The position numbers and the translations under genes are program-made. Shown in pieces: positions 1 through 64,000 of a DNA stretch of 64,000 nt; position 1 is the first letter of the stretch; every line of letters starts with the position of its first letter. The stretch lies in assembly GCA_903831295.1 (NCBI GenBank), contig CAIKXA010000037.1:1-64000 (forward strand). Direction: 5' to 3'. The notes under the pieces were generated by a model, which was given only the letters and a program-made list of their open reading frames with translations, searched no databases and had not been told where the DNA came from. Source of the stretch: an uncultured bacterium. GTDB lineage: Bacteria; Planctomycetota; Phycisphaerae; Phycisphaerales; SM1A02.

Positions 1-2273
1 CTGCCAATCCACAACCATGGCGGCATAATTTCATTGCGTTGACCGCTGACCACGGTGATCTTGTGGCGTAAATCTCTTAGTAATTGTGGATTGGTTAACT
101 GATCTGGTCCGCCCCCTGCTTCACCACGCAACACAGTTGATCGCAGAATGCTGTCCGCAATTACGTATTGTGAATCGCGCATGTTGTCATCGGCGTTCAG
201 GCTGCGTTCCAAGCGCGACATTGAACTGGGATCGTTATTGCCCGCATAGGCGCGAAGTTCTAATTCATCACTGGCATCAAATCGGCGCGTGGGAACTGGA
301 ATGCCAAACAGATCATTTGCGGGAGCAGATTCAAATAAAGTTCCGTTAAGTGATTCCGCATACATGGTTGCTTGGCCTGTTGCCGCAGAACGGAACCAAC
401 GTGCTCGCTCGCTTGGACGTACCAATGGCTGATTGGGTAGCCCCGCACGAAATGTGGTTGTGCGAACTGTGGTTGGCAATGGATTTGCCGGAAGCGCAGT
501 TTGATATGTGGGATTCTCTTGGCTCGGTCGAGCTGGACCGATTGCGCCAAAGAGATCAATCATATTGCCGCTAAATGGCTCATTTGTTGGTGTAGTAATT
601 GTTGCATTGGCAACAGGCTGTCCATAAAAATAATCGTTCCACAGGCCCGCGTTTGAACGCAATCCAAGTGCCTGCAAGAATGATGGTTGTCCAGCATCAT
701 GCAGTCCTGTACCCGTTTTGACCGGCGAGTAATACGTTGGATTGCCTGCCCATCGGTAGGCATCAAATTGAACTCTAAAACCATTTGGACTTGTGAAGCC
801 ATCCACACTTCCTGGATCGTTATAAGTGCTCAGAGTCTGGTTATAAGGATTGTCGAACAAACCAACAAGGGTGTCGGTTTCACTCTTGCCGTCGGACAAA
901 CTGTTGTTGGGTGAATTTTCCGGCTCGCTTGTCACCAGCGCAATATCCGAAGGAGTAAACCCAACCGTGGTGCGTCTATCGGCGCGCGTGGCAACATTTA
1001 AGTCCACCATTGCGGAGTTGTCGATCACGCTCACGCCAATAATTGTTCGCACATTGCGTTCCTTACCGACAGGCGCCAAGAACCAAAAACTATCCGTGAA
1101 GCCGTCACCATCGGTGTCGCAGAATGTGCGCGAAACAATGTTGCGCGGCGTGCCTTTAAATTTAAATTCTTTTGTGACAGGGTCTTTATACGAGGGTCCA
1201 AACACCCACTCGTCACTTTTGGATACACCTTTAGCGTAGGGATCAAGCGTTCGACCAATACCCATTGGATCATCAAGCTTGATGAAGTTTGGAAGCATTG
1301 TGGAAGCAGTCGCATCCAACATGGTGGTTTGATATTTGGTTCTTGTGAACCATGCATCGCGCCTCTTAATAAATTCGTCCGACCACGTTGTGTTGTCCGC
1401 CAACGGATCAGTGCCTGGTGTCAAACTGATAGGCGCGGGCGTAACGTCTGGCAACCATTGCTCATATGGAGTGCCAAAGGCATCGTTTGTGTCTTGAAAC
1501 ATATCGCCAGTCAGAACGTTGGCTTCTATGTCTGCAATGTCTTTCACCACGCGATATCCATTGGCAGGTGTTGGTAGCCAAGACAAGTGAGGCCAGTGGC
1601 TAAAGCGATCGCCGTCGGGATTGGTTAACCCATTTTTATCTATTCGCACCGGTTCAGTACTGCGCAACCAACGCGTGTCGCCAAAGCCAGGATTACCCAA
1701 AGGATTTCCGTTGGGTTCACCATTAATGGCGAAGCGCTTCGATCCTGTTAAGTTGTTCGCTGGAGTTGGAAAAAAATCTGGCCAATTGGTCCAGGGAATG
1801 ACGCTGTATGGAGCGAAGTTGTAGCCGTCAGGGAAACCGTCCGCGCCCGTTGCAAGAGCGGTTAAATCTGCCTGATCAATGGAAGGATCAACAACATTGC
1901 TCAGTTGATCTCCTTGGCCAGTTCCGGTTTTTGCCGCTGGCTCCACACCGTAGCGAACCGAGTACATGCCTGGAGGAATTCTGTTGCCAGCGCTGTCGCC
2001 GCCAATGTATGACGCCGAGCCTTTTGAATCGATCGGCTTCACAAACAAATGCATTGCAATTTCGGATGCCAACTGATCCTTGATTAAATCAATGCGGCGG
2101 TCATCACCGCTTGCATCTTGCATGGCCGACGCGGTGGATCGCTGTGATTGCGTGCGCGCCAAAAACGCCGTGGCCAACAACACCAACAGCACCAACATTG
2201 CCGACACCAACACCAGCGCATTGCCACGGCGCCATTGAGCGGGAAAGTTTTGACATGGATTGAATGACTTCAT
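1..2273 (-). CDS. GspK/PilX-like type IV pilus or secretion minor component (partial, C-terminus outside window)
   Basis: The frame is open from an ATG at 2273 to the left edge, giving at least 757 residues with no stop. The N-terminus has a short basic region followed by one hydrophobic helix (LVLVSAMLVLLVLLATAFLA, about residues 21-40) and then polar, Ala/Ser-rich sequence. It lacks the F-T-L-x-E prepilin motif of its neighbours, as in GspK or PilX-type proteins. The rest is a long Pro/Asn/Thr-rich periplasmic-type region with no motif I recognise. The ATG overlaps the stop of the upstream pseudopilin gene by one base (TAATG), so the two are translationally coupled. It is the last gene of the locus visible here. 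Assignment to GspK/PilX is by topology and position, not by a family signature. Confidence 0.75.
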   Translation of the reverse strand, partial: MKSFNPCQNFPAQWRRGNALVLVSAMLVLLVLLATAFLARTQSQRSTASAMQDASGDDRRIDLIKDQLASEIAMHLFVKPIDSKGSASYIGGDSAGNRIPPGMYSVRYGVEPAAKTGTGQGDQLSNVVDPSIDQADLTALATGADGFPDGYNFAPYSVIPWTNWPDFFPTPANNLTGSKRFAINGEPNGNPLGNPGFGDTRWLRSTEPVRIDKNGLTNPDGDRFSHWPHLSWLPTPANGYRVVKDIADIEANVLTGDMFQDTNDAFGTPYEQWLPDVTPAPISLTPGTDPLADNTTWSDEFIKRRDAWFTRTKYQTTMLDATASTMLPNFIKLDDPMGIGRTLDPYAKGVSKSDEWVFGPSYKDPVTKEFKFKGTPRNIVSRTFCDTDGDGFTDSFWFLAPVGKERNVRTIIGVSVIDNSAMVDLNVATRADRRTTVGFTPSDIALVTSEPENSPNNSLSDGKSETDTLVGLFDNPYNQTLSTYNDPGSVDGFTSPNGFRVQFDAYRWAGNPTYYSPVKTGTGLHDAGQPSFLQALGLRSNAGLWNDYFYGQPVANATITTPTNEPFSGNMIDLFGAIGPARPSQENPTYQTALPANPLPTTVRTTTFRAGLPNQPLVRPSERARWFRSAATGQATMYAESLNGTLFESAPANDLFGIPVPTRRFDASDELELRAYAGNNDPSSMSRLERSLNADDNMRDSQYVIADSILRSTVLRGEAGGGPDQLTNPQLLRDLRHKITVVSGQRNEIMPPWLWIG

Positions 2274-4285
2274 TATTTTTCCGCCTTGGGTAGTTCCACC
2301 ACAAATTGAAATACTCGGCCTTGGGAGAGCGCCAACTTTGGATCATGCAGCGTTATGGTGAATCGCAACGCGGTTGGCCATGGCGTGTAATCGGTTCGCA
2401 ACACACGCTCGCTGCCACCAGGAAATTTCGCTTCGCGGTATGGCTTGTCGCCGTTGGGGCCAAAGATGGCTTGATAGCTATACACCTGCGTAGCCGTACC
2501 AAGAGGCCGCAAAATACCGGTTGCAAGAGTTCCCTCAATACGGGCGCAATCAATTGGTGGAGTTGCGACAGCCACGGTGTCTATGTCAGCCGTGTTGACG
2601 CTAGTGAAGGGCAATTTATTCGCTTGATTCGTGGCCACGCTTGGCTTGAGTATTCGAATTGGCGTGGCATACGATGGAGACATGAGTGGCTGCAACACAT
2701 CTGTAATGGATGGTCCCGCAAGTCGAGTGACGCCGCGGCGCTGCGATATTGGAAACATTGAATCCGGAAGACCGAACCAAGGAATAGTTCCAGATTGACT
2801 TGAAACAGCGATAGCGCCGGACGTGGACATGAAAGGTTGATTTGGCCACGGCTGCGTGGTCAAGCCAGCAAGCGGAACATCATAAATTGCTGTTGGCCGA
2901 ACTGGCGAAGCTGGTAGTTGCGCTAAAAGTGGAGTGCCTTCAGGAGTTTCAAATTGAGCCGTTCCATTGCTCCAAGTCCAATCAATCTGTATTGAACTGC
3001 AATTGCCCGCGAGCAATGGACCATTTGTCATTGCATCAAGTCGATTCACGCTAGGAGCAACTTTTTCCGCACGCGTATACCCCCACAAACCATTTGTTGT
3101 GCCCAATCCCGCTAAATCCGTTCGAATTGGCGCGCCAAAAAGTGAATTATAAATTCGGTTGCGGATATAGCCCAAGCTTACGTTGGGACTAAGCCCCTCT
3201 TTTTCAGACCACGGCAATCGGCCAGTTGAGTCGAAATTAAAATCTTTTGAAAAGTATGCTGATGTTGCGCCTTGCGCTATCAGCGCCCGAAAGTCACCGA
3301 TAGTTGTTGCGGCAATGTCAACACGTGAGGCCGTTAAGGCCCGATTGGGAAAAAGATTGTCCTGTGGTATTGCCAAGTTTGTGGCGGCGGGATTTGGGGT
3401 TGAGTCTCCAGCGACATTAAATGAATATTGCGCTATGCCAGTTGTGCTGTTTGCAATCATGCCTGCGGAACCGGCGGTGCCCGCGCCGGTGACCTCTCTC
3501 TCGCGGAACCATGTCAAATTATTTGCGCTTGGAAATTGACTTGTATTTACGCCATCATCGGTTAATAAAACACATTGGCGCGCTAGCACCCACTGGCGCG
3601 CTTCGGGCTGATTCGGCAAATAAGTTGACGCATTCGCGGTGCTGCTATCAAAGTACGCGGAAGTCATTGTCGCGGTTGGGCTCCACATCCACGGCACGAG
3701 AGGTAAGAGTGAGGAAACTTTGTTGCCTACGGTGTCGGCATCGGGTCTTGCTGGCGGACTCTTGGTGCTGTCCACAAGCAATGTTGGAAATTGCAGCCCA
3801 TGCCCCAGGCGAATCATAAATTCGTTGGAGGTGAATTCGGGAGTGACTTTAATCTGTTCACCAGTTGCGGAGAATAATCTCACCACATAGGCCTGATCAC
3901 TTCTTGATCCGCCTCGAGTACCTAAATACACCTGGCTCACTTCATGGCCGCGGCCAAAAAATACAACTTGATCGCAGCGGACAAAGTCCGTGATCTCACG
4001 GGTTGGATCAAGCAATGGCGCCTGTGGATAGGTGGCTGTTCGGTTCACATCATTGCGAACCGCCACGCATTGAATTGCCAACACGCCGTCACGAGCGATG
4101 CGTTCAATGTCGCCACGAATCACCTTCTCCACCGCTGTAGCCGTGGCTTGCAAATCGGCGCTGGCTTCGCCAATAGCTGCAACCTTGCCAGTGGTGCCAA
4201 AGATGCGCGCGGTGGCAATGATCACCACAAGCAACACTGAAAGCGACACCAACAATTCAATCAATGTGAAGGCGCGTTGACGCAT
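2273..4285 (-). CDS. Large GspJ-like pseudopilin
   Basis: 670 residues. The N-terminus MRQRAFTLIELLVSLS is a type III (prepilin) signal: cleavage is expected between Ala5 and Phe6, with Glu at mature position 5, followed by a hydrophobic helix to about residue 28. The -1 residue is Ala rather than the usual Gly. The remaining 640 residues are far longer than ordinary GspJ (about 200) and rich in Thr, Ser, Asn and Pro, suggesting an exported globular head. It starts directly after the stop of the preceding pseudopilin and overlaps the next gene by one base. The likely role is a minor pseudopilin in a pilus or type II secretion apparatus; the J label is tentative. Confidence 0.8.
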   Translation of the reverse strand: MRQRAFTLIELLVSLSVLLVVIIATARIFGTTGKVAAIGEASADLQATATAVEKVIRGDIERIARDGVLAIQCVAVRNDVNRTATYPQAPLLDPTREITDFVRCDQVVFFGRGHEVSQVYLGTRGGSRSDQAYVVRLFSATGEQIKVTPEFTSNEFMIRLGHGLQFPTLLVDSTKSPPARPDADTVGNKVSSLLPLVPWMWSPTATMTSAYFDSSTANASTYLPNQPEARQWVLARQCVLLTDDGVNTSQFPSANNLTWFREREVTGAGTAGSAGMIANSTTGIAQYSFNVAGDSTPNPAATNLAIPQDNLFPNRALTASRVDIAATTIGDFRALIAQGATSAYFSKDFNFDSTGRLPWSEKEGLSPNVSLGYIRNRIYNSLFGAPIRTDLAGLGTTNGLWGYTRAEKVAPSVNRLDAMTNGPLLAGNCSSIQIDWTWSNGTAQFETPEGTPLLAQLPASPVRPTAIYDVPLAGLTTQPWPNQPFMSTSGAIAVSSQSGTIPWFGLPDSMFPISQRRGVTRLAGPSITDVLQPLMSPSYATPIRILKPSVATNQANKLPFTSVNTADIDTVAVATPPIDCARIEGTLATGILRPLGTATQVYSYQAIFGPNGDKPYREAKFPGGSERVLRTDYTPWPTALRFTITLHDPKLALSQGRVFQFVVELPKAEK

Positions 4286-5803
4286 TTATAATTCCTCCAC
4301 GCAGGCGTACACGGGAAGAAGTTGGTTGCCGTTGGCGTCATAAGGCGGCACAAACCACAAATCTTGAATGCCAAGCACGCCGTCGCCGCCAGAGCCTGGC
4401 GTGGCAAGAAATGAATTCACGCCAGCGGTTGGTGTTTTGTTACCAGCTGTGTTGGTGGTTCTTTCAGCAGCGTCCTTGGCGTCAAACAATGAATTGGAAT
4501 ACGGCTGGCGCGGCACAGGCTTTGCCAAGATCACCGGACCGTCATCGTGCGTTCGTCTGCCTTCAATCACATGGTGCACATTGTTGTATTGATCAATCAT
4601 CCATTGACCAGGTAGCTGCCATGTTTCGGAGTATGTAAGTGCGGTGGGATCGGTGAGCGCGGTGGTGCTGGGACCAGTTCCTGGCACAGCGCAATCGTCA
4701 CGAAATGGGCTGTATTTAGAAGTGTTGAAACTGCTACCAACTTTTTTATCAAGTCCGCCTGCTCCCCAAACATTGTTGGCGCCATCGCCTGCGTTGCGGG
4801 ATAAGTTTCCCATTTGAGACCGGCTTGAAACCCACTGAGGAATTGGTGGATATTTAGAAATTTTGGTCGCATTGATTGGATCGAGCGCGGTTGTGACCGC
4901 GGCGGAAACGTAAGGCGTCATCGTATTTGGATTGCCACCCATAAGTCCGTTGGCAGGAATCACTCGATACACGAACATGCCCACCAATATTCGCCCGTTG
5001 AATCTACGGAACATGCAGTCCCAAACATATCGGGGCGTGGGCGTTACGCCCACCGCATTGGCGGGCATGGGCCAGTAGCGCTCGCGCTGTGTGAAAAACA
5101 CTGCGGGTTCGCGAAGTGCGTTGCCAACATTTGTGGTTCCACTTGGTGCGATACCAGATTTTGGAATACCACTGTCAGCAAATGTCCAAGCGTAGTTTGG
5201 AAGAGCTACATTCAACTGCTGGTCATATATTTCTCGGTTGTAAGGAATGCCGTACAGGCGATTCATAAGCGTGCTGGCAATCGCCACATCTGAAAGCAGC
5301 GTTGCCGATGAAAAGTTTCCTGGAAGCGGTCCTGGAATTGTGGTTCGAGTACCGCCAACATTTTTACGAGTGCTGTAATAACTAAAGATGTCGTACATGC
5401 CTGCTTCATCGCGGTCGTTTGTAGTCGTGTCGTCCACAGTGACAAATCCTGGTCGTTTCCAAATCCAATCCTTGGCGATTGTGGGCGCGTAAGCCGTGCC
5501 TGAAATATATTGACTAGCAGCGGCGTTCAGCGGAATTGGATCGCAAATAGTCACATCGGTAAAACCTGATTTTCCAGAATAATCCTCAAAGCAACCAAAG
5601 TCCTCCTGCTTCAGCCGAGTGCGCAATAATTCCATGGCGTGGCGCGCAACAAGTGGCCCGTACACGTCGTCCTCGGCTATTTCCTGCTGCTTAATTCCCG
5701 CTGGAAACAGTGAGGCGATAGAGATCATGCCAATGCCAAGAATAAATATGGCGATGATCAACTCAACAAGAGTGAAGGCGCGGTTGGCGTGTTGACGTGT
5801 CAT
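4286..5803 (-). CDS. PilV/GspI-like pseudopilin
   Basis: 505 residues. The prepilin signal reads NRAFTLVELIIAIFILGIGM, with predicted cleavage Ala9/Phe10 and Glu at mature position 5. The phrase FILGIGMISIASLFPAG after the motif resembles PilV/GspI-type minor pilins, which carry a similar ILGIG-like stretch. The long C-terminal domain holds many aromatic residues and Pro/Gly and has no motif I recognise. Its ATG overlaps the upstream gene's stop by four bases (ATGA), and its stop abuts the next ATG, so it belongs to one tight transcription unit. It is much longer than canonical PilV/GspI (120-200 residues). Confidence 0.8.
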   Translation of the reverse strand: MTRQHANRAFTLVELIIAIFILGIGMISIASLFPAGIKQQEIAEDDVYGPLVARHAMELLRTRLKQEDFGCFEDYSGKSGFTDVTICDPIPLNAAASQYISGTAYAPTIAKDWIWKRPGFVTVDDTTTNDRDEAGMYDIFSYYSTRKNVGGTRTTIPGPLPGNFSSATLLSDVAIASTLMNRLYGIPYNREIYDQQLNVALPNYAWTFADSGIPKSGIAPSGTTNVGNALREPAVFFTQRERYWPMPANAVGVTPTPRYVWDCMFRRFNGRILVGMFVYRVIPANGLMGGNPNTMTPYVSAAVTTALDPINATKISKYPPIPQWVSSRSQMGNLSRNAGDGANNVWGAGGLDKKVGSSFNTSKYSPFRDDCAVPGTGPSTTALTDPTALTYSETWQLPGQWMIDQYNNVHHVIEGRRTHDDGPVILAKPVPRQPYSNSLFDAKDAAERTTNTAGNKTPTAGVNSFLATPGSGGDGVLGIQDLWFVPPYDANGNQLLPVYACVEEL

Positions 5804-6828
5804 CGCTTCATCACCTCGGCGCGACCCGTATAGCGGTTGAAATAAATTTTTTCTCCAAACTGATTTATAAATTCGGATTGCTCGCAGTTCATGCGACTAC
5901 GACCATCCGACAGCGCGGAGCATGGTGGAACCCAAGCCGCTTTATAACTTCCGCCCTTCCAATTATTCACGTCGAACAATTCGCGCATTGCGGCATCGTT
6001 GAACACGGAAAGAAATGGAGCCAGTTGAATGTTTGGTTCCTCATTCTCAATGTTGTAAGTGAACCATCCTGAGGCGTTTTCCGAGGAATTCACTTGCCTT
6101 TGCAATCCATCTTGATCGATATCCAACACCACAAATCGGCCCATGCCTATGTTGGCACTTCCACCACCCGTGATTCTGGACAGTATTGATCCGTCGGCGC
6201 TAAACATCACGCCGATCAAAGATCCATATTCCATCTCGGCGAAATTTGTGTTGTTATCGCGAAATGTGGGCTGCGTGATCCAAACATCATCATTGCGTTC
6301 ATAATCCAACTGTGGAGCCGCCACCTTTATGCCCTCTGGTAAATCAACTGGTGTGAAATTTGGGTGGGGTTCAAACATATCCATGAAGTTGGAGCCGGCA
6401 GTGGCCGTGGTTTGAGTTGCGGAAGCGTTAACCAACTCATCTCGCAAGCGGGCCGCCACAATTCGTGTCCATTGCTTTTTAATATTGCCAGTCAATAGAC
6501 CAGCGGAAGTAGTGTTATCCACGCGTTCGGTCTTCACTGTAAATGTCAACAACACAGGCCGATGCTCTTTAATAGCCAGCGTGCGTGCGTTCTCAAGGGC
6601 ATTCATCACTTGGCTCACTGACTTAGAAAAGCGCGCGTCCTTGGTGACCTTAGAAACGCTGATGGCGGTAAGCGTGGCCAATGAAATCAGAATGCCAATC
6701 ACAACCATAAGTTCGATGAGGGTGAATCCATGAGTGCCCCCCGCATTGAAGCCAACACGATGCGAAATCCCACGGCAATGCGTGCGGCGCGGATTCAAAG
6801 GCTTGGATGAATTCGTTGATGTACTCAT
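5800..6828 (-). CDS. GspH/FimT-like pseudopilin with long leader
   Basis: 342 residues. A long basic leader of 34 residues precedes the prepilin site GFTLIELMVV (cleavage Gly34/Phe35, Glu39 as the +5 acid). After the helix comes a run typical of GspH/FimT proteins, in which a segment with RTLAIKEHRPVLLTF suggests the first beta strand of the head. The start ATG overlaps the stop of the upstream gene by four bases, which supports the long leader; I see no in-frame alternative nearer the cleavage site. Probable minor pseudopilin of the pilus or secretion machine encoded upstream. Confidence 0.8.
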   Translation of the reverse strand: MSTSTNSSKPLNPRRTHCRGISHRVGFNAGGTHGFTLIELMVVIGILISLATLTAISVSKVTKDARFSKSVSQVMNALENARTLAIKEHRPVLLTFTVKTERVDNTTSAGLLTGNIKKQWTRIVAARLRDELVNASATQTTATAGSNFMDMFEPHPNFTPVDLPEGIKVAAPQLDYERNDDVWITQPTFRDNNTNFAEMEYGSLIGVMFSADGSILSRITGGGSANIGMGRFVVLDIDQDGLQRQVNSSENASGWFTYNIENEEPNIQLAPFLSVFNDAAMRELFDVNNWKGGSYKAAWVPPCSALSDGRSRMNCEQSEFINQFGEKIYFNRYTGRAEVMKR

Positions 6829-7586
6829 GGCAATGTCAAAACAGGTTGGTTCAGAGGTTGTGAAAAAATATTGTCATTCCAATCATTCACTCCGTCTTTG
6901 TTCACGTCCGCCTGTGTAGTGGCCCACGGAGGCGCACCAAGATTTTGGTCAGGGCCGCACGAAATAAAAGTCCAGCGACGTCCACTGCACACGCCAAGAT
7001 ATTTCTCGTCATTGGTTCGCACTGTGCGATCGCCGCTGTCAATACCAATGCCCAAAGGATCCGCAGTGACAGGATTGCCTTTCACGGAACCAACTGTTCG
7101 ATAGGCGCTGCGCATTTCCCGTTCGGTGGCTGGCCTGCCGCATGGAACTACGGCGATGCGTTTGCCCCAAGTGTCAACAAGATCAAGAACATATGGACTT
7201 GCAGTTGTTCCCAAACCAGTTCGTTTAAGAAAATCTGGATTCATCTTGCTAATAAATTCACGACTTCGGTCGTTGTTCATTAACAACTTCAACAGCTCAG
7301 GCATGATGTAGGCGGGTTGACCAACAGGCTGTTCTTTGATGTCATAGAAGTCAAGTTCTGGAGTGCTGTCTGTAGTGATGCGCGAAAAAACCAACTCCTG
7401 CCCGCGGGAAAGTTCCAACTCACGGATGGCTTTGTCGAGCAACGTGAATGTGTCATCCACTTGCTTGCGCTCACTTGTGGCCAGAATGCCGCCGCTGACC
7501 GCCAACACCAAGCTTGCCAGAATGGCGATGATGCCAATCACCACGAGCAGTTCAACCAACGTGAAGCCCGTGGGGATGCGCTTCAA
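6825..7586 (-). CDS. GspG/H-type pseudopilin
   Basis: 253 residues with a classic short prepilin leader: MKRIPTG then FTLVELLVVIGIIAILASLV, cleavage Gly7/Phe8 and Glu12 at the +5 position. The extended helix (TLLDKAIRELE) is followed by a mixed head domain that ends near the motif GVNDWNDN, an Asp/Asn-rich stretch that could bind calcium as in GspG. It overlaps the genes on both sides by four bases. Of the prepilins here it is the shortest and so the best candidate for a major pseudopilin, but it is still longer than GspG (about 140 residues). Confidence 0.82.
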   Translation of the reverse strand: MKRIPTGFTLVELLVVIGIIAILASLVLAVSGGILATSERKQVDDTFTLLDKAIRELELSRGQELVFSRITTDSTPELDFYDIKEQPVGQPAYIMPELLKLLMNNDRSREFISKMNPDFLKRTGLGTTASPYVLDLVDTWGKRIAVVPCGRPATEREMRSAYRTVGSVKGNPVTADPLGIGIDSGDRTVRTNDEKYLGVCSGRRWTFISCGPDQNLGAPPWATTQADVNKDGVNDWNDNIFSQPLNQPVLTLP

Positions 7587-8944
7587 GGACCGGTCTCCAC
7601 AATGTTGTCGGCGTTCACATCAACATCGTTGTTTGGATTTTGGTAATCGAATACTGGCGATGTGGTTATGTCTATTCCAATGCGGCGGACTCTCACTATT
7701 TTTTTGTCGGGTCCGGAAGAAAGCAGCGCAAACTCCGCGCTGCGCAAGCGTGGCGTGGATGATCGATCACCATTGAGATCGGCGAGCACATCCGTTGCGG
7801 CTTGCGCGGCGGGAACAAATTCGCTTTCAATTCCTTGCGTTGGCCGCAGTGCGAAGAAATCACCTAGATCAAATTTGGTTCCATCAGTGGACAGATCTAA
7901 TGTGTTGGGCGTTAGGTTGACATACCCGCGGCGGTAATAACGAATGGGTTGGCCCCAATAATCCAAAATTACTTTTGGGTATTTATCAAAGTCGGGATCG
8001 CCATCGGTGACACGAACAATATCCTGAATTTTGCCAATGCCCGCGGGATCTTTGGGATCAATTTTCTTTCCTTTGTAGCCACCTATGACGGAGGGATCTT
8101 TCAGTTCCAAATAGGGACCGAATATTTTACCTTCTAGGTTTGGACGGCTGCGAAGAATGCATTTGGATGTGTCGTTGCCCGCGCCAGAAACAGTTGTTGA
8201 AGACAACAATACTCGACTAGGTAGGGCTAAATTGCGCGAGAAGAAAAGTCCCTTAATTGTGGGGCTACCTAATTTGGCGCTTGTGTAATTTGCGGCCGCG
8301 CCAGCTGTGGCCGAAACATCGGTGGACATAATCGGCTGCAACGCCGCACCCCACACTCCGTCCATTCCAGGCGAGCGAATGCCTGCGCGCGGAAGTTCTC
8401 GCTGACCTGCCAATGGATCAGTGGGCACAGGGTCTGGCAACTCGCCGCAAATTCCGTAGCCGTCAGCGGATCGGTCACCCGCGCCAATGAGATATTCAGC
8501 CAGCGATGTGACGCTGTACCAATTTTGTAGCGCTGTCGCTTCTTGAGTGGTCCACTGAGAAACTTTTGTGTTTGTACTTCCAAATAGGGGATTTATTGGA
8601 GGCGCCAACAGATCTCGCGCATATCCAGTTTGCGTGTTGGGTGTATTTGACGCGGTAGCTGGCCAACCAAGTTGACTGGCTGTGAGTTCAGTAGGATCCC
8701 CAAGCACTGGCGGGTAATAGCCGTGGTCGGATTTAAAGCGCGACAATGCCTGCGAAATGGAACTCAACAAGAACTGCGTGTTCATTTTCTGGGCGCGTTT
8801 CTGCGCCGCATTAATGCCCACAATCAACAAGCCAACCAGCATGGCGATCACGCCAATCACCACCAACAATTCCACCAATGTGAAAGCGTTTGGTCGTCGT
8901 GGCTGCTCATGCTTATGAAAAAATGTGGCGCTTGTTTTGTTCAT
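7583..8944 (-). CDS. GspG-like pseudopilin
   Basis: 453 residues from the ATG at 8944. That start is preferred over one at 8971 because it follows the pilC stop by 4 bases and has a GGAAAGAAG ribosome-binding site about 7 bases upstream. The prepilin site is PNAFTLVELLVVIGVIAMLV (cleavage Ala20/Phe21, Glu25). The segment ALSRFKSDHGYYPP is typical of GspG-like pseudopilins, where a Tyr-Pro motif follows the long helix. The C-terminus has an Asp/Asn-rich run (NNDVDVNADN) that might bind metal. It is the first prepilin gene after pilC. Confidence 0.82.
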   Translation of the reverse strand: MNKTSATFFHKHEQPRRPNAFTLVELLVVIGVIAMLVGLLIVGINAAQKRAQKMNTQFLLSSISQALSRFKSDHGYYPPVLGDPTELTASQLGWPATASNTPNTQTGYARDLLAPPINPLFGSTNTKVSQWTTQEATALQNWYSVTSLAEYLIGAGDRSADGYGICGELPDPVPTDPLAGQRELPRAGIRSPGMDGVWGAALQPIMSTDVSATAGAAANYTSAKLGSPTIKGLFFSRNLALPSRVLLSSTTVSGAGNDTSKCILRSRPNLEGKIFGPYLELKDPSVIGGYKGKKIDPKDPAGIGKIQDIVRVTDGDPDFDKYPKVILDYWGQPIRYYRRGYVNLTPNTLDLSTDGTKFDLGDFFALRPTQGIESEFVPAAQAATDVLADLNGDRSSTPRLRSAEFALLSSGPDKKIVRVRRIGIDITTSPVFDYQNPNNDVDVNADNIVETGP

Positions 8945-8948
8945 GCGC

Positions 8949-10238
8949 TCACTTCTTTCCGCCGCCGCCAACCTTTTCGATCATTTCAACCAACGGCAAG
9001 AACAACGCCAACACAATGGTTCCAATGATTCCACCAAGCACGATCACCATGAACGGCTCCAGCAAGCTCAGCAAACTTCCAACCGCAACGTCAACTTCTT
9101 CGTCGTAGTTGTCTGCGATCTTGGTGAGCATGACATCCATGTCGCCGGTTTCCTCGCCCACGTCAATCATGTTCACCACCAAACTGTCCACCACTTTGCT
9201 GGCGCGCAAAGGCACGGCGAAACTTTCACCGTCGCGGATGGAATCATGCACGCTGTTCAAGGCGCGCTCGTACAACCAATTACCGCACGTGTCGCGCGTA
9301 ATCAACACGGCCTCCAGAATGGGCACGCCAGCGCTGATCAATGTTCCAAGCGTTCGCGTAAAGCGCGCGATGGTGGTCTTGCGCACCAAATTTCCCACGC
9401 CCGGCATCTTCACAAACACAACATCAAAGAAGGCGCGGCCAAATTCCGTTTTGCGCACCAATTTATAGATAATGATGAACAAAAATGGCGACACCATGAC
9501 CCACACCACGCCAGGAACGGCTTGATCCTTGCTGCTGGTTCCAGCGATCCAGTTGCTGGTGGAGATCAAGAATAAAGTCAACGCTGGCAATTTCACGTCG
9601 AAGTCGGCGAAGATGCTGACGAACTTTGGAATAACGAAATACATGATGCCCGTGACAATGGCCACGGCGATGGAGATAACGCAGGTTGGATAAATCATCG
9701 CGCCCTTGATGCGGCGCTTCAGGCGTTGACCTTTTTCCATGAAGTCCGCTAGGCGTTGCAAAATCACATCCAACACGCCGCCGATTTCACCCGCCGCAAC
9801 CATTTTGCAATACAAGCGGTCAAACGCCTTTGGATGCTTTGCGAATGATTCGCTGAGCGTGGAGCCGCCTTCGACATCCTCGCACACCGCGCCCAAGATT
9901 TTTTTCATTTTGCCGGGCTTCTGTTGTTGCTCCAAAATTTGCATGCTGCGAAGCAATGGCAGACCCGCGTCTTGCAGGGTGCTAAGTTGGCGCGTGAAGT
10001 TGGTCAAGATCTTCATGTTCACGCGGCCTGGCATGGAGAAGCCCATGCCCTTGCCTTTCTTTTTGGCGACCTTTAATTTTTCGGTTTTGCCCTTGACGGC
10101 TTTTTGCTCACGCACGCTGGTTGGAAACATGCCTTGCCCACGGAGCGACTTGATCACATCTTCGCTTGTGGCCGCATCCATGGTGCCTTTTTGGGCCTTG
10201 CCTGCCGCCGTCATTGCCTCGTATGCGTATGTTGCCAT
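8949..10238 (-). CDS. pilC: PilC/GspF inner-membrane platform protein
   Basis: 429 residues, close to the family norm of about 400. The N-terminus (MATYAYEAMTAAGKAQKG) is the standard opening of GspF/PilC proteins. Two repeats of the T2SSF fold follow, each with hydrophobic segments (around residues 190-215, 240-260 and 390-415), separated by polar cytoplasmic parts that contact the assembly ATPase. An unusual insert of Lys-rich residues lies near 45-65. It acts in the inner membrane to couple ATP hydrolysis to pilin polymerisation. It lies 60 bases downstream of the PilB gene. The Shine-Dalgarno-like AGGAG is 23 bases from the ATG, with a hairpin between (see the separate entry). Confidence 0.93.
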   Translation of the reverse strand: MATYAYEAMTAAGKAQKGTMDAATSEDVIKSLRGQGMFPTSVREQKAVKGKTEKLKVAKKKGKGMGFSMPGRVNMKILTNFTRQLSTLQDAGLPLLRSMQILEQQQKPGKMKKILGAVCEDVEGGSTLSESFAKHPKAFDRLYCKMVAAGEIGGVLDVILQRLADFMEKGQRLKRRIKGAMIYPTCVISIAVAIVTGIMYFVIPKFVSIFADFDVKLPALTLFLISTSNWIAGTSSKDQAVPGVVWVMVSPFLFIIIYKLVRKTEFGRAFFDVVFVKMPGVGNLVRKTTIARFTRTLGTLISAGVPILEAVLITRDTCGNWLYERALNSVHDSIRDGESFAVPLRASKVVDSLVVNMIDVGEETGDMDVMLTKIADNYDEEVDVAVGSLLSLLEPFMVIVLGGIIGTIVLALFLPLVEMIEKVGGGGKK

Positions 10239-10246
10239 TTGTTTTT

Positions 10247-10266
10247 AAGCGCGTGCGCTTTCTCCT
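10247..10266 (-). promoter_or_regulatory. Hairpin between Shine-Dalgarno and pilC start
   Basis: On the minus strand AGGAG (10266-10262) is followed by a perfect 6-base inverted repeat, AAGCGC (10260-10255) and GCGCTT (10252-10247), then an A-rich stretch and the ATG at 10238. The linear distance from AGGAG to ATG is 23 bases, too long for efficient initiation; folding the 14-base hairpin would shorten it to about 9. No other Shine-Dalgarno lies nearer. A structured ribosome-binding site is the inference. The stem has a two-base loop as drawn, so in practice it is probably five pairs with a four-base loop. Confidence 0.4.
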
Positions 10267-10298
10267 AAAGTGATTTTTGTGGAGTGATTTTTATAAAA

Positions 10299-12074
10299 TT
10301 ATTCTTCGCCAAGCGTTTCGCGGACAACTTCTTCAATGGTGGTTTGGCCGTCGTAAATGGCCAACATTCCGCTTTCACGCAATGTCCGCATGCCGCGCTT
10401 GCGTGACTCCATCTTCAACACCGCCGTGCTGGCCTGTGTCATGATCAGCTCGCGCAACGTGTCGTCCACGGTCATAATTTCGTACAGCGCAAGTCGACCG
10501 CGGTAGCCGGTATTGGTGCATTTGTCACAGCCCTTGCCACGGCAGAATGTTTGATTGGCAACATCTGAAAGTCGCATTGAAAGCTCCATCAATTGCTCTT
10601 CATTGGGCGCGTACGTTTCCTTGCAATGCACGCAGATGCGGCGCACAAGTCGCTGAGCAACAATGGCCTCAAGCGTTGCTGTAAGCAGGAAACTTTCCAC
10701 GCCAAGATCCATCAATCGAAGAATGCTGCTGGGCGCGTCGTTGGTGTGCAACGTGCTGAACACCAAGTGGCCGGTCAGGCTTGCTTGAATGGCGATCTGC
10801 GCGGTTTCAAGATCGCGAATTTCACCCACCAGAATGATGTCGGGGTCTTGACGCAAAAAACTTCGCAGCAACTTGGCGAATGTAAGTTCCTGATCGTGAT
10901 TCACCTGGCATTGAATCAATCCCTCAATGTCATATTCAACAGGATCTTCAGCGGTGAGAATTTTTGTGTCGATGGTGTTGAGTTCGTTCAGCGCCGCGTA
11001 CAAAGTGGTGGTTTTTCCGCTGCCGGTTGGTCCTGTCACGATCACGATTCCGTTGGGCTTGGTGATGAGTTCGCGAACTTTTTCAAGATCGTCCTCGCGC
11101 AGACCAACGCGGTCCAAACTTAACTGCACATTGCCGCGATCCAAAATACGCATAACCACGCTTTCGCCAAACATGGTGGGCAACACGGCCACGCGAAGAT
11201 CCACGGGCGCGTTGTTCAAGTTCAATTCAATGCGACCGTCTTGAGGCAATCGCCGTTCGGCAATGTCCAACTTTGCCATAACTTTCACGCGGCTCACAAT
11301 GGCCATAGCCAAGCCGGGTGGCGGCGATTGCATTTCATATAGAACGCCGTCAATGCGGTAGCGCATTTTAAATTCATCTTCAAAGGGCTCCAAGTGAATA
11401 TCACTGGCTTTGTTTTGGATGGCTTGCAGCAAATAATGATTCAACAAATTGATCACATTGTTGTCGTTGGCGGCTTGAGCAAGAGTGGCAAGATCCACGC
11501 TATCGCCACGGCCTTCAAGAGCGGCGGCGGCGTCGCTTTGTGATGCGTCGGCAATAATGCTGGCAAGCGAGTCATTCGATTGATAGTGCTTTTTAAGGAT
11601 GGCCTCCACTTCCTCAGGCGCCGCCACAACGGCTGATACCTTTAGACCTAGAAGCATTCGAATATCGTCAACGGCCCTAAAACTTTCTGGCCCCTTCAGC
11701 GCGATCAAAACTTTTTTGGTGGTGGAGTCATATTCCAGCGGAACAATTTGGTAGCTGCGCGCGGACTCGGGCGGAATGCACTTTAAAACGTCAGCAGAGA
11801 TCACTCGATCTTTGAGCGAAACAAATGGCATGCCAGCAATGCCCGCCAAAACAGTTTGAATATCAACAAGCTTCACCAACCCCATTTCAATAAGAACCTC
11901 GCCCAGTTTTTTGCCTTTGCTTGTTGTCTTTTGCAACTCAAGGGCCTGATGCACTTGCTCGCGAGTGACCTTGCCCAGCTTGGTCAACGCCCTGCCCATG
12001 CGGCGTCCTTTGAGTTCTTGTTGAACGTATTGTTCGCTTGAAGTATCGATCTTCAAATTGGGTGTTGGAGGCAT
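10299..12074 (-). CDS. Type IV pilus/type II secretion assembly ATPase (PilB/GspE)
   Basis: 591 residues. An N-terminal MshEN-type domain (about residues 25-165) precedes the secretion ATPase core. Walker A GPTGSGKTT lies near residue 350, the Walker B region DPDIILVGEIRD near 415, with His-box sequence (SDIHLEP, FSTLHTNDAPS) in between. A four-cysteine zinc site (CVHC, later CRGKGCDKC) sits near 480-520. These features define the extension/secretion ATPase rather than PilT. It powers pilin assembly with the PilC gene that follows. ATG at 12074 has AGGA 8 bases upstream. A second paralogue is at 13483. Confidence 0.93.
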   Translation of the reverse strand: MPPTPNLKIDTSSEQYVQQELKGRRMGRALTKLGKVTREQVHQALELQKTTSKGKKLGEVLIEMGLVKLVDIQTVLAGIAGMPFVSLKDRVISADVLKCIPPESARSYQIVPLEYDSTTKKVLIALKGPESFRAVDDIRMLLGLKVSAVVAAPEEVEAILKKHYQSNDSLASIIADASQSDAAAALEGRGDSVDLATLAQAANDNNVINLLNHYLLQAIQNKASDIHLEPFEDEFKMRYRIDGVLYEMQSPPPGLAMAIVSRVKVMAKLDIAERRLPQDGRIELNLNNAPVDLRVAVLPTMFGESVVMRILDRGNVQLSLDRVGLREDDLEKVRELITKPNGIVIVTGPTGSGKTTTLYAALNELNTIDTKILTAEDPVEYDIEGLIQCQVNHDQELTFAKLLRSFLRQDPDIILVGEIRDLETAQIAIQASLTGHLVFSTLHTNDAPSSILRLMDLGVESFLLTATLEAIVAQRLVRRICVHCKETYAPNEEQLMELSMRLSDVANQTFCRGKGCDKCTNTGYRGRLALYEIMTVDDTLRELIMTQASTAVLKMESRKRGMRTLRESGMLAIYDGQTTIEEVVRETLGEE

Positions 12075-12141
12075 GCAAATATCCTAACTTAATTTAGTGT
12101 CCGATTTCGTTGGAACATTCGACATTGAATGAAATGCAGTT

Positions 12142-12193
12142 CCTTTATATTGGTTTGATAATTGCGTCAGCAATACATCGGACTAATATAAGG
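12142..12193. repeat. Nested inverted repeat in the pilB upstream region
   Basis: The 208-base gap between pilT and pilB holds an inner perfect repeat ATTGC (12161-12165) / GCAAT (12170-12174) and an outer imperfect pair CCTTTATATT (12142-12151) / AATATAAGG (12185-12193). Both are centred on about 12167.5. The outer pair has one bulged base. It lies 68 bases or more upstream of the pilB ATG, in a place where an operator, promoter (a TATAAA-like box falls within it on the minus strand) or leader hairpin would be expected. The rest of the gap shows nothing I can name. Confidence 0.35.
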
Positions 12194-12282
12194 ATGCCTA
12201 ATCAACGGTATTTACCCGACATCACACTTGAGTGAAATGGGTATTTGCAGGGCAAATAACTTTAGAAGCAATCGATTCTGGC

Positions 12283-13446
12283 TTAGGAAATAGTCTCTGA
12301 TGGACCGTCAAATTCCATGCCTGGAACAGTGCCGCCAGCCTTGCGAATTCGATCTTTCAAGTCATCTGGATTGCGTGAATTTTCCACCATTTCTTCGGCC
12401 GTGATCATGCCCTTGCTGAAGATGGACCAAAGATGCTCGTCAAGAAGCTGCATTCCAAATTTTTTGCCTGTTTGAATGGCCGAGTCAATTCGGAATGTCT
12501 TGCTTTCGCGAATCAGATTGCTGATGGCTGGCGTAACCACCATGAACTCGTAGCCGGCGATACGACCTGGCTTGTCACTTCTGGCCAACAACACCTGGCT
12601 GAGAACCGCCAGCAAACTCGTGGAAAGCTGTACGCGAACTTGCTCTTGTTGATTCACCGGGAAGGCGTCAATAATTCGGTTGATCGTTCCAGCGGCGCCT
12701 GTGGTGTGCAACGTTCCAAACACCAAGTGGCCGGTTTCGGCGGCTTTGATGGCGGCCTCAATAGTTTCAAGATCGCGCATTTCACCCACCAGAATCACGT
12801 CTGGATTTTGGCGCAAGGCGCGTCGAAGAGCCTCGGCGAAACTTGGAACGTCGGACAATGAACCCACTTCGCGCTGATTCACAATCGAGCGTTTATGCAC
12901 GTGGTAATACTCGATCGGATCCTCCACGGTCACGATGTGCTTTTCAAAATTTGAGTTCACATAGTCAACCATGGTGGCGATTGTTGTTGTCTTGCCACTG
13001 CCCGTGGGTCCGGTCACAAGAAATAACCCGCGGGGTCGCTTGATCAATTCACGGGAAATAGGCGGCAAGCCAATTTGCTCAAAGCTGAGCAATCGATTTG
13101 GAATAAGTCGAAGCACCATGGCCACGAATGTCTTCTGCCGAAATACGCTGACGCGAAATCGCGCCGCCTCGCTGAAACTAAATCCAAAATCAGTTCCGCC
13201 CTGTTCCTGAAACTCCGCCTGGTTTTTTTCAGGCGTAATTGATTTCATTAACGCCATGGTGTCATCAGGGTCAAGAATCTTGGTTTGTAAATTGCGCAGA
13301 CGCCCGTTCAAACGCACCGTGGGCGGACGACCGACGGTGATGTGAAGATCGGACGCGTCTTGTTTCACCATCACATCAAGCAACCGATCAATTTGAACGG
13401 TGCTTCCGGTTGTTGGGTTGGAACTACTTGATTCACCGCTTGACAT
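12283..13446 (-). CDS. pilT: PilT-type twitching retraction ATPase
   Basis: 387 residues, slightly above the usual 345-370. Walker A GPTGSGKTT is at about residue 146, the Asp box VTVEDPIEYYH follows, then Walker B DVILVGEMRDLETIEAA and the His box FGTLHTTGAAGTINRII. There is no MshEN domain and no zinc-binding cysteine set, which separates it from the two PilB/GspE proteins beside it. PilT hydrolyses ATP to depolymerise the pilus at the inner membrane. A Ser-rich N-terminal tail of about 17 residues precedes the PAS-like N-domain. Its presence argues for a retractable pilus rather than a pure type II secretion system. Confidence 0.93.
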   Translation of the reverse strand: MSSGESSSSNPTTGSTVQIDRLLDVMVKQDASDLHITVGRPPTVRLNGRLRNLQTKILDPDDTMALMKSITPEKNQAEFQEQGGTDFGFSFSEAARFRVSVFRQKTFVAMVLRLIPNRLLSFEQIGLPPISRELIKRPRGLFLVTGPTGSGKTTTIATMVDYVNSNFEKHIVTVEDPIEYYHVHKRSIVNQREVGSLSDVPSFAEALRRALRQNPDVILVGEMRDLETIEAAIKAAETGHLVFGTLHTTGAAGTINRIIDAFPVNQQEQVRVQLSTSLLAVLSQVLLARSDKPGRIAGYEFMVVTPAISNLIRESKTFRIDSAIQTGKKFGMQLLDEHLWSIFSKGMITAEEMVENSRNPDDLKDRIRKAGGTVPGMEFDGPSETIS

Positions 13447-13482
13447 GCTTTTTTTCCTTGGGGGTCTTTTGTTGCCGATACA

Positions 13483-15222
13483 TCAACTTCCAACCGCGGA
13501 AGGATCGAATGTTGAAGTTTGCGCAAACTTTGAAATTTCAATCGGGGTGGTACGGCCACGCAAGATCTTCAACTTGCCGTCGCCAAGCAATGTTCTCATG
13601 CCAGTGCGAATTGCCGCGGCGCGAATTTTAGCCACGCCCGCCCGCTCAAACGCGAGATTGCGGATTTCGGCGTTCATGATCATCATTTCGTAGATGCCGC
13701 GTCGACCGCGATAGCCAACGCCGCCGCACTCTGGACATCCAACGGCCATCATGACCTTGTCCTTTTCGGAGTCGGCGATTTCAACTAGGCGCAAAATCTT
13801 TGGATCTGGATCTGGATCTTGTTTCTTGCATTTGTCGCACAAGATTCTCGCCAATCGCTGACCCATCACGGCTTGAATACTGCTGGCAACCAAGAACGGC
13901 TTCACACCCATGTCCACCAAACGAGTGATAGCGCTCGGCGCGTCATTGGTGTGCAGCGTGCTGAATACCAAGTGGCCCGTAAGCGCAGCTTGAATAGCGA
14001 TATCCGCAACTTCACGATCTCGGATTTCACCCACCAGAATAATGTTGGGCGCTTGGCGCAACATGGATTTAAGAATGGATGGAAACGTGAGACCAATTTG
14101 ATCTCGCACTTGAACCTGGTTGATTCCCTTGAAGTTGTATTCAACGGGATCCTCGGCGGTGATGATTTTCTTGTCGGGTCGATTGAGCACGTCAAGAGCC
14201 GAGTACAGAGTTGTAGTCTTGCCGCTGCCCGTGGGACCGGTGACAAGAAAGATTCCATTGGGTCTGCGAATGACTTTGTTGAACGTGTCCAACATGTCCT
14301 GCTCAAGACCAAGATTTAACAAACCAATTCGAACGCTGTCGGGGCGCAAAATACGCAGAACCACGCTTTCGCCGTGGTACGCCGGACACATGCTGGCGCG
14401 GAAATCTACGCTCACGCCATCGATCAACATCTTGATGCGACCGTCTTGAGGAATGCGACGTTCCGCCATGTTTACGCCAGCCATCAACTTAAAGCGCGCC
14501 AGCAATCCCGCTTGATTTTTCTTGGGCAACTTGTCGCGCAGCACGCACTCGCCGTCAATTCGATAACGCACGCGCACATATTCAGTCATCGGCTCCACAT
14601 GAATATCGCTGGCGCGCCCGCGTACGGCCTCGATGATGATTCGGTTGACCAATCGCACCAACGGCGCGTCATCGCCAGCGTCGGCGTCAACTGAATTTTT
14701 ACTTTTGTCCACGCTTGACGCGTTCTTGTCCACACTCTTGTCAATGGAATCCGTCATCAAGCTTTCTTGCTCAATGGGAGCCGCGTTCTTCAATCCAATA
14801 TCCAAAAACGCCTGCATTTGGCGCTTGCTGGCAACGGCGGTATCCAACTCGGCGTTCAGACGGAATCGCAAATTGTCGAACAATTCCAAATCCATTGGAT
14901 CATGCACCAGGATTTTAAGCCGGCCGTTGCTCTTGGAAAGTGGAAGCACCAAATGCTTGCGCACAAGGTCGTTTGGCATCAGTGACAAATCAATTTTGGA
15001 ATTGTCTTCCGCGCGCTCCAGGTTGAGAAACTCCATTCCAAATTGATGCGCCAAAGCCTTGGCGACATCTTCTTCGCAGCACGCATGAATCTCAATGAAA
15101 GCCTCGCCAATTCGCTTGCCTGTGCCCTTTGCCAAATTTAAAGCCTGGGTGACCTGGTCTTGGTTGACCGTCTTCCATTGCAGTAGGACTTCTCCAATTT
15201 TAAGTCGAATCTTTCGGGCCAA
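13483..15222 (-). CDS. Second PilB/GspE-type assembly ATPase
   Basis: 579 residues from a TTG at 15222. This start is chosen because AAGGAG lies 6 bases upstream and the N-terminus then reads MARKIRLKIGEVLLQWK, as in MshEN-domain ATPases; a further TTG at 15273 lacks such a site. Domains: MshEN (about 1-150), a Ser/Asp/Lys linker with quasi-repeated SVDK (about 158-182), and the ATPase core with GPTGSGKTT near 330, APNIILVGEIRD near 395 and FSTLHTNDAPS. The zinc site is CDKC plus CPEC. It is paralogous to the ATPase at 10299 and forms the first gene of the leftward cluster. Confidence 0.9.
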   Translation of the reverse strand: MARKIRLKIGEVLLQWKTVNQDQVTQALNLAKGTGKRIGEAFIEIHACCEEDVAKALAHQFGMEFLNLERAEDNSKIDLSLMPNDLVRKHLVLPLSKSNGRLKILVHDPMDLELFDNLRFRLNAELDTAVASKRQMQAFLDIGLKNAAPIEQESLMTDSIDKSVDKNASSVDKSKNSVDADAGDDAPLVRLVNRIIIEAVRGRASDIHVEPMTEYVRVRYRIDGECVLRDKLPKKNQAGLLARFKLMAGVNMAERRIPQDGRIKMLIDGVSVDFRASMCPAYHGESVVLRILRPDSVRIGLLNLGLEQDMLDTFNKVIRRPNGIFLVTGPTGSGKTTTLYSALDVLNRPDKKIITAEDPVEYNFKGINQVQVRDQIGLTFPSILKSMLRQAPNIILVGEIRDREVADIAIQAALTGHLVFSTLHTNDAPSAITRLVDMGVKPFLVASSIQAVMGQRLARILCDKCKKQDPDPDPKILRLVEIADSEKDKVMMAVGCPECGGVGYRGRRGIYEMMIMNAEIRNLAFERAGVAKIRAAAIRTGMRTLLGDGKLKILRGRTTPIEISKFAQTSTFDPSAVGS

Positions 15223-15228
15223 GTGAAT

Positions 15229-15234
15229 CTCCTT
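15229..15234 (-). promoter_or_regulatory. Ribosome-binding site that fixes a TTG start
   Basis: AAGGAG on the minus strand, 6 bases upstream of TTG at 15222. It decides the start of the second PilB/GspE gene. Confidence 0.7.
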
Positions 15235-15327
15235 CGTGACAACGCTCTCAATCACAAATGCACAACTATTCAAGACAGTCTAGTGAACCAATCGTAGTAT
15301 GCAGACCGATCACGCAAGTGGCAACCC

Positions 15328-16020
15328 ATGAGCAATACAAATACAAACAATCTGCCCACGCCTTTGCGTTGGCTAGTGACCCTGGGTCCAACCCATGAGC
15401 CCATTGATCAGGTTCGATTTATTGGAAACCGTTCAAGTGGACGCATGGGTTTAGAAATAGCCAAAGCGGCGAAAGCAAATGGCGCCCATGTGCGCATTCT
15501 TGCTGGCCCCTGCTCATTGCCTGAAATCGATTCGTGGACCGATGTGGCGCGGTTCCAAACAGCTGCGGATCTGCGCGGTTTATTGACCGAGGCATGGAGC
15601 AACTTTGACGTGTTGATCATGGCCGCGGCGGTTGCGGATTGGCGGGTTGTGGGCGCGGCGCATGTTGGAAAAATTAGACGCGACGCCACGCCGCCGACGC
15701 TGCAACTAGAGCCAGTTGCGGAAATCTTGGGCAATGTGAGAAGCCGCGATAATCAGTTTGTGGTTGGATTCGCGCTGGAACCCAAAGACGAAGTGATCGC
15801 AAGCGCGCGGCGAAAATTGGTGGCCAAGAAAGCCGATTGCATTGTGGCCAATTCATTGCAAACACTTGACTGCATAAATTCGGACGCACAAATTGTGTGG
15901 CCAGACGGGCACGTGATTTCCCTTGATGCATTCGGCGGGATTGCGGCAAAATCCGCCGTGGCCAAATGGATTGTGGCGGCGATTTCACCAGCGATCGCAC
16001 AAAAGTGCCGCAATCGTTAG
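15328..16020 (+). CDS. coaB: Phosphopantothenate-cysteine ligase (CoaB), stand-alone
   Basis: 230 residues. The N-terminal LVTLGPTHEPIDQVRFIGN followed by RSSGRMG is the CoaB signature: nucleotide-binding loop plus the N-x-SSG-x-MG motif. Further family features are the DVLIMAAAVADW-type motif (here residues 95-106) and KKADCIVAN near 171. The enzyme joins phosphopantothenate to cysteine using a nucleotide triphosphate in coenzyme A synthesis. Most bacteria fuse CoaB to the decarboxylase CoaC; here only the CoaB half is encoded and no CoaC is adjacent. The stretch 15223-15327 between this gene and the leftward ATPase gene must hold both promoters. Confidence 0.88.
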   Translation: MSNTNTNNLPTPLRWLVTLGPTHEPIDQVRFIGNRSSGRMGLEIAKAAKANGAHVRILAGPCSLPEIDSWTDVARFQTAADLRGLLTEAWSNFDVLIMAAAVADWRVVGAAHVGKIRRDATPPTLQLEPVAEILGNVRSRDNQFVVGFALEPKDEVIASARRKLVAKKADCIVANSLQTLDCINSDAQIVWPDGHVISLDAFGGIAAKSAVAKWIVAAISPAIAQKCRNR

Positions 16021-16055
16021 TCTTGCTGCTCTTGAATTGAAACATTGGATTGAAT

Positions 16056-16085
16056 TTGATTTGTGCTTTACTTGATGTCTATATT
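16056..16085 (+). promoter_or_regulatory. Possible sigma-70-type promoter for gnd-zwf
   Basis: TTGATT (16056-16061) and TATATT (16080-16085) are separated by 18 bases in the AT-rich gap before gnd. They match the consensus boxes at 4 and 5 of 6 positions. Eye-spotted only; AT-rich DNA gives such matches by chance. Confidence 0.25.
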
Positions 16086-16141
16086 TCAATTCTGATTCTG
16101 TGGACTAATAAATTGGATCAACAACTTTTAGGAGCTACGCA

Positions 16142-17167
16142 ATGCGAATGGGAATGATTGGTTTGGGTCGTATGGGTGCCAACATGTCTGTGCGTTTGAT
16201 GAAGGCTGGACATGAAATTGTGGCCTTTGATGTGTCGGCTGATTCCGTGAAAGCGTTGGCCTCCCAAGGCGCCATTGCCGCGAGCAGCATTGAGGACATG
16301 ATCGCCAAACTTCCAGCGCCGCGCAGTATTTGGATGATGATTCCAACCGCGTATGTTGATGAAACCATCGCCAAAATTGCGCCACGCCTTTCCAAGGGCG
16401 ACACGCTGATTGACGGCGGCAACAGTTATTACAAGGACGACATTCGCCGCGCCAAAGAATTGGCGAAGTCTGGTATTGACTACGTGGATGTTGGAACTTC
16501 TGGCGGCGTATGGGGACTTGATCGCGGCTACTGCCAGATGATTGGCGGACCCGAAGCAAGCGTGAAGCGTCTTGATCCAATCTTCAGCGCACTTGCTCCA
16601 GGCAAGGGAACAATTTCAGTTACACCCGCGCGCAAAAATATGCCCGGCACCGCGGAGCAAGGCTATTTGCATTGCGGACCAAATGGTGGCGGACACTTTG
16701 TGAAGATGGTTCACAACGGAATTGAATATGGAATTATGGCGGCTTATGCCGAGGGTTTGAACATAATTAAGAACGCAGATGCGGGCATGCACGTTCGCGA
16801 AAAGAATGCGGAGACAACTCCCCTGCGCGAGCCAGAGGCATACATGTACAAGTTCAACCTGCCCGATGTTGCTGAAGTTTGGCGCCGTGGCAGCGTGATC
16901 AGCAGTTGGTTGCTTGACTTGACCGCGAACTCGTTGGCCGCCGATCCAGAGTTGACCAAGTTTGACGGACGCGTGAGCGATTCGGGCGAAGGTCGCTGGA
17001 CCATTGACGCGGCGATTGACGAAGGCGTGCCCGCGTATGTGTTGACGGCCGCTTTATACGCACGATTCTCAAGCCGTGGCGCGGCCCTGTTTGGCGACAA
17101 ACTGTGTTCGGCAATGCGTTATGAGTTTGGTGGACATCTTGAGCAGACCGCGCCGAAGGGAAAGTAA
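16142..17167 (+). CDS. gnd: 6-phosphogluconate dehydrogenase, decarboxylating (short GndA type)
   Basis: 341 residues, fitting the short (YqeC/GndA, roughly 300-340 residue) form rather than the 470-residue form. MIGLGRMGANM is the Rossmann loop; DGGNSYYKDD, VDVGTSGGVWGL and HCGPNGGGHFVKMVHNGIEY hold the substrate site and the catalytic Lys in KMVHN. It converts 6-phosphogluconate to ribulose 5-phosphate and CO2, reducing NAD(P). A strong AGGAG lies 9 bases before the ATG. It is followed after 3 bases by zwf, so the pair forms an oxidative pentose phosphate operon; no phosphogluconolactonase gene is present beside them. Confidence 0.93.
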   Translation: MRMGMIGLGRMGANMSVRLMKAGHEIVAFDVSADSVKALASQGAIAASSIEDMIAKLPAPRSIWMMIPTAYVDETIAKIAPRLSKGDTLIDGGNSYYKDDIRRAKELAKSGIDYVDVGTSGGVWGLDRGYCQMIGGPEASVKRLDPIFSALAPGKGTISVTPARKNMPGTAEQGYLHCGPNGGGHFVKMVHNGIEYGIMAAYAEGLNIIKNADAGMHVREKNAETTPLREPEAYMYKFNLPDVAEVWRRGSVISSWLLDLTANSLAADPELTKFDGRVSDSGEGRWTIDAAIDEGVPAYVLTAALYARFSSRGAALFGDKLCSAMRYEFGGHLEQTAPKGK

Positions 17168-17170
17168 TCC

Positions 17171-18571
17171 ATGAGCACCCAATCTCATTGCGACGCAGTG
17201 GTTCTTTTTGGAGCCACTGGAGATCTTGCGCACAAGAAATTGTTCGACACCATTCAGGCGTTGATTCGCCGCAATGTCTTTGACGGACCAATTATTGGCG
17301 TTGCCAAAAGTGACATGACGCGCGAGCAATTGCTGGCGCGCGCGCGTGAGGGAATTACCACCTATGGCCGCGGCATTGACGAGCCTTCTTTCAAAAAGTT
17401 GTCGGACAACTTTCAGTTTGTAAATGGCGATTACGCTGATCTTGCAACGTTCACATCGCTGAAGAATGCCCTGGGTAAATCCCAGCATCCGCTGCATTAT
17501 TTGGCTATCCCGCCAGTGCTTTTTGGGACCGTGACCAAGCAGTTAGAGGCGGCCGGTTGCGTGCAAGGCGCTCGCGTGGTGGTTGAAAAACCATTCGGAC
17601 ACAACAGCGCATCGGCCAAGCAACTCAACGAGACTTTGCACGAGGTGTTTGATGAGCAGCATATTTTCCGCATTGACCACTATCTAGGCAAAGAGGCGAC
17701 GCAGAACATTTTGTTCACCCGCTTTGCCAACGCATTCTTGGAGCCAATTTGGAATCGCCAGTACATCAAGCAAATTCAAATCACCATGGCGGAAAGTTTT
17801 GGCGTGCAAGGCCGCGGTAAATTTTACGACGAAACCGGTTGCATTCGCGATGTGATTGAAAACCATCTCATGCAAGTGGTTGGGTTTTTGTGCATGGAGC
17901 CCCCGCTTTGGAGCGACATGGAACGCGTACGTGACGAGCAAGTGAAATTGTTCCGCGCGGTGCGCACGTTGACCACACGCGATGTTGTTCGCGGTCAATT
18001 CGAGGGATTCTTGAAGGAAGCCGGCGTTGCGGAGAACAGCCAGACGGAAACTTGGGGCGCCATTCGCTTGATGATTGATAATTGGCGCTGGGATGGCGTG
18101 CCTATTTACATTCGCGCGGGCAAGTGCATGCCGCTTTCAGCCACGGAAGTTCGCGTTGAATTTCATCGCCCACCTAATGTTGTTTTTCCAGAGGCGCCAC
18201 CAGGCCCGCACAATTTTGTTCGTTTTCTGTTTACGCCGCGCATTGAGATTGGCATCAACATGCAGGCCAAGATTGACGGCGAAGTGATGGGTGGAATGCC
18301 AATTGAATTGATGGCCGTGGACGCGCAGCCCGACGAAATGACTCCGTACGAGCGTTTGATTGGCGATGCCATTCGCGGTGATCAAGCATTGTTCGCGCGC
18401 CAAGATGTTGTTGAAGAAGGCTGGCGAATCGTTGAAAATATTCTTGACAACGCCGTGCCAGTGATGAAGTACAAGCCGGGCACATGGGGGCCGGAACCGG
18501 CGAATGAAATTTTGATGCCCGCTGGCGGTTGGCATTCACCTCAACTTTCCGATGAAACCAAGGGTGGCTAG
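17171..18571 (+). CDS. zwf: Glucose-6-phosphate 1-dehydrogenase
   Basis: 466 residues, near the family length of 480-490. The N-terminal [13 protein letters not shown] is the NADP-binding loop, VVEKPFGHN follows, and [13 protein letters not shown] is the invariant substrate-binding and catalytic motif. IRAGKCMP and the C-terminal [10 protein letters not shown] region are also conserved. It oxidises glucose 6-phosphate to the lactone in the cytoplasm and reduces NADP. The ATG follows gnd by 3 bases with GGGAAAG-like Shine-Dalgarno sequence inside the gnd end, so the two are co-transcribed. Confidence 0.95.
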
Positions 18572-18643
18572 TCTTTGAATCTTCACGTGGCGAATTTGGT
18601 TGAACAAATCCATGATTTGGATTTGCTGGGCAACGTGAACAAT

Positions 18644-18728
18644 GGGATCGTGGCGGAACAGCAGACGCAGCGGACTTAAAATCCGCAGTCAAGAAATTGA
18701 CGTGTGGGTGCAACTCCCACCGGTCCCA
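18644..18728 (+). tRNA. tRNA-Leu (anticodon UAA)
   Basis: 85 bases folding as a class II tRNA. The acceptor stem pairs GGGATCG (18644-18650) with CGGTCCC (18721-18727), with one T-G wobble, and A at 18728 is the discriminator. The anticodon arm is GCGGA-CTTAAAA-TCCGC, placing TAA at 18677-18679. A long variable arm (GTCAA/TTGAC around GAAA) and a T arm with GTGGG-TGCAACT-CCCAC follow. CCA is not encoded. It lies in the 225-base gap between zwf and the HD-GYP gene; no other gene is visible there. Confidence 0.95.
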
Positions 18729-18796
18729 TTTATTGGAATATTTAATTTTCACATAGGCGGTGATTTGTAGGCGTATTTGAGTAACATAAATACTTC

Positions 18797-20587
18797 ATGC
18801 AAGATCAAGCCAATCCAAAACACGGGCTCACTCAGCATCCGTTGGATAAACCGCTTGTTGTATTGGTCACAAATGAAGTGTGGGCTATTGATCTTTTAAG
18901 AACGGCGTTGAGTTCTGATGCCGCGCAACTTGAAATTATTCCACGCGATGCAAATTGCATAGAAAGAGCGATCCGTTTGGCGCCTTCCGTTGTGGCTGTG
19001 GAAATTTCTGGTGCTGGACCACAAGGTTTTGATTTGCTGCGAGCGTTTGCCAACAACGAAACCACGAAGGAAATTCCCTGCGTGGCAATGGCGGCGTTGC
19101 CCGATCCACTGATTCGGGCGGCGGCTTTTGCGGCCAGCGCTGAGGACTTTATTTCCCGGCTGAGCGAGCCCGAAGAAGTTCGATCACGGATTGGCACATT
19201 GGCGAAATTGGGCATGGCTCATTGCAGAGAGCGAATGGCCGAGGCCGAAATCGCAGCCCTTCAAAAACGTCTGAACGATCGGGCTCACTCATTGACCGAC
19301 AGCGAGCGCTTGGTGACTCACTTGCAAAAATCGCTCGTGGTGGATTCAGATACGTATCGAAAGCGCGTGGGTGGATTGCTTGAAGTTGGCAATGAATTGA
19401 ATGAGGTACAAGACATTCATATTTTGATGGAGAAAATTTTAAGCCAGGCGCGCAAATTGATTGGCGCAGACGCGGGAACAATTTTTATCCGTGAAAATAA
19501 GTTGCTGCGCTTCAAGTACGCCCAAAATGACACTCTTTCAAAGCGCCCAGGTGTGGTGGATTCTTCTCAATTCCGATTCTCCAGCCAAGTATTGCCTGTA
19601 AACGATCGATCAATCGCGGGTTGGGTTGGAGCGAGCGGTGAAAGCGTGAATATTGCCAACGCCTACGCATTGGATCCAGGATCTCAATTTCAATTTGACG
19701 CAACTTTTGATCGGCTGACTGGATATCGAACTCAAAGCGTTTTGGCTCTGCCGTTGCGCTCAAGTAACGGACGCACCGTTGGCGTGTTGCAATTGCTCAA
19801 TGCAATGGACAGCGATGATCGCCCAAGACCACGATTCACCGACTCGGACAAAGAATTGCTTTCGCATTTTGCCAGCATTGCCACCGCGGCCATCGAGCGA
19901 ACCCAATTGACCGAAAGCGTGATCACCAAAGTGTTGCTCATGACGGAGACCTGGGATCCGAGTGAAACTTGGCAACATACTGAACGCGTTTCAGGAATCG
20001 CAACCGCGTTGTTTGAGGAATGGGCGTATCGACGCGGCTTTGTGGGTCCGGCATTTGAACGTAAACGCGATCACCTACGCATCGCGGCACGATTTCATGA
20101 CATCGGAAAGATTGGCGTGGACAATCTTATTTTAAAAAAACCTTCCAAGTTGGACGCCGCGGAATTCGAAAACGTGAAACGACACGTTCTCTGCGGAGCG
20201 CGCATCTTCGTGGGTCAATCAACTGAATTTGATGAATACTCACTCGAAGTTGCGTTGAATCATCATGAGCGATGGGATGGTGGCGGCTATCCAGGCTATG
20301 TGGACATAGATGGCAATTTATTGCTGGACCCGAACACGAATCAGCCTAGATTGGGTGGAAAAAAAGGCGAGGACATTCCTTTATTTGCAAGAGTTGTATC
20401 CATTGCCGACGTGTTTGACGCACTCTCCAACAAGCGTTGCTATAAAGAGGCTTGGGCCGAACGTAAAGTTCTTGACACGATTCGCGGCGAATCCGGAAAA
20501 CATTTTGATCCAGAGTTGGTGGATATTTTCTTCTCCAAACTGTCGCTCATTCGCGATATCTATAAATTGCATCCTGATGCTTCATAG
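18797..20587 (+). CDS. Pseudo-receiver / GAF / HD-GYP protein, likely c-di-GMP phosphodiesterase
   Basis: 596 residues. Residues 20-140 resemble a receiver domain but lack its key residues: the acidic pair is replaced by TNEVW, the phospho-acceptor Asp by Glu (VVAVEISG) and the switch Lys by Arg (FISRLSEP). A coiled stretch (about 145-180) leads to a GAF domain (about 195-375) and then an HD-GYP domain with RFHDIGKIG, HHERWDGGGYPG and a GEDIPLFARVVSIADVFDAL segment, so the metal and GYP residues are present. An insert of about 22 residues follows GYPG. It should hydrolyse c-di-GMP. It stands first in the chemosensory cluster, 38 bases before cheW, suggesting co-regulation. Confidence 0.88.
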   Translation: MQDQANPKHGLTQHPLDKPLVVLVTNEVWAIDLLRTALSSDAAQLEIIPRDANCIERAIRLAPSVVAVEISGAGPQGFDLLRAFANNETTKEIPCVAMAALPDPLIRAAAFAASAEDFISRLSEPEEVRSRIGTLAKLGMAHCRERMAEAEIAALQKRLNDRAHSLTDSERLVTHLQKSLVVDSDTYRKRVGGLLEVGNELNEVQDIHILMEKILSQARKLIGADAGTIFIRENKLLRFKYAQNDTLSKRPGVVDSSQFRFSSQVLPVNDRSIAGWVGASGESVNIANAYALDPGSQFQFDATFDRLTGYRTQSVLALPLRSSNGRTVGVLQLLNAMDSDDRPRPRFTDSDKELLSHFASIATAAIERTQLTESVITKVLLMTETWDPSETWQHTERVSGIATALFEEWAYRRGFVGPAFERKRDHLRIAARFHDIGKIGVDNLILKKPSKLDAAEFENVKRHVLCGARIFVGQSTEFDEYSLEVALNHHERWDGGGYPGYVDIDGNLLLDPNTNQPRLGGKKGEDIPLFARVVSIADVFDALSNKRCYKEAWAERKVLDTIRGESGKHFDPELVDIFFSKLSLIRDIYKLHPDAS

Positions 20588-20625
20588 TGGTCAAAGAGCC
20601 CCGTTGAAGTGGCTATGATTTGCCT

Positions 20626-21123
20626 ATGAGAACGCTGATTTGGACAGTGAATGAAAAACTTTTCGCCCTTGATGTGCGGCATATTCGAGAAGTATGTCCG
20701 GTGGTTTCAGCCCAATCCTTGCCTTCAAGCCCCGCGTGGATGTTGGGTTTGTTCGACTTTCATGGAGCGTTGATCCCATTGCTTGACGCTGGAATTCTTA
20801 CTGGACAAACGGCCATTGAGCCGCAAGTTGGATCGCGAACATTATTGATCGAAGTGCCGCTGAACAGCGATAGCGCAACCGCGCGCACGGCCATATTTGG
20901 TCTTCGCGTGGAGCAGGCGATTGGCTTGCGCGATTTGGATGACAACGGCGCGTGGAACCCCTCCGCAGGCTTGCCCGGGTTTGAACATCTACGCGAGGTG
21001 ATGAACATTCCAGAAGGTCGCGTGCAAGTTTTTGATGCCGCGCGTATTGCGCAACAACATCAACTACTTTTACAAGGCGCGAGCGCGGTGGCGATACCCA
21101 CTGATAGGCGGCTTGTGTCGTGA
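20626..21123 (+). CDS. CheW-like adaptor (WspB position)
   Basis: 165 residues from ATG at 20626; a TTG six bases earlier is less likely. The fold is that of CheW: an N-terminal strand LIWTVNEKLFALDVRHIREV, then PAWMLGLFDFHGALIPLLD, which is the usual CheW core sequence. It links a receptor to the CheA kinase at the membrane. Its stop overlaps the GTG start of cheR by three bases. In Wsp systems two CheW proteins flank CheR, exactly the arrangement found here. No MCP gene is next to it, so the receptor it serves must be encoded elsewhere or be unusual. Confidence 0.85.
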   Translation: MRTLIWTVNEKLFALDVRHIREVCPVVSAQSLPSSPAWMLGLFDFHGALIPLLDAGILTGQTAIEPQVGSRTLLIEVPLNSDSATARTAIFGLRVEQAIGLRDLDDNGAWNPSAGLPGFEHLREVMNIPEGRVQVFDAARIAQQHQLLLQGASAVAIPTDRRLVS

Positions 21124-22316
21124 ATCAGTTGTCAGCTTGGCTGGCGGTCAACACCCCCCTAGAATCCGAGCCGCATAAATTTATTGAGTTGTTCGCCAAC
21201 GAGCGCATGAGATTGTTGGGTTTGAACACGCTCACGCAATATGTGGAGCGCCTGAATCTGGATCCACGCGAGGCGCAGATCTTGCATCAACATGTGGCTC
21301 CTCCAGAAACTTGGCTGTTCCGCTACATCGCTGCATTTGACGTGCTGCGTGAAGCGATTTTAAAATCGGATCATTCCAAAGTGATCCATGTGGCAAGCCT
21401 TGGTTGCGCCACTGGCTCGGAGCCATTTTCTATCGCCGCTACAGCTCTTTCCTGTGGTTTAACAAAAGATCAATTTCAAATTTTGGCTTTGGACTATAGC
21501 GATGATCACTTGGACATCACGCGCACTGGTCGTGCAAGCGCTCTGGCGCAACGAACCCCGATTCCAAAGTGGGCCAATGAATTTTTTCACCCCACCACCC
21601 AAGGGCAACTTCAACTGGATCCACGCGGATTAGCCATGATTACCACCGTGCGCGCGGATCTGGCCACCTGGCAACCAGCACGCACTTATGATTTTGTTTT
21701 TTGCCGCAACGTTGCGATTTATTTGAACTCCCCAACTAAGAAACGTCTCGGGCGCCTGCTGGGGGAAATGACAAAACCAAATGGACTTGTGTTCCTTGGA
21801 CACGCGGACTCATTAAGTCTTGAGGACACGGATCTGAAGCGAAGTGAAATTGATCATGCGTTTGTCTTTTTCAAAGCGAAAAAAATTCCGCAATCGTCAA
21901 CGCCTGTGTGGGGAACAAGTTCACAGCGTCAAAGCATCGCTGTGAAATCCACCATCACAAACTCCCCTACACGTTCGCCAGCGATTGTCATGGCGCCGCC
22001 AATTGATCTTTTCACACAAGCCCAAATTGCGGCGGATTCGGGCAACTTGGCAGCGGCGGAAAAAGCACTCCTGGCGCACTTGGCCATAAAGCCAACTGAC
22101 AGCCAAGCGCATGTGCTATTTGGCTGCATCCAAATGGCCCAGAACAAAGTGGCTGAAGCCGAGCGAAGTTTTACCAAGGTCGTGTACCTTGAGCCATTGA
22201 ACTCACTTGCATTGTTATCGCTCGCCGCTATTTCCGACTTGCGCGGCGACGCGAAGAGCGCGGAACGATTCCGCGATCGCGCCGCTAGAACTGTTGTGGA
22301 GCACCGCCTTGACTAA
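21120..22316 (+). CDS. CheR-type methyltransferase with C-terminal TPR (WspC-like)
   Basis: 398 residues, GTG start at 21120 overlapping the cheW stop. The N-terminal four-helix part is followed by the methyltransferase core: PPETWLFRYIAAF, SLGCATGSEPFSIA (the SAM-binding loop, compare GCSTGEEPYS) and FCRNVAIYL. A Pro/Thr-rich linker (about 255-290) leads to TPR-like helices (about 295-395: AQIAADSGNLAAAEKALLAH and further). It should methylate receptor glutamates using S-adenosylmethionine. The CheR-TPR architecture is that of WspC, which supports the Wsp-like reading of the whole cluster. Confidence 0.9.
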   Translation: MNQLSAWLAVNTPLESEPHKFIELFANERMRLLGLNTLTQYVERLNLDPREAQILHQHVAPPETWLFRYIAAFDVLREAILKSDHSKVIHVASLGCATGSEPFSIAATALSCGLTKDQFQILALDYSDDHLDITRTGRASALAQRTPIPKWANEFFHPTTQGQLQLDPRGLAMITTVRADLATWQPARTYDFVFCRNVAIYLNSPTKKRLGRLLGEMTKPNGLVFLGHADSLSLEDTDLKRSEIDHAFVFFKAKKIPQSSTPVWGTSSQRQSIAVKSTITNSPTRSPAIVMAPPIDLFTQAQIAADSGNLAAAEKALLAHLAIKPTDSQAHVLFGCIQMAQNKVAEAERSFTKVVYLEPLNSLALLSLAAISDLRGDAKSAERFRDRAARTVVEHRLD

Positions 22317-22890
22317 TTTACCGCCAGACAATCTCAAGGAAATTAAAATTGGATTGACCCAACTTTTGGCGCGTCCAATCAAGCCGACTAGCTTGGCTTT
22401 CAATACAAATGCGTTGGCGCAAACACGCGAGCAATCTCTGCGTGAAGAAGACACCATATTGCTGTTTCGAATTGGTGGCGAACGATTCGCGTTGCCCGCC
22501 AAAAGCGTATTGAATGTTTTTCCAATCACAAAGGTGCGCAAAGTTCCGCACAGAACCCGCCCGCCATTTCGTGGACTGTGCTGCTATGAAGGCGCAATTT
22601 TGTTAACTGGGTTGCTGCATGTTGTGCTTGACATGCCGGTGGATAAAACCGCAAATGCCAAATTGCGCCGCATGATTGTGATCGGTAGCGAAGACGCTTC
22701 TTGGGCTTTTGAAGTGGACGCAGTTGACGCCATCCGAAAAGTGGATCCATCACAATTTCGCAATGCGCCGTCGACCATTCCAAAAAACGCCACTTCCTGC
22801 ACCAATTGCATCATTCCATTGGATGATGGCGACGCCGTGCTTTTGGATCCTGGCGCCATTCAATCCATCATGGAGAGGTCAATTCAATGA
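22309..22890 (+). CDS. Second CheW-like adaptor (WspD position)
   Basis: 193 residues from a TTG at 22309 that overlaps the cheR stop; a TTG at 22294 is an alternative and the exact start is uncertain. The CheW fold begins near residue 45 (ILLFRIGGERFALPAKSVLNV) and contains FRGLCCYEGAILLTGLLHV, the counterpart of the G-x-x-N/Y core. The extra N-terminal 40 residues have no motif I recognise. Two dissimilar CheW proteins around a CheR-TPR gene match WspB and WspD. The ATG of the kinase gene overlaps its stop by four bases. Confidence 0.83.
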   Translation: MTNLPPDNLKEIKIGLTQLLARPIKPTSLAFNTNALAQTREQSLREEDTILLFRIGGERFALPAKSVLNVFPITKVRKVPHRTRPPFRGLCCYEGAILLTGLLHVVLDMPVDKTANAKLRRMIVIGSEDASWAFEVDAVDAIRKVDPSQFRNAPSTIPKNATSCTNCIIPLDDGDAVLLDPGAIQSIMERSIQ

Positions 22891-25253
22891 GTGCGTTTGG
22901 AGGATTTGATCTTTTTGAATTGTTCCGCGGTGAAATTCAGTCGCATGGCGCTTCGCTGAATGATGGGTTGCTTCGTTTGGAGCAGAACCCCGCCGATGTG
23001 CATCCCATTGAAAGCCTGATGCGAGCGGCCCATTCCATCAAGGGCGCTTCAAGAGTGATTGGTTTGGATTTGGCGGTTGACTTGGCCCACCACATGGAAG
23101 ATTGTTTGGTCAACATTCAAAGAAAAGTAGAAGTGTGTGGACCTGAACGAGTGGAGCAGTTGCTTGCTGGCACGGATATGTTGACTCAACTTGGCACGAT
23201 ACAAGAAACGGATTTGCCAGCTTGGAAAACCGCCAATGCCGTTGACATAAACGCCCTGATCACCGCGCTTAGCGCCCCGGCGCAGGCGTCAAGCGGACAA
23301 AGCAAAACGGTTCAGCCTGAATTCAAAGTGCCAGACACCACGGAATCCGAAATCACAGAGGTGAACATCGAGCCCGCAACTGAACGCTTGGTGGCGCCAA
23401 GCAATCCACCCGCCGCCCCGCTTGCACCCGCAAAGCCGCAAGCAGGTTCGTCTGAACAACCGCTTCAAACATCGGAGAAAACAAGCAATACGGCCAAGCC
23501 AGTTGCCGCAGCAGTGACCGAGGTTCGCACCGTGCGCGTGAACGCTGAAAATCTAGATCGCATGATGCGGTTGGCTGGCGAAAGCATGGTTGAGGGAAAA
23601 AGATTTCCTCAAATTCGCCGCGGCTTGCGCGAGATGAAGTCGCAATTGCGCTTTGCGCGTGATTCATTCGAGTCCGCTGTGAAGCGAAAAGACACCGTCG
23701 AAATTAGCAGTTCACTGGCGCGCTTGGTCAGCATTGAGGCAAGCCTGGCAACCCATGCTGAATTTTTAGAGAATGTATTTCGTCGCACCGAGGAAGTTGG
23801 AACCAAACTTTATCACGAGGTCATTGGCAGTCGTATGCGTCCCTTTGGCGATGTCACCGCGGGCCACCCTCGAATGATTCGAGATCTTGCCAAGAAGCTG
23901 GGAAAGAAAGTTCAATTTGATATCGAGGGATCAAATGTGGCCGTGGATCGCGATGTGCTGTCGCGATTGGAGGCGCCACTGAATCACATGTTGCGCAATG
24001 CGATTGACCATGGCGTAGAAGGTCCGCAGGACAGGCTTGCGGCTGGAAAGTCCGAGACCGCTCATTTGCGATTGCAAGCGCGCCACCACGCGGGCATGTT
24101 GGAGGTTCGCATTCGCGATGATGGCCGCGGAATCGACCCCGAACGTGTGCGCACCAAAGTGATCGAAAAACGCTTGCAATCCGCTGAAATAGCATCAGGT
24201 TTGAACAAGGTGGAACTGCTGGAGTTTTTATTCTTACCTGGTTTCTCCACCGCATCACAAGTCACCGAAGTTTCAGGCCGCGGAGTTGGGTTGGACGTGG
24301 TCAGTCAAACAGTGCGCGAGATAGGCGGCACTGTGCGTTTGGAATCGCAACCAGGTCAAGGCTCTGAATTTATTTTATCTTTACCTATCACGTTAAGCGT
24401 GATTCGCGCAGTCACCGTTCTTGTGGGCGGCGAAGGCTACGCGTTTCCACTTGCGCGTATTGAGCGCATAGTCAAAATCGATGCGGCCTCGCTTCAAAGC
24501 GTGGAAGGTCGATTGACATTTCAATTGGATGAGCGCTCCATTGGTTTGATTCGCGCCAACGAACTATTTGGTGTATCTGAATCCACGGTGGATTTAAAAG
24601 GATCGCAAATTGTGAACGTGGTGGTGCTTGGCGATATTGACAATCCGTGTGGATTGGTGGTTGACCAATTCATGGGCGAACAAGATTTGGTGGTGCGCAA
24701 ACTCGATCCACGACTTGGAAAAACTCCATTCATTAGTTCCGCCGCCATTGATGACGAAGGCAACGCGATTCTGATCATGGACGTGGAGGATTTGCTCATC
24801 AACATTCGACGCGGCCTGAGCGAGGGTGGCGTGCGCGGTTTGGATATAGCTTCTTTGCGCCGTAATTCCTCCGGTCGCAAGCGTGTTTTAGTGGTGGATG
24901 ATTCCATCACCGTGCGTGAAGTTGAGCGGCAAATGCTGGCGCGCTTGGGCTATGACGTGGAGACCGCGGTGGATGGAGTTGACGGCTTCACTCAATTGAA
25001 AGCCGGGCAATTTGATTTGCTCGTGACGGACGTTGATATGCCACGCATGAACGGAATTGAATTTGTGAAGGCTCTTCGCCGTGAGCCGCGCTTTGCGTCA
25101 TTGCCAGTGGCCATTGTCAGCTATAAGGACCGCGCCGAGGATCGCGCCGCCGGAATGGAAGCGGGCGCCAACGCTTATCTCACCAAGGGTTCATTCCAAG
25201 ATCAATCCTTCATTCAAACAATCACTGATTTGATTGGCGAGGCGTCATCGTGA
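22887..25253 (+). CDS. Hybrid CheA kinase with C-terminal receiver (WspE-like)
   Basis: 788 residues. HPt domain with the phosphorylated His in AAHSIKGASRVIGL (His49); Pro/Ala-rich linker (about 130-205); dimerisation region; HATPase with HMLRNAIDHGVEG (N box), RDDGRGIDPERV (G1) and SGRGVGLDVV (G2); CheW-like domain (about 500-630); receiver (about 665-785) with VLVVDDSITVREVE, phospho-acceptor in TDVDMPRMNG and the Lys in YLTKGS. It autophosphorylates in response to its receptor and passes phosphate to CheB and the output regulator. CheA fused to a receiver is the WspE architecture; the receiver may act as a phosphate sink. Confidence 0.93.
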   Translation: MSAFGGFDLFELFRGEIQSHGASLNDGLLRLEQNPADVHPIESLMRAAHSIKGASRVIGLDLAVDLAHHMEDCLVNIQRKVEVCGPERVEQLLAGTDMLTQLGTIQETDLPAWKTANAVDINALITALSAPAQASSGQSKTVQPEFKVPDTTESEITEVNIEPATERLVAPSNPPAAPLAPAKPQAGSSEQPLQTSEKTSNTAKPVAAAVTEVRTVRVNAENLDRMMRLAGESMVEGKRFPQIRRGLREMKSQLRFARDSFESAVKRKDTVEISSSLARLVSIEASLATHAEFLENVFRRTEEVGTKLYHEVIGSRMRPFGDVTAGHPRMIRDLAKKLGKKVQFDIEGSNVAVDRDVLSRLEAPLNHMLRNAIDHGVEGPQDRLAAGKSETAHLRLQARHHAGMLEVRIRDDGRGIDPERVRTKVIEKRLQSAEIASGLNKVELLEFLFLPGFSTASQVTEVSGRGVGLDVVSQTVREIGGTVRLESQPGQGSEFILSLPITLSVIRAVTVLVGGEGYAFPLARIERIVKIDAASLQSVEGRLTFQLDERSIGLIRANELFGVSESTVDLKGSQIVNVVVLGDIDNPCGLVVDQFMGEQDLVVRKLDPRLGKTPFISSAAIDDEGNAILIMDVEDLLINIRRGLSEGGVRGLDIASLRRNSSGRKRVLVVDDSITVREVERQMLARLGYDVETAVDGVDGFTQLKAGQFDLLVTDVDMPRMNGIEFVKALRREPRFASLPVAIVSYKDRAEDRAAGMEAGANAYLTKGSFQDQSFIQTITDLIGEASS

Positions 25254-26287
25254 AAATTGCGGTTGTGAATGATTTAAAAATTGCATTGCACGCATTGACA
25301 CATATTGTGAACGGCATTCCTAACGTGACCCTGGCTTGGACGGCGCTAGACGGCGTTGAAGCCGTGGCTAAGTGCGCCGCTGATCGACCCGATTTAATTT
25401 TGATGGATTTGATCATGCCCAACATGGATGGCGTGGCGGCCACGCGTGAAATCATGCGCAAAACTCCTTGCGCAATTCTGGTAGTCACGGCAACGATTGA
25501 GGGAAATGCCAGCCGCGTGTTTGAGGCGCTTGGCGCTGGCGCTTTGGATGCGGTGGAAACCCCCCGCTTTGAGCAGTCGCTCGATGGATCAGGTGGCGAT
25601 CGTTTAAGAGCCAAAATTGAACAGATTCGCCGCAATCAGGGAATCACCCACAAACATTCACGACCCGCGTTTTCTGCAATTACGAATTCCAGCACCGCTG
25701 CATCAGCCACATCCGTGGTTCTGCTTGGAGCAAGTACCGGTGGCCCTCAAGCCCTGGCCACTGTGCTGCGCTCTTTCAAACCGCCATTCGATTTTGCAGT
25801 GGTGATAGTGCAACACTTGGATACCGCGTTTATTGGTGGATTTAGAAAATGGCTTGCTCACGAAACTGGATTGAACGTGCTACCCGCCACTGCTGGCGAT
25901 CGCATCACGGCTGGAAACGTATTTGTGGCATCATCTGATCGACATTTGCAATTGACTTCTGGTGGCGTGTTTGTTGAATCAGATCAACCATTGGATGCGT
26001 TGCACAGGCCAAGTGTTGACTCACTCATGCTTTCCGCGGCAACCACAAAATTATTTGGGGTGGCCGCATTGCTCACCGGCATGGGACGAGATGGAGCCGC
26101 GGGATTGCTCGCGCTTAAAAAATCTGGATGGGCCACGATCGCGCAAGACGCCGCAACCAGCGTGGTCTGGGGAATGCCCGGCGCCGCGGTTCAATGCGTC
26201 GCCGCAGAGCAAGTTTTGGCAATAGATCAAATCGGTCACGCTATTCAAGTCGCTCTTACAAGGAAATTAAAGCCCCGCCATGTCTAA
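25250..26287 (+). CDS. CheB-type methylesterase (WspF-like)
   Basis: 345 residues, GTG start overlapping the kinase stop by four bases. An N-terminal receiver (1-120, phospho-acceptor in LILMDLIMPNMDG) is joined to the methylesterase domain. The catalytic triad is visible as Ser in GASTGG, His in VQHLD and Asp in GMGRDGAAG. It removes methyl groups from receptor glutamates and so resets the sensory array. Its phosphorylation by the hybrid kinase would make adaptation dependent on signalling. In Wsp systems the CheB is the gene before the response regulator, as here. Confidence 0.92.
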   Translation: MKIAVVNDLKIALHALTHIVNGIPNVTLAWTALDGVEAVAKCAADRPDLILMDLIMPNMDGVAATREIMRKTPCAILVVTATIEGNASRVFEALGAGALDAVETPRFEQSLDGSGGDRLRAKIEQIRRNQGITHKHSRPAFSAITNSSTAASATSVVLLGASTGGPQALATVLRSFKPPFDFAVVIVQHLDTAFIGGFRKWLAHETGLNVLPATAGDRITAGNVFVASSDRHLQLTSGGVFVESDQPLDALHRPSVDSLMLSAATTKLFGVAALLTGMGRDGAAGLLALKKSGWATIAQDAATSVVWGMPGAAVQCVAAEQVLAIDQIGHAIQVALTRKLKPRHV

Positions 26288-27479
26288 TTCAACACTCCCG
26301 CATTCACTTACCAATTTCAAAACCGTCGTGCTTCTGGTTGATGACCAAGCCATTATCGCTGCCGCCGTGCATAAAATGCTGCAGTCGCAAACTGAATGGG
26401 AATTTCACTATTGCAGCGATGCGACCAAAGCGCTTGAAACCGCGCTTCAACTTCAACCCACCGTGATCTTGCAAGATTTGGTCATGCCCAACATTGATGG
26501 GCTGACACTTGTCACCGAATATCGCAAGCACGCGCAGCTTCGGGAGACTCCGCTTGTGGTTCTTTCATCGCGCGAGGAAGCGCAGACCAAAGCCAAGGCA
26601 TTTGAATTGGGCGCCAACGATTATTTGGTGAAGTTGCCTGATCCAGTTGAATTGATCGCGCGCATCAAGCACCACTCCGATGGTTTCAAGGCGGCGCTTG
26701 AGCGCAACGCGGCCTACGCGGCTTTGGCCGCCAGCGAAAAACATTTGCAAGAAGAAGCCAAGCGCGCGGCGGAATATGTGCGATCGCTTTTGCCATTGCC
26801 ATTGACGGAAGGCGCGGCCACCACCAAATGGAAATTTGTTCCCAGCGAAAGTTTGGGAGGCGACGCGTTTGGATACCACTGGCTTGATGAATCACGCTTG
26901 GCTATTTACTTGCTGGACGTGTGCGGACACGGAGTTGGTCCAGCGCTGCTTGGAGTGAGCGCCATGAACACCATTCGCGGTGGCGCGATTCCGGGTTGTG
27001 ACATGCGCGATCCTGCCGCCGTGCTTGAGGGCTTGAATGAACTTTATCCAATGGCGCAACACAACAGCATGTTCTTCACGCTGTGGTATGGCATTTTGGA
27101 TGTCGATGCCAAGACAATCAAATGGTGTGGCGGAGGCCATCCGCCCGCGGTTTTAGTGGGGCCAGATGGATCGCTGACTGAGCTGGCATCGCAAGGCTTG
27201 ATGATTGGCGCCGCCACGGGAATTCCATATGACTCGAGTGAAGTCGCGTTGCAACCCAATTCAAAATTGTTTGTATATAGCGACGGAATCTTTGAGATCA
27301 CCAAGCCCGATGCAAGCATGACATCTCTTGATGAGTACATCGCGAAGATTGGACAATTCCAAAGCAAGCCTGATGCGTTGGAGCAAATGGTCATCTGGGG
27401 ACAAGACGCCCAAGGCGGTCCGCAATTTGTGGACGACGTGAGCTTGCTCGAGGTGACTTTTAATCCGTCCGCGGGGTAA
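26280..27479 (+). CDS. WspR-type receiver fused to PP2C/SpoIIE phosphatase
   Basis: 399 residues. The receiver (about 15-135) has VVLLVDDQAIIAAAV, PTVILQDLVMPNIDGLTLV (acceptor Asp66) and GANDYLVKLPDPVELIARI, phrases that from memory closely match the WspR receiver. A coiled helix (about 140-170) replaces the WspR linker. The C-terminal half (about 185-395) is not GGDEF but a PP2C-type serine phosphatase: GGDAFGYHWLDE, LLDVCGHGVGPALL, YSDGIFEI and DDVSLLEV, with the metal-binding acidic residues. It should dephosphorylate a STAS-type protein in a partner-switching pathway. Its ATG overlaps the cheB stop. Confidence 0.9.
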   Translation: MSNSTLPHSLTNFKTVVLLVDDQAIIAAAVHKMLQSQTEWEFHYCSDATKALETALQLQPTVILQDLVMPNIDGLTLVTEYRKHAQLRETPLVVLSSREEAQTKAKAFELGANDYLVKLPDPVELIARIKHHSDGFKAALERNAAYAALAASEKHLQEEAKRAAEYVRSLLPLPLTEGAATTKWKFVPSESLGGDAFGYHWLDESRLAIYLLDVCGHGVGPALLGVSAMNTIRGGAIPGCDMRDPAAVLEGLNELYPMAQHNSMFFTLWYGILDVDAKTIKWCGGGHPPAVLVGPDGSLTELASQGLMIGAATGIPYDSSEVALQPNSKLFVYSDGIFEITKPDASMTSLDEYIAKIGQFQSKPDALEQMVIWGQDAQGGPQFVDDVSLLEVTFNPSAG

Positions 27480-27482
27480 GGA
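27478..27482 (+). promoter_or_regulatory. Ribosome-binding site that fixes a GTG start
   Basis: AAGGA, overlapping the stop of the preceding gene, lies 7 bases before GTG at 27490 and supports that start for the ApbE gene. Confidence 0.6.
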
Positions 27483-27489
27483 TTTCAAA

Positions 27490-28650
27490 GTGTGTCGTGA
27501 CATCATTGCAATTGCGCGACGTTGTCAAAAGATGCGCACGACCAAGTGTCTGGCTCGAAATCTGTTCGTGATATTGATTGGCGGAGTGACCATTTTTCTC
27601 TCAAGCAAATCGCTTGCTCAGGCTGTATCACTGCAACGATTTCATTTTCAAGAAGTACATATGGGTGCGGTGACGCAGATCACTTTGTACACCGACTCGG
27701 AAGCACATGGCGCCCGTGCCGCGCGCGCGGCGTTTGACGAAATCGCCGCATGGGATCGTGCATTGAGTGATTATTTAAATGACTCTGAGATTTCCACTCT
27801 TGCCCAGATCGCAGGAACATCCACCGTGGTGCAAGCACGATTGGCCAAAGCCATCAAATTATCGTTTGAATTCATGCATTTATCCGACGGCGCATTTGAT
27901 CCTGCGCTTGGACGGCTGACCAAATTATGGCGAGTGGCATTTGCAAAATCAACGATGCCCGACACCGCGCAACTTTGCGACGCGTTGAAACATTCGGGTG
28001 GTGCTCATGTGTTGTGGAACCAAGAAAGCCAAACCGTGGCCTTTGATATGGATGGAATCCAATTTGATTTTGGCGCGATTGGCCAAGGACTTGCGGCGGA
28101 CGCGGCCATGAATGTACTGCGAGCCCATCACATTTCATCAGCCTTGATTGATATAAGCGGCGATGTTCTGGCCAGTGATCCACCGCCCCAATCAAATGAC
28201 TGGGTGATCCAAGTTGATCCAGAATTTATTGGCGAGCAATCCCATACTGTGACATTGTCAAACCAAGCGTTGTGCGTGAGCGGTGACCGCGGCCAGCTTG
28301 GGAGCATTGATGGAAAAACATTTTCCCACATAATCAATCCTAAGAATGGTCGTCCAATGGATACACCAAGGCAATCCATGGTGATTGCCAACGACGCAAC
28401 CACCGCCGATGCGATTGCCACAATCGCATGCGTGATGGACGTTGAACAGTTGAAGATTTTTGCGAAAAAGTTTCCCTTAGTCAAAATTGCAATTGAACGC
28501 TTGCCAAACGATGGCGGCATTCAAACGATTGAGCCGCAAGCAAAATCAACCGCGCCGCCAAATGAACCAACACATTCGCAAGTTTCAACCAAGCCCACCG
28601 ACACGATCCATGAGGGACATGAAGGAATCTTCACAAACCCTGTGAATTAG
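27490..28650 (+). CDS. apbE: FAD:protein FMN transferase, ApbE family
   Basis: 386 residues from GTG at 27490; an internal ATG at 27535 would give a tighter signal peptide but has no ribosome-binding site. A hydrophobic export segment (NLFVILIGGVTIFLSS) ends at a probable cleavage site after SLAQA. The body shows ApbE features: GAVTQITLYT, ISTLAQIAG, DGAFDPALGRL, FDFGAIGQGLAADAA, SALIDISGDVLAS and the metal-site region SHIINPKNGRPM. The enzyme attaches FMN to Thr or Ser of exported proteins such as Rnf or Nqr subunits. It is 10 bases after the phosphatase gene; a functional tie with the signalling genes is not evident. The C-terminal 45 residues are Pro/Thr-rich. Confidence 0.9.
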   Translation: MCRDIIAIARRCQKMRTTKCLARNLFVILIGGVTIFLSSKSLAQAVSLQRFHFQEVHMGAVTQITLYTDSEAHGARAARAAFDEIAAWDRALSDYLNDSEISTLAQIAGTSTVVQARLAKAIKLSFEFMHLSDGAFDPALGRLTKLWRVAFAKSTMPDTAQLCDALKHSGGAHVLWNQESQTVAFDMDGIQFDFGAIGQGLAADAAMNVLRAHHISSALIDISGDVLASDPPPQSNDWVIQVDPEFIGEQSHTVTLSNQALCVSGDRGQLGSIDGKTFSHIINPKNGRPMDTPRQSMVIANDATTADAIATIACVMDVEQLKIFAKKFPLVKIAIERLPNDGGIQTIEPQAKSTAPPNEPTHSQVSTKPTDTIHEGHEGIFTNPVN

Positions 28651-28683
28651 CTTTGTTGTATTGCAATTTGAAACGTTCGAATG

Positions 28684-29991
28684 CTAGATTAATTTTGTTT
28701 TGCCTGGCACTCGAATGACTGGTTGCGGAGCATTGCCCATTTCAAGTTTGTCCGGTCCAAGATTTTCTTGGCTGTTGACCACTTGATCCCATGAGACATC
28801 TTGACCGGTGTAGGCGGCCATTCTTCCCATGAGAGCCATTCGGCATGAGTTCACCACAAAGTTTCCATCATCAATGCGTTTGCCGCTGCGAAGCGCCTTG
28901 TAGAACTCGTTGTGTTCGGTTTGATACATGTTTGGATTTGGTCCATCCGCCGGATAGCTCCAAGGATGCTCGCCAATAATTTCGTGCGTTGGACCCCAGC
29001 CATTGATAAAGGCGCTTCCTTTGCTGCCCAAAATAGTGTCGACATTTTCGTTGAAGCAATCATCTTGTTGGCGACAAATCAAAGTGGCTCGTCGATTGCG
29101 CGGCCACTCGTACACAACCGCGAAGTGGTCGTATACATCTCCGCGCTCGGGAATATTTTCGCGCAGACCACGCCCACCCGTGCCCGTACAACGCACAGGT
29201 GGTTCATTTCCAAAGGCCCAATTGATTTTGTCAATGCTGTGAATCGCCTGCTCAACAATGATGTCGCCCGAAAGCCACACATGGTGCTGCCAATTGCGAA
29301 GTTGAAACTCCATGTCGCTCCACTCGGGCTTGCGCGGATTGATGCCCAATGGATTGGTGAGATAATCGCTGTGCATGGCTAAAACCTCGCCAATGTCTCC
29401 GCCACGAATGCGCATGAAAGTCTCTCGTTCTGGCAATGAGTAACGCCAACAAAAACCACTCATAAACTGCAGTTTTTTGGCGCGGGCGTCCTCAATGCAT
29501 TGAATCACAACTTTCGCGCCCGCGGCGTCGGTGAACATTGGCTTCTCACAGAAAATATTCTTTCCCGCGTCAACGGCGGCGCGCAAATGCATTGGTCGAA
29601 AGTACGGAGCGCTGGCAAGAATGACCACATCAACATCAGTGGCGCACGCCATCTTGGCCGCGTCGAACCCAGTGAAGCGACGCTCTGGCGGAACAAGAAC
29701 ACGGGAACCTTCGGGGCGCTTTTTCAACTCGGCATGCGCGCCCTCAATCCGGTCGGCAAATGTGTCGGCCATAACCCAAATCACCACACCTGGATCAGCT
29801 TGAAGGGCTTGCGCAGCGGCGCCAGTTCCGCGTCCGCCACAACCAATCAGCGCAACTTTGATTTTGTCACTGCCAGCGGCCTGAGTGAGCGCGTGACCCA
29901 GCACGGGTGCCGCTATCGCTGCCACGCCAGCCATAGCCGCCGTATGGATGAATTGTCGGCGCTGCAAACTTTTTTCAATGTCCGACTGCAT
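28684..29991 (-). CDS. Tat-exported Gfo/Idh/MocA-family oxidoreductase
   Basis: 435 residues. The N-terminus RRQFIHTAAMAGVAAIAAP is a twin-arginine signal. The Rossmann motif VALIGCGGRGTGAAAQAL follows, then VILASAPYFRPMHLRAA and the family Lys in FCEKPMF. The C-terminal half has HSIDKINWAFGNEPP, typical of the GFO/IDH/MOCA C-terminal fold. Members act as NAD(P)-dependent sugar or polyol dehydrogenases or related enzymes; the substrate cannot be told. Exported members are very numerous in Planctomycetes. It converges on apbE with 33 bases between and no clear terminator. Confidence 0.92.
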   Translation of the reverse strand: MQSDIEKSLQRRQFIHTAAMAGVAAIAAPVLGHALTQAAGSDKIKVALIGCGGRGTGAAAQALQADPGVVIWVMADTFADRIEGAHAELKKRPEGSRVLVPPERRFTGFDAAKMACATDVDVVILASAPYFRPMHLRAAVDAGKNIFCEKPMFTDAAGAKVVIQCIEDARAKKLQFMSGFCWRYSLPERETFMRIRGGDIGEVLAMHSDYLTNPLGINPRKPEWSDMEFQLRNWQHHVWLSGDIIVEQAIHSIDKINWAFGNEPPVRCTGTGGRGLRENIPERGDVYDHFAVVYEWPRNRRATLICRQQDDCFNENVDTILGSKGSAFINGWGPTHEIIGEHPWSYPADGPNPNMYQTEHNEFYKALRSGKRIDDGNFVVNSCRMALMGRMAAYTGQDVSWDQVVNSQENLGPDKLEMGNAPQPVIRVPGKTKLI

Positions 29992-30041
29992 GGGTTGCTC
30001 CTAAGTGTGCGTCACAATTTACTGTATGAAGTTGGAAAGTG

Positions 30042-30089
30042 CCGGTAAATATGCAAGTCCATCAATAGATTTCTCGAATCATTTACCGG
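30042..30089 (-). terminator. Possible terminator or 3' stem of the SUMF1-like gene
   Basis: A perfect 9-base inverted repeat, ATTTACCGG (30081-30089) and CCGGTAAAT (30042-30050), spans the stop codon of the SUMF1-like gene. The loop is 30 bases and contains a small GATT/AATC pair. No clear T-run follows on the minus strand, so this is a weak terminator candidate or an mRNA-stability stem. Confidence 0.3.
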
Positions 30090-30900
30090 TGTTGGGTTTG
30101 GTGTCGTTTGGATTCAAAGTGGCGGGCTGTGTTGATGCGGGCGAATCTACTTCACAGGCAACGCGAAATCCGGCGAATGATCCATCAGCAAGCCACCATC
30201 GACTTGGTGGAATTTGCGGATCGGTTGCGTTCCAAGCTGGCGTGGAGTTGCGTATTTCACCGCAATTCCCTGGCACAATCGTATCGTTGTAGGCGCCACC
30301 AATTAAGGCGCACTTGCCATCCGCACAAGTCACCCATTCCGCGGCGTTGCCTTTGAGATCATAAAAACCATTGGTCATGGGCTTGCTCGTTGCCACTCGG
30401 TGGGTTTTGCCACCAGAATTTTTTTTGTGCCACGCAATTTCTTCAATTGAAACGGAATCACTTGAGCCATTCTCGCAGGCCGCTTGAAATTCTTTCTGAG
30501 TTGGCAAGCGAAACTTCTTACCCGTCTTGGCGCTCAGCCAAACACAAAATTGCCTGGCATTTTCATCACTCACGGAAATAGCTGGAAATCCCGCGTGTCC
30601 AAAGCCACGGTCCATGGAAATATAAGGCTTGCTGGGGCGCGCCACCGCGTCGGCTTCGACAGGACCGCTGCCAGCGTCGCGCGAAAATACAAACGCATCT
30701 AGAAGTTCCCATGGCACCTCAGTCTTTCCCAACAACACGTTGGCATGCGCAGGATTGTTGATGGGCAGTAACTCAATCTCGAGCGCAGTGCCACGAATGG
30801 CGACTTTGGTAGCCATTTCAAATGCATTATTTGCAATCACAGCGCCCGCGCAATAGACGAAGATTGCGAAATATATGGCGACCATGAAACTTGATTTCAT
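30079..30900 (-). CDS. Exported SUMF1/formylglycine-generating-enzyme-like protein
   Basis: 273 residues from the ATG at 30900, giving a signal peptide MKSSFMVAIYFAIFVYCAG; a longer in-frame start at 30951 lacks this advantage. The SUMF1 fold is shown by AISVSDENARQFCVWLSAKT, KFRLPTQKEFQAAC, NGFYDLKGNAAEWV and the ending FAGFRVAC. The paired catalytic cysteines of true formylglycine-generating enzymes (in the RGGSW-C region) are not seen: here the matching region reads IGGAYNDTIVPGNCGEIRN, so a binding or structural role is more likely than sulfatase activation. Such proteins are common in Planctomycetes. Confidence 0.85.
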   Translation of the reverse strand: MKSSFMVAIYFAIFVYCAGAVIANNAFEMATKVAIRGTALEIELLPINNPAHANVLLGKTEVPWELLDAFVFSRDAGSGPVEADAVARPSKPYISMDRGFGHAGFPAISVSDENARQFCVWLSAKTGKKFRLPTQKEFQAACENGSSDSVSIEEIAWHKKNSGGKTHRVATSKPMTNGFYDLKGNAAEWVTCADGKCALIGGAYNDTIVPGNCGEIRNSTPAWNATDPQIPPSRWWLADGSFAGFRVACEVDSPASTQPATLNPNDTKPNTGK

Positions 30901-31000
30901 ATAAGTATTGTGACTCAGAATCAGAAGTTCAGCAATACAATGGCAACTCAAGTTTGAAAGTATAAAAATACGGCAGCGAATTAATCACAGAATAAATCAA

Positions 31001-32488
31001 ATGTCTCAACAGTTACCAAATGAAATAAAGAATCATCCCTCAACGCATGCGGGATCTAATGGAAAATTCACAATGATTGCCGCGATCATCGCGGCCCTGA
31101 TCGCCGCGCTTATTGCCTTGCGTGGATTTGGCGCGCATGCGGATAATCTTTATGCGCTGATCGCGGCGCGTCCAACATGGATTTTGGGATGCCTCCCCTT
31201 CGTGGCCCTGCTGCTTGCAATTGCGATTGTTCCCATGATTCCTTCAATGGAACATTGGTGGGAGCGAAACTCCAGCAAATTACTTGTGAGTTGCGCGCTG
31301 GGTATTGCCGCGCTTGTGTGGTTGGCGAGCGAAGTGAGCGTGGACGCGGCGGCTACGGCCGCCATGCATGGCCTGAATGAATATGTCCCATTTATTATTT
31401 TATTGCTGAGTTTATTTATGATCTCCGGCGGAATTTCCATGGGCGGCAGTTTTTCCGCAACGCCACGAATGAACACCGGCATACTTGCGGTTGGAGCGGT
31501 GCTTGCAAATCTTCTTGGCACAACCGGCGCCAGCATGTTGCTGATTCGTCCCCTGCTTCAGGCCAACTCGCACCGTTCGTGCCGCACGCATACCGTTGTG
31601 TTTTTTATATTTATTGTGAGCAATTGCGGTGGCTTGCTGCTTCCTATTGGCGACCCGCCTTTGTTCCTGGGATATTTGCGGGGCGTTCCATTTGAATGGA
31701 CATTAACTCTGTGGAAACCTTGGCTGTTTGTAAACGGCGCACTTTTGTGTGTGTTTTATGCGGTTGATTTACGCCGCTGGAAACAAGAAGGCTTTCACCA
31801 GCACCGCGAAAGTTTGACCCACGCCAAAGGTCTCACAATTCACGGCTCAAACAACGCCATTTTGCTGATTTTGGCCGTGCTTGCCGTGGCGTTAGTGGCG
31901 CCAGGAAAACCGTTGCCACTTCTTGGCGTGGTGGCGCCAAACTTGTTGCGTGAAGGAATGCTTGTGGTCTTGGCTGGATTCAGCATGTTGATCACGCCCA
32001 TGAAAATTCGCACGTTGCAAGGATTTTCATTCACCCCAATTGGAGAAGTTGCGGCAATATTCTCAGGACTATTTCTTGCCATGCAAATTCCAATGGCGGT
32101 CTTAAGCGCCAATGGTGGCGAACTTGGAATCAACACGCCGATGGCATTCTTCTGGATCACTGGTGCGCTCTCGAGTGTGCTGGACAATGCGCCGACCTAT
32201 GTTGTGTTTCTTGAAGTGGCAAATACGCAAACGCCGCAACACATTGCCGATGGGATTTTGCCGCTCGCCAGCGGTGAATTTGTACGCCATGATTTTCTGG
32301 CCGCAATTTCTTGCGGTGCGGTGTTCATGGGCGCGATGACCTACATAGGCAATGGACCAAACTTAATGGTGCGCGCCATAGCCTCGAATGAGGGCGTGAA
32401 TATGCCCTCATTTGGCCGCTACATTGCTTGGTCGTGCTGCGTGTTGCTGCCCATTTTGGCCGCGGCAAGCTATATATTCCTGCGCTGA
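31001..32488 (+). CDS. Putative Na+/H+ antiporter of the NhaD/citrate transporter superfamily
   Basis: 495 residues with about 11-12 hydrophobic segments spread along the length. The segments FIVSNCGGLLLPIGDPPLFL and LSSVLDNAPTYVVFLEVAN carry the helix-break Asp/Asn-Pro motifs of the ion-transporter superfamily that includes NhaD and ArsB. An N-terminal polar tail of about 20 residues precedes the first membrane helix. It should sit in the inner membrane; the transported ion is inferred from similarity to proteins labelled sodium:proton antiporter and is not proven. It stands alone, transcribed away from the SUMF1-like gene across a 100-base AT-rich gap. Confidence 0.8.
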   Translation: MSQQLPNEIKNHPSTHAGSNGKFTMIAAIIAALIAALIALRGFGAHADNLYALIAARPTWILGCLPFVALLLAIAIVPMIPSMEHWWERNSSKLLVSCALGIAALVWLASEVSVDAAATAAMHGLNEYVPFIILLLSLFMISGGISMGGSFSATPRMNTGILAVGAVLANLLGTTGASMLLIRPLLQANSHRSCRTHTVVFFIFIVSNCGGLLLPIGDPPLFLGYLRGVPFEWTLTLWKPWLFVNGALLCVFYAVDLRRWKQEGFHQHRESLTHAKGLTIHGSNNAILLILAVLAVALVAPGKPLPLLGVVAPNLLREGMLVVLAGFSMLITPMKIRTLQGFSFTPIGEVAAIFSGLFLAMQIPMAVLSANGGELGINTPMAFFWITGALSSVLDNAPTYVVFLEVANTQTPQHIADGILPLASGEFVRHDFLAAISCGAVFMGAMTYIGNGPNLMVRAIASNEGVNMPSFGRYIAWSCCVLLPILAAASYIFLR

Positions 32489-32490
32489 TC

Positions 32491-33342
32491 TTAGGGAGAA
32501 GGCTTGTCCACGCCGCTCGATTTCACTTCGGCGCCGGGCGGCGTAGCGTTCGCTGCGGGCGTTTGTGGCTGCGCGCTTTCATCTTGATCGCCTTCGCGCT
32601 TCATCATTGAGTAGATGATGGATTGCGCCACCACGCTTTCTCCAATCAAGCGCCCCACGCGCGAACTCGCCGCGTCTAGATTTTTAATCGAGCCGCTATT
32701 CAGATCGCGTTCGAAATCTTTCAACGCATTCTCAACCGCCAACATCATGCTGGCCACGATGGCCCATTCCTCACGTGAATCTGGCCAATATTTACTGGAT
32801 CGAATCAACTCCACTGGAAATCGAACACGCCAACCATCTGATGTTTGCGTAAGGGTGAGGGCGCCGGCGAAAATAGGTTGGCCGTCAAAGTTCAACGCCG
32901 CTGTTTCGTCGCCAAGATCGGTCGCGGTAAGAAGCGCGCGCTGCGCGGTCAACCACGCGGCTGGATCGGCGATTGCGGCAATGGCAATGTCGCGAACGGA
33001 GGCATTTCTACCTTTGCCAAGCACGATTTTAATTTCCTTCTCAACTTGCTTGGGAAAACGATCGCGTAACTCGCCTGCGACACGCACCAAGCGCGCCAAC
33101 ATGTCGCCAGCTTTTAATTTCACTTCATCGATGGCGCTTGCCTCGGTCACGCCATCGTCAAAGGTGATATCCCGAGCGGGAATATCCAACAAAGTTGGCA
33201 GATACTCGGCGTGATTTTGGGCCACCATTTCCGTGGCGGCGTCCAGCATGTCCTCGGGAGTGCTGGTGTTGAACTTTGGTTTTTTGCAGCCCAAAGCTGC
33301 TCCAAGCACACAGGCCAGAATTGGAATGAAATGCGCACGCAT
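32491..33342 (-). CDS. Predicted lipoprotein of unknown function
   Basis: 283 residues. The N-terminus MRAHFIPILACVLGAALGC ends in a lipobox (ALGC) with Cys19 as the acylated residue. The mature part starts KKPKFNT and includes helical segments around EDMLDAATEMVAQNHAEYL and AIVASMMLAVENALKDFERD. No domain that I recognise; the C-terminus is low-complexity (Pro, Ala, Gln). It converges on the antiporter gene with only two bases between the stops, and diverges from thiS. Confidence 0.75.
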   Translation of the reverse strand: MRAHFIPILACVLGAALGCKKPKFNTSTPEDMLDAATEMVAQNHAEYLPTLLDIPARDITFDDGVTEASAIDEVKLKAGDMLARLVRVAGELRDRFPKQVEKEIKIVLGKGRNASVRDIAIAAIADPAAWLTAQRALLTATDLGDETAALNFDGQPIFAGALTLTQTSDGWRVRFPVELIRSSKYWPDSREEWAIVASMMLAVENALKDFERDLNSGSIKNLDAASSRVGRLIGESVVAQSIIYSMMKREGDQDESAQPQTPAANATPPGAEVKSSGVDKPSP

Positions 33343-33384
33343 AACGCGAGTCTAGCCAAGAAACTTGCACTACTATTTAAATTC

Positions 33385-33600
33385 ATGGAGCAGGCTCAAA
33401 TTCAGATTCAAGTCAACGGCGAATCGCTCACCTATGTGGGCGTGGAAACAGTGGCTCAGTTGCTCACGCATCTGGGTCGCGACAATGTTCCATGCGCGGT
33501 TGAGGTGAATCAACAGCTGGTTCCCAAGGCCAAGCATTCTCAACATCAGTTGCATGGTGGTGACTGTGTTGAATTGGTCACTCTTGTAGGAGGCGGCTAA
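33385..33600 (+). CDS. thiS: Sulfur carrier protein ThiS
   Basis: 71 residues from ATG at 33385. The beta-grasp protein begins with IQVNGESLTY and ends in the diagnostic Gly-Gly (VTLVGGG), with VCV-type core VELVTLV just before. The C-terminal Gly is adenylated and then thiolated to carry sulfur for thiazole synthesis. The overlapping longer reading frame upstream lies in the antisense of the lipoprotein and is not used. It is followed by thiG after 3 bases. The 42-base gap upstream is too short for a TPP riboswitch. Confidence 0.88.
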   Translation: MEQAQIQIQVNGESLTYVGVETVAQLLTHLGRDNVPCAVEVNQQLVPKAKHSQHQLHGGDCVELVTLVGGG

Positions 33601-33603
33601 ATC

Positions 33604-34542
33604 ATGAGCGAGACAAAGCCTCACACATCTGCTGCGCACATCCCCGCCCCACTTGCCTCGCGCGCCGCAAATCTTTCAACTGAAACTATGGCCAACCAAA
33701 GCGAGTTCACCACGCCGCCGCTGCATGTGGGAAGTTTCCAGCTGCGCTCGCGTCTTGTGGTTGGCACGGGTAAATACAAGGACTTTGCGCAGATGCGTCT
33801 TGCGCTGCAAGCCAGCCGCGCCGATGTGATCACCGTGGCCGTGCGCCGCGAACGTTTGTTTGACAAGGATGGCCACTCGCTGCTTGACGCGTTGCCGCTT
33901 GATCAACTCACGATCTTGCCAAACACCGCTGGTTGCTTCAGCGCCACGGACGCCGTGCGCGTGGCTCGCTTGGGCCGCGAACTTCTGGAGCAACTGGGTA
34001 ATCCAGGCCAGCGCTGGGTGAAACTAGAAGTGCTTGGCGACAAGACAACTCTCTTGCCCGATCCGATTGGCACCATTGAAGCATGCGCGGAATTGGTGAA
34101 GGATGGATTTGAAGTGCTCTGCTACAGCAGCGATGATCCGATCGCCGCTGTGCGATTGCGCGACGCGGGAGCCAGCAGCGTGATGCCTGCGGGAAGTCCA
34201 ATTGGTTCTGGTCGCGGCATCGCCAACCGCGAGGCCATCATGATCTTGATTGACTTGTTGAAAAATCCAGCGCACGGCGGACGCGCGGATTATCCAGTGA
34301 TTGTTGACGCGGGCGTGGGTACGCCAAGCGATGTCACGCTGGCCATGGAACTTGGCGCCGATGGCGTGTTGCTCAACACTGGCATCGCGCACGCTGCTGA
34401 TCCAGTGCAAATGGCGCACGCAATGCGCTTGGCTTTGGAGGCTGGATACTTTGGCTACAAATCAGGCAGAATTGCGCGCAAATTACTTGGCACCGCAAGC
34501 AGTCCTTGGTCTGGAACATTCACGCATATTCCAGGAGAGTGA
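33604..34542 (+). CDS. thiG: Thiazole synthase ThiG
   Basis: 312 residues, versus about 255 in most bacteria. The core starts at [20 protein letters not shown]; the first 43 residues are an extra Ala/Ser/Thr-rich tail, and an ATG at 33688 could be the true start. Family motifs: [31 protein letters not shown] (with the catalytic Lys), [12 protein letters not shown] and [11 protein letters not shown]. It condenses deoxyxylulose phosphate, a glycine- or tyrosine-derived imine and ThiS thiocarboxylate to the thiazole of vitamin B1. The thi cluster here has only S and G; thiH or thiO and thiF are not in the window. Confidence 0.93.
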
Positions 34543-34561
34543 GTGGGCGCAGATGCGCGAG

Positions 34562-35713
34562 TCACTTGCTCATGAGTTCGCGCAAAATTCCAAGGCCCTC
34601 GGAAAGCTTGGCGCGAGACGCGGCGAAACTTAATCGAAAGTGCGTGTCGCGGTGGCTAAAGACTGAGCCAGGAATAATCAACACGCGCTTGGCGATGGCT
34701 TGCTCAACAAAGTGCGCGGCCGTGAGATTTAATTTTTGAGGAACTTCAACAAACGCGTAGAACGCGCCGCCTGGCCGAATGACATTGGCCACGCCTGAAA
34801 AAGCGTCAAGCACCATTTCGCGGCGGCCCTCATATTCCTTGAGCACGCTCGAAAGATCTTCTTGAAATGATGGAACCACGCCCCACTGCAGCGGCGACGG
34901 CGCGCACACAAATGTGCTTTGCTGCAACTTGGCCATTTCCTGGATCAACGGCGCGGGACCCGCGGCGTATCCAAGTCGCCAACCCGTGCAGCCGTGGGTC
35001 TTGCCAAAGCCGCGAATAATCAGGCAATTATTGCTCACGCGACCAGGCGAAGGGCACAAACCATTTTCGCGCGCGTCGCTGAAGCAAAACTCGTCGTAAA
35101 TCTCGTCGGAAATAAGCAACACGCCACGGCGCTCGCACAGTTGCACAAGATCCGCGATTTCCTTGGATGTTAAAACAGTGCCGCATGGATTGCTTGGACT
35201 GTTCAACAACACAGCTTTTGTTCGTTCAGTGATCAGCGGTTCCACTCGCGCCGCGGTCATGCGGAAATCTGGATAGGTGTCACACAACACGCAATGCGCG
35301 CTGAGCAACTTTCCAACTTGCGGATACATGACAAAGTATGGATCGGGTGAAATAAATTCATCGCCCGAATCAAGAATGGACATCAACGCCAAAAGAATTC
35401 CACCACTTGTTCCACTGGTGATCACCGCCGAAAGATCTTGATTGGTCGTAGACCAACCATCTCCCAAATCATGCGCCAACCTCTGGCGAACGGCCGCGAG
35501 CAATTGAGGAATGCCCTGCGTGACGGTGTAGCCGTTTTTGTTTTCACGGATCGCCGCGATGGCGGCTTCTTTCATGGCATCCGACACTGGAAAATCCGGC
35601 TGCCCAATGGACAGATTGATGGGATCGACCATCTTTGTTCCAAGGTCAAAAACCTTGCGAATTCCCGAAGAATCAATGGAACGACTTCGAGCTGATAGAA
35701 GTCGTTCAATCAT
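34562..35713 (-). CDS. PLP-dependent aminotransferase, class I/II
   Basis: 383 residues. Fold-type I aminotransferase: N-terminal INLSIGQPDFPVSDAM, NGYTVTQGIPQLLAAVRQRL, substrate/phosphate site NSPSNPCGTV, SDEIYDEFCF, and the internal aldimine Lys in GFGKTHGCTGWRLGYAAG. These are the marks of aspartate/aromatic-type aminotransferases (AspC/AraT group); the amino-acid substrate cannot be given from sequence. It converges on thiG with 19 bases between. The Arg in the C-terminal THFRLSFA binds the substrate carboxylate. Confidence 0.9.
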   Translation of the reverse strand: MIERLLSARSRSIDSSGIRKVFDLGTKMVDPINLSIGQPDFPVSDAMKEAAIAAIRENKNGYTVTQGIPQLLAAVRQRLAHDLGDGWSTTNQDLSAVITSGTSGGILLALMSILDSGDEFISPDPYFVMYPQVGKLLSAHCVLCDTYPDFRMTAARVEPLITERTKAVLLNSPSNPCGTVLTSKEIADLVQLCERRGVLLISDEIYDEFCFSDARENGLCPSPGRVSNNCLIIRGFGKTHGCTGWRLGYAAGPAPLIQEMAKLQQSTFVCAPSPLQWGVVPSFQEDLSSVLKEYEGRREMVLDAFSGVANVIRPGGAFYAFVEVPQKLNLTAAHFVEQAIAKRVLIIPGSVFSHRDTHFRLSFAASRAKLSEGLGILRELMSK

Positions 35714-35756
35714 GTCTTATCTCACAGAAACCTGAAACCAAGAATCGAATAGACGC

Positions 35757-36065
35757 TTACTTCTTGGCGGCTGGCTTGGCGCCGGCGGCAGGTTTGGCGG
35801 CGGCCGCTGCAGGCTTGGCACCAGCTGCGGGCTTGCCACCAGCAGCAGGAGCAGCGCCTTCAGCACCAGCGACAGCTTCCTTCTTCGGCTTCTTGCTTAC
35901 GGTTGCCTTGATGGATCGAACCTTCACGGTTCCAAGAACGGACTTGGTCGCAATATCAAAGCGTCCCTCGAACGTCAGTCGTTCAATCCGCTCAGCGCGC
36001 GTGAGCACGTTGCGATGTTGATTCAGGGCGCCGGACTTGGTCTTTAAACTTGGATGAATGCTCAT
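35757..36065 (-). CDS. Small basic protein with A/P/K-rich tail
   Basis: 102 residues from ATG at 36065. The first half, MSIHPSLKTKSGALNQHRN then VLTRAERIERL, matches a small basic protein family I recall (TIGR04137-like) from Verrucomicrobia, Chlamydiae and Planctomycetes, suspected to be ribosome- or RNA-linked. The last 30 residues are repeated Ala/Pro/Gly/Lys (GKPAAGAKPAAAAAKPAAG), like histone-H1-type or ribosomal tails, and are not part of that family as I know it. GGAAG lies 7 bases before the ATG, just after a strong hairpin. A nucleic-acid-binding role is a guess. Confidence 0.75.
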   Translation of the reverse strand: MSIHPSLKTKSGALNQHRNVLTRAERIERLTFEGRFDIATKSVLGTVKVRSIKATVSKKPKKEAVAGAEGAAPAAGGKPAAGAKPAAAAAKPAAGAKPAAKK

Positions 36066-36080
36066 GTCAAAACTTCCGAT

Positions 36081-36118
36081 GTCGTTCAAGTGTTAAGACT
36101 TCCGCGGCACTGAACGAC
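36081..36118 (-). promoter_or_regulatory. Strong hairpin upstream of the small basic protein gene
   Basis: GTCGTTCA (36081-36088) plus GTG (36090-36092) pair with CACTGAACGAC (36108-36118), giving 11 base pairs with one bulged A (36089) and a 15-base loop. It lies between the stop of the SPOR-like gene and the Shine-Dalgarno of the small basic protein gene, both on the minus strand. Without a following T-run it is more likely a leader or attenuator stem, or an mRNA stability element, than a standard terminator. Confidence 0.5.
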
Positions 36119-36123
36119 GACGA

Positions 36124-36912
36124 TCAGCGGAAGAGTTCAAGATAGGCATCTGCAAAATCTTTGTTGCCTTTTTTCACAGCTTTCCAACGCAATCCAACCG
36201 ACTTTACTTTTGCCAAAAGTTCTTGTCCATCTTTGGTCTCAAGCGCCTTGGCACTTCGAACACCTGGAAGAACAATGATTTTTCGCAGTTTGGTATTATT
36301 ATCTGAAACGAGGTAAGCGGCAAGTCCCTCAGCCTTGCAAAATGCGAGCATTTTGTCAGCCTGATCCGCGGATGGACGGGCTAAAGTGAGGTAATTCACG
36401 CCAATTTCACGGGGATCAGCCTCGCTAGCGCCGGGCAAGGTCGAATTTTCAGCGGACTTTGAATCAGCTTTGGAGTCTGATTTGCCAGATGTTTTTGTGG
36501 ATGTGACTGTGTTGGATGGCGCGCTTGCAGACGGCAACGACTTCATTGGCGTGACCACAACGCTTGTTGCGCCCGAATTTTTAGCGGTGTCTTTCAATGG
36601 ATCTTTCACCATTCGCGCCATTGCGCTGGCGTTGTTCTCCGTGAGTTGCGTGGAGATTCCCTCGGCGTAACCAGCGGCGCGGCCTCTTCCAACTCCAAAC
36701 GCGTATGACAACGCGGCAAGTCCAAGCACCGCAACAGCGAGCAACCATAAAAATCCAACTGGAACTCGTACTGAACGCGCAGCCTCATTTCCCAACAATG
36801 AAACACTTGGAGTGTTTCCGCCGGAGAGGCCACCCGACCCGCCAGAGATGGATCCTCTGCCACCGCTTTTGGTGAGTTCATATAATGTTGGTGCACCGCG
36901 TCGCCTCATCAT
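36124..36912 (-). CDS. Single-pass membrane protein with SPOR-like C-terminus
   Basis: 262 residues from ATG at 36912; AAGG lies 11 bases upstream and overlaps acpS. A Gly/Ser-rich cytoplasmic N-terminus is followed by one membrane helix (VPVGFLWLLAVAVLGLAALS, about 55-74), a Ser/Lys/Thr-rich linker (about 115-175) and a compact C-terminal domain (about 185-262: YLTLARPSADQADKMLAFCK and later RKIIVLPGV). The C-terminal pattern, with paired strand/helix repeats, resembles SPOR peptidoglycan-binding domains; I rate this as plausible, not certain. Its ATG overlaps the acpS stop by four bases. Confidence 0.7.
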   Translation of the reverse strand: MMRRRGAPTLYELTKSGGRGSISGGSGGLSGGNTPSVSLLGNEAARSVRVPVGFLWLLAVAVLGLAALSYAFGVGRGRAAGYAEGISTQLTENNASAMARMVKDPLKDTAKNSGATSVVVTPMKSLPSASAPSNTVTSTKTSGKSDSKADSKSAENSTLPGASEADPREIGVNYLTLARPSADQADKMLAFCKAEGLAAYLVSDNNTKLRKIIVLPGVRSAKALETKDGQELLAKVKSVGLRWKAVKKGNKDFADAYLELFR

Positions 36913-37340
36913 TGTGAGTCTACCTTTTTTAAATCTTTGCGTCCCGCCATCACGGTGGCGGCCGCCATGTCTTGAATGTGCGTGAGTGAAACCAACCAAG
37001 CGTTGATTCCCATGCCCTGCGCAATTTCCGCGGCTCTGCCACGAACGCAAAGCATGGGTGATCCGTCGACACGGTGCGTGCATTCAATATCAGTCCATGC
37101 GATGCCTTGGCGAAGACCCATGCAAAGCGCTTTCAGCGCGGCCTCTTTGGCGGCGAAGCGCGCGGCAAGTCGTTGCGCGCGTTGCACTGGACTGGCGTTG
37201 GCGTAGGTTTGTTCAGCGGGCGTGAACACTCGATCAAGAAATCTCGCGCCATGCTCGTCGATCATGCGCGCGATGCGGGGAACCTCGATCAAGTCAATGC
37301 CCACACCGATCACTTGCATGGGTTGCGTCATATCGGACAT
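36909..37340 (-). CDS. acpS: Holo-[acyl-carrier-protein] synthase
   Basis: 143 residues from ATG at 37340, which overlaps the previous gene's stop (TGATG). The signature GVGIDLIEVPRIARMI (Mg2+ site Asp) and RFAAKEAALKAL are the two conserved motifs of AcpS, followed by VSLTH. The enzyme transfers the 4'-phosphopantetheine arm from CoA to acyl carrier protein. AcpS and CoaB, both in this window, are linked by the CoA pathway but are 21 kb apart. Confidence 0.92.
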   Translation of the reverse strand: MSDMTQPMQVIGVGIDLIEVPRIARMIDEHGARFLDRVFTPAEQTYANASPVQRAQRLAARFAAKEAALKALCMGLRQGIAWTDIECTHRVDGSPMLCVRGRAAEIAQGMGINAWLVSLTHIQDMAAATVMAGRKDLKKVDSQ

Positions 37341-38062
37341 CACAAATTCCCCGCCGGTAAAAGGTCGTTCCATCGTTTGACGCATTGTGCACTTTCTTCG
37401 ACAGGTTGACGCCATGAGCTGCAATCAATCACGGGCAAACCTTTGAAGCCACATACGTCTAGCGCCACGCGGTATGCCAACGCGTCAAGGCGACCTTGGC
37501 CAAGCGGTCCGCGCTGACCGGATTGATCTATGTCGTTCAATCGCGCGGCCACCAAGCACGCTCCAGCCGCAGAAACTTCTTGCGCGGGATTTTTTTGCTC
37601 CAGCAAAATTGCCGCGGGATCTAGGCCAATTCCGCAATTGACGCAACCTTTGGGGCGCACAAAATCCGCTAGAAGAACTCCCCTGCGGGCGGCCTCTTGG
37701 CAAATCGTGTTGGCAAGATCCGCATCGAGAGGCATGAAAAAACTCACAGGAACTCTGCCAAGAAATTCGGCGAACGCGATGGATTCGAACAGCGCGGTCA
37801 TGGCGCGCTCCACGGCGTCGAGTTGAGTGAAGCGTTCCAGCGGAATGAAACAGTCAATGCCCGATGCGACAAGTTCATGCCGGCGCAATGTGGCCGCGAC
37901 ATCGCGGCGCGCACCAATGTCAAGTTCGCGCGGACGCAAGCGCGGTTGCGAAGCGTCAAACTGAACGCCCGCGAGATTTAATTTCACCGCATGTGAAAAA
38001 CATTCAGGCGAAGCGCCAAGACCGGAAAGCGTTACAGCGAGTTGGATGGGTGGCGCGCGCAC
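37340..38062 (-). CDS. TIM-barrel protein, sugar-phosphate isomerase/epimerase-like
   Basis: 240 residues. Pattern is that of a xylose-isomerase-like TIM barrel: N-terminal strand IQLAVTLSGLG, FDASQPRLRPRELD, ASGIDCFIPLERF, VSFFMPLDADL and the ending GLPVIDCSSW. The catalytic metal residues cannot be assigned from sequence. Its stop overlaps the ATG of acpS, so the two are co-translated in a four-gene leftward unit with the SPOR-like gene. Such proteins are frequent in Phycisphaerae-type genomes; substrate unknown. Confidence 0.6.
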   Translation of the reverse strand: MRAPPIQLAVTLSGLGASPECFSHAVKLNLAGVQFDASQPRLRPRELDIGARRDVAATLRRHELVASGIDCFIPLERFTQLDAVERAMTALFESIAFAEFLGRVPVSFFMPLDADLANTICQEAARRGVLLADFVRPKGCVNCGIGLDPAAILLEQKNPAQEVSAAGACLVAARLNDIDQSGQRGPLGQGRLDALAYRVALDVCGFKGLPVIDCSSWRQPVEESAQCVKRWNDLLPAGNL

Positions 38063-38098
38063 GATTTGATTCTAACTGTGGAACTACCATATCTGAAG

Positions 38099-38863
38099 AT
38101 GAAAGCGATCAACGCCAAAAAGCAACCAGCCAAAGCCGTGGCCCGCGCCGAGCGACTTTACCTGGCTCTAAGCAGTAGATACCCAAATGCGCACTGCGAA
38201 TTGAATTGGAGCAAGCCGCATGAATTGCTGATTGCCACCATATTGAGTGCTCAAAGTACTGATGTTGGAGTGAACAAAGCCACACCGGCGCTGTTTAAAA
38301 AGTTTCCAACTCCGAAGGATTTTGCCAACGCCACGCCCGCGGAGATTGAGCCCTTTGTGAACACGCTTAACTTTTGGCGCAACAAGGCCAAGGCCGTGCG
38401 CGAAAGCATGCGCATTGTGTGCGAGCAATTTAATGGCGAGGTGCCGCGCAGTATGGATGCATTGCTCACGTTGCGAGGCGTGGCGCGCAAGACCGCGAAT
38501 GTTGTGTTGGGCAACGTATTCCATATGCAGGAAGGCGTGGTTGTGGACACGCATGTGGGTCGACTCGCTTTGCGCATGGGACTTACAAAACACACCGATC
38601 CAATTCTGGTTGAGTCCGATTTGATGGGATTGTTTGAAAGAAAAAATTGGTGCCAAGTCAGCCATTTGTTCATCTCGCACGGACGCGCCTCATGCAAGGC
38701 CCGCGGCGCCACTTGTGAAAGCGATTCCATTTGCCAACAATTTTGCGCGAATGCAAAGGTGAAATCTTCTCCCGATTTAAAAAATAAAGTGGCGGGCTCC
38801 GCAATCAAGCGGACACAATCTACGACTTCGAAGCCGGGATCAAAGAAGGTGTTTCGGAAGTGA
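38099..38863 (+). CDS. nth: Endonuclease III (Nth)
   Basis: 254 residues from ATG at 38099 (a TTG at 38042 overlaps the divergent gene). HhH-GPD features are clear: ILSAQSTDVGVNKATPALF, LRGVARKTANVVLGNVF with the catalytic Lys, and VVDTHVGRLALRMG with the catalytic Asp. It removes oxidised pyrimidines and nicks DNA at the abasic site. The 4Fe-4S loop reads CKARGATCESDSICQQFC: spacing C-x6-C-x5-C-x3-C instead of C-x6-C-x2-C-x5-C, so cluster binding may be altered. A basic C-terminal tail of about 35 residues follows. The 3' end overlaps the convergent lipoprotein gene by 44 bases. Confidence 0.9.
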   Translation: MKAINAKKQPAKAVARAERLYLALSSRYPNAHCELNWSKPHELLIATILSAQSTDVGVNKATPALFKKFPTPKDFANATPAEIEPFVNTLNFWRNKAKAVRESMRIVCEQFNGEVPRSMDALLTLRGVARKTANVVLGNVFHMQEGVVVDTHVGRLALRMGLTKHTDPILVESDLMGLFERKNWCQVSHLFISHGRASCKARGATCESDSICQQFCANAKVKSSPDLKNKVAGSAIKRTQSTTSKPGSKKVFRK

Positions 38864-40346
38864 ATTCGGCCACACCCATGCCGCCGAAGTGACTGACCCA
38901 GACCGCGCCTAAACCTGTTCGCAGCGGATGAATCCACAGGATTGGTCCAGGCAACCGAAGTTCACCACGCTTGATAATTGTCAACGAACCATTGGATGAA
39001 TCAGCTGCGTTTGCGCTGCTTAACACTGTGATTCCATCGGTGTGACCCACCCACAGGTCACCATCCACCGACGCCAGAACACAGGCGTAGACATTTGGCG
39101 GAAGCTCCCAAACGGTTTCCGAAGTGGATGACTTGAAATTAATTTTTTTACCAACAGTATTCGTGGCGGAATCCTTGTCGCCTTTGTCAATTTCCGCTTC
39201 AGCCCAAGCCAAGGTGACTTTGGTTTCTGGAATTGTGGAAAGCGAAACTGCTTTATCCGACAACGTGGGCTTGCCACGAATTGGATACAGCCAAAATCCT
39301 TCGGGGCTTCCGGCAAGAATGCGTCGACCATCAAATAGTGATTGCTCCAAACGACCAGGCTCGCGAACGGCGTCCGTGAATGTATCGCCCGGGCCGTCCT
39401 TGTCATCATGCAAATGCAACACGCCCCTGCCAAATGAACCAACCACCGCGAGCAAATTGTCCGACAATGGCGCCAAGTCGCGCGCGCCTTTCACAGCGGT
39501 GTACATTGGCGATTCCAGTTTGCCGGAATTTAAATCCCATGAAACAATTTCCGTGTCAAAGATGGCCCACAAGCGCCCATTGATCACCACTAATCGCCGC
39601 AGAATTCCGCGAAACGCTTCGCCCGCCACCTCGCGTAGTTCATCATTCATCAGGCCGACCGTCGCGCCCTCTTTGCCTTGCAATGCAAATGCGAAACCAC
39701 CAGGCAAACCCGCGCTCGCGGGAAGCGGTTCAAGCATGCTTGCGGCGCCTATAAATGTGTTGTTCTGTAAAAGTTGAATGCGACGCGCCACGGGCACCGC
39801 GGGTCCAAACTTTGTTGCAACTACCTTCGCGCTGATCATTTCACCTGCGAGAAATATGTCGCCGTCACTGGCGCGCACCACGCCTCCATCACCAGCGATG
39901 TAAAGAACGTTGTCGACAACATGAATGGATCGCGGTCGGATTCCCAATTGCTTGCTTGAAACCAAATCAATCAACACTGGAAGTCGAGGCGACGAAATAT
40001 CCCAGCGAACCACAGCGTCGCCATCGACCACGCCGATCAAGTCGCCATGCCACAAGGCCAAGTCTGTGATGGAACCGCCCTCACCACTGGGGTTGATGCG
40101 ATCGGATCGCAACGGCTTTTTGCCGCGGCCTTCCAGCACCTGCAACTCCTGCCCAAATCCCAGGTACCAAATTCCATCGTGAACCAGAACGCAATCCTGC
40201 GTGCCGCCAACATGATGGGAAAGTTTGAGCGTCTTGACGCGCTTGTCGGTTCGATCCTCTTTCACGTACGTTTCGTCCAGGCATGCGCACAGCGAAAGCG
40301 CGCCAAGGGCAATCACCACTATTTTTCTCGCCAACGAATTTCGCAT
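38820..40346 (-). CDS. Lipoprotein with beta-propeller-like repeats
   Basis: 508 residues. A signal peptide (MRNSLARKIVVIALGALSL) ends in a lipobox CAC with Cys22 acylated. The remainder contains repeated short strands with VVRW, LWAIFDTEIVSWDLNSGKL, WVGHTDGITVL and similar blade-like elements, suggesting a beta-propeller; the domain is not identified further. It probably sits on the periplasmic face of a membrane. The gene runs toward nth and overlaps it by 44 bases at the 3' ends. No enzyme motif visible. Confidence 0.75.
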   Translation of the reverse strand: MRNSLARKIVVIALGALSLCACLDETYVKEDRTDKRVKTLKLSHHVGGTQDCVLVHDGIWYLGFGQELQVLEGRGKKPLRSDRINPSGEGGSITDLALWHGDLIGVVDGDAVVRWDISSPRLPVLIDLVSSKQLGIRPRSIHVVDNVLYIAGDGGVVRASDGDIFLAGEMISAKVVATKFGPAVPVARRIQLLQNNTFIGAASMLEPLPASAGLPGGFAFALQGKEGATVGLMNDELREVAGEAFRGILRRLVVINGRLWAIFDTEIVSWDLNSGKLESPMYTAVKGARDLAPLSDNLLAVVGSFGRGVLHLHDDKDGPGDTFTDAVREPGRLEQSLFDGRRILAGSPEGFWLYPIRGKPTLSDKAVSLSTIPETKVTLAWAEAEIDKGDKDSATNTVGKKINFKSSTSETVWELPPNVYACVLASVDGDLWVGHTDGITVLSSANAADSSNGSLTIIKRGELRLPGPILWIHPLRTGLGAVWVSHFGGMGVAEFTSETPSLIPASKS

Positions 40347-40382
40347 TGTTCAAAGATATCCGCTTCAGGTCCATAGTGGAAC

Positions 40383-40739
40383 ATGCGCCAATGCATCAAC
40401 CTGCGCTACGCTGTGGCCGTGGAAACCAAATCAAGGCTTGAACAATTGCAGAAGATGCACGCCGCGGATCCCGCGGATGATTTTTGCATTTACAGCATCG
40501 CGCAGGAATATGCCGGCGCCAATCAATTGCAGTTGTCGCTGCAATGGTTTGAAAAATTGCTGGAACAGCACCCCACCCATGCCTACGGCCACTACCACTA
40601 CGCGAAAGTATTGGAACGTTGCGATCGAATTTCCGACGCTTTGGCCGCGCTTCAACGCGGTCTTGCCCATGCAAAGCAAGCGAATGATGGCAAGGCGGCG
40701 GCGGAATTGGCCTCCTATCTTGACGAATTGACGCCATAA
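40383..40739 (+). CDS. TPR-repeat protein, small
   Basis: 118 residues from ATG at 40383. Only 36 bases separate it from the divergent lipoprotein gene, so a later GTG at 40419 (protein VETKSRLEQLQKMHAADPAD) may be the true start. Two TPR-like helix pairs are visible (IYSIAQEYAGANQLQLSLQW, HYHYAKVLERCDRISDALAA). TPR proteins mediate protein contacts; no partner can be named. It leads a run of rightward genes that includes recX. Confidence 0.7.
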   Translation: MRQCINLRYAVAVETKSRLEQLQKMHAADPADDFCIYSIAQEYAGANQLQLSLQWFEKLLEQHPTHAYGHYHYAKVLERCDRISDALAALQRGLAHAKQANDGKAAAELASYLDELTP

Positions 40740-40754
40740 TTGGCGCATAGACAA

Positions 40755-41372
40755 ATGGCTCAAACAATCGACAAAATTATTGTGCATGCGGATGACCCAG
40801 GATTGATGTATTGGTTTGTGGATGGCGCGCGCTTGGGACCACTGCGCCGCGACTACGCCGACAAACTTGGCATTGAAGTTGGAGCGTTGTGGAGCAAGGC
40901 GAAGGAGCGCAAGGTGGAACATCTGGCGCAATTGAACGCCTGCCACGCTGCCGCTCTTGCGTTTTTGGCCAAGCGAGATTTCACGCAGGCGCTTTTACTG
41001 GAGCGATTGTGCCGCAAGTGGCCCGAGGCCATCGCGCAAGTGACCGTGGATCAAATGCGCGCCGCGGGGTGGGTTGATGACAAGACCTACGCCACGCGCC
41101 GCGCGGCCAAACTTACGGAGCGCAAAATTGTCTCGCCAGAATTTCTTCAAGCGCGCTTAAGCGGCGAAGGCGTTCCGGATTCAATCGCGCAAAAATCCGC
41201 GCGCGCCGCCGCCACAACATTGGCGCAACTTTGCGCGGAGGCCAAACGCTTGGTTCGCGCTGGTAAATCAGCCACTTCGATCGCCCGTGTATTTTCGCGC
41301 GCGGGCTTTGATTTGGATACGATTGAATCGGCGTTCGCCAAGGCGCGAATTCCATGGAACACCGAATCATGA
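40755..41372 (+). CDS. recX: RecX-family regulatory protein
   Basis: 205 residues from ATG at 40755. The body is the three-helix repeat pattern of RecX: a first module near LNACHAAALAFLAKRDFTQA, a second near MRAAGWVDDKTYATRRAAKL, then ARLSGEGVPDSIAQKSARAA and IARVFSRAGFDLDTIESAF at the C-terminus. RecX binds RecA filaments and modulates recombination and SOS. It is usually next to recA, which is not in the window. The first 60 residues are a leader-like addition. The downstream lipoprotein gene overlaps its stop. Confidence 0.85.
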   Translation: MAQTIDKIIVHADDPGLMYWFVDGARLGPLRRDYADKLGIEVGALWSKAKERKVEHLAQLNACHAAALAFLAKRDFTQALLLERLCRKWPEAIAQVTVDQMRAAGWVDDKTYATRRAAKLTERKIVSPEFLQARLSGEGVPDSIAQKSARAAATTLAQLCAEAKRLVRAGKSATSIARVFSRAGFDLDTIESAFAKARIPWNTES

Positions 41373-42004
41373 AATTCTTCGACCATTTCAACGCGCCGCA
41401 CGCATGCAACGCTGGCTCTTGCAATCAAGCCAGCGAGGAAACTTTTTCACGTGCGAATGCTCGCGCGTTGAGGATTTTTTCTTTCGCGACCATTTGCACG
41501 GCGTTGCTTGGACTTGCGGGTTGCTTGAATCAATCAAACACATTGACCCACGCGGGCAACGACCCGATTCCAGATTTGAACAGTCCAATGCCATCAACAG
41601 CGCCCGCCGCCGCAAGTCCCGCAAGCTTGAAAGGTCTTGATCGGCGCAATTGGGATGTGCAAGTAGTCGACGCGCCACGCGGACAAGTTCAAGCGCGGCC
41701 CACATATTCGGAACTGCTTGTGCTGAACGGTACGGACGCGCGCGACGGAAAATCTTTTCCCACAGTCGCGGATTCGCTTTATCTTTCCAGCAGCGTTGGC
41801 GACGCGGCAACTGAAGGCGCCGCCGCTGTTGTTTGGCCAGCATTTTTACTGGTTGTTTCACCCGTGCGCATGGCTACAGGCCAACCACCGTGGCTGATTG
41901 TTGATCAACCCATGCAAGCGGTTGGCGTGTTGCCGCCAAGTCAAACGCGCGGCGACGATGGACTTTGGAAATGGGTTTCAGTGAAGGAAACAAACAAGCC
42001 ATGA
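41369..42004 (+). CDS. Predicted lipoprotein of unknown function
   Basis: 211 residues from ATG at 41369, which overlaps the recX stop by four bases; a farther ATG at 41354 is possible. The lipobox LLGLAGC is preceded by a leader of about 40 residues, unusually long. A TTG at 41468 would give the textbook signal MRIFSFATICTALLGLAGC and could be the real start. The mature part has no recognised domain; it ends near WKWVSVKETNKP. The rhodanese gene overlaps its stop, so both are translated together. Confidence 0.65.
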   Translation: MKFFDHFNAPHACNAGSCNQASEETFSRANARALRIFSFATICTALLGLAGCLNQSNTLTHAGNDPIPDLNSPMPSTAPAAASPASLKGLDRRNWDVQVVDAPRGQVQARPTYSELLVLNGTDARDGKSFPTVADSLYLSSSVGDAATEGAAAVVWPAFLLVVSPVRMATGQPPWLIVDQPMQAVGVLPPSQTRGDDGLWKWVSVKETNKP

Positions 42005-42396
42005 GTACGCAAGGCGAAGACGGTTTTCAAGTTGATGCCCGTGGATTGCCACTTGGATACCCCCTGCGTCCAGATTGGGAAATTACGCCACGTGAATATG
42101 TTCGGCGCAAAGCCGCTGGCGAAAAATTTATTGTTGTGGATGTGCGTCCGCAATCGGGTCGCGAAATCGCATGCATACCCGACACCATTCATATTCCGCT
42201 GCAAGAAATTGAATCGCGTGCTGACGAAGTTGTGGACACGGAAGGATCATGTGTCATCACCCTTTGCCACCACGGCGTGAACAGCTTGCGCGCGGCCGCA
42301 GTGTTGCGGCACACGGGCGTTACGAATGTGCTCAGCATGGCTGGCGGAATTCATTTGTGGAGCGTGGATATTGATCCCAGCGTTCCAATTTATTGA
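42001..42396 (+). CDS. Rhodanese-like sulfurtransferase domain protein
   Basis: 131 residues from ATG at 42001, which overlaps the lipoprotein stop (ATGA). A single rhodanese domain: FIVVDVRPQSGREIACIP, IHIPLQEIESRADEV and the active-site loop TLCHHGVNSLRAA with Cys in the CHHGVN position. The enzyme can carry a persulfide or act in sulfur trafficking; without more context the donor is unknown. It is soluble, with no signal sequence. Located 33 bases before cdsA. Confidence 0.87.
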   Translation: MSTQGEDGFQVDARGLPLGYPLRPDWEITPREYVRRKAAGEKFIVVDVRPQSGREIACIPDTIHIPLQEIESRADEVVDTEGSCVITLCHHGVNSLRAAAVLRHTGVTNVLSMAGGIHLWSVDIDPSVPIY

Positions 42397-42429
42397 CATG
42401 CTGCCAAGACACCCGTTGATCAAAAATTA

Positions 42430-43296
42430 ATGTTTACACGCATTTTCATTGGCATTCTGCTCATCGGGTCGCTACTTGGGCTTATCTACGCCGACGAACA
42501 TTTCACTGGCGCCGTAGTTGAGTGGCTGCCAAATCAGCACATTCCAGCGGGCGGCGTATTGTTCGCGGCAAGCGCGTTGATCATTCTTCCTCTGCTTGCG
42601 CTGGAACTTTCGCGCTTGCTGCGCGCCATCAACACGGCCGCGCCTAAATTTGCTTGGACTTTATCCGTTGCGCTTTGCGCGTTCGTTGCGGGAAGCACTT
42701 GGCAATTTCAATGGAACTTTGTAGCGCTTGTCGCTGGCGCTACGTTATTGCTCGCGCTTGCCCCCGCAGTACTTGCTGCGACGCAAAAAAAATGGCACGC
42801 TGCGCTTACTAGTTTTGGATATTGGGTTTTGATTTCCATTTGGATTGGATGGCTGCCCGCGTGCTGGATAGAAGTGCGTTCAAATATTCCTGCGTGGGCA
42901 TTGGCGTGGGCGGTGCTTACGGTGAAGAGCGGCGACATTGGCGCATACTTCACTGGCGTAGCACTTGGAAAAAATCGTATGGCGGCTTGGGTGTCGCCAA
43001 AGAAAAGTTGGGAGGGACTCGCGGGCGGAATTATTTTAAGTTGCGTGGTTGGCGCGGTGCTCACCAACGCGCTTGGACAATCCATTCTTGTTGGAGTGGC
43101 CTTTGGCGCGCTTGCGGCTTTTATTGGCATGTTGGGCGACTTGTCGGAAAGCATTCTCAAGCGCGAAGCCCAAGCCAAAGATTCAGGCCGCATTCTGCCG
43201 GGAATGGGTGGCATATTTGATGTCATGGACAGCCTCCTGCCCACGGCGCCGTTGGCATTGTGGCTGTTGGCGAAGTCGTCGACGCCAATTCTTTAA
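42430..43296 (+). CDS. cdsA: Phosphatidate cytidylyltransferase, divergent signature
   Basis: 288 residues with about 7-8 membrane segments. It makes CDP-diacylglycerol from phosphatidic acid and CTP in the inner membrane. The C-terminal signature SILKREAQAKDSGR then ILPGMGGIFDVMDSL matches the CdsA pattern S-x-L-K-R-x4-K-D, but the usual H-G-G...D-R pair reads M-G-G...D-V, so His and Arg of the prosite motif are replaced. I recall similar GMGG forms in Planctomycetes, so this may be lineage-normal. VLTVKSGDIGAYFTG is also family-typical. Confidence 0.85.
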   Translation: MFTRIFIGILLIGSLLGLIYADEHFTGAVVEWLPNQHIPAGGVLFAASALIILPLLALELSRLLRAINTAAPKFAWTLSVALCAFVAGSTWQFQWNFVALVAGATLLLALAPAVLAATQKKWHAALTSFGYWVLISIWIGWLPACWIEVRSNIPAWALAWAVLTVKSGDIGAYFTGVALGKNRMAAWVSPKKSWEGLAGGIILSCVVGAVLTNALGQSILVGVAFGALAAFIGMLGDLSESILKREAQAKDSGRILPGMGGIFDVMDSLLPTAPLALWLLAKSSTPIL

Positions 43297-43433
43297 TTCG
43301 CTTGTTGGTTGCCTTCAAATCCGCTCATTCAAAGGCGTTTCATTGCTTTTTTCAAACTCGCAAAGTTCAGTCTCCCGCGCATGGGAACAATTGACGTTCC
43401 TTGCTACTCTTGAGCATCTAAAGGAAATTCAGC

Positions 43434-44207
43434 ATGTCATTAATGCAACAAATTCTTGCTCTTCACAGTGTTGATGTCCAAGTGCGCGCACTTCGAGGTC
43501 GACTGGATTCCGCCCATCATTATTTAAAGACGCAAGAAACGCATATGAAGGATTTGCTTGCGCAGCGCGACGAGGTTGAGTTGCAGCGCAAGCACACACA
43601 GGCCCAAGTTGCCAATTTGGAAATGGAAGCCAACGGCGTGGGTGTTCAAATTCAAAAGATGCGCGACGAGTTGAACAATAGCGGCAACACCAAGCAGTAC
43701 AGCGCCATTTTAAGTGGCTTGAAATCTCTTGAGTTGCAAAAAGATAATTTTGAACAGCAGGCGCTTGCGCAAATGGAGAAAGTGGAGCAATTGGTCGCTC
43801 GCATTGCTCAGTTTGACGTGAAGTTGGCGGATCGAACCACGCTTCGCGACAAGGCCGCCGCTGAAATGAATGAGCGCACTCAGGAAACGGCCTCGCGTCT
43901 TGGCGAACTTGACCGTGAACGCGCTTCGGCGGCGTCGCATGTTCCAGCGCCATCCATGACCATCTTTGATGAAGTTGCCAACATTCATGACGGCGAAGCG
44001 GTGTCACCAGTGATGACTGTGGACGCGCGTTCGCGTGAATACGCATGCACCGCGTGCAATGTTGAAATTCCATATCAGTTGTATTCGCGCCTGCTTGGCG
44101 ATGGAACTTCATTGATCCAGTGCCTTTCATGCAAGCGCATTTTGTACTTGGAATTGGCTGAATTAGAAGCCGCATCCAAGCGCAAGCCTGTGGCCAAGAG
44201 TTCCTGA
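43434..44207 (+). CDS. Zinc-ribbon coiled-coil protein (C4-type, DUF164-like)
   Basis: 257 residues. Long coiled coil (about 5-165, heptads such as LRGRLDSAHHYLKTQETHMK) and a C-terminal C4 zinc ribbon: CTACNVEIPY then LIQCLSCKRILYLE. These match the family often annotated C4-type zinc ribbon or DUF164 protein, whose exact role is unsettled, with nucleic-acid or flagellar links proposed in other phyla. AAAGGAAA sits 6 bases before the ATG. An antisense frame of similar length on the minus strand is rejected. A 137-base gap precedes it, containing no gene. Confidence 0.88.
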   Translation: MSLMQQILALHSVDVQVRALRGRLDSAHHYLKTQETHMKDLLAQRDEVELQRKHTQAQVANLEMEANGVGVQIQKMRDELNNSGNTKQYSAILSGLKSLELQKDNFEQQALAQMEKVEQLVARIAQFDVKLADRTTLRDKAAAEMNERTQETASRLGELDRERASAASHVPAPSMTIFDEVANIHDGEAVSPVMTVDARSREYACTACNVEIPYQLYSRLLGDGTSLIQCLSCKRILYLELAELEAASKRKPVAKSS

Positions 44208-44215
44208 ATTTAGAT

Positions 44216-45151
44216 TTAGGCCACGTGCGCCGCCCCAACCAACTCTGAAATGTTTTTCACGCCCTGCTGTTGGCACCACTTGGTCAAACCTGTGGAGACA
44301 GCTTTTGGAATTGTTGGGTCAACAAAAAATGCGGTGCCCATAGACACCGCGCTAGCGCCCGCGACAATTAATTCGGCTGCGTCTTGCCAATTCAGAATGC
44401 CACCCAAACCAATAATGGGAATGTTGGCGGCCTTAGCGACATTTTTGTAGACCTCATATACCAGCCGCACAATGATTGGATGAATGGCGGGACCGGACAA
44501 GCCGCCCTGCCCATTTGAAAGCACGGGCTTGCGAGTGACTGGATCAATCTTCATAGCGGGATAAGTGTTGCACATAGTCAGTGCGTCGGCGCCGGCTTCA
44601 ATGGCCGCGGCGGCAAGCGCCACAGTTGGACCATCAGGCGGAAGTTTAATCCACAACTTTCCTGCGGGAACATGCGGACGCACAAGTCGGATTAATTGCG
44701 AAAGCGATTCTGGATCGCCTCCATGCAATCGACCGGTTGAGGTGTTGGGGCAACTCACATTCAATTCAACCGCTGACATGCCGCAGTGAATCAAGCCGGC
44801 GGCGACGCGCGCAAACTCATCGGCGCTGTGGCCCGCCGCCGAACCAATCACGCGGCACGGAAGCCGCGCGGCTTTGGGCGCGTAGTCGCGCGCGAAATTT
44901 TCCAGGCCTGGATTGGCCAGGCCGATCGCGTTGAGCATGCCCGCGCTCGTCTCAATCAAACGCCACGGGGCGTTGCCCTCGCGGGTCTCGGGAGTGATGC
45001 TTTTTGTGGTGATTGCGCCCAGAATGTTCAAGTCCATCACATCGGCAAGTTCGTCCACAACGCCCGCAGTGCCAGCGGCGGCGATCAGTGGCGAGGAAAG
45101 TTCAAGACCCGCGATGCGCGTTGCAAGAATGGGCGATGGCTTGAACGCCAT
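44216..45151 (-). CDS. pyrD: Dihydroorotate dehydrogenase, class 1B type
   Basis: 311 residues. FMN-binding TIM barrel: LSSPLIAAAGTAGVVDELAD, TTKSITPETREGN, MLNAIGLANPGLENF and the active-site VELNVSCPNTSTGRLHGGD, where Cys (in VSCPNT) marks class 1 enzymes. ADALTMCNTYPAMKID and IIGLGGILNWQDAAELIVAG follow. It oxidises dihydroorotate to orotate in pyrimidine synthesis, in the cytosol. Class 1B enzymes usually need PyrK as NAD+-linked partner; no pyrK is adjacent, so this may work alone or with a distant partner. Translationally coupled to the TPR-YggX gene, whose stop touches its ATG. Confidence 0.92.
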   Translation of the reverse strand: MAFKPSPILATRIAGLELSSPLIAAAGTAGVVDELADVMDLNILGAITTKSITPETREGNAPWRLIETSAGMLNAIGLANPGLENFARDYAPKAARLPCRVIGSAAGHSADEFARVAAGLIHCGMSAVELNVSCPNTSTGRLHGGDPESLSQLIRLVRPHVPAGKLWIKLPPDGPTVALAAAAIEAGADALTMCNTYPAMKIDPVTRKPVLSNGQGGLSGPAIHPIIVRLVYEVYKNVAKAANIPIIGLGGILNWQDAAELIVAGASAVSMGTAFFVDPTIPKAVSTGLTKWCQQQGVKNISELVGAAHVA

Positions 45152-45799
45152 TTAGTTGACCACTTTTTCGCCTGCGCGAATTTTGTCCAAAGTTGGCGCG
45201 TCCAACCCCAAGTATTCATTCATGTGTTGATCGTAAATCTCTTGATCCTTGTCGCGCGAGAAATCCAGGCGCAACTCATTGATGACCTTGGTGCCTTGGC
45301 CAATCCAGGCCTTCCACGTTTCGGCTGAAATATTTTTCTGTATCCACTCGCCCACAGGACCGCGCATGGGCGCGGTTTCAAGTTGCGTGCCTGGTCGACC
45401 AGTGCGCGTGCACACAAATGTTCCAGATGAGCGAAGACGCTCCGCGGTTTCTTCTTCGGTTGGCGACACAACTTTTGGCGGCTCGCGGCCAATGGATCGA
45501 AGCAATTCCGCAATGGCTTGCAGCGGCATGCGATCGCCCTTGCTTGCCGCAATTTCATAACCCTTGGTCAGCGTCACAACTGCGCGGTCAGTCCAACCCG
45601 CGCCAATCTCCGCTTGGCCACACAACTGCCACGCCTTGCTCATGTCGGGAACAAGTTCAAGGCAGCGCTGCAAACTTTTGGAAGCCTCGGCGAAGCGTTG
45701 CGTTTGCAAATAGGCGTTACCAAGACTGAAGTGAGCCATCTCGTTGGTGGGATCGGCGGCGGCCATTTTTTCAAATTGTGCGATGCGGTCTGCGTTCAT
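45152..45799 (-). CDS. TPR domain fused to a YggX-type Fe(2+)-trafficking domain
   Basis: 215 residues. Residues 1-100 hold TPR-like helices (MAHFSLGNAYLQTQRFAEAS, KAWQLCGQAEIGAGWTDRA). Residues 125-200 match YggX: Cys130 in GTFVCTRTGRPG, EWIQKNISAETWKAWIGQ, TKVINELRLDF and IYDQHMNEYLGL, which align with the E. coli protein's IS-x-EAW, MLINEK and helical tail. YggX aids iron delivery and protection of Fe-S proteins against oxidation. It is usually a stand-alone 90-residue protein; the N-terminal TPR is the oddity. It precedes pyrD, a flavoprotein gene, on the same mRNA. A gene-free 153 bases lies upstream. Confidence 0.8.
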   Translation of the reverse strand: MNADRIAQFEKMAAADPTNEMAHFSLGNAYLQTQRFAEASKSLQRCLELVPDMSKAWQLCGQAEIGAGWTDRAVVTLTKGYEIAASKGDRMPLQAIAELLRSIGREPPKVVSPTEEETAERLRSSGTFVCTRTGRPGTQLETAPMRGPVGEWIQKNISAETWKAWIGQGTKVINELRLDFSRDKDQEIYDQHMNEYLGLDAPTLDKIRAGEKVVN

Positions 45800-45952
45800 A
45801 AATTGATCATACGACTTGCGGCGCGAGCTTGGCGAATAATCTTTCTGAGACTTTACAAATCAACTCTATGGATTCAAATATATTGAAAAAAGCCGTTCAA
45901 AACGTGTATTAAACCATGCGACTGATTCATGTACATGACCGAGCCAGTGAAC

Positions 45953-47953
45953 TTATGTTGCGCCTCCAAAGCGATGATAGAGAAACCATTCCAGCAAAAG
46001 CAGGCATAACGAAGCCGCCACGATGAACGGCCAAATTGCCAAAGTGGCCAAGCCAACGCCCTTGGGATCGAGTTCGCCACCAGGAATATTTAATTTCTCC
46101 GCCGCGGCAATATCGCATTCCGACGCATCGGTGAGGTTCACGGCAACCATGCGTGTTTTTTGTTTGCCCAATGGATCGACGTATTCAACTTTGTACACGC
46201 CAACATTTCGCAAAGGTCCAAATACAATTTCGCCATCAACCAGATTTTGCGCCACGCGATCACCCGCGGGAGTTTGAATCAATACGTTGGTTGACCCGCG
46301 CACAATTCGCGTGCGCAACATTGCGCCCGGCTCAAGCGACTCACTTGTCACGGCGCTACCAAGTGCGCCAAGAAATTCCACGGCTTGCGCCGTGAAATTC
46401 ACAAAACTTCTCTGAAAGGGCCAGTTGGAATCCATGGGAACAAACGTCACATAAATCACCGTGGCGTTGGCCGATCGTCCAGACACGATCAGCGGTCCTT
46501 TGGAACCTTCAAGCAACGCAAGCCAATCGGAAGTTGGCGCGATGGCCGCCGAACGATCCACCACGAGATCGGAGAACTGACTTTGCGCCATCGCCTTGTG
46601 ATCGCTCTTCCATGTGCGGATCGCTTGGCGCGGTTGCTCCCCGAACGCGTTTAGATTTGCAATGGCTGGCGGCTTGCCAAAGATCAACCATCTTCCCGCG
46701 GTGAGCGATTGCAATTCGCAATCCACGCACACCACCACATCGAATGATTCGGTCCAATTCGCGTCCGCGGAAATGCGTTTGATGAAATCCGTGGATGAAA
46801 TTTGTTGCACATTCGCGAATGACAAACTATTCAGCAGTGACTCGAGCGCAGGATCATTTCCAGCCAACAGGATGCGCAGCGTGCGCTGCTCTTGAATGGC
46901 GATCACCGCGCGGTCGTCGGTGGTGAACGCGTCTTCGGGAAGCAAACTCATGCTGAGCACGCCGGAGTTTGGCAGAGCGAAGGGCGTGAATGAAAGTTTT
47001 TGCGCGCCGACAACGCGGGTTGCGCCCTTGCCGCTGGCCGCAGGAATTGCGATTGGCTCAGACGCACTGGCGATCAACGTGCCGTTGTTTCTCACTTGCA
47101 CTTCACGTTTGGCTGGGGTTGCCGCATCATTTCGCAACGCAACAAAGGCGCTCACTCGGGTTGGATCATCATTGCGCCGCTCAGCGCCCGCGGCGGAAAT
47201 CCCTTGATTAATGGTTTGCGGATTTCCACAGCGATTCCAAGACATGGTTTCACCTTTGCGCAGGGACAATGTGGCGATGTCGGAAATATTTCCATCGCTA
47301 AGCAATTGCATGGTGGGCGAAGAAGTATCCAATGTATTTATTTGCGTGGCTGACTGGGATATTTCCTGCGCATCTTGCGAAGATGAAAAAGCCCTTGCAA
47401 GAGACACCGCGGGCGCGATGAGCGTGATTTGATCGGTCGGCTCAATCCCATCGATGGCTTCTCGAATGCGCCCAAGATTGGTGGAGAATGGAATGCGAAC
47501 TGAAGGATCTTGTGCGAAAGCAATCACCATGACTTCTGGCGGACTTGCCGCAAAGAGACCGCCACCCTGCCACGACTCAACTTGCGCAATTGCCAAGCGT
47601 TTGGCCTCATCCAGGCGAGTTCGAGAATCGGGCGCATCGCGCGTTTGCATGCTGGCTGATTGATCGATTAAGAACACAACCCGACCGGATGGCCGCGACC
47701 ACTCCTTCAATATTGGTTGCGTTAATGCCGCTGCGAGCATGAGTAAAAGCAGACATTGCAGCACAAATAGAGGTGAAAGTCGTAGGCGCTGAAACAACGA
47801 GTTGGCGCGCAAATCTTTGGTGTGGGATGTCCATAGAAGCGTGCTGGAAATGTCGCGGCGCTCGCGGCGCAGTTTCAACATGTACAACAGCAACAACAGT
47901 GGCACCACAATCAACGCGGTGATCAAACCAAAGATGGGCGTGAGCAATGTCAT
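45953..47953 (-). CDS. BatA/VWA-domain membrane protein
   Basis: 666 residues. N-terminal BatA region with two membrane helices (about 8-26 and 58-80) around the conserved LKLRRERRDISSTLLW. A VWA domain follows with the MIDAS motif VVFLIDQSASMQTRD (DxSxS). A further beta-rich region and a C-terminal helix (LATLAIWPFIVAASLCLLLL) complete it. Such proteins accompany MoxR ATPases and DUF58 proteins and are thought to act in metal-dependent chaperone or envelope assembly. Its ATG overlaps the DUF58 stop by four bases. It is the last gene of the five-gene unit. Confidence 0.87.
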   Translation of the reverse strand: MTLLTPIFGLITALIVVPLLLLLYMLKLRRERRDISSTLLWTSHTKDLRANSLFQRLRLSPLFVLQCLLLLMLAAALTQPILKEWSRPSGRVVFLIDQSASMQTRDAPDSRTRLDEAKRLAIAQVESWQGGGLFAASPPEVMVIAFAQDPSVRIPFSTNLGRIREAIDGIEPTDQITLIAPAVSLARAFSSSQDAQEISQSATQINTLDTSSPTMQLLSDGNISDIATLSLRKGETMSWNRCGNPQTINQGISAAGAERRNDDPTRVSAFVALRNDAATPAKREVQVRNNGTLIASASEPIAIPAASGKGATRVVGAQKLSFTPFALPNSGVLSMSLLPEDAFTTDDRAVIAIQEQRTLRILLAGNDPALESLLNSLSFANVQQISSTDFIKRISADANWTESFDVVVCVDCELQSLTAGRWLIFGKPPAIANLNAFGEQPRQAIRTWKSDHKAMAQSQFSDLVVDRSAAIAPTSDWLALLEGSKGPLIVSGRSANATVIYVTFVPMDSNWPFQRSFVNFTAQAVEFLGALGSAVTSESLEPGAMLRTRIVRGSTNVLIQTPAGDRVAQNLVDGEIVFGPLRNVGVYKVEYVDPLGKQKTRMVAVNLTDASECDIAAAEKLNIPGGELDPKGVGLATLAIWPFIVAASLCLLLLEWFLYHRFGGAT

Positions 47954-48864
47954 TTCAGCAGCCCCTCTTTGCGCAAAGTCTCAACTAAAAACTTTTGATA
48001 GTCAACCGCGGAGCTGATTGTCATTTGGCGCACACCAAGCTTCATGCATGTTTCACGCAATGCGGCGTTGAATGTTTCCAAGCGTCTTTGATGCTCGCGC
48101 ACCACCGCGCCGGTGAGCGTGATTTCCACCTCGCCTTTATTTTCAAGGTCGACCAATCGAACATCAAGATTCTGATTATTTTTGCGTGGATCCATTTCCT
48201 CGGGCGACAAAATTTGCAACGCGAACACATCCCAACCGCGCGCCGCGAGAGCGCGTAATCCACTTTCATATCCCTCGCGCAATAAATAATCGCTGATCAC
48301 AATCACCACGCCTCGACCCAAGCGAGCCGATGCCAGCGATCGACACGCGCCGTCAAAACCGGTTGTTCCAGCGGCTTTTTGGCCAATGAGCCAGTTTGCG
48401 GCGTCGGCGGCGCGGCGACGCCCGCGCATGCCACTGAGTCGGTCGGCGCGCCCATCTTTGAGCAGAGCCAACGTGACGCGGTGTTGATTGACTAAACCAA
48501 CGTAGGTCAGCGCCATGGCGATGCGGCGCGCAACGTCAAATTTATTTGGATCGCCCGTGTCCATGCTAGCGCTGCCATCAATGGCGATCACCAAGCCAAG
48601 ATCCTCCTCCTCAAGAAACATCTTAAGAAAGAGGCGATCAAGACGCCCGTAAATATTCCAATCCACAAATCGCAAATCATCGCCCGCCGCATAGGGACGG
48701 AAGTCCGCGAAGTCCATGCCTTGACCGCGGCGTCGACTTCGACGCTCCCCCTGCATTCGTCCCTGCAACATTTTTCGGCTCATCAGATCAAGACGATCCA
48801 ATGCCGCCACAAGCGAGGGCTGCAACAAATCCTCCAGCTTGATTAATTTGCTTGGCGAAATCAT
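47950..48864 (-). CDS. DUF58-domain protein (VWA-like)
   Basis: 304 residues. Contains the DUF58 hallmark GQGMDFADFRPYAAGDDLRF followed by VDWNIYGRLDRLFLKMFLEE, and a VWA-like metal site DLGLVIAIDGSASMDTGD. Members of this family are always found with MoxR AAA+ ATPases and are proposed to be adaptor or substrate-binding partners. Overlaps of four bases on both sides tie it to moxR and batA. Soluble, no signal peptide. The biochemical activity is unknown. Confidence 0.9.
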   Translation of the reverse strand: MISPSKLIKLEDLLQPSLVAALDRLDLMSRKMLQGRMQGERRSRRRGQGMDFADFRPYAAGDDLRFVDWNIYGRLDRLFLKMFLEEEDLGLVIAIDGSASMDTGDPNKFDVARRIAMALTYVGLVNQHRVTLALLKDGRADRLSGMRGRRRAADAANWLIGQKAAGTTGFDGACRSLASARLGRGVVIVISDYLLREGYESGLRALAARGWDVFALQILSPEEMDPRKNNQNLDVRLVDLENKGEVEITLTGAVVREHQRRLETFNAALRETCMKLGVRQMTISSAVDYQKFLVETLRKEGLLK

Positions 48865-49877
48865 GGCGCCTCCAATGGCATGCTCTGGACAATGCGCCGC
48901 ACAATTTCATTGGCGTCCACACGATCAGCGTCGGCCTCAAAGGTCAATGCAAGTCGATGTCGAAGCGCCGGCAACGCAACCGCGCGCAGATCATCAATCG
49001 CCAACGCGTAGCGACCCGCAAGCAAGGCGCGCACTTTGCCCATTGCGAGCATGGATTGAGCGGCGCGCGGACTTGCCCCGCAGCGAATGTAACGCTTAGC
49101 TTTCACGCTGAAATACGCTGAATTTGGCTGCGTGGAGAGCACCAATCGAATGGCCCAATCCATCACGTGCGGGGCCACAATCACTTCCCGCGCCAAGTGC
49201 TGCGCGGCGATCAATGTTGGGGCGTTGATGGTCGCTGTCAATGGCGGCAATGGTTGACTGGTGGTGCGCTGCAAAATTATTTGAAGCGCCTCGCGCGATG
49301 GGCTGGGGACTTCAATCTTTGCCATGAAGCGATCCAATTGCGCCTCCGGCAGTGGATGCGTTCCCTCTTGCTCGATTGGGTTCTGAGTGGCCAAAACTAA
49401 AAACGGTTTTTCAAGCGCGTATGTTGTTCCACCCACGCTCACGGATCGTTCCTGCATGGCTTCGAGCAATGCCGACTGCGTGCGCGGCGTTGCGCGATTG
49501 AGTTCATCAGCCAAAAGAATTTGCGTGAATACTGGACCGGGACGGAAACGATGTTCGCGCCGACCATGCACAAGATCCTCCACCAGCACAGTGGTGCCTA
49601 GAACATCCGCTGGCATCAAGTCGGGCGTGCATTGAATACGCGTGGCGCGCAGACCGGCAGATTGCGAAATAGTTTGCACCAACAATGTTTTTCCAAGACC
49701 GGGAACGCCCTCCAGAAGAATGTGCCCATTGGCCAGCAAGCACCATAAAGTTTGCTCCAGCGAATCGCCAAGACCAACAATGCGGCTGCAAATGGAATTT
49801 TTCCAAGCCAGGGACATGCCGCGAAACGCCTCACATTCGGCTTGAATATCGCGTGTTTCATTGGTTACTTGGCTCAT
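48861..49877 (-). CDS. MoxR-type AAA+ ATPase
   Basis: 338 residues. Walker A is LLEGVPGLGKTLLVQTISQS near residue 78; Walker B is ILLADELNRATPRTQSALLE, then LATQNPIEQEGTHPLPEAQL (sensor-1 region) and FMAKIEVPSP, all canonical for the MoxR branch. MoxR ATPases act as chaperones or metal-insertion motors for VWA proteins. Codes on the same transcript as DUF58 and two VWA membrane proteins, with four-base overlaps, so the set is one functional unit. Confidence 0.93.
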   Translation of the reverse strand: MSQVTNETRDIQAECEAFRGMSLAWKNSICSRIVGLGDSLEQTLWCLLANGHILLEGVPGLGKTLLVQTISQSAGLRATRIQCTPDLMPADVLGTTVLVEDLVHGRREHRFRPGPVFTQILLADELNRATPRTQSALLEAMQERSVSVGGTTYALEKPFLVLATQNPIEQEGTHPLPEAQLDRFMAKIEVPSPSREALQIILQRTTSQPLPPLTATINAPTLIAAQHLAREVIVAPHVMDWAIRLVLSTQPNSAYFSVKAKRYIRCGASPRAAQSMLAMGKVRALLAGRYALAIDDLRAVALPALRHRLALTFEADADRVDANEIVRRIVQSMPLEAP

Positions 49878-52834
49878 GTCGGATCATCCTGATTGGTGGC
49901 ATCACCTGAAGCCCGCGCTCGGCGTTTGGCTTTTCTTAATCGTTCAAGTGGCGAGAGATGTTCCAAAGAATCTTGAGAGGTGGGTGTGGCAGAATCGTTG
50001 ATCGGGTCAACTTGGGCATCCAATGGATTAATTGTGGAGTTCACCGCGGCTATGGAATTTGCCGCGGTGCTGCGATCGCGCGCCTGGATACTTGCCTTTG
50101 CCACTTCCGTTTGTGACATGTCATCGGCGGCGCGAATTCTGGCAGTCTTCCATGCTTGCCCCACTTGTCCAACAACAATCTTTGTGGTTTCGTTCGCGGT
50201 GCGTTTTTGAAATACCAATCGACGGGCCGCCACATCAACAATAAATAGGAACGTGGCCGCGCACAAAAGCAGGTCCCACATTTGACGGAGCGATTCCGCG
50301 GGCAGCGTTCCATCGGTTTGGAATAATTTCACGTTGGTGTCGCCCAACTTCAACACGCGGCCGCCAGAGATGCGCGCCACCTCCGCGAGTTTGGTTTGGT
50401 CATCGCGCTGAAATCTAAATTCGCGCGGATAGGAAACATTCACGGCGGCTTGAACAAAAACTGGCCGCTCGTCGGCGCCTTGCTTCAGCGCGGCGTTGAC
50501 CAAGTACGCGCCTGATGCGTCGGTGGAAAATTTGGCGGACCAGCGCCCAGGCGCAACTTGCCGCAACGCTAAAGGTGCCACTGATCCGTCGGGACCAAGC
50601 ACTTTTGCAGTGGCCACGGCGTTAGATGCGTTGGAATTTGGATCATCACGAATTGAAAGTTCAACTATTGCGTCGTCACCATCAAGTTGCGTGGTAAGTG
50701 AAGTATCCATCGGCGCGCTTTGGCGCAACAACCATCGCGCCACTCCCGCGCACCACGGTTGATATCCGCTCCATGCAACCCACGCCGAACCCCAACGCGA
50801 TGCAAGATCGCTTGTGAAAGCAGCCGATCGCCCCACTCCATAATTCCACCATGAGAAAAGTGGATCGGAAAATTCCTTGGTTGGAATTGTGAGCGCGTTC
50901 TGCGAAAGCCCACCGCGTGGCGCGGTGATGACGTAGCCCGCAAGCTTGGGCATGGATTTGGAAAGCGCGACACCAGGCGGACTTTGCCCGGAGGTGGCCG
51001 GCGCAAAAGAACCTTCCGCCAACAAACTTCGATTGAGGATGGTCGCTTCCTTGATAAAAATTTGCGGCAACACAAGTTGCGCGTTCTGTGACTTCACTGG
51101 ATAGCAGCGACCTCCGCCAACTTTGGCCATTTGCTCAAGCAGCGGATCATTGGTTGAGTCGCCAATGGAAACAGTGGAAACAGAAACCCCTTTGCGCGCG
51201 AGCAGTTGCACCATGCGGATCCCCTCGTTTGGATCGCCCATGGTTTGTCCGTCGCTTAAAATCACCATGTGCTTGACCGATTGCTGCGAGGCTTCAAGTT
51301 GCTTGGAAGCCAATTCAATCGCGGGAAATAAATTGGTTCCACCACGCGGAACAATCCTGCGAATTTGCTTTGCAATTGCCTCTGGATTCTCAACATTCAT
51401 CAGTGGAACAACCACCGCCGCCGAATCGTCGAACGCAATCACGGTCACTTGATCGCCAGCGGTCAATGAGCGAATGCCCTCGATCGCGGCCTCATTGGCG
51501 CATTGTTGTTGATCCATGTTGCTGCCCGCCACGGACATTCCCATTGAGCCGGAACAATCAATGATCAGCGCCAACGCGCCCCTGGGAAGTTGACGCTCTT
51601 GCGGCGGATTCATTTCAACTGGAAGCGCCTTGGCGGTTTCACTATCGGTCCAACCGCCCGCGCCAAACGAATGGTCGCCTCCCAACATCAGAAGTCCAAC
51701 GCCAAAATCATGCACCGCGATTTCAAGTGAGCGGTCCGCGGCCTGATCCAAATTCCATCGCGCGATATTGGCGAGCACGATCGCGTCATAACTTCCGGCG
51801 GTGGTTGGATCAGAAAGAACAGATGTGTTTGAAACTTGCACATCAAGTTTGCTGGCTCGCAACGCTTGCGCGAAGGATTGACTTTCCGCGCCGGAATCAT
51901 CCACGATAAGAATGCGGCCCTCACCCGAAACAAACGTGATGGCGGAGGCGACATTATTTTCCACGATGGCGTCGGCGCTTGGATCAAGTGGCTCAAAGAT
52001 GGCCTTCATGCGCACCACGCCGGAGCGAGGCAACGCCACGGGAATGGTGATCACATTTGGGCCCGCGTCAAGATGAATCTTCATCGCGTTGCTGTCGCTT
52101 TTGGAATCCAAATCAATCGCCTCTCCGTCAATTTCAAAGCGAATTCGCCCGTCAATTGGGCTACGGGCGCGGATGATCATTTTTGCGTCGACGCTTTGAC
52201 CACGCCGCGCGCGGGTTGGCGTGCGCAACGATTCGACCATTGTGTCGTTGGCTGTCGCCACTTCAAGCGCCACAACGTCAATGGCCACGCCAGCCGAACG
52301 CGCCATCTGCGCGGCCTCGAGAATATTTCCAGATGTCTCGTTGCCGTCGCTCACAAGAAGAATGCGATTGCGAGTGTCGCGCGGCATGAGCGCCATGGCC
52401 ATGCGCACGCCCGCCGCCAAATCGCTGCCAATCGCGGCGTCCGCATGCGACAAAATATTTATTTTCGCGGTGCTCTCCGGCTTGCTTTGAATCTCAGCGC
52501 TTTTTGCGAAGGTGACAACCGCCAATTGATCGCGCGCGCTGGATTTATCACCCGCCCGATCTTGCAACCAACTTTGCGCCGTGGTGCGCAGTTGGGTTGG
52601 CACGGAGCGGCTTGCATCGGCGACAACTACCACAGTGATGCCATCGCTTGATTCAACAAAACTTGGCCGCGACAACGCGGCAACAAGCAGCACGATCACA
52701 ACGCTACGAATGGACGCCGTTACCACGGCACGTCTTGAAGCGCGCATATCCCTGGATCGAAATGTGATCAACCATATCGGCGCCAACAACACCAACGCGA
52801 TGAGCCAACCAGGATGTTCAAATGAAATCCACAC
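49874..52834 (-). CDS. Large VWA-domain membrane protein (986 residues)
   Basis: 986 residues. Two N-terminal hydrophobic segments (about 9-25 and 40-60) precede a first VWA-like domain (VVVADASRSV) and a second VWA domain with the MIDAS motif ALALIIDCSGSMGMSV near residue 435. Between them GVGLLMLGGDHSFGAGGW resembles the glutamine-amidotransferase-like part often annotated in these proteins. A single helix near residue 870-885 (LLCAATFLFIVDVAARRL) is followed by a cytoplasmic Asp/Thr-rich tail. It likely works with the MoxR/DUF58 pair at the membrane. Function unknown; overlaps moxR by four bases. Confidence 0.88.
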   Translation of the reverse strand: MWISFEHPGWLIALVLLAPIWLITFRSRDMRASRRAVVTASIRSVVIVLLVAALSRPSFVESSDGITVVVVADASRSVPTQLRTTAQSWLQDRAGDKSSARDQLAVVTFAKSAEIQSKPESTAKINILSHADAAIGSDLAAGVRMAMALMPRDTRNRILLVSDGNETSGNILEAAQMARSAGVAIDVVALEVATANDTMVESLRTPTRARRGQSVDAKMIIRARSPIDGRIRFEIDGEAIDLDSKSDSNAMKIHLDAGPNVITIPVALPRSGVVRMKAIFEPLDPSADAIVENNVASAITFVSGEGRILIVDDSGAESQSFAQALRASKLDVQVSNTSVLSDPTTAGSYDAIVLANIARWNLDQAADRSLEIAVHDFGVGLLMLGGDHSFGAGGWTDSETAKALPVEMNPPQERQLPRGALALIIDCSGSMGMSVAGSNMDQQQCANEAAIEGIRSLTAGDQVTVIAFDDSAAVVVPLMNVENPEAIAKQIRRIVPRGGTNLFPAIELASKQLEASQQSVKHMVILSDGQTMGDPNEGIRMVQLLARKGVSVSTVSIGDSTNDPLLEQMAKVGGGRCYPVKSQNAQLVLPQIFIKEATILNRSLLAEGSFAPATSGQSPPGVALSKSMPKLAGYVITAPRGGLSQNALTIPTKEFSDPLFSWWNYGVGRSAAFTSDLASRWGSAWVAWSGYQPWCAGVARWLLRQSAPMDTSLTTQLDGDDAIVELSIRDDPNSNASNAVATAKVLGPDGSVAPLALRQVAPGRWSAKFSTDASGAYLVNAALKQGADERPVFVQAAVNVSYPREFRFQRDDQTKLAEVARISGGRVLKLGDTNVKLFQTDGTLPAESLRQMWDLLLCAATFLFIVDVAARRLVFQKRTANETTKIVVGQVGQAWKTARIRAADDMSQTEVAKASIQARDRSTAANSIAAVNSTINPLDAQVDPINDSATPTSQDSLEHLSPLERLRKAKRRARASGDATNQDDPT

Positions 52835-52870
52835 GGAAAGCCTTAGGGTTGCGTCGATTGAATCATGGAA

Positions 52871-54508
52871 TTACGGGGCGATAGAAGATGGTTTTGCGGC
52901 CGCCGCATCGGGCACTTTGGTTGTGGCGGCGGGCGGTTGAGTTTGATTCTCATTTGCATCCTCGATTTTTTTCTTCCACTGCGAAAAATATTTTTGATGC
53001 GCCTCTCGCAGCGGTGCCGGAACTGGGTCCTCTTCGCTTGCCTCTTCTAGGCCCGCCTGCACTTGATTTTCAATCACCGTGAGTTTGCGCGTGGCCTCTT
53101 GGGTTGTCGTGGCGTTGCCTTGCACAAAGTCACGCGCGATCGGCTCGGCATCAATATCCTGAGATTCACTCATCACTTGCTCGGTTGTGAATTGCTTGGG
53201 CTTGGTGTCAGGCTGGTCGGTAAGTTGGGGCTTGGAAAATCCTGAACCCGCTCTCGAGCCACCCGAGCCAGGATTTCTACATGCAGCCAGTGATTTGGAC
53301 AAACTTGATTTCTGACTTGATGCGGCGGAGCCTTTCTTGAGCAAGTCCATTAAATTTTTCACGGGCGCGCCACCACTACAAGATTCTTTTGATTGCTTGC
53401 CAATGGAATTACATTGCTTGGCGTTCTTCATGGCCGTGGCTATTTTTTTCTGATCCTCCTTGGACAGCGCCTGCTTGCTCTTCAGGGCGCCAGCCTTGGC
53501 GCTTTCCTTGGCGGCTTGTTTGTCCAATGCGGCGGCGACTTTTTCCAACGCCTGCTTGGCGGCGGCGGCTTCGGCTGGATCAGAACTTTGCGCTTTATCA
53601 GCAAGTTTCTGCGCTTCCTTGGCGGCGGCCTCAAAATCGCCGCGCTTGAGTGCGGCCAACATTTCGCGCTCCTCGCCTTGGGACAACTCCAATTCAGAAA
53701 GCGCGTCCTTGAGCGATTCATTGTCATTCAACTCCTCAGCTTCGCCCGCTTTTTGCAACGCGGCCTCCAACAACGCGCGCTGTTGAAATGCTTGCGCTTC
53801 TCGATCCGCTGCTGAAATTGTTTGCTGCTTGGCGCGATCCAAAGATTCACGCGACGCGTCGATGGATTTCTGGATTGATTCATCAAGCGACGCAACTTCC
53901 ATCGCGCTTTGCATGGCGTCAATCAAACGCTGCTCGGCTTGATCGGCTTTCTCCACAGAAGCCGCGTCTTGCTGGGCCTGCTGATTCTTTTTCACGGCCG
54001 ACGAAATCCAATTGGGCATGAACAGCCACGCGGCGCACACCAGCACCGCAGTGATCAGACTCACTCTCCACTCGGGTCCAAAGCGATAGGCGAAGGATCG
54101 GGCCAACAAGTTTTTATTTTGAGCATCCAGCGCGATTCGATTGGCGTCGGCCACGGCCGCCAATGAAAAGGCGTCGCCACGATCTTGCACCGCAAGCGCG
54201 GTGCTTATTCGACTGGCAAGATTCAGACGCTCATCAAGTTGCGCCGCCGCATGGACGCGCGAAGGCCAACCGCGACGCGCAATAAGCAACGCCGCGTTGG
54301 CAAGGAATATCGCCGCTCCAATCGCCAACAGCATGGACAACGATGTCATTGCTGATGAAGTGCTCCCCCACAAAAACATGCGCAGAATCACAATCCATAC
54401 CAACATTGCCCAGCCGGCCACGGGAAATGCCAATGCGGCAACTTCAAGCAATTCGGACACTTGAAGTCTTCGACGCGCGCTCTCAACTAGGCGATGGACA
54501 GCGGTCAT
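52871..54508 (-). CDS. Membrane protein with long coiled-coil domain
   Basis: 545 residues. Two N-terminal membrane segments (about 24-47 and 58-78), a third near residue 150, then a long Ala/Glu/Lys/Gln-rich helical stretch from about 180 to 350 (QALEKVAAALDKQAAKESAK) that should form coiled coils, and a low-complexity C-terminus (Pro, Ala, Thr). Its layout resembles DUF4175-like proteins that precede VWA/MoxR genes in Planctomycetes. No catalytic motif. It is the first gene of the leftward unit and starts 36 bases upstream of the 986-residue VWA gene. Confidence 0.72.
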   Translation of the reverse strand: MTAVHRLVESARRRLQVSELLEVAALAFPVAGWAMLVWIVILRMFLWGSTSSAMTSLSMLLAIGAAIFLANAALLIARRGWPSRVHAAAQLDERLNLASRISTALAVQDRGDAFSLAAVADANRIALDAQNKNLLARSFAYRFGPEWRVSLITAVLVCAAWLFMPNWISSAVKKNQQAQQDAASVEKADQAEQRLIDAMQSAMEVASLDESIQKSIDASRESLDRAKQQTISAADREAQAFQQRALLEAALQKAGEAEELNDNESLKDALSELELSQGEEREMLAALKRGDFEAAAKEAQKLADKAQSSDPAEAAAAKQALEKVAAALDKQAAKESAKAGALKSKQALSKEDQKKIATAMKNAKQCNSIGKQSKESCSGGAPVKNLMDLLKKGSAASSQKSSLSKSLAACRNPGSGGSRAGSGFSKPQLTDQPDTKPKQFTTEQVMSESQDIDAEPIARDFVQGNATTTQEATRKLTVIENQVQAGLEEASEEDPVPAPLREAHQKYFSQWKKKIEDANENQTQPPAATTKVPDAAAAKPSSIAP

Positions 54509-54565
54509 ATATAAAGGATAGCCAACAAATCATTTGCAATTTGATTGGTTAGAATTATTCGCAAC

Positions 54566-55315
54566 ATGAAATCAATTCTTCTTAGCGCGATTCTTTGCGC
54601 CTTCTCAGGTCAAACCACTCCCACGCCCACCGACACCCAAAAGTTGCAGGAAGTCCAAGTGGAAAATCAAAAGTTGCGGGACCAACTTGCCGCGGCTCAG
54701 AAGCGCGTGCAGGAACTTGAAGCCGCGGCGCAAAAGTCGCCGGCATTGGCGCCCACAACCACAACTCCAACTAGCGCCGACGCCACAGCAGATTTAATGG
54801 GAAATCCAATCGCGGTCTTGGATTTCTTTCAGAAAAAATTCACAGAGGACATGGCCAAACGCCGAATCGCGCTTCCCTTGGAGACGGACAGCAAGTCCAC
54901 GCGCCAGTTGTATTTAGTGGAGGCCAAGAAATGGATTGACGCCATGAATCGGACAACCCCCTACGCCATCGAGTGGCGCGGACGGATTGTGGAGCTTGCC
55001 GTGGGCGCTGGTGGCAATCGCTCATTTGAATTTCAATGCGTGTCCGCCGACAACAAAAGGAATTTTGGCCGAGTTGTTTCCGCCACTATTCTGGGCAGCA
55101 ACGCACCGCAACTTGGGGACGCACTGCCAGAACGGGACGTGATTTGGAGAATGAGCGGAACGCTTACGCCGATGCTGTTCGCGGAACCAGAGATGTTGGT
55201 GCCCAATACTTTTGACAATCCACCTTTGGTTGGACCATGTGTGGCTTATAAAATTCAATTGAAGCCACTGCGCCTTTATCCTGAGAAAGTTGACCAGACT
55301 GCGCCACCAAAGTGA
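54566..55315 (+). CDS. Exported coiled-coil protein of unknown function
   Basis: 249 residues from ATG at 54566; an upstream TTG at 54545 is less likely. A weak signal peptide MKSILLSAILCAFSGQ is followed by a coiled coil (about 20-53: VENQKLRDQLAAAQKRVQEL), a Thr/Pro linker and a 160-residue C-terminal domain with WRGRIVELAVGAGGNRSFEF. No recognised fold. It stands 58 bases from the leftward coiled-coil gene, transcribed in the opposite direction, and 82 bases from feoA. No evidence for a shared job with feoAB. Confidence 0.65.
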   Translation: MKSILLSAILCAFSGQTTPTPTDTQKLQEVQVENQKLRDQLAAAQKRVQELEAAAQKSPALAPTTTTPTSADATADLMGNPIAVLDFFQKKFTEDMAKRRIALPLETDSKSTRQLYLVEAKKWIDAMNRTTPYAIEWRGRIVELAVGAGGNRSFEFQCVSADNKRNFGRVVSATILGSNAPQLGDALPERDVIWRMSGTLTPMLFAEPEMLVPNTFDNPPLVGPCVAYKIQLKPLRLYPEKVDQTAPPK

Positions 55316-55397
55316 TCGCCGCGCGGATTGGCCCCTTCAGCAACGCCAGTGATTTTGTTCTTGCCCGTTGTGAATTGAACTCATACACTATGGAGTC

Positions 55398-55694
55398 ATG
55401 GTTGTGATTCCCTCAACATTGATGGGCGATGGCGCGGCGCAATCAAAACGCATTCCTTTAACGCAACTCGCGCGAGGACAGCGCGCCATGATTGACTCCG
55501 AATCACTGACCACGCTTGCGGAAGCCGATCGATGCCTTCTGCGAGCAATGGGAATTCACGAGTCCTGTGAATTAAAAGTTTGCAAAGCTGGAGCGCCTTG
55601 CATTATTGAAGTGGAACGAACGCGCGTTGGCTTGTGTGGATCCGTCGCCAGCAAAGTTTTTGTGAAACCATGTGATGGCTGCCCAGCAGCCTGA
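55398..55694 (+). CDS. feoA: Ferrous iron transport protein A
   Basis: 98 residues. A FeoA-type SH3-like fold: RIPLTQLARGQRAMID, LRAMGIHESCELKVCKAGAP and the ending RVGLCGSVASKVFV, which carries the usual LR-x-G-I/M motif. FeoA is a small cytoplasmic regulator of FeoB activity. The extra N-terminal 15 residues may mean translation starts a few codons later; a GTG at codon 3 is preceded by GGAG. It overlaps the FeoB gene by 20 bases. No Fur box was seen in the 82 bases before it. Confidence 0.87.
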   Translation: MVVIPSTLMGDGAAQSKRIPLTQLARGQRAMIDSESLTTLAEADRCLLRAMGIHESCELKVCKAGAPCIIEVERTRVGLCGSVASKVFVKPCDGCPAA

Positions 55695-57696
55695 TGAACT
55701 TGAAGCGCTGCGGGTGTACTCCACCGAGCGTCCACCACGCGCGGCGTTGTTGGGTCAACCCAACACTGGAAAGACAACTTTATTTAACCGACTTTGCGGC
55801 TCTCGTGCGCGCACCGCCAATATTCCTGGCACCACCGTGGAAAGCCGCGTGGGTTTGGCTGCCACAACACACGGCGTGCTTGAGATTATGGATTTGCCTG
55901 GCATTTATGGATTAAGTCTGGAAGTTCCAGAAAGCAAATTGTGCCGTGATTGCTTGGACGGCCGCATTGGCGATGTCGCGCCGGATGTCGCCGTGATCAT
56001 CGCCGACGCGACTAACTTTTCCAGGTCTCTGCGATTCGCCTCGCATGCGTTGCGACGAAAAATGCCTTGCGTGATCGCGATCACTCTGGCTGATGACGCG
56101 CGCCGAAAAGGTTTCAGTGTGAACGCCGCCGCTCTCTCTGAATGTTTGGGATGTCCAGTTGTGATCACAAGCGGCCGCACTGGCGAGGGCGTGGACGAAC
56201 TCGCCGACGCGGCTTTGCGCGCGGCGCTGCATGGAATTTCATTGGAGTCTTTCGAGCAAAGGCTGAATCATCTTCCCGCGTCCAGCGTGAGCGAATCGGA
56301 TCTTGCCAAGTGGGCCAATGACGTGCTTGTGGAAGTAGCAAGCGGTCGATTGGCCGCGGCAAGCAGCGTGAGCGACCGCGTTGACCGCGCGCTCACGCAT
56401 CCAGTGTCGGGATTGGCAACATTTATTCTGGTCATGAGCGTGTTGTTCGCCAGCATTTTCTGGTTGGCTCAATTTCCCATGAATGGACTTGATTTTATAT
56501 TTGGCACCTCGGGCGATTGGCTGCGCGCCGTGATGCCCGAGGGACCGTTGCGCGATTTATGCGTGGACGGAATTATTGGAGGCGTCGCGGGAACCGTGGT
56601 CTTTTTGCCGCAAATTTGCCTGCTCTTTTTTCTTTTGTCACTGCTTGAAGATTCTGGATACTTGGCACGCGCCGCGTTTGCCGCCGACAAATTCTTGCGC
56701 CGATTTGGTTTGCCTGGACAAGCATTTGTTCCACTTCTTTCAAGCCATGCGTGCGCCTTGCCTGGCATCATGTCCACGCGTCTGATTCCAGATCCCAAGG
56801 ACAGACTGGCAACAATTCTTGTGGCTCCGTTCATGAGTTGCACGGCTCGACTTCCGGTGTACGTGTTGCTGATTTCGCTTTTGTTCGCGGGCAGACCGTG
56901 GCTTGCGGGCCTTGCGTTTGTTGGGTGCTATGCCACTGGCGCAATCGCGGGTTTGTTAAGCGCATTTCTTGTTCGACGCACGCTGCTCAAGGGTCCAGCG
57001 CGCCCAATGTTGCTGGAGATGCCACCCTATCGCAGACCAAGTGTGCGCATTGCGTTGTGGGTGATGTACGACCGCGGCGTGTTGTTCATCAAGAACGCTG
57101 GATCCATGATCTTGGCGATTTGCGTTGTCATGTGGTGGCTGAGCGCCTATCCAAAAGTCGCGCCCTCGCCCGAGTTATTGCAGATGCGAGCCCAAACAAG
57201 TGAAGTGGCGCTGCAAGCAAACGCCAATCCTGAACAGGTGCAGGCGCTTGAAAGTGCTGCAAATCTGCTGGAATCACGCGAGCAACAACTTGGCTCCATG
57301 GCGGGCAAACTTGGTTTGATCGCAGAACCACTTTTTCACCCATTAGGATTTGACCATCAACTCACCGTGGCGGTGCTTACCAGTTTTTTGGCGCGCGAAG
57401 TTTTTGTGAGCACCCTCATGATTATTTCATCAACCGACGCCAATGATGAGGCTTCTTTATTGGATCGAATTACCCATAATCGCCGCTCCGATGGAACTCT
57501 TTTGTTCACCATTCCAACCGCGGCTTCACTGTTGGTGTTTTTCACATTGGCCATGCAATGCCTACCAACACTTGCGTTGGTCCGGCGCGAAACACAATCA
57601 TGGAAATGGCCGCTCCTACAATTTGTATGGATGAGCGGATTGGCATGGAGCATGGCATGGATTGTTCGACAAGCACTTCTTACAGGAGGATTTTAA
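55675..57696 (+). CDS. feoB: Ferrous iron transporter FeoB, G4 motif altered
   Basis: 673 residues from ATG at 55675, overlapping feoA by 20 bases. The G domain has G1 GQPNTGKTTLFN, G3 DLPG and the G5 region TSGRTGEG. The usual G4 N-x-x-D is T-L-A-D (56083-56094), losing the guanine-binding Asn. Membrane part: about 8 segments, with the Fe(2+) path motifs HACALPGIMSTR and APFMSCTARLPVYVLL (both Cys present). It imports Fe2+ across the inner membrane. The weakened G4 may change nucleotide specificity. Downstream are a small FeoB-associated protein and a flavoprotein. Confidence 0.93.
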   Translation: MAAQQPDELEALRVYSTERPPRAALLGQPNTGKTTLFNRLCGSRARTANIPGTTVESRVGLAATTHGVLEIMDLPGIYGLSLEVPESKLCRDCLDGRIGDVAPDVAVIIADATNFSRSLRFASHALRRKMPCVIAITLADDARRKGFSVNAAALSECLGCPVVITSGRTGEGVDELADAALRAALHGISLESFEQRLNHLPASSVSESDLAKWANDVLVEVASGRLAAASSVSDRVDRALTHPVSGLATFILVMSVLFASIFWLAQFPMNGLDFIFGTSGDWLRAVMPEGPLRDLCVDGIIGGVAGTVVFLPQICLLFFLLSLLEDSGYLARAAFAADKFLRRFGLPGQAFVPLLSSHACALPGIMSTRLIPDPKDRLATILVAPFMSCTARLPVYVLLISLLFAGRPWLAGLAFVGCYATGAIAGLLSAFLVRRTLLKGPARPMLLEMPPYRRPSVRIALWVMYDRGVLFIKNAGSMILAICVVMWWLSAYPKVAPSPELLQMRAQTSEVALQANANPEQVQALESAANLLESREQQLGSMAGKLGLIAEPLFHPLGFDHQLTVAVLTSFLAREVFVSTLMIISSTDANDEASLLDRITHNRRSDGTLLFTIPTAASLLVFFTLAMQCLPTLALVRRETQSWKWPLLQFVWMSGLAWSMAWIVRQALLTGGF

Positions 57697-57906
57697 ATGC
57701 TTTGGAATGAAATCCAATTTTGGATCGTGTCGCTGATCGCCCTTGCTGGCCTGTACGTGGTGCTTCGCCCGTTGCTTCCTTCAAAGGGATCCTCCCCAGC
57801 GTGCCCAAGTTGCACCGCCAAGCCCGGCTTAAAAAAACCAAAGCTCACTCCTCTGACGATTTCCAAAGACGCCAAGCGAGATGCTGGCGACGCGAACAAA
57901 AGATGA
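57697..57906 (+). CDS. Small FeoB-associated membrane protein, Cys-poor variant
   Basis: 69 residues. One N-terminal membrane helix (FWIVSLIALAGLYVVLRPLL, about 8-27) is followed by a short cytoplasmic or periplasmic tail with CPSC and Lys-rich residues. Its position directly after feoB (no gap; ATG adjoins the stop) and the single helix with a Cys pair match the class of FeoB-associated Cys-rich membrane proteins, though only two Cys are present. The next gene's ATG overlaps its stop. A role as a FeoB partner is inferred by position. Confidence 0.7.
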   Translation: MLWNEIQFWIVSLIALAGLYVVLRPLLPSKGSSPACPSCTAKPGLKKPKLTPLTISKDAKRDAGDANKR

Positions 57907-59279
57907 GTGATCAAGTTGGTCATTCGGCAGGATTTGACGCCGATATTGTGGTGATTGGCGCGGGCGCCGCTGGCTTGATGAGCGCTATCCACGCTTCTCG
58001 CGCCGCACGACAAGAGTTCGCCAAAATTATCCCAACCACGGACACTCCCAAACTCACTGAAGCGCAAACACAAACCGCGGCTCGTATTGTTGTTCTTGAC
58101 GGAGCGCCGCGCATTGGCATAAAGATTCTTGTGGCCGGAGGCGGTCGATGCAATGTCACGCATCACGTGGTGCGCGAGCAAGATTACGCAGGCAGCACGC
58201 CCGCCGCAATTCGGCGCGTGCTGAGTCGCTTCACGGTTGCGGATTGTGTTGCGTTCTTCAATCAACTTGGAGTGGAGCTGAAACAAGAGGACACGGGAAA
58301 ATTATTTCCTGTGACCGATGACGCGCACACCGTGCTCAACGCGCTGTTGCAAGCGGCGCGCGCGGTGGATGTGGATATTCGCTCGCCATTGCGCGTGCAA
58401 ACAATTGCTCCCCTTGTCGATGGCGGCTTTGAAGTCTCTGGCCTATGGGGTTCATTGCGTGCGCGGCGCGTGGCTTTGTGCAGTGGCGGAAAAAGTTTGC
58501 CCAAATCTGGTTCGGATGGACTTGGTTTGGAGTTGGTCCAAAAACTTGGCCACAGTGTGACGGAGCACGTGATTCCGTCGCTAGTTCCATTGGTTGCAAG
58601 CGCGCAACATTGGGTGCGCTCACTCAGCGGACTCACTTTAGATGCCGAAGTTCGCGTGGTTTCTGGCACCGGTAAGCGCATCACATCGTTCACAAACTCA
58701 ATGTTGTTCACGCATTTCGGTTTGTCCGGGCCCGCGGTGCTGGACATTAGCCGCTACCTCATGATGGAGCGCACACGAGATGCTGCCGCGGCGTTGCAAT
58801 TATCGTTCATGCCTGGATGCTCGCTTGAACAAGCCGACACGTGGTTGCTTGAAGCCAAAGCGCAAACCGTGCTGTCGCGCTTGCGGGAGAAACTACCTGA
58901 GCGCTTAGCAAAAACTTTATTGGAGGGCGCCGGCATCGCCTCCGATAGAACCCCCAAGCAACTTGAACGCGAACGCCGCCGCGCCTTGGCGCAACTTCTG
59001 TGCGGAGCGCCTGTTGAAATTGTTGGCGACCGCGGCTTCAGCCACGCCGAAGTCACCGCCGGCGGTGTGCCTCTGAGTGAAATGAATCTCGCCACCATGG
59101 AAAGCCGCAAATGTCCGGGTCTTTATATGGCCGGGGAGATCTTGGATGTGGACGGTCGCATAGGTGGATTCAATTTTCAATGGGCTTGGGCGAGCGGATT
59201 TGTGGCTGGAATTTCCATGGCGTCTTCGCTGAATTCTTCACTAGACTTTCTGAAGCCAAACAGTGAAAAAATCCGATAG
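57903..59279 (+). CDS. NAD(P)/FAD-dependent oxidoreductase (BaiN/HI0933 type)
   Basis: 458 residues from ATG at 57903. FAD motif IVVIGAGAAGLMSAIHASRA is at residue 15; GGGRCNVTHHV, LCSGGKSLPKSGSDGLGLEL and the C-terminal VTAGGVPLSEMNLATMESR and GEILDVDGRIGGFNFQWAWA are the hallmark of the HI0933/BaiN (YhiN) family. The activity is a two-electron flavoprotein oxidation, substrate unknown. It follows the feo cluster by a four-base overlap, so it is co-transcribed, but no link to iron is known. Length is about 50 residues above typical (400-410) because of an insert near residues 45-60. Confidence 0.9.
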   Translation: MSDQVGHSAGFDADIVVIGAGAAGLMSAIHASRAARQEFAKIIPTTDTPKLTEAQTQTAARIVVLDGAPRIGIKILVAGGGRCNVTHHVVREQDYAGSTPAAIRRVLSRFTVADCVAFFNQLGVELKQEDTGKLFPVTDDAHTVLNALLQAARAVDVDIRSPLRVQTIAPLVDGGFEVSGLWGSLRARRVALCSGGKSLPKSGSDGLGLELVQKLGHSVTEHVIPSLVPLVASAQHWVRSLSGLTLDAEVRVVSGTGKRITSFTNSMLFTHFGLSGPAVLDISRYLMMERTRDAAAALQLSFMPGCSLEQADTWLLEAKAQTVLSRLREKLPERLAKTLLEGAGIASDRTPKQLERERRRALAQLLCGAPVEIVGDRGFSHAEVTAGGVPLSEMNLATMESRKCPGLYMAGEILDVDGRIGGFNFQWAWASGFVAGISMASSLNSSLDFLKPNSEKIR

Positions 59280-60893
59280 ATGAACGTGTTTTTAGAAAAT
59301 TTCAATCGTTGTGGCAAGCCGATAAATCATCGTTCGTTTGTCATTGGCAAATCGCGCCGTTCATCCTCCGCAATGATCCGCCGTGTTGGAGCGTGCCTCA
59401 CGCTGTTCGCGGCAACAACTCTATTTGGAGCTGATTTAGCTTCCACAGTGAAAGCATTGGCGAACACCTCATCGCCCAAAAAAGGAACCACCGCCATCAG
59501 CGTGCGCGGCGAAGATGGAATTGAACTTGTGCGCATCAACTCCGATACCGCCATGTCGCCGGCGAGCAATGAAAAATTGCTCACCACTGGAGCGGCGCTG
59601 CGAATTCTTGGCGGAGACTTTGTATTTCAAACTCGTTTGCTGCGTGACGGAGATCGGTTGATCGCTGTTGGTGACGGCGATCCTTCATTCGCTGATCCAG
59701 AACTTCTGGCGGAAATGCTTCACACCAACAAGGATGGTCAACAGAGCAAAGGCATGACCCCGGAGTCATTGCTGGATCTTTGGGTGCAAGGCGCCAAGGA
59801 TTCGGGCATGACCGAATGCGCCGAACTTGTGATTGACGACCGCATCTTTGATCGCAAAGGCGTGCATTCTGGATGGCCTGCGGACCAACTGAACGAGCAC
59901 TACTGCGCGCCAGTTGGTGGAATCACATTCCATCTCAATCGCATTGATTTCTGGGCAAAACCCACGGATCGCGGCGCGGACATTTGCAAGACAAGGCCCT
60001 GCAGCGATTTTGTTGCGATCGTGAACCACACCGCAAGGGTGAAAGGCAAGGAAGATGGCCTGTGGATCCAGCGCGACACCACCACGAACTCCTTCACGAT
60101 CCGAGGTTTCTGCAATAAGCCACTTGAAGAACCAGTGAGCGTGGCGTTGACCGACTCTGCAAATTATTTCGCGCAACTTCTCGCGGAGCGTTTGACCAAG
60201 GGCGGTATTCCAGTCAAGTCGTATCGACTTGCATCTGAGATCGATCCAATTTCAACCGGCAAAATTGTTGGCCCAGTGATTCGAACTCCCATCGCCACGG
60301 TGTTGCGAAGGTGCAATGTAGACAGTCAGAATTTGTACGCCGAGTGCTTGCTCAAACGCGCCGGCTTTGCCGTGACACAGACGCCTGGCTCTTGGCTCAA
60401 CGGTAGCGACGCTGTGGAAAAAATTGTCCGCACCCGCTTGGCTGACAAGGTGAATATCGATTCGCTTGATTGCGTGGACGGCTCGGGTCTTTCCAAAGAG
60501 AACCGAGTGAGCGCCAGCATTTTAAGCGCATGGGTAGATGACTTGATCAGCGACAAGAAATTGAGCGAGCCGTTCACCGACTCGCTCGCGGTGGGTGGCG
60601 AAAGCGGAACGGTGAAGAAAAGATTTCGCGATCTTGATGACCGAAAATTTTCCGTGCATTGCAAAACCGGATACATCAACGGCGTCTGCGCGCTCTCAGG
60701 CGTGGTGAAATGCGTGAATGGCCATCACGCCACTTTCAGCGTGATTTGCAATGGATTTGAGGCCGGCGGCGTGACCAAAGCCAAGCAACTACAGGAGAGC
60801 GTGGTCAAGGCTACGGCGCAATATTTGGAGACACTTGCTCCAGTGGGCGCGGTGGTTTCACCAAAGGTGCGTGAATCACTCGGCGGCGGTTGA
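59280..60893 (+). CDS. dacB: D-alanyl-D-alanine carboxypeptidase/endopeptidase, S13 (DacB/PBP4)
   Basis: 537 residues. Serine active site: Ser96-x-x-Lys99 in SPASNEKLLTTGAAL, the second motif in DGSGLSKENRVS, and KTG in HCKTGYINGVC. These are the three penicillin-binding motifs of peptidase family S13. The enzyme trims peptidoglycan in the periplasm. A hydrophobic segment at residues 33-51 (RRVGACLTLFAATTLFG) is the export signal; the ATG at 59373 (residue 32) would give a cleaner signal peptide, so the start is ambiguous. The 3' end overlaps the convergent scpA gene. Confidence 0.9.
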   Translation: MNVFLENFNRCGKPINHRSFVIGKSRRSSSAMIRRVGACLTLFAATTLFGADLASTVKALANTSSPKKGTTAISVRGEDGIELVRINSDTAMSPASNEKLLTTGAALRILGGDFVFQTRLLRDGDRLIAVGDGDPSFADPELLAEMLHTNKDGQQSKGMTPESLLDLWVQGAKDSGMTECAELVIDDRIFDRKGVHSGWPADQLNEHYCAPVGGITFHLNRIDFWAKPTDRGADICKTRPCSDFVAIVNHTARVKGKEDGLWIQRDTTTNSFTIRGFCNKPLEEPVSVALTDSANYFAQLLAERLTKGGIPVKSYRLASEIDPISTGKIVGPVIRTPIATVLRRCNVDSQNLYAECLLKRAGFAVTQTPGSWLNGSDAVEKIVRTRLADKVNIDSLDCVDGSGLSKENRVSASILSAWVDDLISDKKLSEPFTDSLAVGGESGTVKKRFRDLDDRKFSVHCKTGYINGVCALSGVVKCVNGHHATFSVICNGFEAGGVTKAKQLQESVVKATAQYLETLAPVGAVVSPKVRESLGGG

Positions 60894-61715
60894 AGAACTT
60901 TGAACGGACGCTGAAGTTGGCATGCCGCTGACGTCAACCAATTCCAACTCGATCGGCTCACTGGCTTGAACTTGCCGAACGCGAATCCGTTGCTCTCGGG
61001 CCAATTCAAGCAACGCCAAGAACAAACCAATTCGATCCATGCGATTTCGCCCTTCGAAGATGGCGTCGAGTCGCATGCGACGCTCAGGTGAGCGACCCAA
61101 TCGATCGACAAGATCGTCTTGATGCAAACCAATCGGCGTGTCATCGAAAGTGACTTGGTGATTTCCAAGGCGCGTGAAATCCACGGCAAGCGTGATGCGC
61201 TCAAAGGCCTCGAGCAAATCCAGCAAATGCACATCGCCTATGTCAAGATCCTGCACATCTTCAACTGTGGTGGCCTCGCCATCAACCGCGGGAACTTCGC
61301 CAGCCACACCGGATGCCGTCCACCGTTTTGAAAATTCATCGCGCAGTGAATCAAGCGTTTCCGCGGCTGTTCGAAAGCGCTGATACGCCAATAATTGTTG
61401 CACCAATTCACGGCGCGGGTCCTCGTGCAACGAAGCATCCGGAAGAATCTGCGCCTCGTCATGCTCTGGCTTGGGCGAAAGCATTCGGCTCTTCATTTCC
61501 ACCAACGTGGCCGCAAGCACCAGAAATTCGCCAGCTTGCTCCACATCCATCTCGTCGCTTGTCTTGAGCACCTCAAGATATTGAGTTGTGATGGCCGCAA
61601 TCGGAATATCGTGAATATCAACTTCCGAGCGCCTAATTAAAAACAAAAGCAGATCAAGCGGCCCTTCAAATGCCGAAAGTTTGACTTGATATTCGTCAAG
61701 GATTGCCACTGCCAA
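60876..61715 (-). CDS. scpA: Segregation and condensation protein A (ScpA)
   Basis: 279 residues. Kleisin features: N-terminal FEGPLDLLLFLIRRSEVDIH then ITTQYLEVLKTSDEMDVEQ and LVLAATLVEMKSRML (SMC-binding helix), and a winged-helix C-terminus (FLALLELAREQRIRVRQ) that closes the SMC ring. It bridges SMC heads during chromosome condensation. ScpB and Smc are not in the window. It overlaps dacB by 18 bases at the 3' end. The gap to kdsD on the opposite strand is 42 bases, so two promoters share it. Confidence 0.9.
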   Translation of the reverse strand: MAVAILDEYQVKLSAFEGPLDLLLFLIRRSEVDIHDIPIAAITTQYLEVLKTSDEMDVEQAGEFLVLAATLVEMKSRMLSPKPEHDEAQILPDASLHEDPRRELVQQLLAYQRFRTAAETLDSLRDEFSKRWTASGVAGEVPAVDGEATTVEDVQDLDIGDVHLLDLLEAFERITLAVDFTRLGNHQVTFDDTPIGLHQDDLVDRLGRSPERRMRLDAIFEGRNRMDRIGLFLALLELAREQRIRVRQVQASEPIELELVDVSGMPTSASVQSSSTAAE

Positions 61716-61757
61716 ACTGTACCAAAATCGTCCTTTATTTTCGCTATCATTTTGTGC

Positions 61758-62771
61758 ATGACCGAAAAGATTGTGAACGACGAGGCAGCATTTATTTCAG
61801 ATGTGCTTCGTTCCGAGGCCGAGGCCATCACGCGCCTTGCCGTTCGCGTTTCACACAACAGTCCTGATTCGTTGGACTTTGCTAAGGCCATTGATTTAAT
61901 CTGCGCATGCGACGGGCATGTTGTGGTGAGCGGCATGGGAAAATCCGGTCTGATTGGCAGCAAACTTTCCGCAACTTTCGCCAGCCTAGGACAGCCAAGT
62001 CATTTTGTGCATCCCGCGGAGGCGGTTCATGGCGACCTCGGTCGCATTCGCTCCAACGATGTTGTCCTACTGCTTTCCTACAGCGGTGAAACTGAGGAAC
62101 TTCTCAACTTCGCGGCGATCCTGAAGGCTGATGGCGTGGCGGGAATTGGAATTTCAAAGCACGCCCAAACCAATCTGGCCAAGATTTCAACTGTGCATAT
62201 TTCGCTGGGCGACATCGAGGAGGCCTGTCCATTGAATTTGGCCCCCACCGCCACAACCGCCACCATGCTTGCGGCGGGCGACGCGTTGGCGTTGGCCGTG
62301 GCGCGCCGGCGCAATTTCAAGGCCGATGACTTTCACAAGATTCACCCGGGCGGAATGCTGGGAATTGGCCTTCGACCAGTCAGCGAGGCGCTGCGCTTTC
62401 AAGTGGGAAAGAATCTCACATGCGTTGCGTTGACGGCCACCATGAAAAGCGCGCTGCAATCCTGCGGTGACGGACGACGCTCGGGCGCTTTGATGGTTGT
62501 GGATTCACACGGACGCCTTGCGGGCATTTTGACCGATGGCGATGTGCGCCGATTGATCAACAATTTTGGCGCGGCCGCGTTGGAAAAACCAATCGCTGAT
62601 TGCATGACCAAACATCCGCGCTGCTTGCCCGCGCAATCCTTGGTGCGCGACGCGGTGCGAATGATCCGCGAATTGCGCGTGGATGAATTGCCCGTTGTGG
62701 ACACCGATGGCAAACCGATTGGCTTGATTGACATTCAGGATTTGATCGCGCTGAAAGTTGTTCGGGACTAA
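61758..62771 (+). CDS. kdsD: Arabinose-5-phosphate isomerase, SIS plus two CBS domains (KdsD/GutQ family)
   Basis: 337 residues from ATG at 61758. SIS domain (about 30-185): VVSGMGKSGLIGSKLSATFA, HPAEAVHGDLGRIRSNDVVL and LLSYSGETEEL. Two CBS repeats (about 205-335) end in MIRELRVDELPVVDTDGKP. The enzyme interconverts ribulose 5-phosphate and arabinose 5-phosphate, the first step to KDO of lipopolysaccharide. Its presence suggests that the organism makes KDO or a related sugar. The next gene starts 3 bases after its stop. Confidence 0.92.
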   Translation: MTEKIVNDEAAFISDVLRSEAEAITRLAVRVSHNSPDSLDFAKAIDLICACDGHVVVSGMGKSGLIGSKLSATFASLGQPSHFVHPAEAVHGDLGRIRSNDVVLLLSYSGETEELLNFAAILKADGVAGIGISKHAQTNLAKISTVHISLGDIEEACPLNLAPTATTATMLAAGDALALAVARRRNFKADDFHKIHPGGMLGIGLRPVSEALRFQVGKNLTCVALTATMKSALQSCGDGRRSGALMVVDSHGRLAGILTDGDVRRLINNFGAAALEKPIADCMTKHPRCLPAQSLVRDAVRMIRELRVDELPVVDTDGKPIGLIDIQDLIALKVVRD

Positions 62772-62774
62772 AAA

Positions 62775-63122
62775 ATGCAGACATACATCACCGAGCGAGA
62801 TGGTTTGATTTTGGTTGTCGCGGCCGACGGCGGATTGAACCGCGGCACGGCTCAGCAATTGATAGAGGAAATTTCCAAGCATGTTGAAAGTGGCGCCACG
62901 CAAGTCGTGGTTGATTGCGCCAAGCTTGAAATTTTGTCCAGCATGGGTCTTGGAGCCCTGCTGCAAATCCACAACAAGCTTAAGAAGCAGGGCGCGCAAG
63001 TTCGCTTGTGCGGACTTCGCAGTTTGATGGTGCAAGCCATATTGATTTCACGGCTGGACAAGATCTTTGAGGTCTATCCAGACGTCAACGCGGCTAAAAT
63101 TTCGTTCCGCCCCCTTTCCTAG
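62775..63122 (+). CDS. STAS-domain anti-sigma factor antagonist
   Basis: 115 residues comprising one STAS domain: ITERDGLILVVAADGGLN, VVVDCAKLEILSSMGLGALL and the loop VRLCGLRSLMVQAILISRL. The Ser in LSSMGLGALL is the site phosphorylated in such proteins. It would bind an anti-sigma kinase or be a target of a PP2C phosphatase. It is 3 bases behind kdsD, so co-transcribed with it. A phosphatase of the needed class lies at 26280. No anti-sigma kinase or sigma gene is adjacent. Confidence 0.85.
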   Translation: MQTYITERDGLILVVAADGGLNRGTAQQLIEEISKHVESGATQVVVDCAKLEILSSMGLGALLQIHNKLKKQGAQVRLCGLRSLMVQAILISRLDKIFEVYPDVNAAKISFRPLS

Positions 63123-63140
63123 CCAAATTCAGCCAATACA

Positions 63141-63202
63141 CGCCACTTGTGGCGGCACACAATGCTCCCCACAAGATGCTGTGGAGAGACCGCATACGGT
63201 CT
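63141..63202 (+). terminator. Three tandem stem-loops after the STAS gene
   Basis: CGCCA/TGGCG around CTTG (63141-63154), CCACA/TGTGG around AGATGC (63169-63184), and AGACCG/CGGTCT around CATA (63187-63202). The last is followed by TGAAATTTATTT. A tandem terminator for the kdsD-STAS unit is the simplest reading; a structured leader for the next small gene is the alternative. The rest of this 174-base gap shows nothing else. Confidence 0.4.
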
Positions 63203-63280
63203 TGAAATTTATTTCGTGATACAAAAAAATTGTGCGGCAAGCGACGCGCTTGGTTCGATGAAGGTTCACGCCAATTCGGC

Positions 63281-63286
63281 AAGGAG
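63281..63286 (+). promoter_or_regulatory. Ribosome-binding site that fixes a short gene's start
   Basis: AAGGAG, 10 bases upstream of ATG at 63297. It favours the 67-residue protein over longer frames beginning at 63147 or 63258. Confidence 0.6.
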
Positions 63287-63296
63287 CGCAACGCAC

Positions 63297-63500
63297 ATGC
63301 AAAGCAAAGAACAACTGATCGAATGTATTCAACGTATCAACCCTTCGGCTCTGCGTGAATTTTTATCATCATTTGATTGGCATGCGCTTCGTAGATATCT
63401 AGATCATTTGAGCATGACGCTTGAGCCGCGCGGTGTGGATAGCCACTGGACGCGCTTGGGCGACACTCCTGCAGTTGTGTGGCGGCGGTCCGCGGCTTGA
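63297..63500 (+). CDS. Small conserved hypothetical protein
   Basis: 67 residues from ATG at 63297, supported by AAGGAG upstream. The sequence is amphipathic: KEQLIECIQRINPSALREFL then SSFDWHALRRYLDHLSMTLE, ending DTPAVVWRRSAA. I recall similar small proteins from Planctomycete genomes but know no function. It could be a helical adaptor. It is independent of the STAS gene by a 174-base gap and converges on the response regulator. Confidence 0.6.
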   Translation: MQSKEQLIECIQRINPSALREFLSSFDWHALRRYLDHLSMTLEPRGVDSHWTRLGDTPAVVWRRSAA

Positions 63501-63558
63501 CTCCCAAAGACCGCCGTCCCACCAACCTTATCGCGGAAATTTATTTATAAAAGTATTT

Positions 63559-64000
63559 TTATAGACGCGGATTTCGCAGCAACGCTTCAACGCGTCGCTT
63601 GAGCAAGCGCACGCGCAACAAACTGCGCACGCGGGTGATCAATTCCAACTTGTTCACCGGCTTGGTGAGAAAATCATCGCAACCGCATTCCACGGCGCGC
63701 TCAAAATCACCCACCTCGTTCAGCGCAGTCACCATGATGATCACGGTGTCGCGCAACGCTGAATCCTGCTTGATTTTGCGGCATACTTCAAAGCCGCTCA
63801 TGCGCGGCATCATCACGTCCAGCAAAATTAAATCCGGCTTGCAACGCGCCACGGCTTCAATGGCCTCAACGCCGTCGTGCGCGGTCTCCAACTTGCACTC
63901 CAGCGATTCCAACCACGCCTGCATCAACTCCACATTTTGCAGATTGTCATCCACCAACAAAAGAACCGCGCTTCTGAGTTCTTCGCTTGAGGGCTCGCGT
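63559..64000 (-). CDS. Response regulator receiver protein (partial, start outside window)
   Basis: The frame stays open to the right edge, so the first residues lie outside. At least 147 residues: LLLVDDNLQNVELMQAWLES near the start, phospho-acceptor in LILLDVMMPRMSGFEVCRKI, and CGCDDFLTKPVNKLELITRV with the switch Lys. No output domain follows; the last 30 residues are a basic helix. It may be a single-domain regulator or the C-terminal receiver of a larger protein. No ATG is visible; the TTG codons at 63960 and 63957 lie inside the first strand and would truncate the domain. Confidence 0.85.
   Translation of the reverse strand, partial: REPSSEELRSAVLLLVDDNLQNVELMQAWLESLECKLETAHDGVEAIEAVARCKPDLILLDVMMPRMSGFEVCRKIKQDSALRDTVIIMVTALNEVGDFERAVECGCDDFLTKPVNKLELITRVRSLLRVRLLKRRVEALLRNPRL

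Follow-up and report, generated by a model that had tools for sequence, protein, structure and literature searches.

In Pseudomonas, the Wsp chemosensory system couples surface contact to c-di-GMP, the biofilm messenger, by means of WspR, a response regulator whose receiver drives a diguanylate cyclase. According to the accessible part of a survey of 794 Wsp clusters, these occur in beta- and gammaproteobacteria only and carry either WspR (588 clusters) or WspH (206; Kessler et al., 2021, PMC8552884). WspH, a receiver (REC)-histidine kinase protein, resembles the regulator described below in joining a Wsp receiver to an output other than the usual one; in that account its output is a histidine kinase, its gene lies on the 5′ side and it is reported only from Burkholderia (PMC8552884). 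In planctomycetes, WspE-WspRF has been reported from all groups studied (PMC6461901, accessible part). Outside Wsp, the accessible texts describe RsbY and HsbR as REC-PP2C proteins, i.e., receivers joined to a PP2C-type serine phosphatase, through which phosphorelays feed partner switches (PMC4574943; PMC6482189). In Bacillus cereus, the histidine kinase RsbK and the methyltransferase RsbM act with RsbY on RsbV, RsbW and sigma B (PMC4574943), and in the HptB-HsbR-HsbA system of P. aeruginosa a phosphorelay likewise leads to a REC-PP2C protein that dephosphorylates an anti-sigma factor antagonist; HsbR additionally bears a kinase/anti-sigma domain, and the accessible part of the source mentions no chemosensory array (PMC6482189). 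The kinase of the RsbK-RsbM-RsbY system is a transmembrane hybrid sensor kinase. To our knowledge, this system has no CheA/CheW array. A further REC-PP2C protein, RssB of P. aeruginosa (3eq2, 3f7a), is an adaptor in which, by the partial account available, phosphatase activity is not needed.

The locus analysed here lies in a window of 64,000 nucleotides (the whole stretch of DNA under study) from an uncultured bacterium of the Planctomycetota, whose assembly comprises 2.48 Mb in 120 contigs and is 84% complete. Seven genes on the + strand, from 18797 to 27479, encode according to ORFs and Pfam a GAF-HD-GYP protein, CheW, CheR, CheW, a CheA with a receiver (CheA-REC), CheB and a REC-PP2C protein, and are followed by an ApbE-like gene. 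The first gene (18797..20587) specifies a predicted c-di-GMP phosphodiesterase (Pfam GAF and HD/HD_5; HDIGK and HHERWDGGGYP motifs) with an N-terminal WspR-like receiver that is degenerate in the alignment, its acceptor Asp being replaced by Glu and the Asp pair being lost. The CheW proteins occupy the WspB position (20620..21123, Pfam CheW 1.4e-13) and the WspD position (22309..22890, 1.8e-14 on the listed ORF, which starts at 22207; the TTG start at 22309 was set by inspection). Between them lies a CheR methyltransferase with a C-terminal TPR-like region in the WspC position (21120..22316, Pfam CheR 1.6e-29, TPR matches below the Pfam cut-off). CheA-REC (22887..25253; Pfam Hpt, H-kinase_dim, HATPase_c, CheW and Response_reg) and the CheB methylesterase with its own receiver (25250..26287; CheB_methylest 3.8e-50 and Response_reg) stand in the WspE and WspF positions. 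The order CheW, CheR-TPR, CheW, CheA-REC, CheB matches the Wsp core of seven proteobacterial loci, and together with Pfam and a tree of CheA plus CheB it bears out the Wsp-like nature of the cluster. Because a gap of 32 bp after the GAF-HD-GYP gene is followed, from the first CheW onward, by overlaps of 4 to 8 bases between neighbouring genes (with the second CheW start as set by inspection), the cluster appears to form a single transcript; the REC-PP2C and CheB-like ORFs overlap by 8 bases. Directly 3′ of REC-PP2C lies the gene for the ApbE-like FMN transferase (27490..28650, + strand, Pfam ApbE 1.1e-56), which has the same position in L128/L154, L132/L174, L158, L175 and L194.

No chemoreceptor gene is present in this Wsp-type cluster. 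Four MCPs are encoded elsewhere in the genome, their last 300 amino acids being 42.5-46.8% identical to the MCP in the WspA position of Azoarcus, and in the relatives L131, L133, L137 and L175 an MCP is retained inside the cluster. The CheA at 22887..25253 is the only one found in the assembly (84% complete), since the other nine matches to the CheA query in this genome fall in its receiver part.

The ORF at 26280-27479 (+ strand, 399 amino acids, ATG start) encodes, as the preliminary description had proposed, a receiver joined to a SpoIIE-like phosphatase. All motifs quoted there are present, and Pfam recognizes Response_reg (1.2e-20, residues 17-130) and SpoIIE (2.7e-34, residues 204-394), both above the cut-off. 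The receiver with an N-terminal extension spans 26280..26678, a helical stalk or linker approximately 26679..26790 and the PP2C/SpoIIE domain approximately 26791..27476. In a phmmer search of the whole protein against the PDB, the best matches were 3bre (7.8e-43, 150 bits, residues 15-158) and 3i5a (150 bits), entitled 'P.aeruginosa PA3702' and 'full-length WpsR from Pseudomonas syringae', followed by RssB with 107 bits across both domains; PA3702 is WspR, according to the literature available in part. The receiver alone scores 139 and 137 bits with WspR, 67 with PleD and 42 with RssB (3eq2). By these scores and by its place in the tree described below, the receiver is of the WspR type, and its identification as a generic REC-PP2C receiver was rejected. 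The protein itself is not classed as WspR because Pfam finds SpoIIE/PP2C in place of a GGDEF domain, which is absent. Its nearest named relative, among the best 80 of 589 candidates, belongs to Planctomycetota bacterium K_Offshore_40m_m2_104 (L154; 65% protein identity).

In an alignment of 81 sequences (the window protein and 80 relatives), receiver residues D21, D22, D66 and K118 are identical throughout and S96 is conserved in 80, the one exception being a T; these we take to be the phosphorylation-site residues. In the PP2C domain, D195, D213 and D335 are likewise identical in all 81, and D385 and D386 are each retained in 80 sequences, the remaining one having a gap; these are presumably the metal sites. 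The metal residues being in place, the phosphatase domain looks intact, with its catalytic Asp residues kept. The predicted model (mean pLDDT 94.2) has one helix at residues 122-170 by DSSP, and residues 14-166 superpose on WspR 18-170 with an rmsd of 1.5 over 153 residues at 50% identity; together with the kinship of its first ~20 residues, this delimits the stalk. SpoIIE, SiaA, RsbU-domain and RsbX structures are among the structural matches of the model. The best match over the whole length is RssB, which shares the REC-PP2C architecture and to which the PP2C part scores 64 bits. This could suggest that the PP2C domain acts as an adaptor and not as a catalyst and that the receiver controls the binding of a client protein, but the invariance of the catalytic Asp residues save for one gap and the low resemblance of the two receivers (42 bits) make such a role very improbable.

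In a tree of 110 receivers, the window protein falls with WspR in a WspR-type clade of 73 rows (support 100/98) made up of 54 REC-PP2C, eight REC-HD-GYP and seven Wsp-linked REC-GGDEF proteins, three others, and one REC-GGDEF (L150) that belongs to no Wsp cluster and sits on a long branch. Ten generic REC-PP2C proteins fall outside, as do the receivers of ten CheA and four CheB proteins. Of the two results that, by the preliminary description, would have refuted it, a receiver grouping with generic regulators and a lack of PP2C metal residues, neither was obtained. Since only 122 columns could be used, and several branches are long, the inner order of this tree is weak. The PP2C domain sits in a clade of 60 rows (100/99) that also contains relatives with GAF (six of ten scanned), FHA (one) or no other Pfam domain (three). 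AU tests rejected a single clade of PP2C-fused WspR-type receivers (p 0.0013) and a single clade of the PP2C domains of these proteins (p 0.0067); several domain exchanges are therefore needed. In a comparison of 20 sequences, PP2C, GGDEF and histidine-kinase proteins are similar in the receiver and the roughly 20 residues after it, cyclase and HD-GYP proteins less so (the alignment motif was not found in L130 and three generic REC-PP2C proteins). Two WspR-type regulators can share a cluster, REC-PP2C being accompanied by REC-HD-GYP in L224, by a REC-cyclase in L181 and, in L227, by a receiver whose C-terminal part was not recognised. As judged from trees and alignments, the WspR-type receiver is a portable cassette.

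The share of the phosphatase form among the matches depends on the query used. In an output-neutral survey of 392 Planctomycetota genomes with the receiver alone as query and up to ten candidates scored per genome, 27 receivers among the matches listed reached at least 75 bits, the next one having 71. Their outputs are PP2C (19), HD-GYP (seven) and histidine kinase (one), with no GGDEF, and CheA and/or CheB genes lie beside 18 of the 19 PP2C types, L038 being the exception. The histidine kinase case is a REC-HisKA-HATPase-REC protein encoded after CheB in one planctomycete (L053). A second output-neutral search with the receiver gave, among the matches listed (5000 records), 20 strong records (H41-H60), and all seven of those examined are GGDEF proteins. 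Plasmids of three alphaproteobacteria, Mesorhizobium, Novosphingobium and one other, also carry GGDEF-type Wsp clusters.

The scan of named genomes used the REC-PP2C protein as query and kept the best 80 of 589 candidates, which inflates the share of PP2C. No WspR-type REC-GGDEF occurs in any of these 80 loci, and 33 of them contain MCP, CheW, CheR, CheA and CheB genes together. They are labelled Planctomycetota (45), Pseudomonadota (seven), Thermodesulfobacteriota (six), Ignavibacteriota, Lentisphaerota and Acidobacteriota (three each), Myxococcota, Chlamydiota, Elusimicrobiota and Verrucomicrobiota (two each) or are unassigned (five); the labels are those of NCBI as given in record titles, most loci are MAG contigs and labels of MAGs may be wrong. 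CheB lies directly upstream of REC-PP2C in 46 of the best 80, spanning all ten named phyla. In 17 others CheA/CheB are found elsewhere in the locus, ten contigs are too short to tell, and seven loci lack CheA/CheB despite at least 5 kb on both sides. Within the 17, three (L161, L187 and L202) have CheA/CheB that group with outgroups and not with Wsp. Because of these three and the seven loci without CheA/CheB, some of the REC-PP2C proteins may serve other kinases. By extension, the receiver in the window might be phosphorylated mainly by another kinase, its position beside the Wsp genes being incidental, as could also be read from L038 and L215, where REC-PP2C is linked only to STAS and RsbW-like genes. 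Set against this are the 46 loci with CheB directly upstream, a receiver that the tree assigns to the type found in R-systems, and the single CheA of this genome, so that we regard an incidental position as improbable. Named strains with CheA/CheB in the Wsp clade, i.e., Desulfoferrobacter suflitae DRH4 (L155), Gemmata sp. IIL30 (L221) and Zavarzinella formosa DSM 19928 (L216), indicate that the pattern is not merely a binning artefact; in Sulfidibacter corallicola M133 (L186), CheA and an MCP lie near REC-PP2C. Wsp thus has a further form, ending in a phosphatase, that is real, conserved and widespread.

Which output came first was addressed with the tree of CheA plus CheB, from which 26 of 83 rows had been dropped, mostly near-copies and close relatives but also the outgroup L234 and the three loci L161, L187 and L202, whose rows had been placed with the outgroups. 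Fifty-four rows, including the window and the GGDEF clusters, lie on one side of three outgroups (99/94). The seven GGDEF clusters group together (100/99) and are placed beside two PP2C clusters of Methylococcaceae-like MAGs (99/96). The nesting of GGDEF clusters within PP2C ones, as drawn by this tree, by the fuller tree of 83 rows and by the receiver tree, was not upheld, since a constraint tree with all non-GGDEF Wsp clusters together fits slightly better and is not rejected (AU p 0.695). For this reason no direction is assigned to the exchange of outputs, and the wording of the preliminary description, in which GGDEF had been replaced by PP2C, implied more than the trees support. We offer only tentatively, as somewhat less probable than not, the idea that the form with PP2C is the broad one of Wsp and may be the original, that the c-di-GMP form arose by a single later swap in Proteobacteria, and that receiver and stalk were a portable cassette attached to outputs as different as PP2C, GGDEF, HD-GYP, adenylate/guanylate cyclase and histidine kinase.

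The preliminary description held that the signal probably ends in partner switching, and it is the neighbours of REC-PP2C in other genomes, rather than those in the window, that speak for this. A survey with home-made HMMs covered 98 loci besides the window, 80 named (best of 589) and 18 from phylum searches, with several genomes present twice from two collections. Since the HMM seeds included five of the eight kinases adjoining REC-PP2C (those of L214, L155 and L041 were not seeds) and four STAS proteins, this survey leans towards adjacency; a separate conserved-neighbour search covered 80 of 97 loci, the other 17 being left out. RsbW-like kinases matched in 12 of the 98 loci. The kinase gene follows REC-PP2C on the same strand in six (L162, L197, L204, L214, L215 and L038), with a STAS gene in between in L215 and L038; it is a convergent neighbour in L155 and L041, opens the Wsp cluster in L211 and L213, and lies elsewhere in the locus in L216 and L157. 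STAS genes lie 3′ of REC-PP2C in L162, L215, L038 and L210, and one is convergent in L155. Pfam finds HATPase_c_2 in each of the ten kinases that adjoin REC-PP2C or head the cluster, and the STAS domain in each of these five STAS genes. An RsbW-like kinase and/or a STAS gene therefore adjoins REC-PP2C or heads the operon in 11 of 98 loci, which carry five phylum labels plus one unassigned genome, and it is for this reason that partner switching is the likely output. In Desulfoferrobacter suflitae (L155), the Wsp genes, REC-PP2C, an RsbW-like kinase and STAS occur together.

In the window itself, no sigma, RsbW-like or STAS gene adjoins REC-PP2C, and 87 of the 98 loci have no RsbW-like or STAS neighbour (some contigs end soon after the gene). 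A survey of the genome of the window found nine STAS matches, among them a stand-alone protein of 115 amino acids encoded 35 kb away (62775..63122, + strand, Pfam STAS 4.6e-18) that is a candidate substrate; as none adjoins the window copy, choosing among the nine is a guess. Two STAS/HATPase_c_2 pairs (C24 and C67) lie on other contigs, that of C24 beside an MlaE permease. These observations would also suit an active Wsp-linked phosphatase with targets beyond sigma partner switching, e.g., a STAS protein controlling an enzyme or transporter or a substrate of a Ser/Thr kinase, possibly with crosstalk to the HD-GYP protein encoded in this cluster; in this family, HD-GYP proteins bearing WspR-type receivers occur alongside the system. 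We consider such targets unlikely, the signalling partners that adjoin REC-PP2C, where present, being an RsbW-like kinase and/or STAS. The contention that the pathway ends in dephosphorylation rather than in c-di-GMP synthesis does not dispose of c-di-GMP, given that a GAF-HD-GYP gene opens the operon and that a second WspR-type receiver of this genome is fused to GAF-HD-GYP.

We thus think it probable that this Wsp-type chemosensory operon, ending in a WspR-type receiver with a serine phosphatase, acts through a STAS/RsbW partner switch. In such a pathway, WspA-like chemoreceptors (the four MCPs encoded elsewhere) and the two CheW proteins would control the CheA-REC kinase, which CheR and CheB would adapt via methylation, and phosphate would pass from the kinase to D66 of the receiver. 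Two REC-PP2C molecules would then pair through their helical stalks, as in WspR and SpoIIE, and switch the phosphatase on. In the accessible accounts, the output domain of WspR is controlled by dimers of its receiver and stalk (PMC2270323), and SpoIIE is activated by a turn of two helices, at the base of the PP2C domain, that dimerisation brings about (PMC5468089). The receiver-stalk pair that sets GGDEF in WspR may here set the switch helices of PP2C, which would remove the serine phosphate from an anti-anti-sigma-like STAS protein; once dephosphorylated, this protein would change partner with an RsbW-like kinase, leading to the release of a sigma factor or other target.

The two signalling logics combined here are less separate than the preliminary description held. 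Besides RsbK/RsbM/RsbY and HptB/HsbR, a census of CheR-TPR proteins from 2012 lists PP2C among response-regulator outputs (PMC3447774, accessible part), and stage 1 F7 clusters, which are chemosensory too, include a serine phosphatase and antagonists of anti-sigma factors; they are, in the accessible text, of the F7 class with a separate CheY, and not Wsp/ACF (PMC7184735). These precedents, with the published REC-PP2C phosphorelays, limit the novelty of the system. A Wsp cluster ending in REC-PP2C appears in no title or abstract opening of the open-access literature searched (subscription journals lay mostly outside the search), nor is it described in the accessible parts of PMC12088040 (which do not contain 'Wsp'), PMC5812489, PMC7184735 and PMC2577667. 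A phosphatase-ended form in ten labelled phyla would show that sensory array and output are separable, would caution against taking a planctomycete 'WspR' (PMC6461901) for a diguanylate cyclase, and would allow a link between a Wsp array and partner switching to be tested, e.g., in Desulfoferrobacter suflitae. The loci assembled here contradict the view, as given in the accessible part of PMC8552884, that Wsp is confined to beta- and gammaproteobacteria and to WspR or WspH, and so do the GGDEF-type clusters on alphaproteobacterial plasmids. Compared with Wsp/WspR (REC-GGDEF; 3bre, 3i5a), the cluster of the window shares the order and domains of WspB to WspF and the receiver/stalk family, and differs in having PP2C for GGDEF, a GAF-HD-GYP gene at its head and, in this genus, no WspA gene.

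In the window's own genome, a second WspR-type receiver is found on contig C20, fused to a GAF-HD-GYP protein (L068:7658-9436, minus strand), and alignment shows that its phospho-acceptor residues are kept. Therefore the single CheA found in this genome may drive two outputs in this organism, namely the phosphatase of REC-PP2C and a predicted c-di-GMP hydrolase. The first gene of the Wsp-type cluster also encodes an HD-GYP protein (18797-20587), in which the WspR-like receiver has decayed, the acceptor Asp being aligned with Glu and the Asp pair being lost; in the copy of this protein from a member of the same genus (L128), Asp is retained at the acceptor position. A further output domain occurs in L181: beside REC-PP2C, the Wsp cluster of this locus encodes a protein (7338-8798, plus strand) that joins a receiver of the WspR type to an adenylate/guanylate cyclase domain.

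A planctomycete WspR-type REC-PP2C locus (L038:6744-9427, minus strand) continues with a STAS gene, an RsbW-like kinase gene and a gene that we take to be QueC-like, and no Wsp genes are in view around REC-PP2C within this locus. Directly after REC-PP2C, the window carries an ApbE-like FMN transferase gene (27490-28650), and such a gene also follows REC-PP2C in L128/L154, L132/L174, L158, L175 and L194.

REC-PP2C is the terminal gene of the cluster in L207 (ZH-13MAY13-plancto70). The naming style of this MAG and of ZE-3NOV15-plancto6 (L177) matches that of a freshwater study in which WspE-WspRF is reported (PMC6461901).

Clusters with the GGDEF-type WspR are present on alphaproteobacterial plasmids (L147, L148 and L149), whereas the published range of Wsp (PMC8552884) comprises beta- and gammaproteobacteria without alphaproteobacteria.
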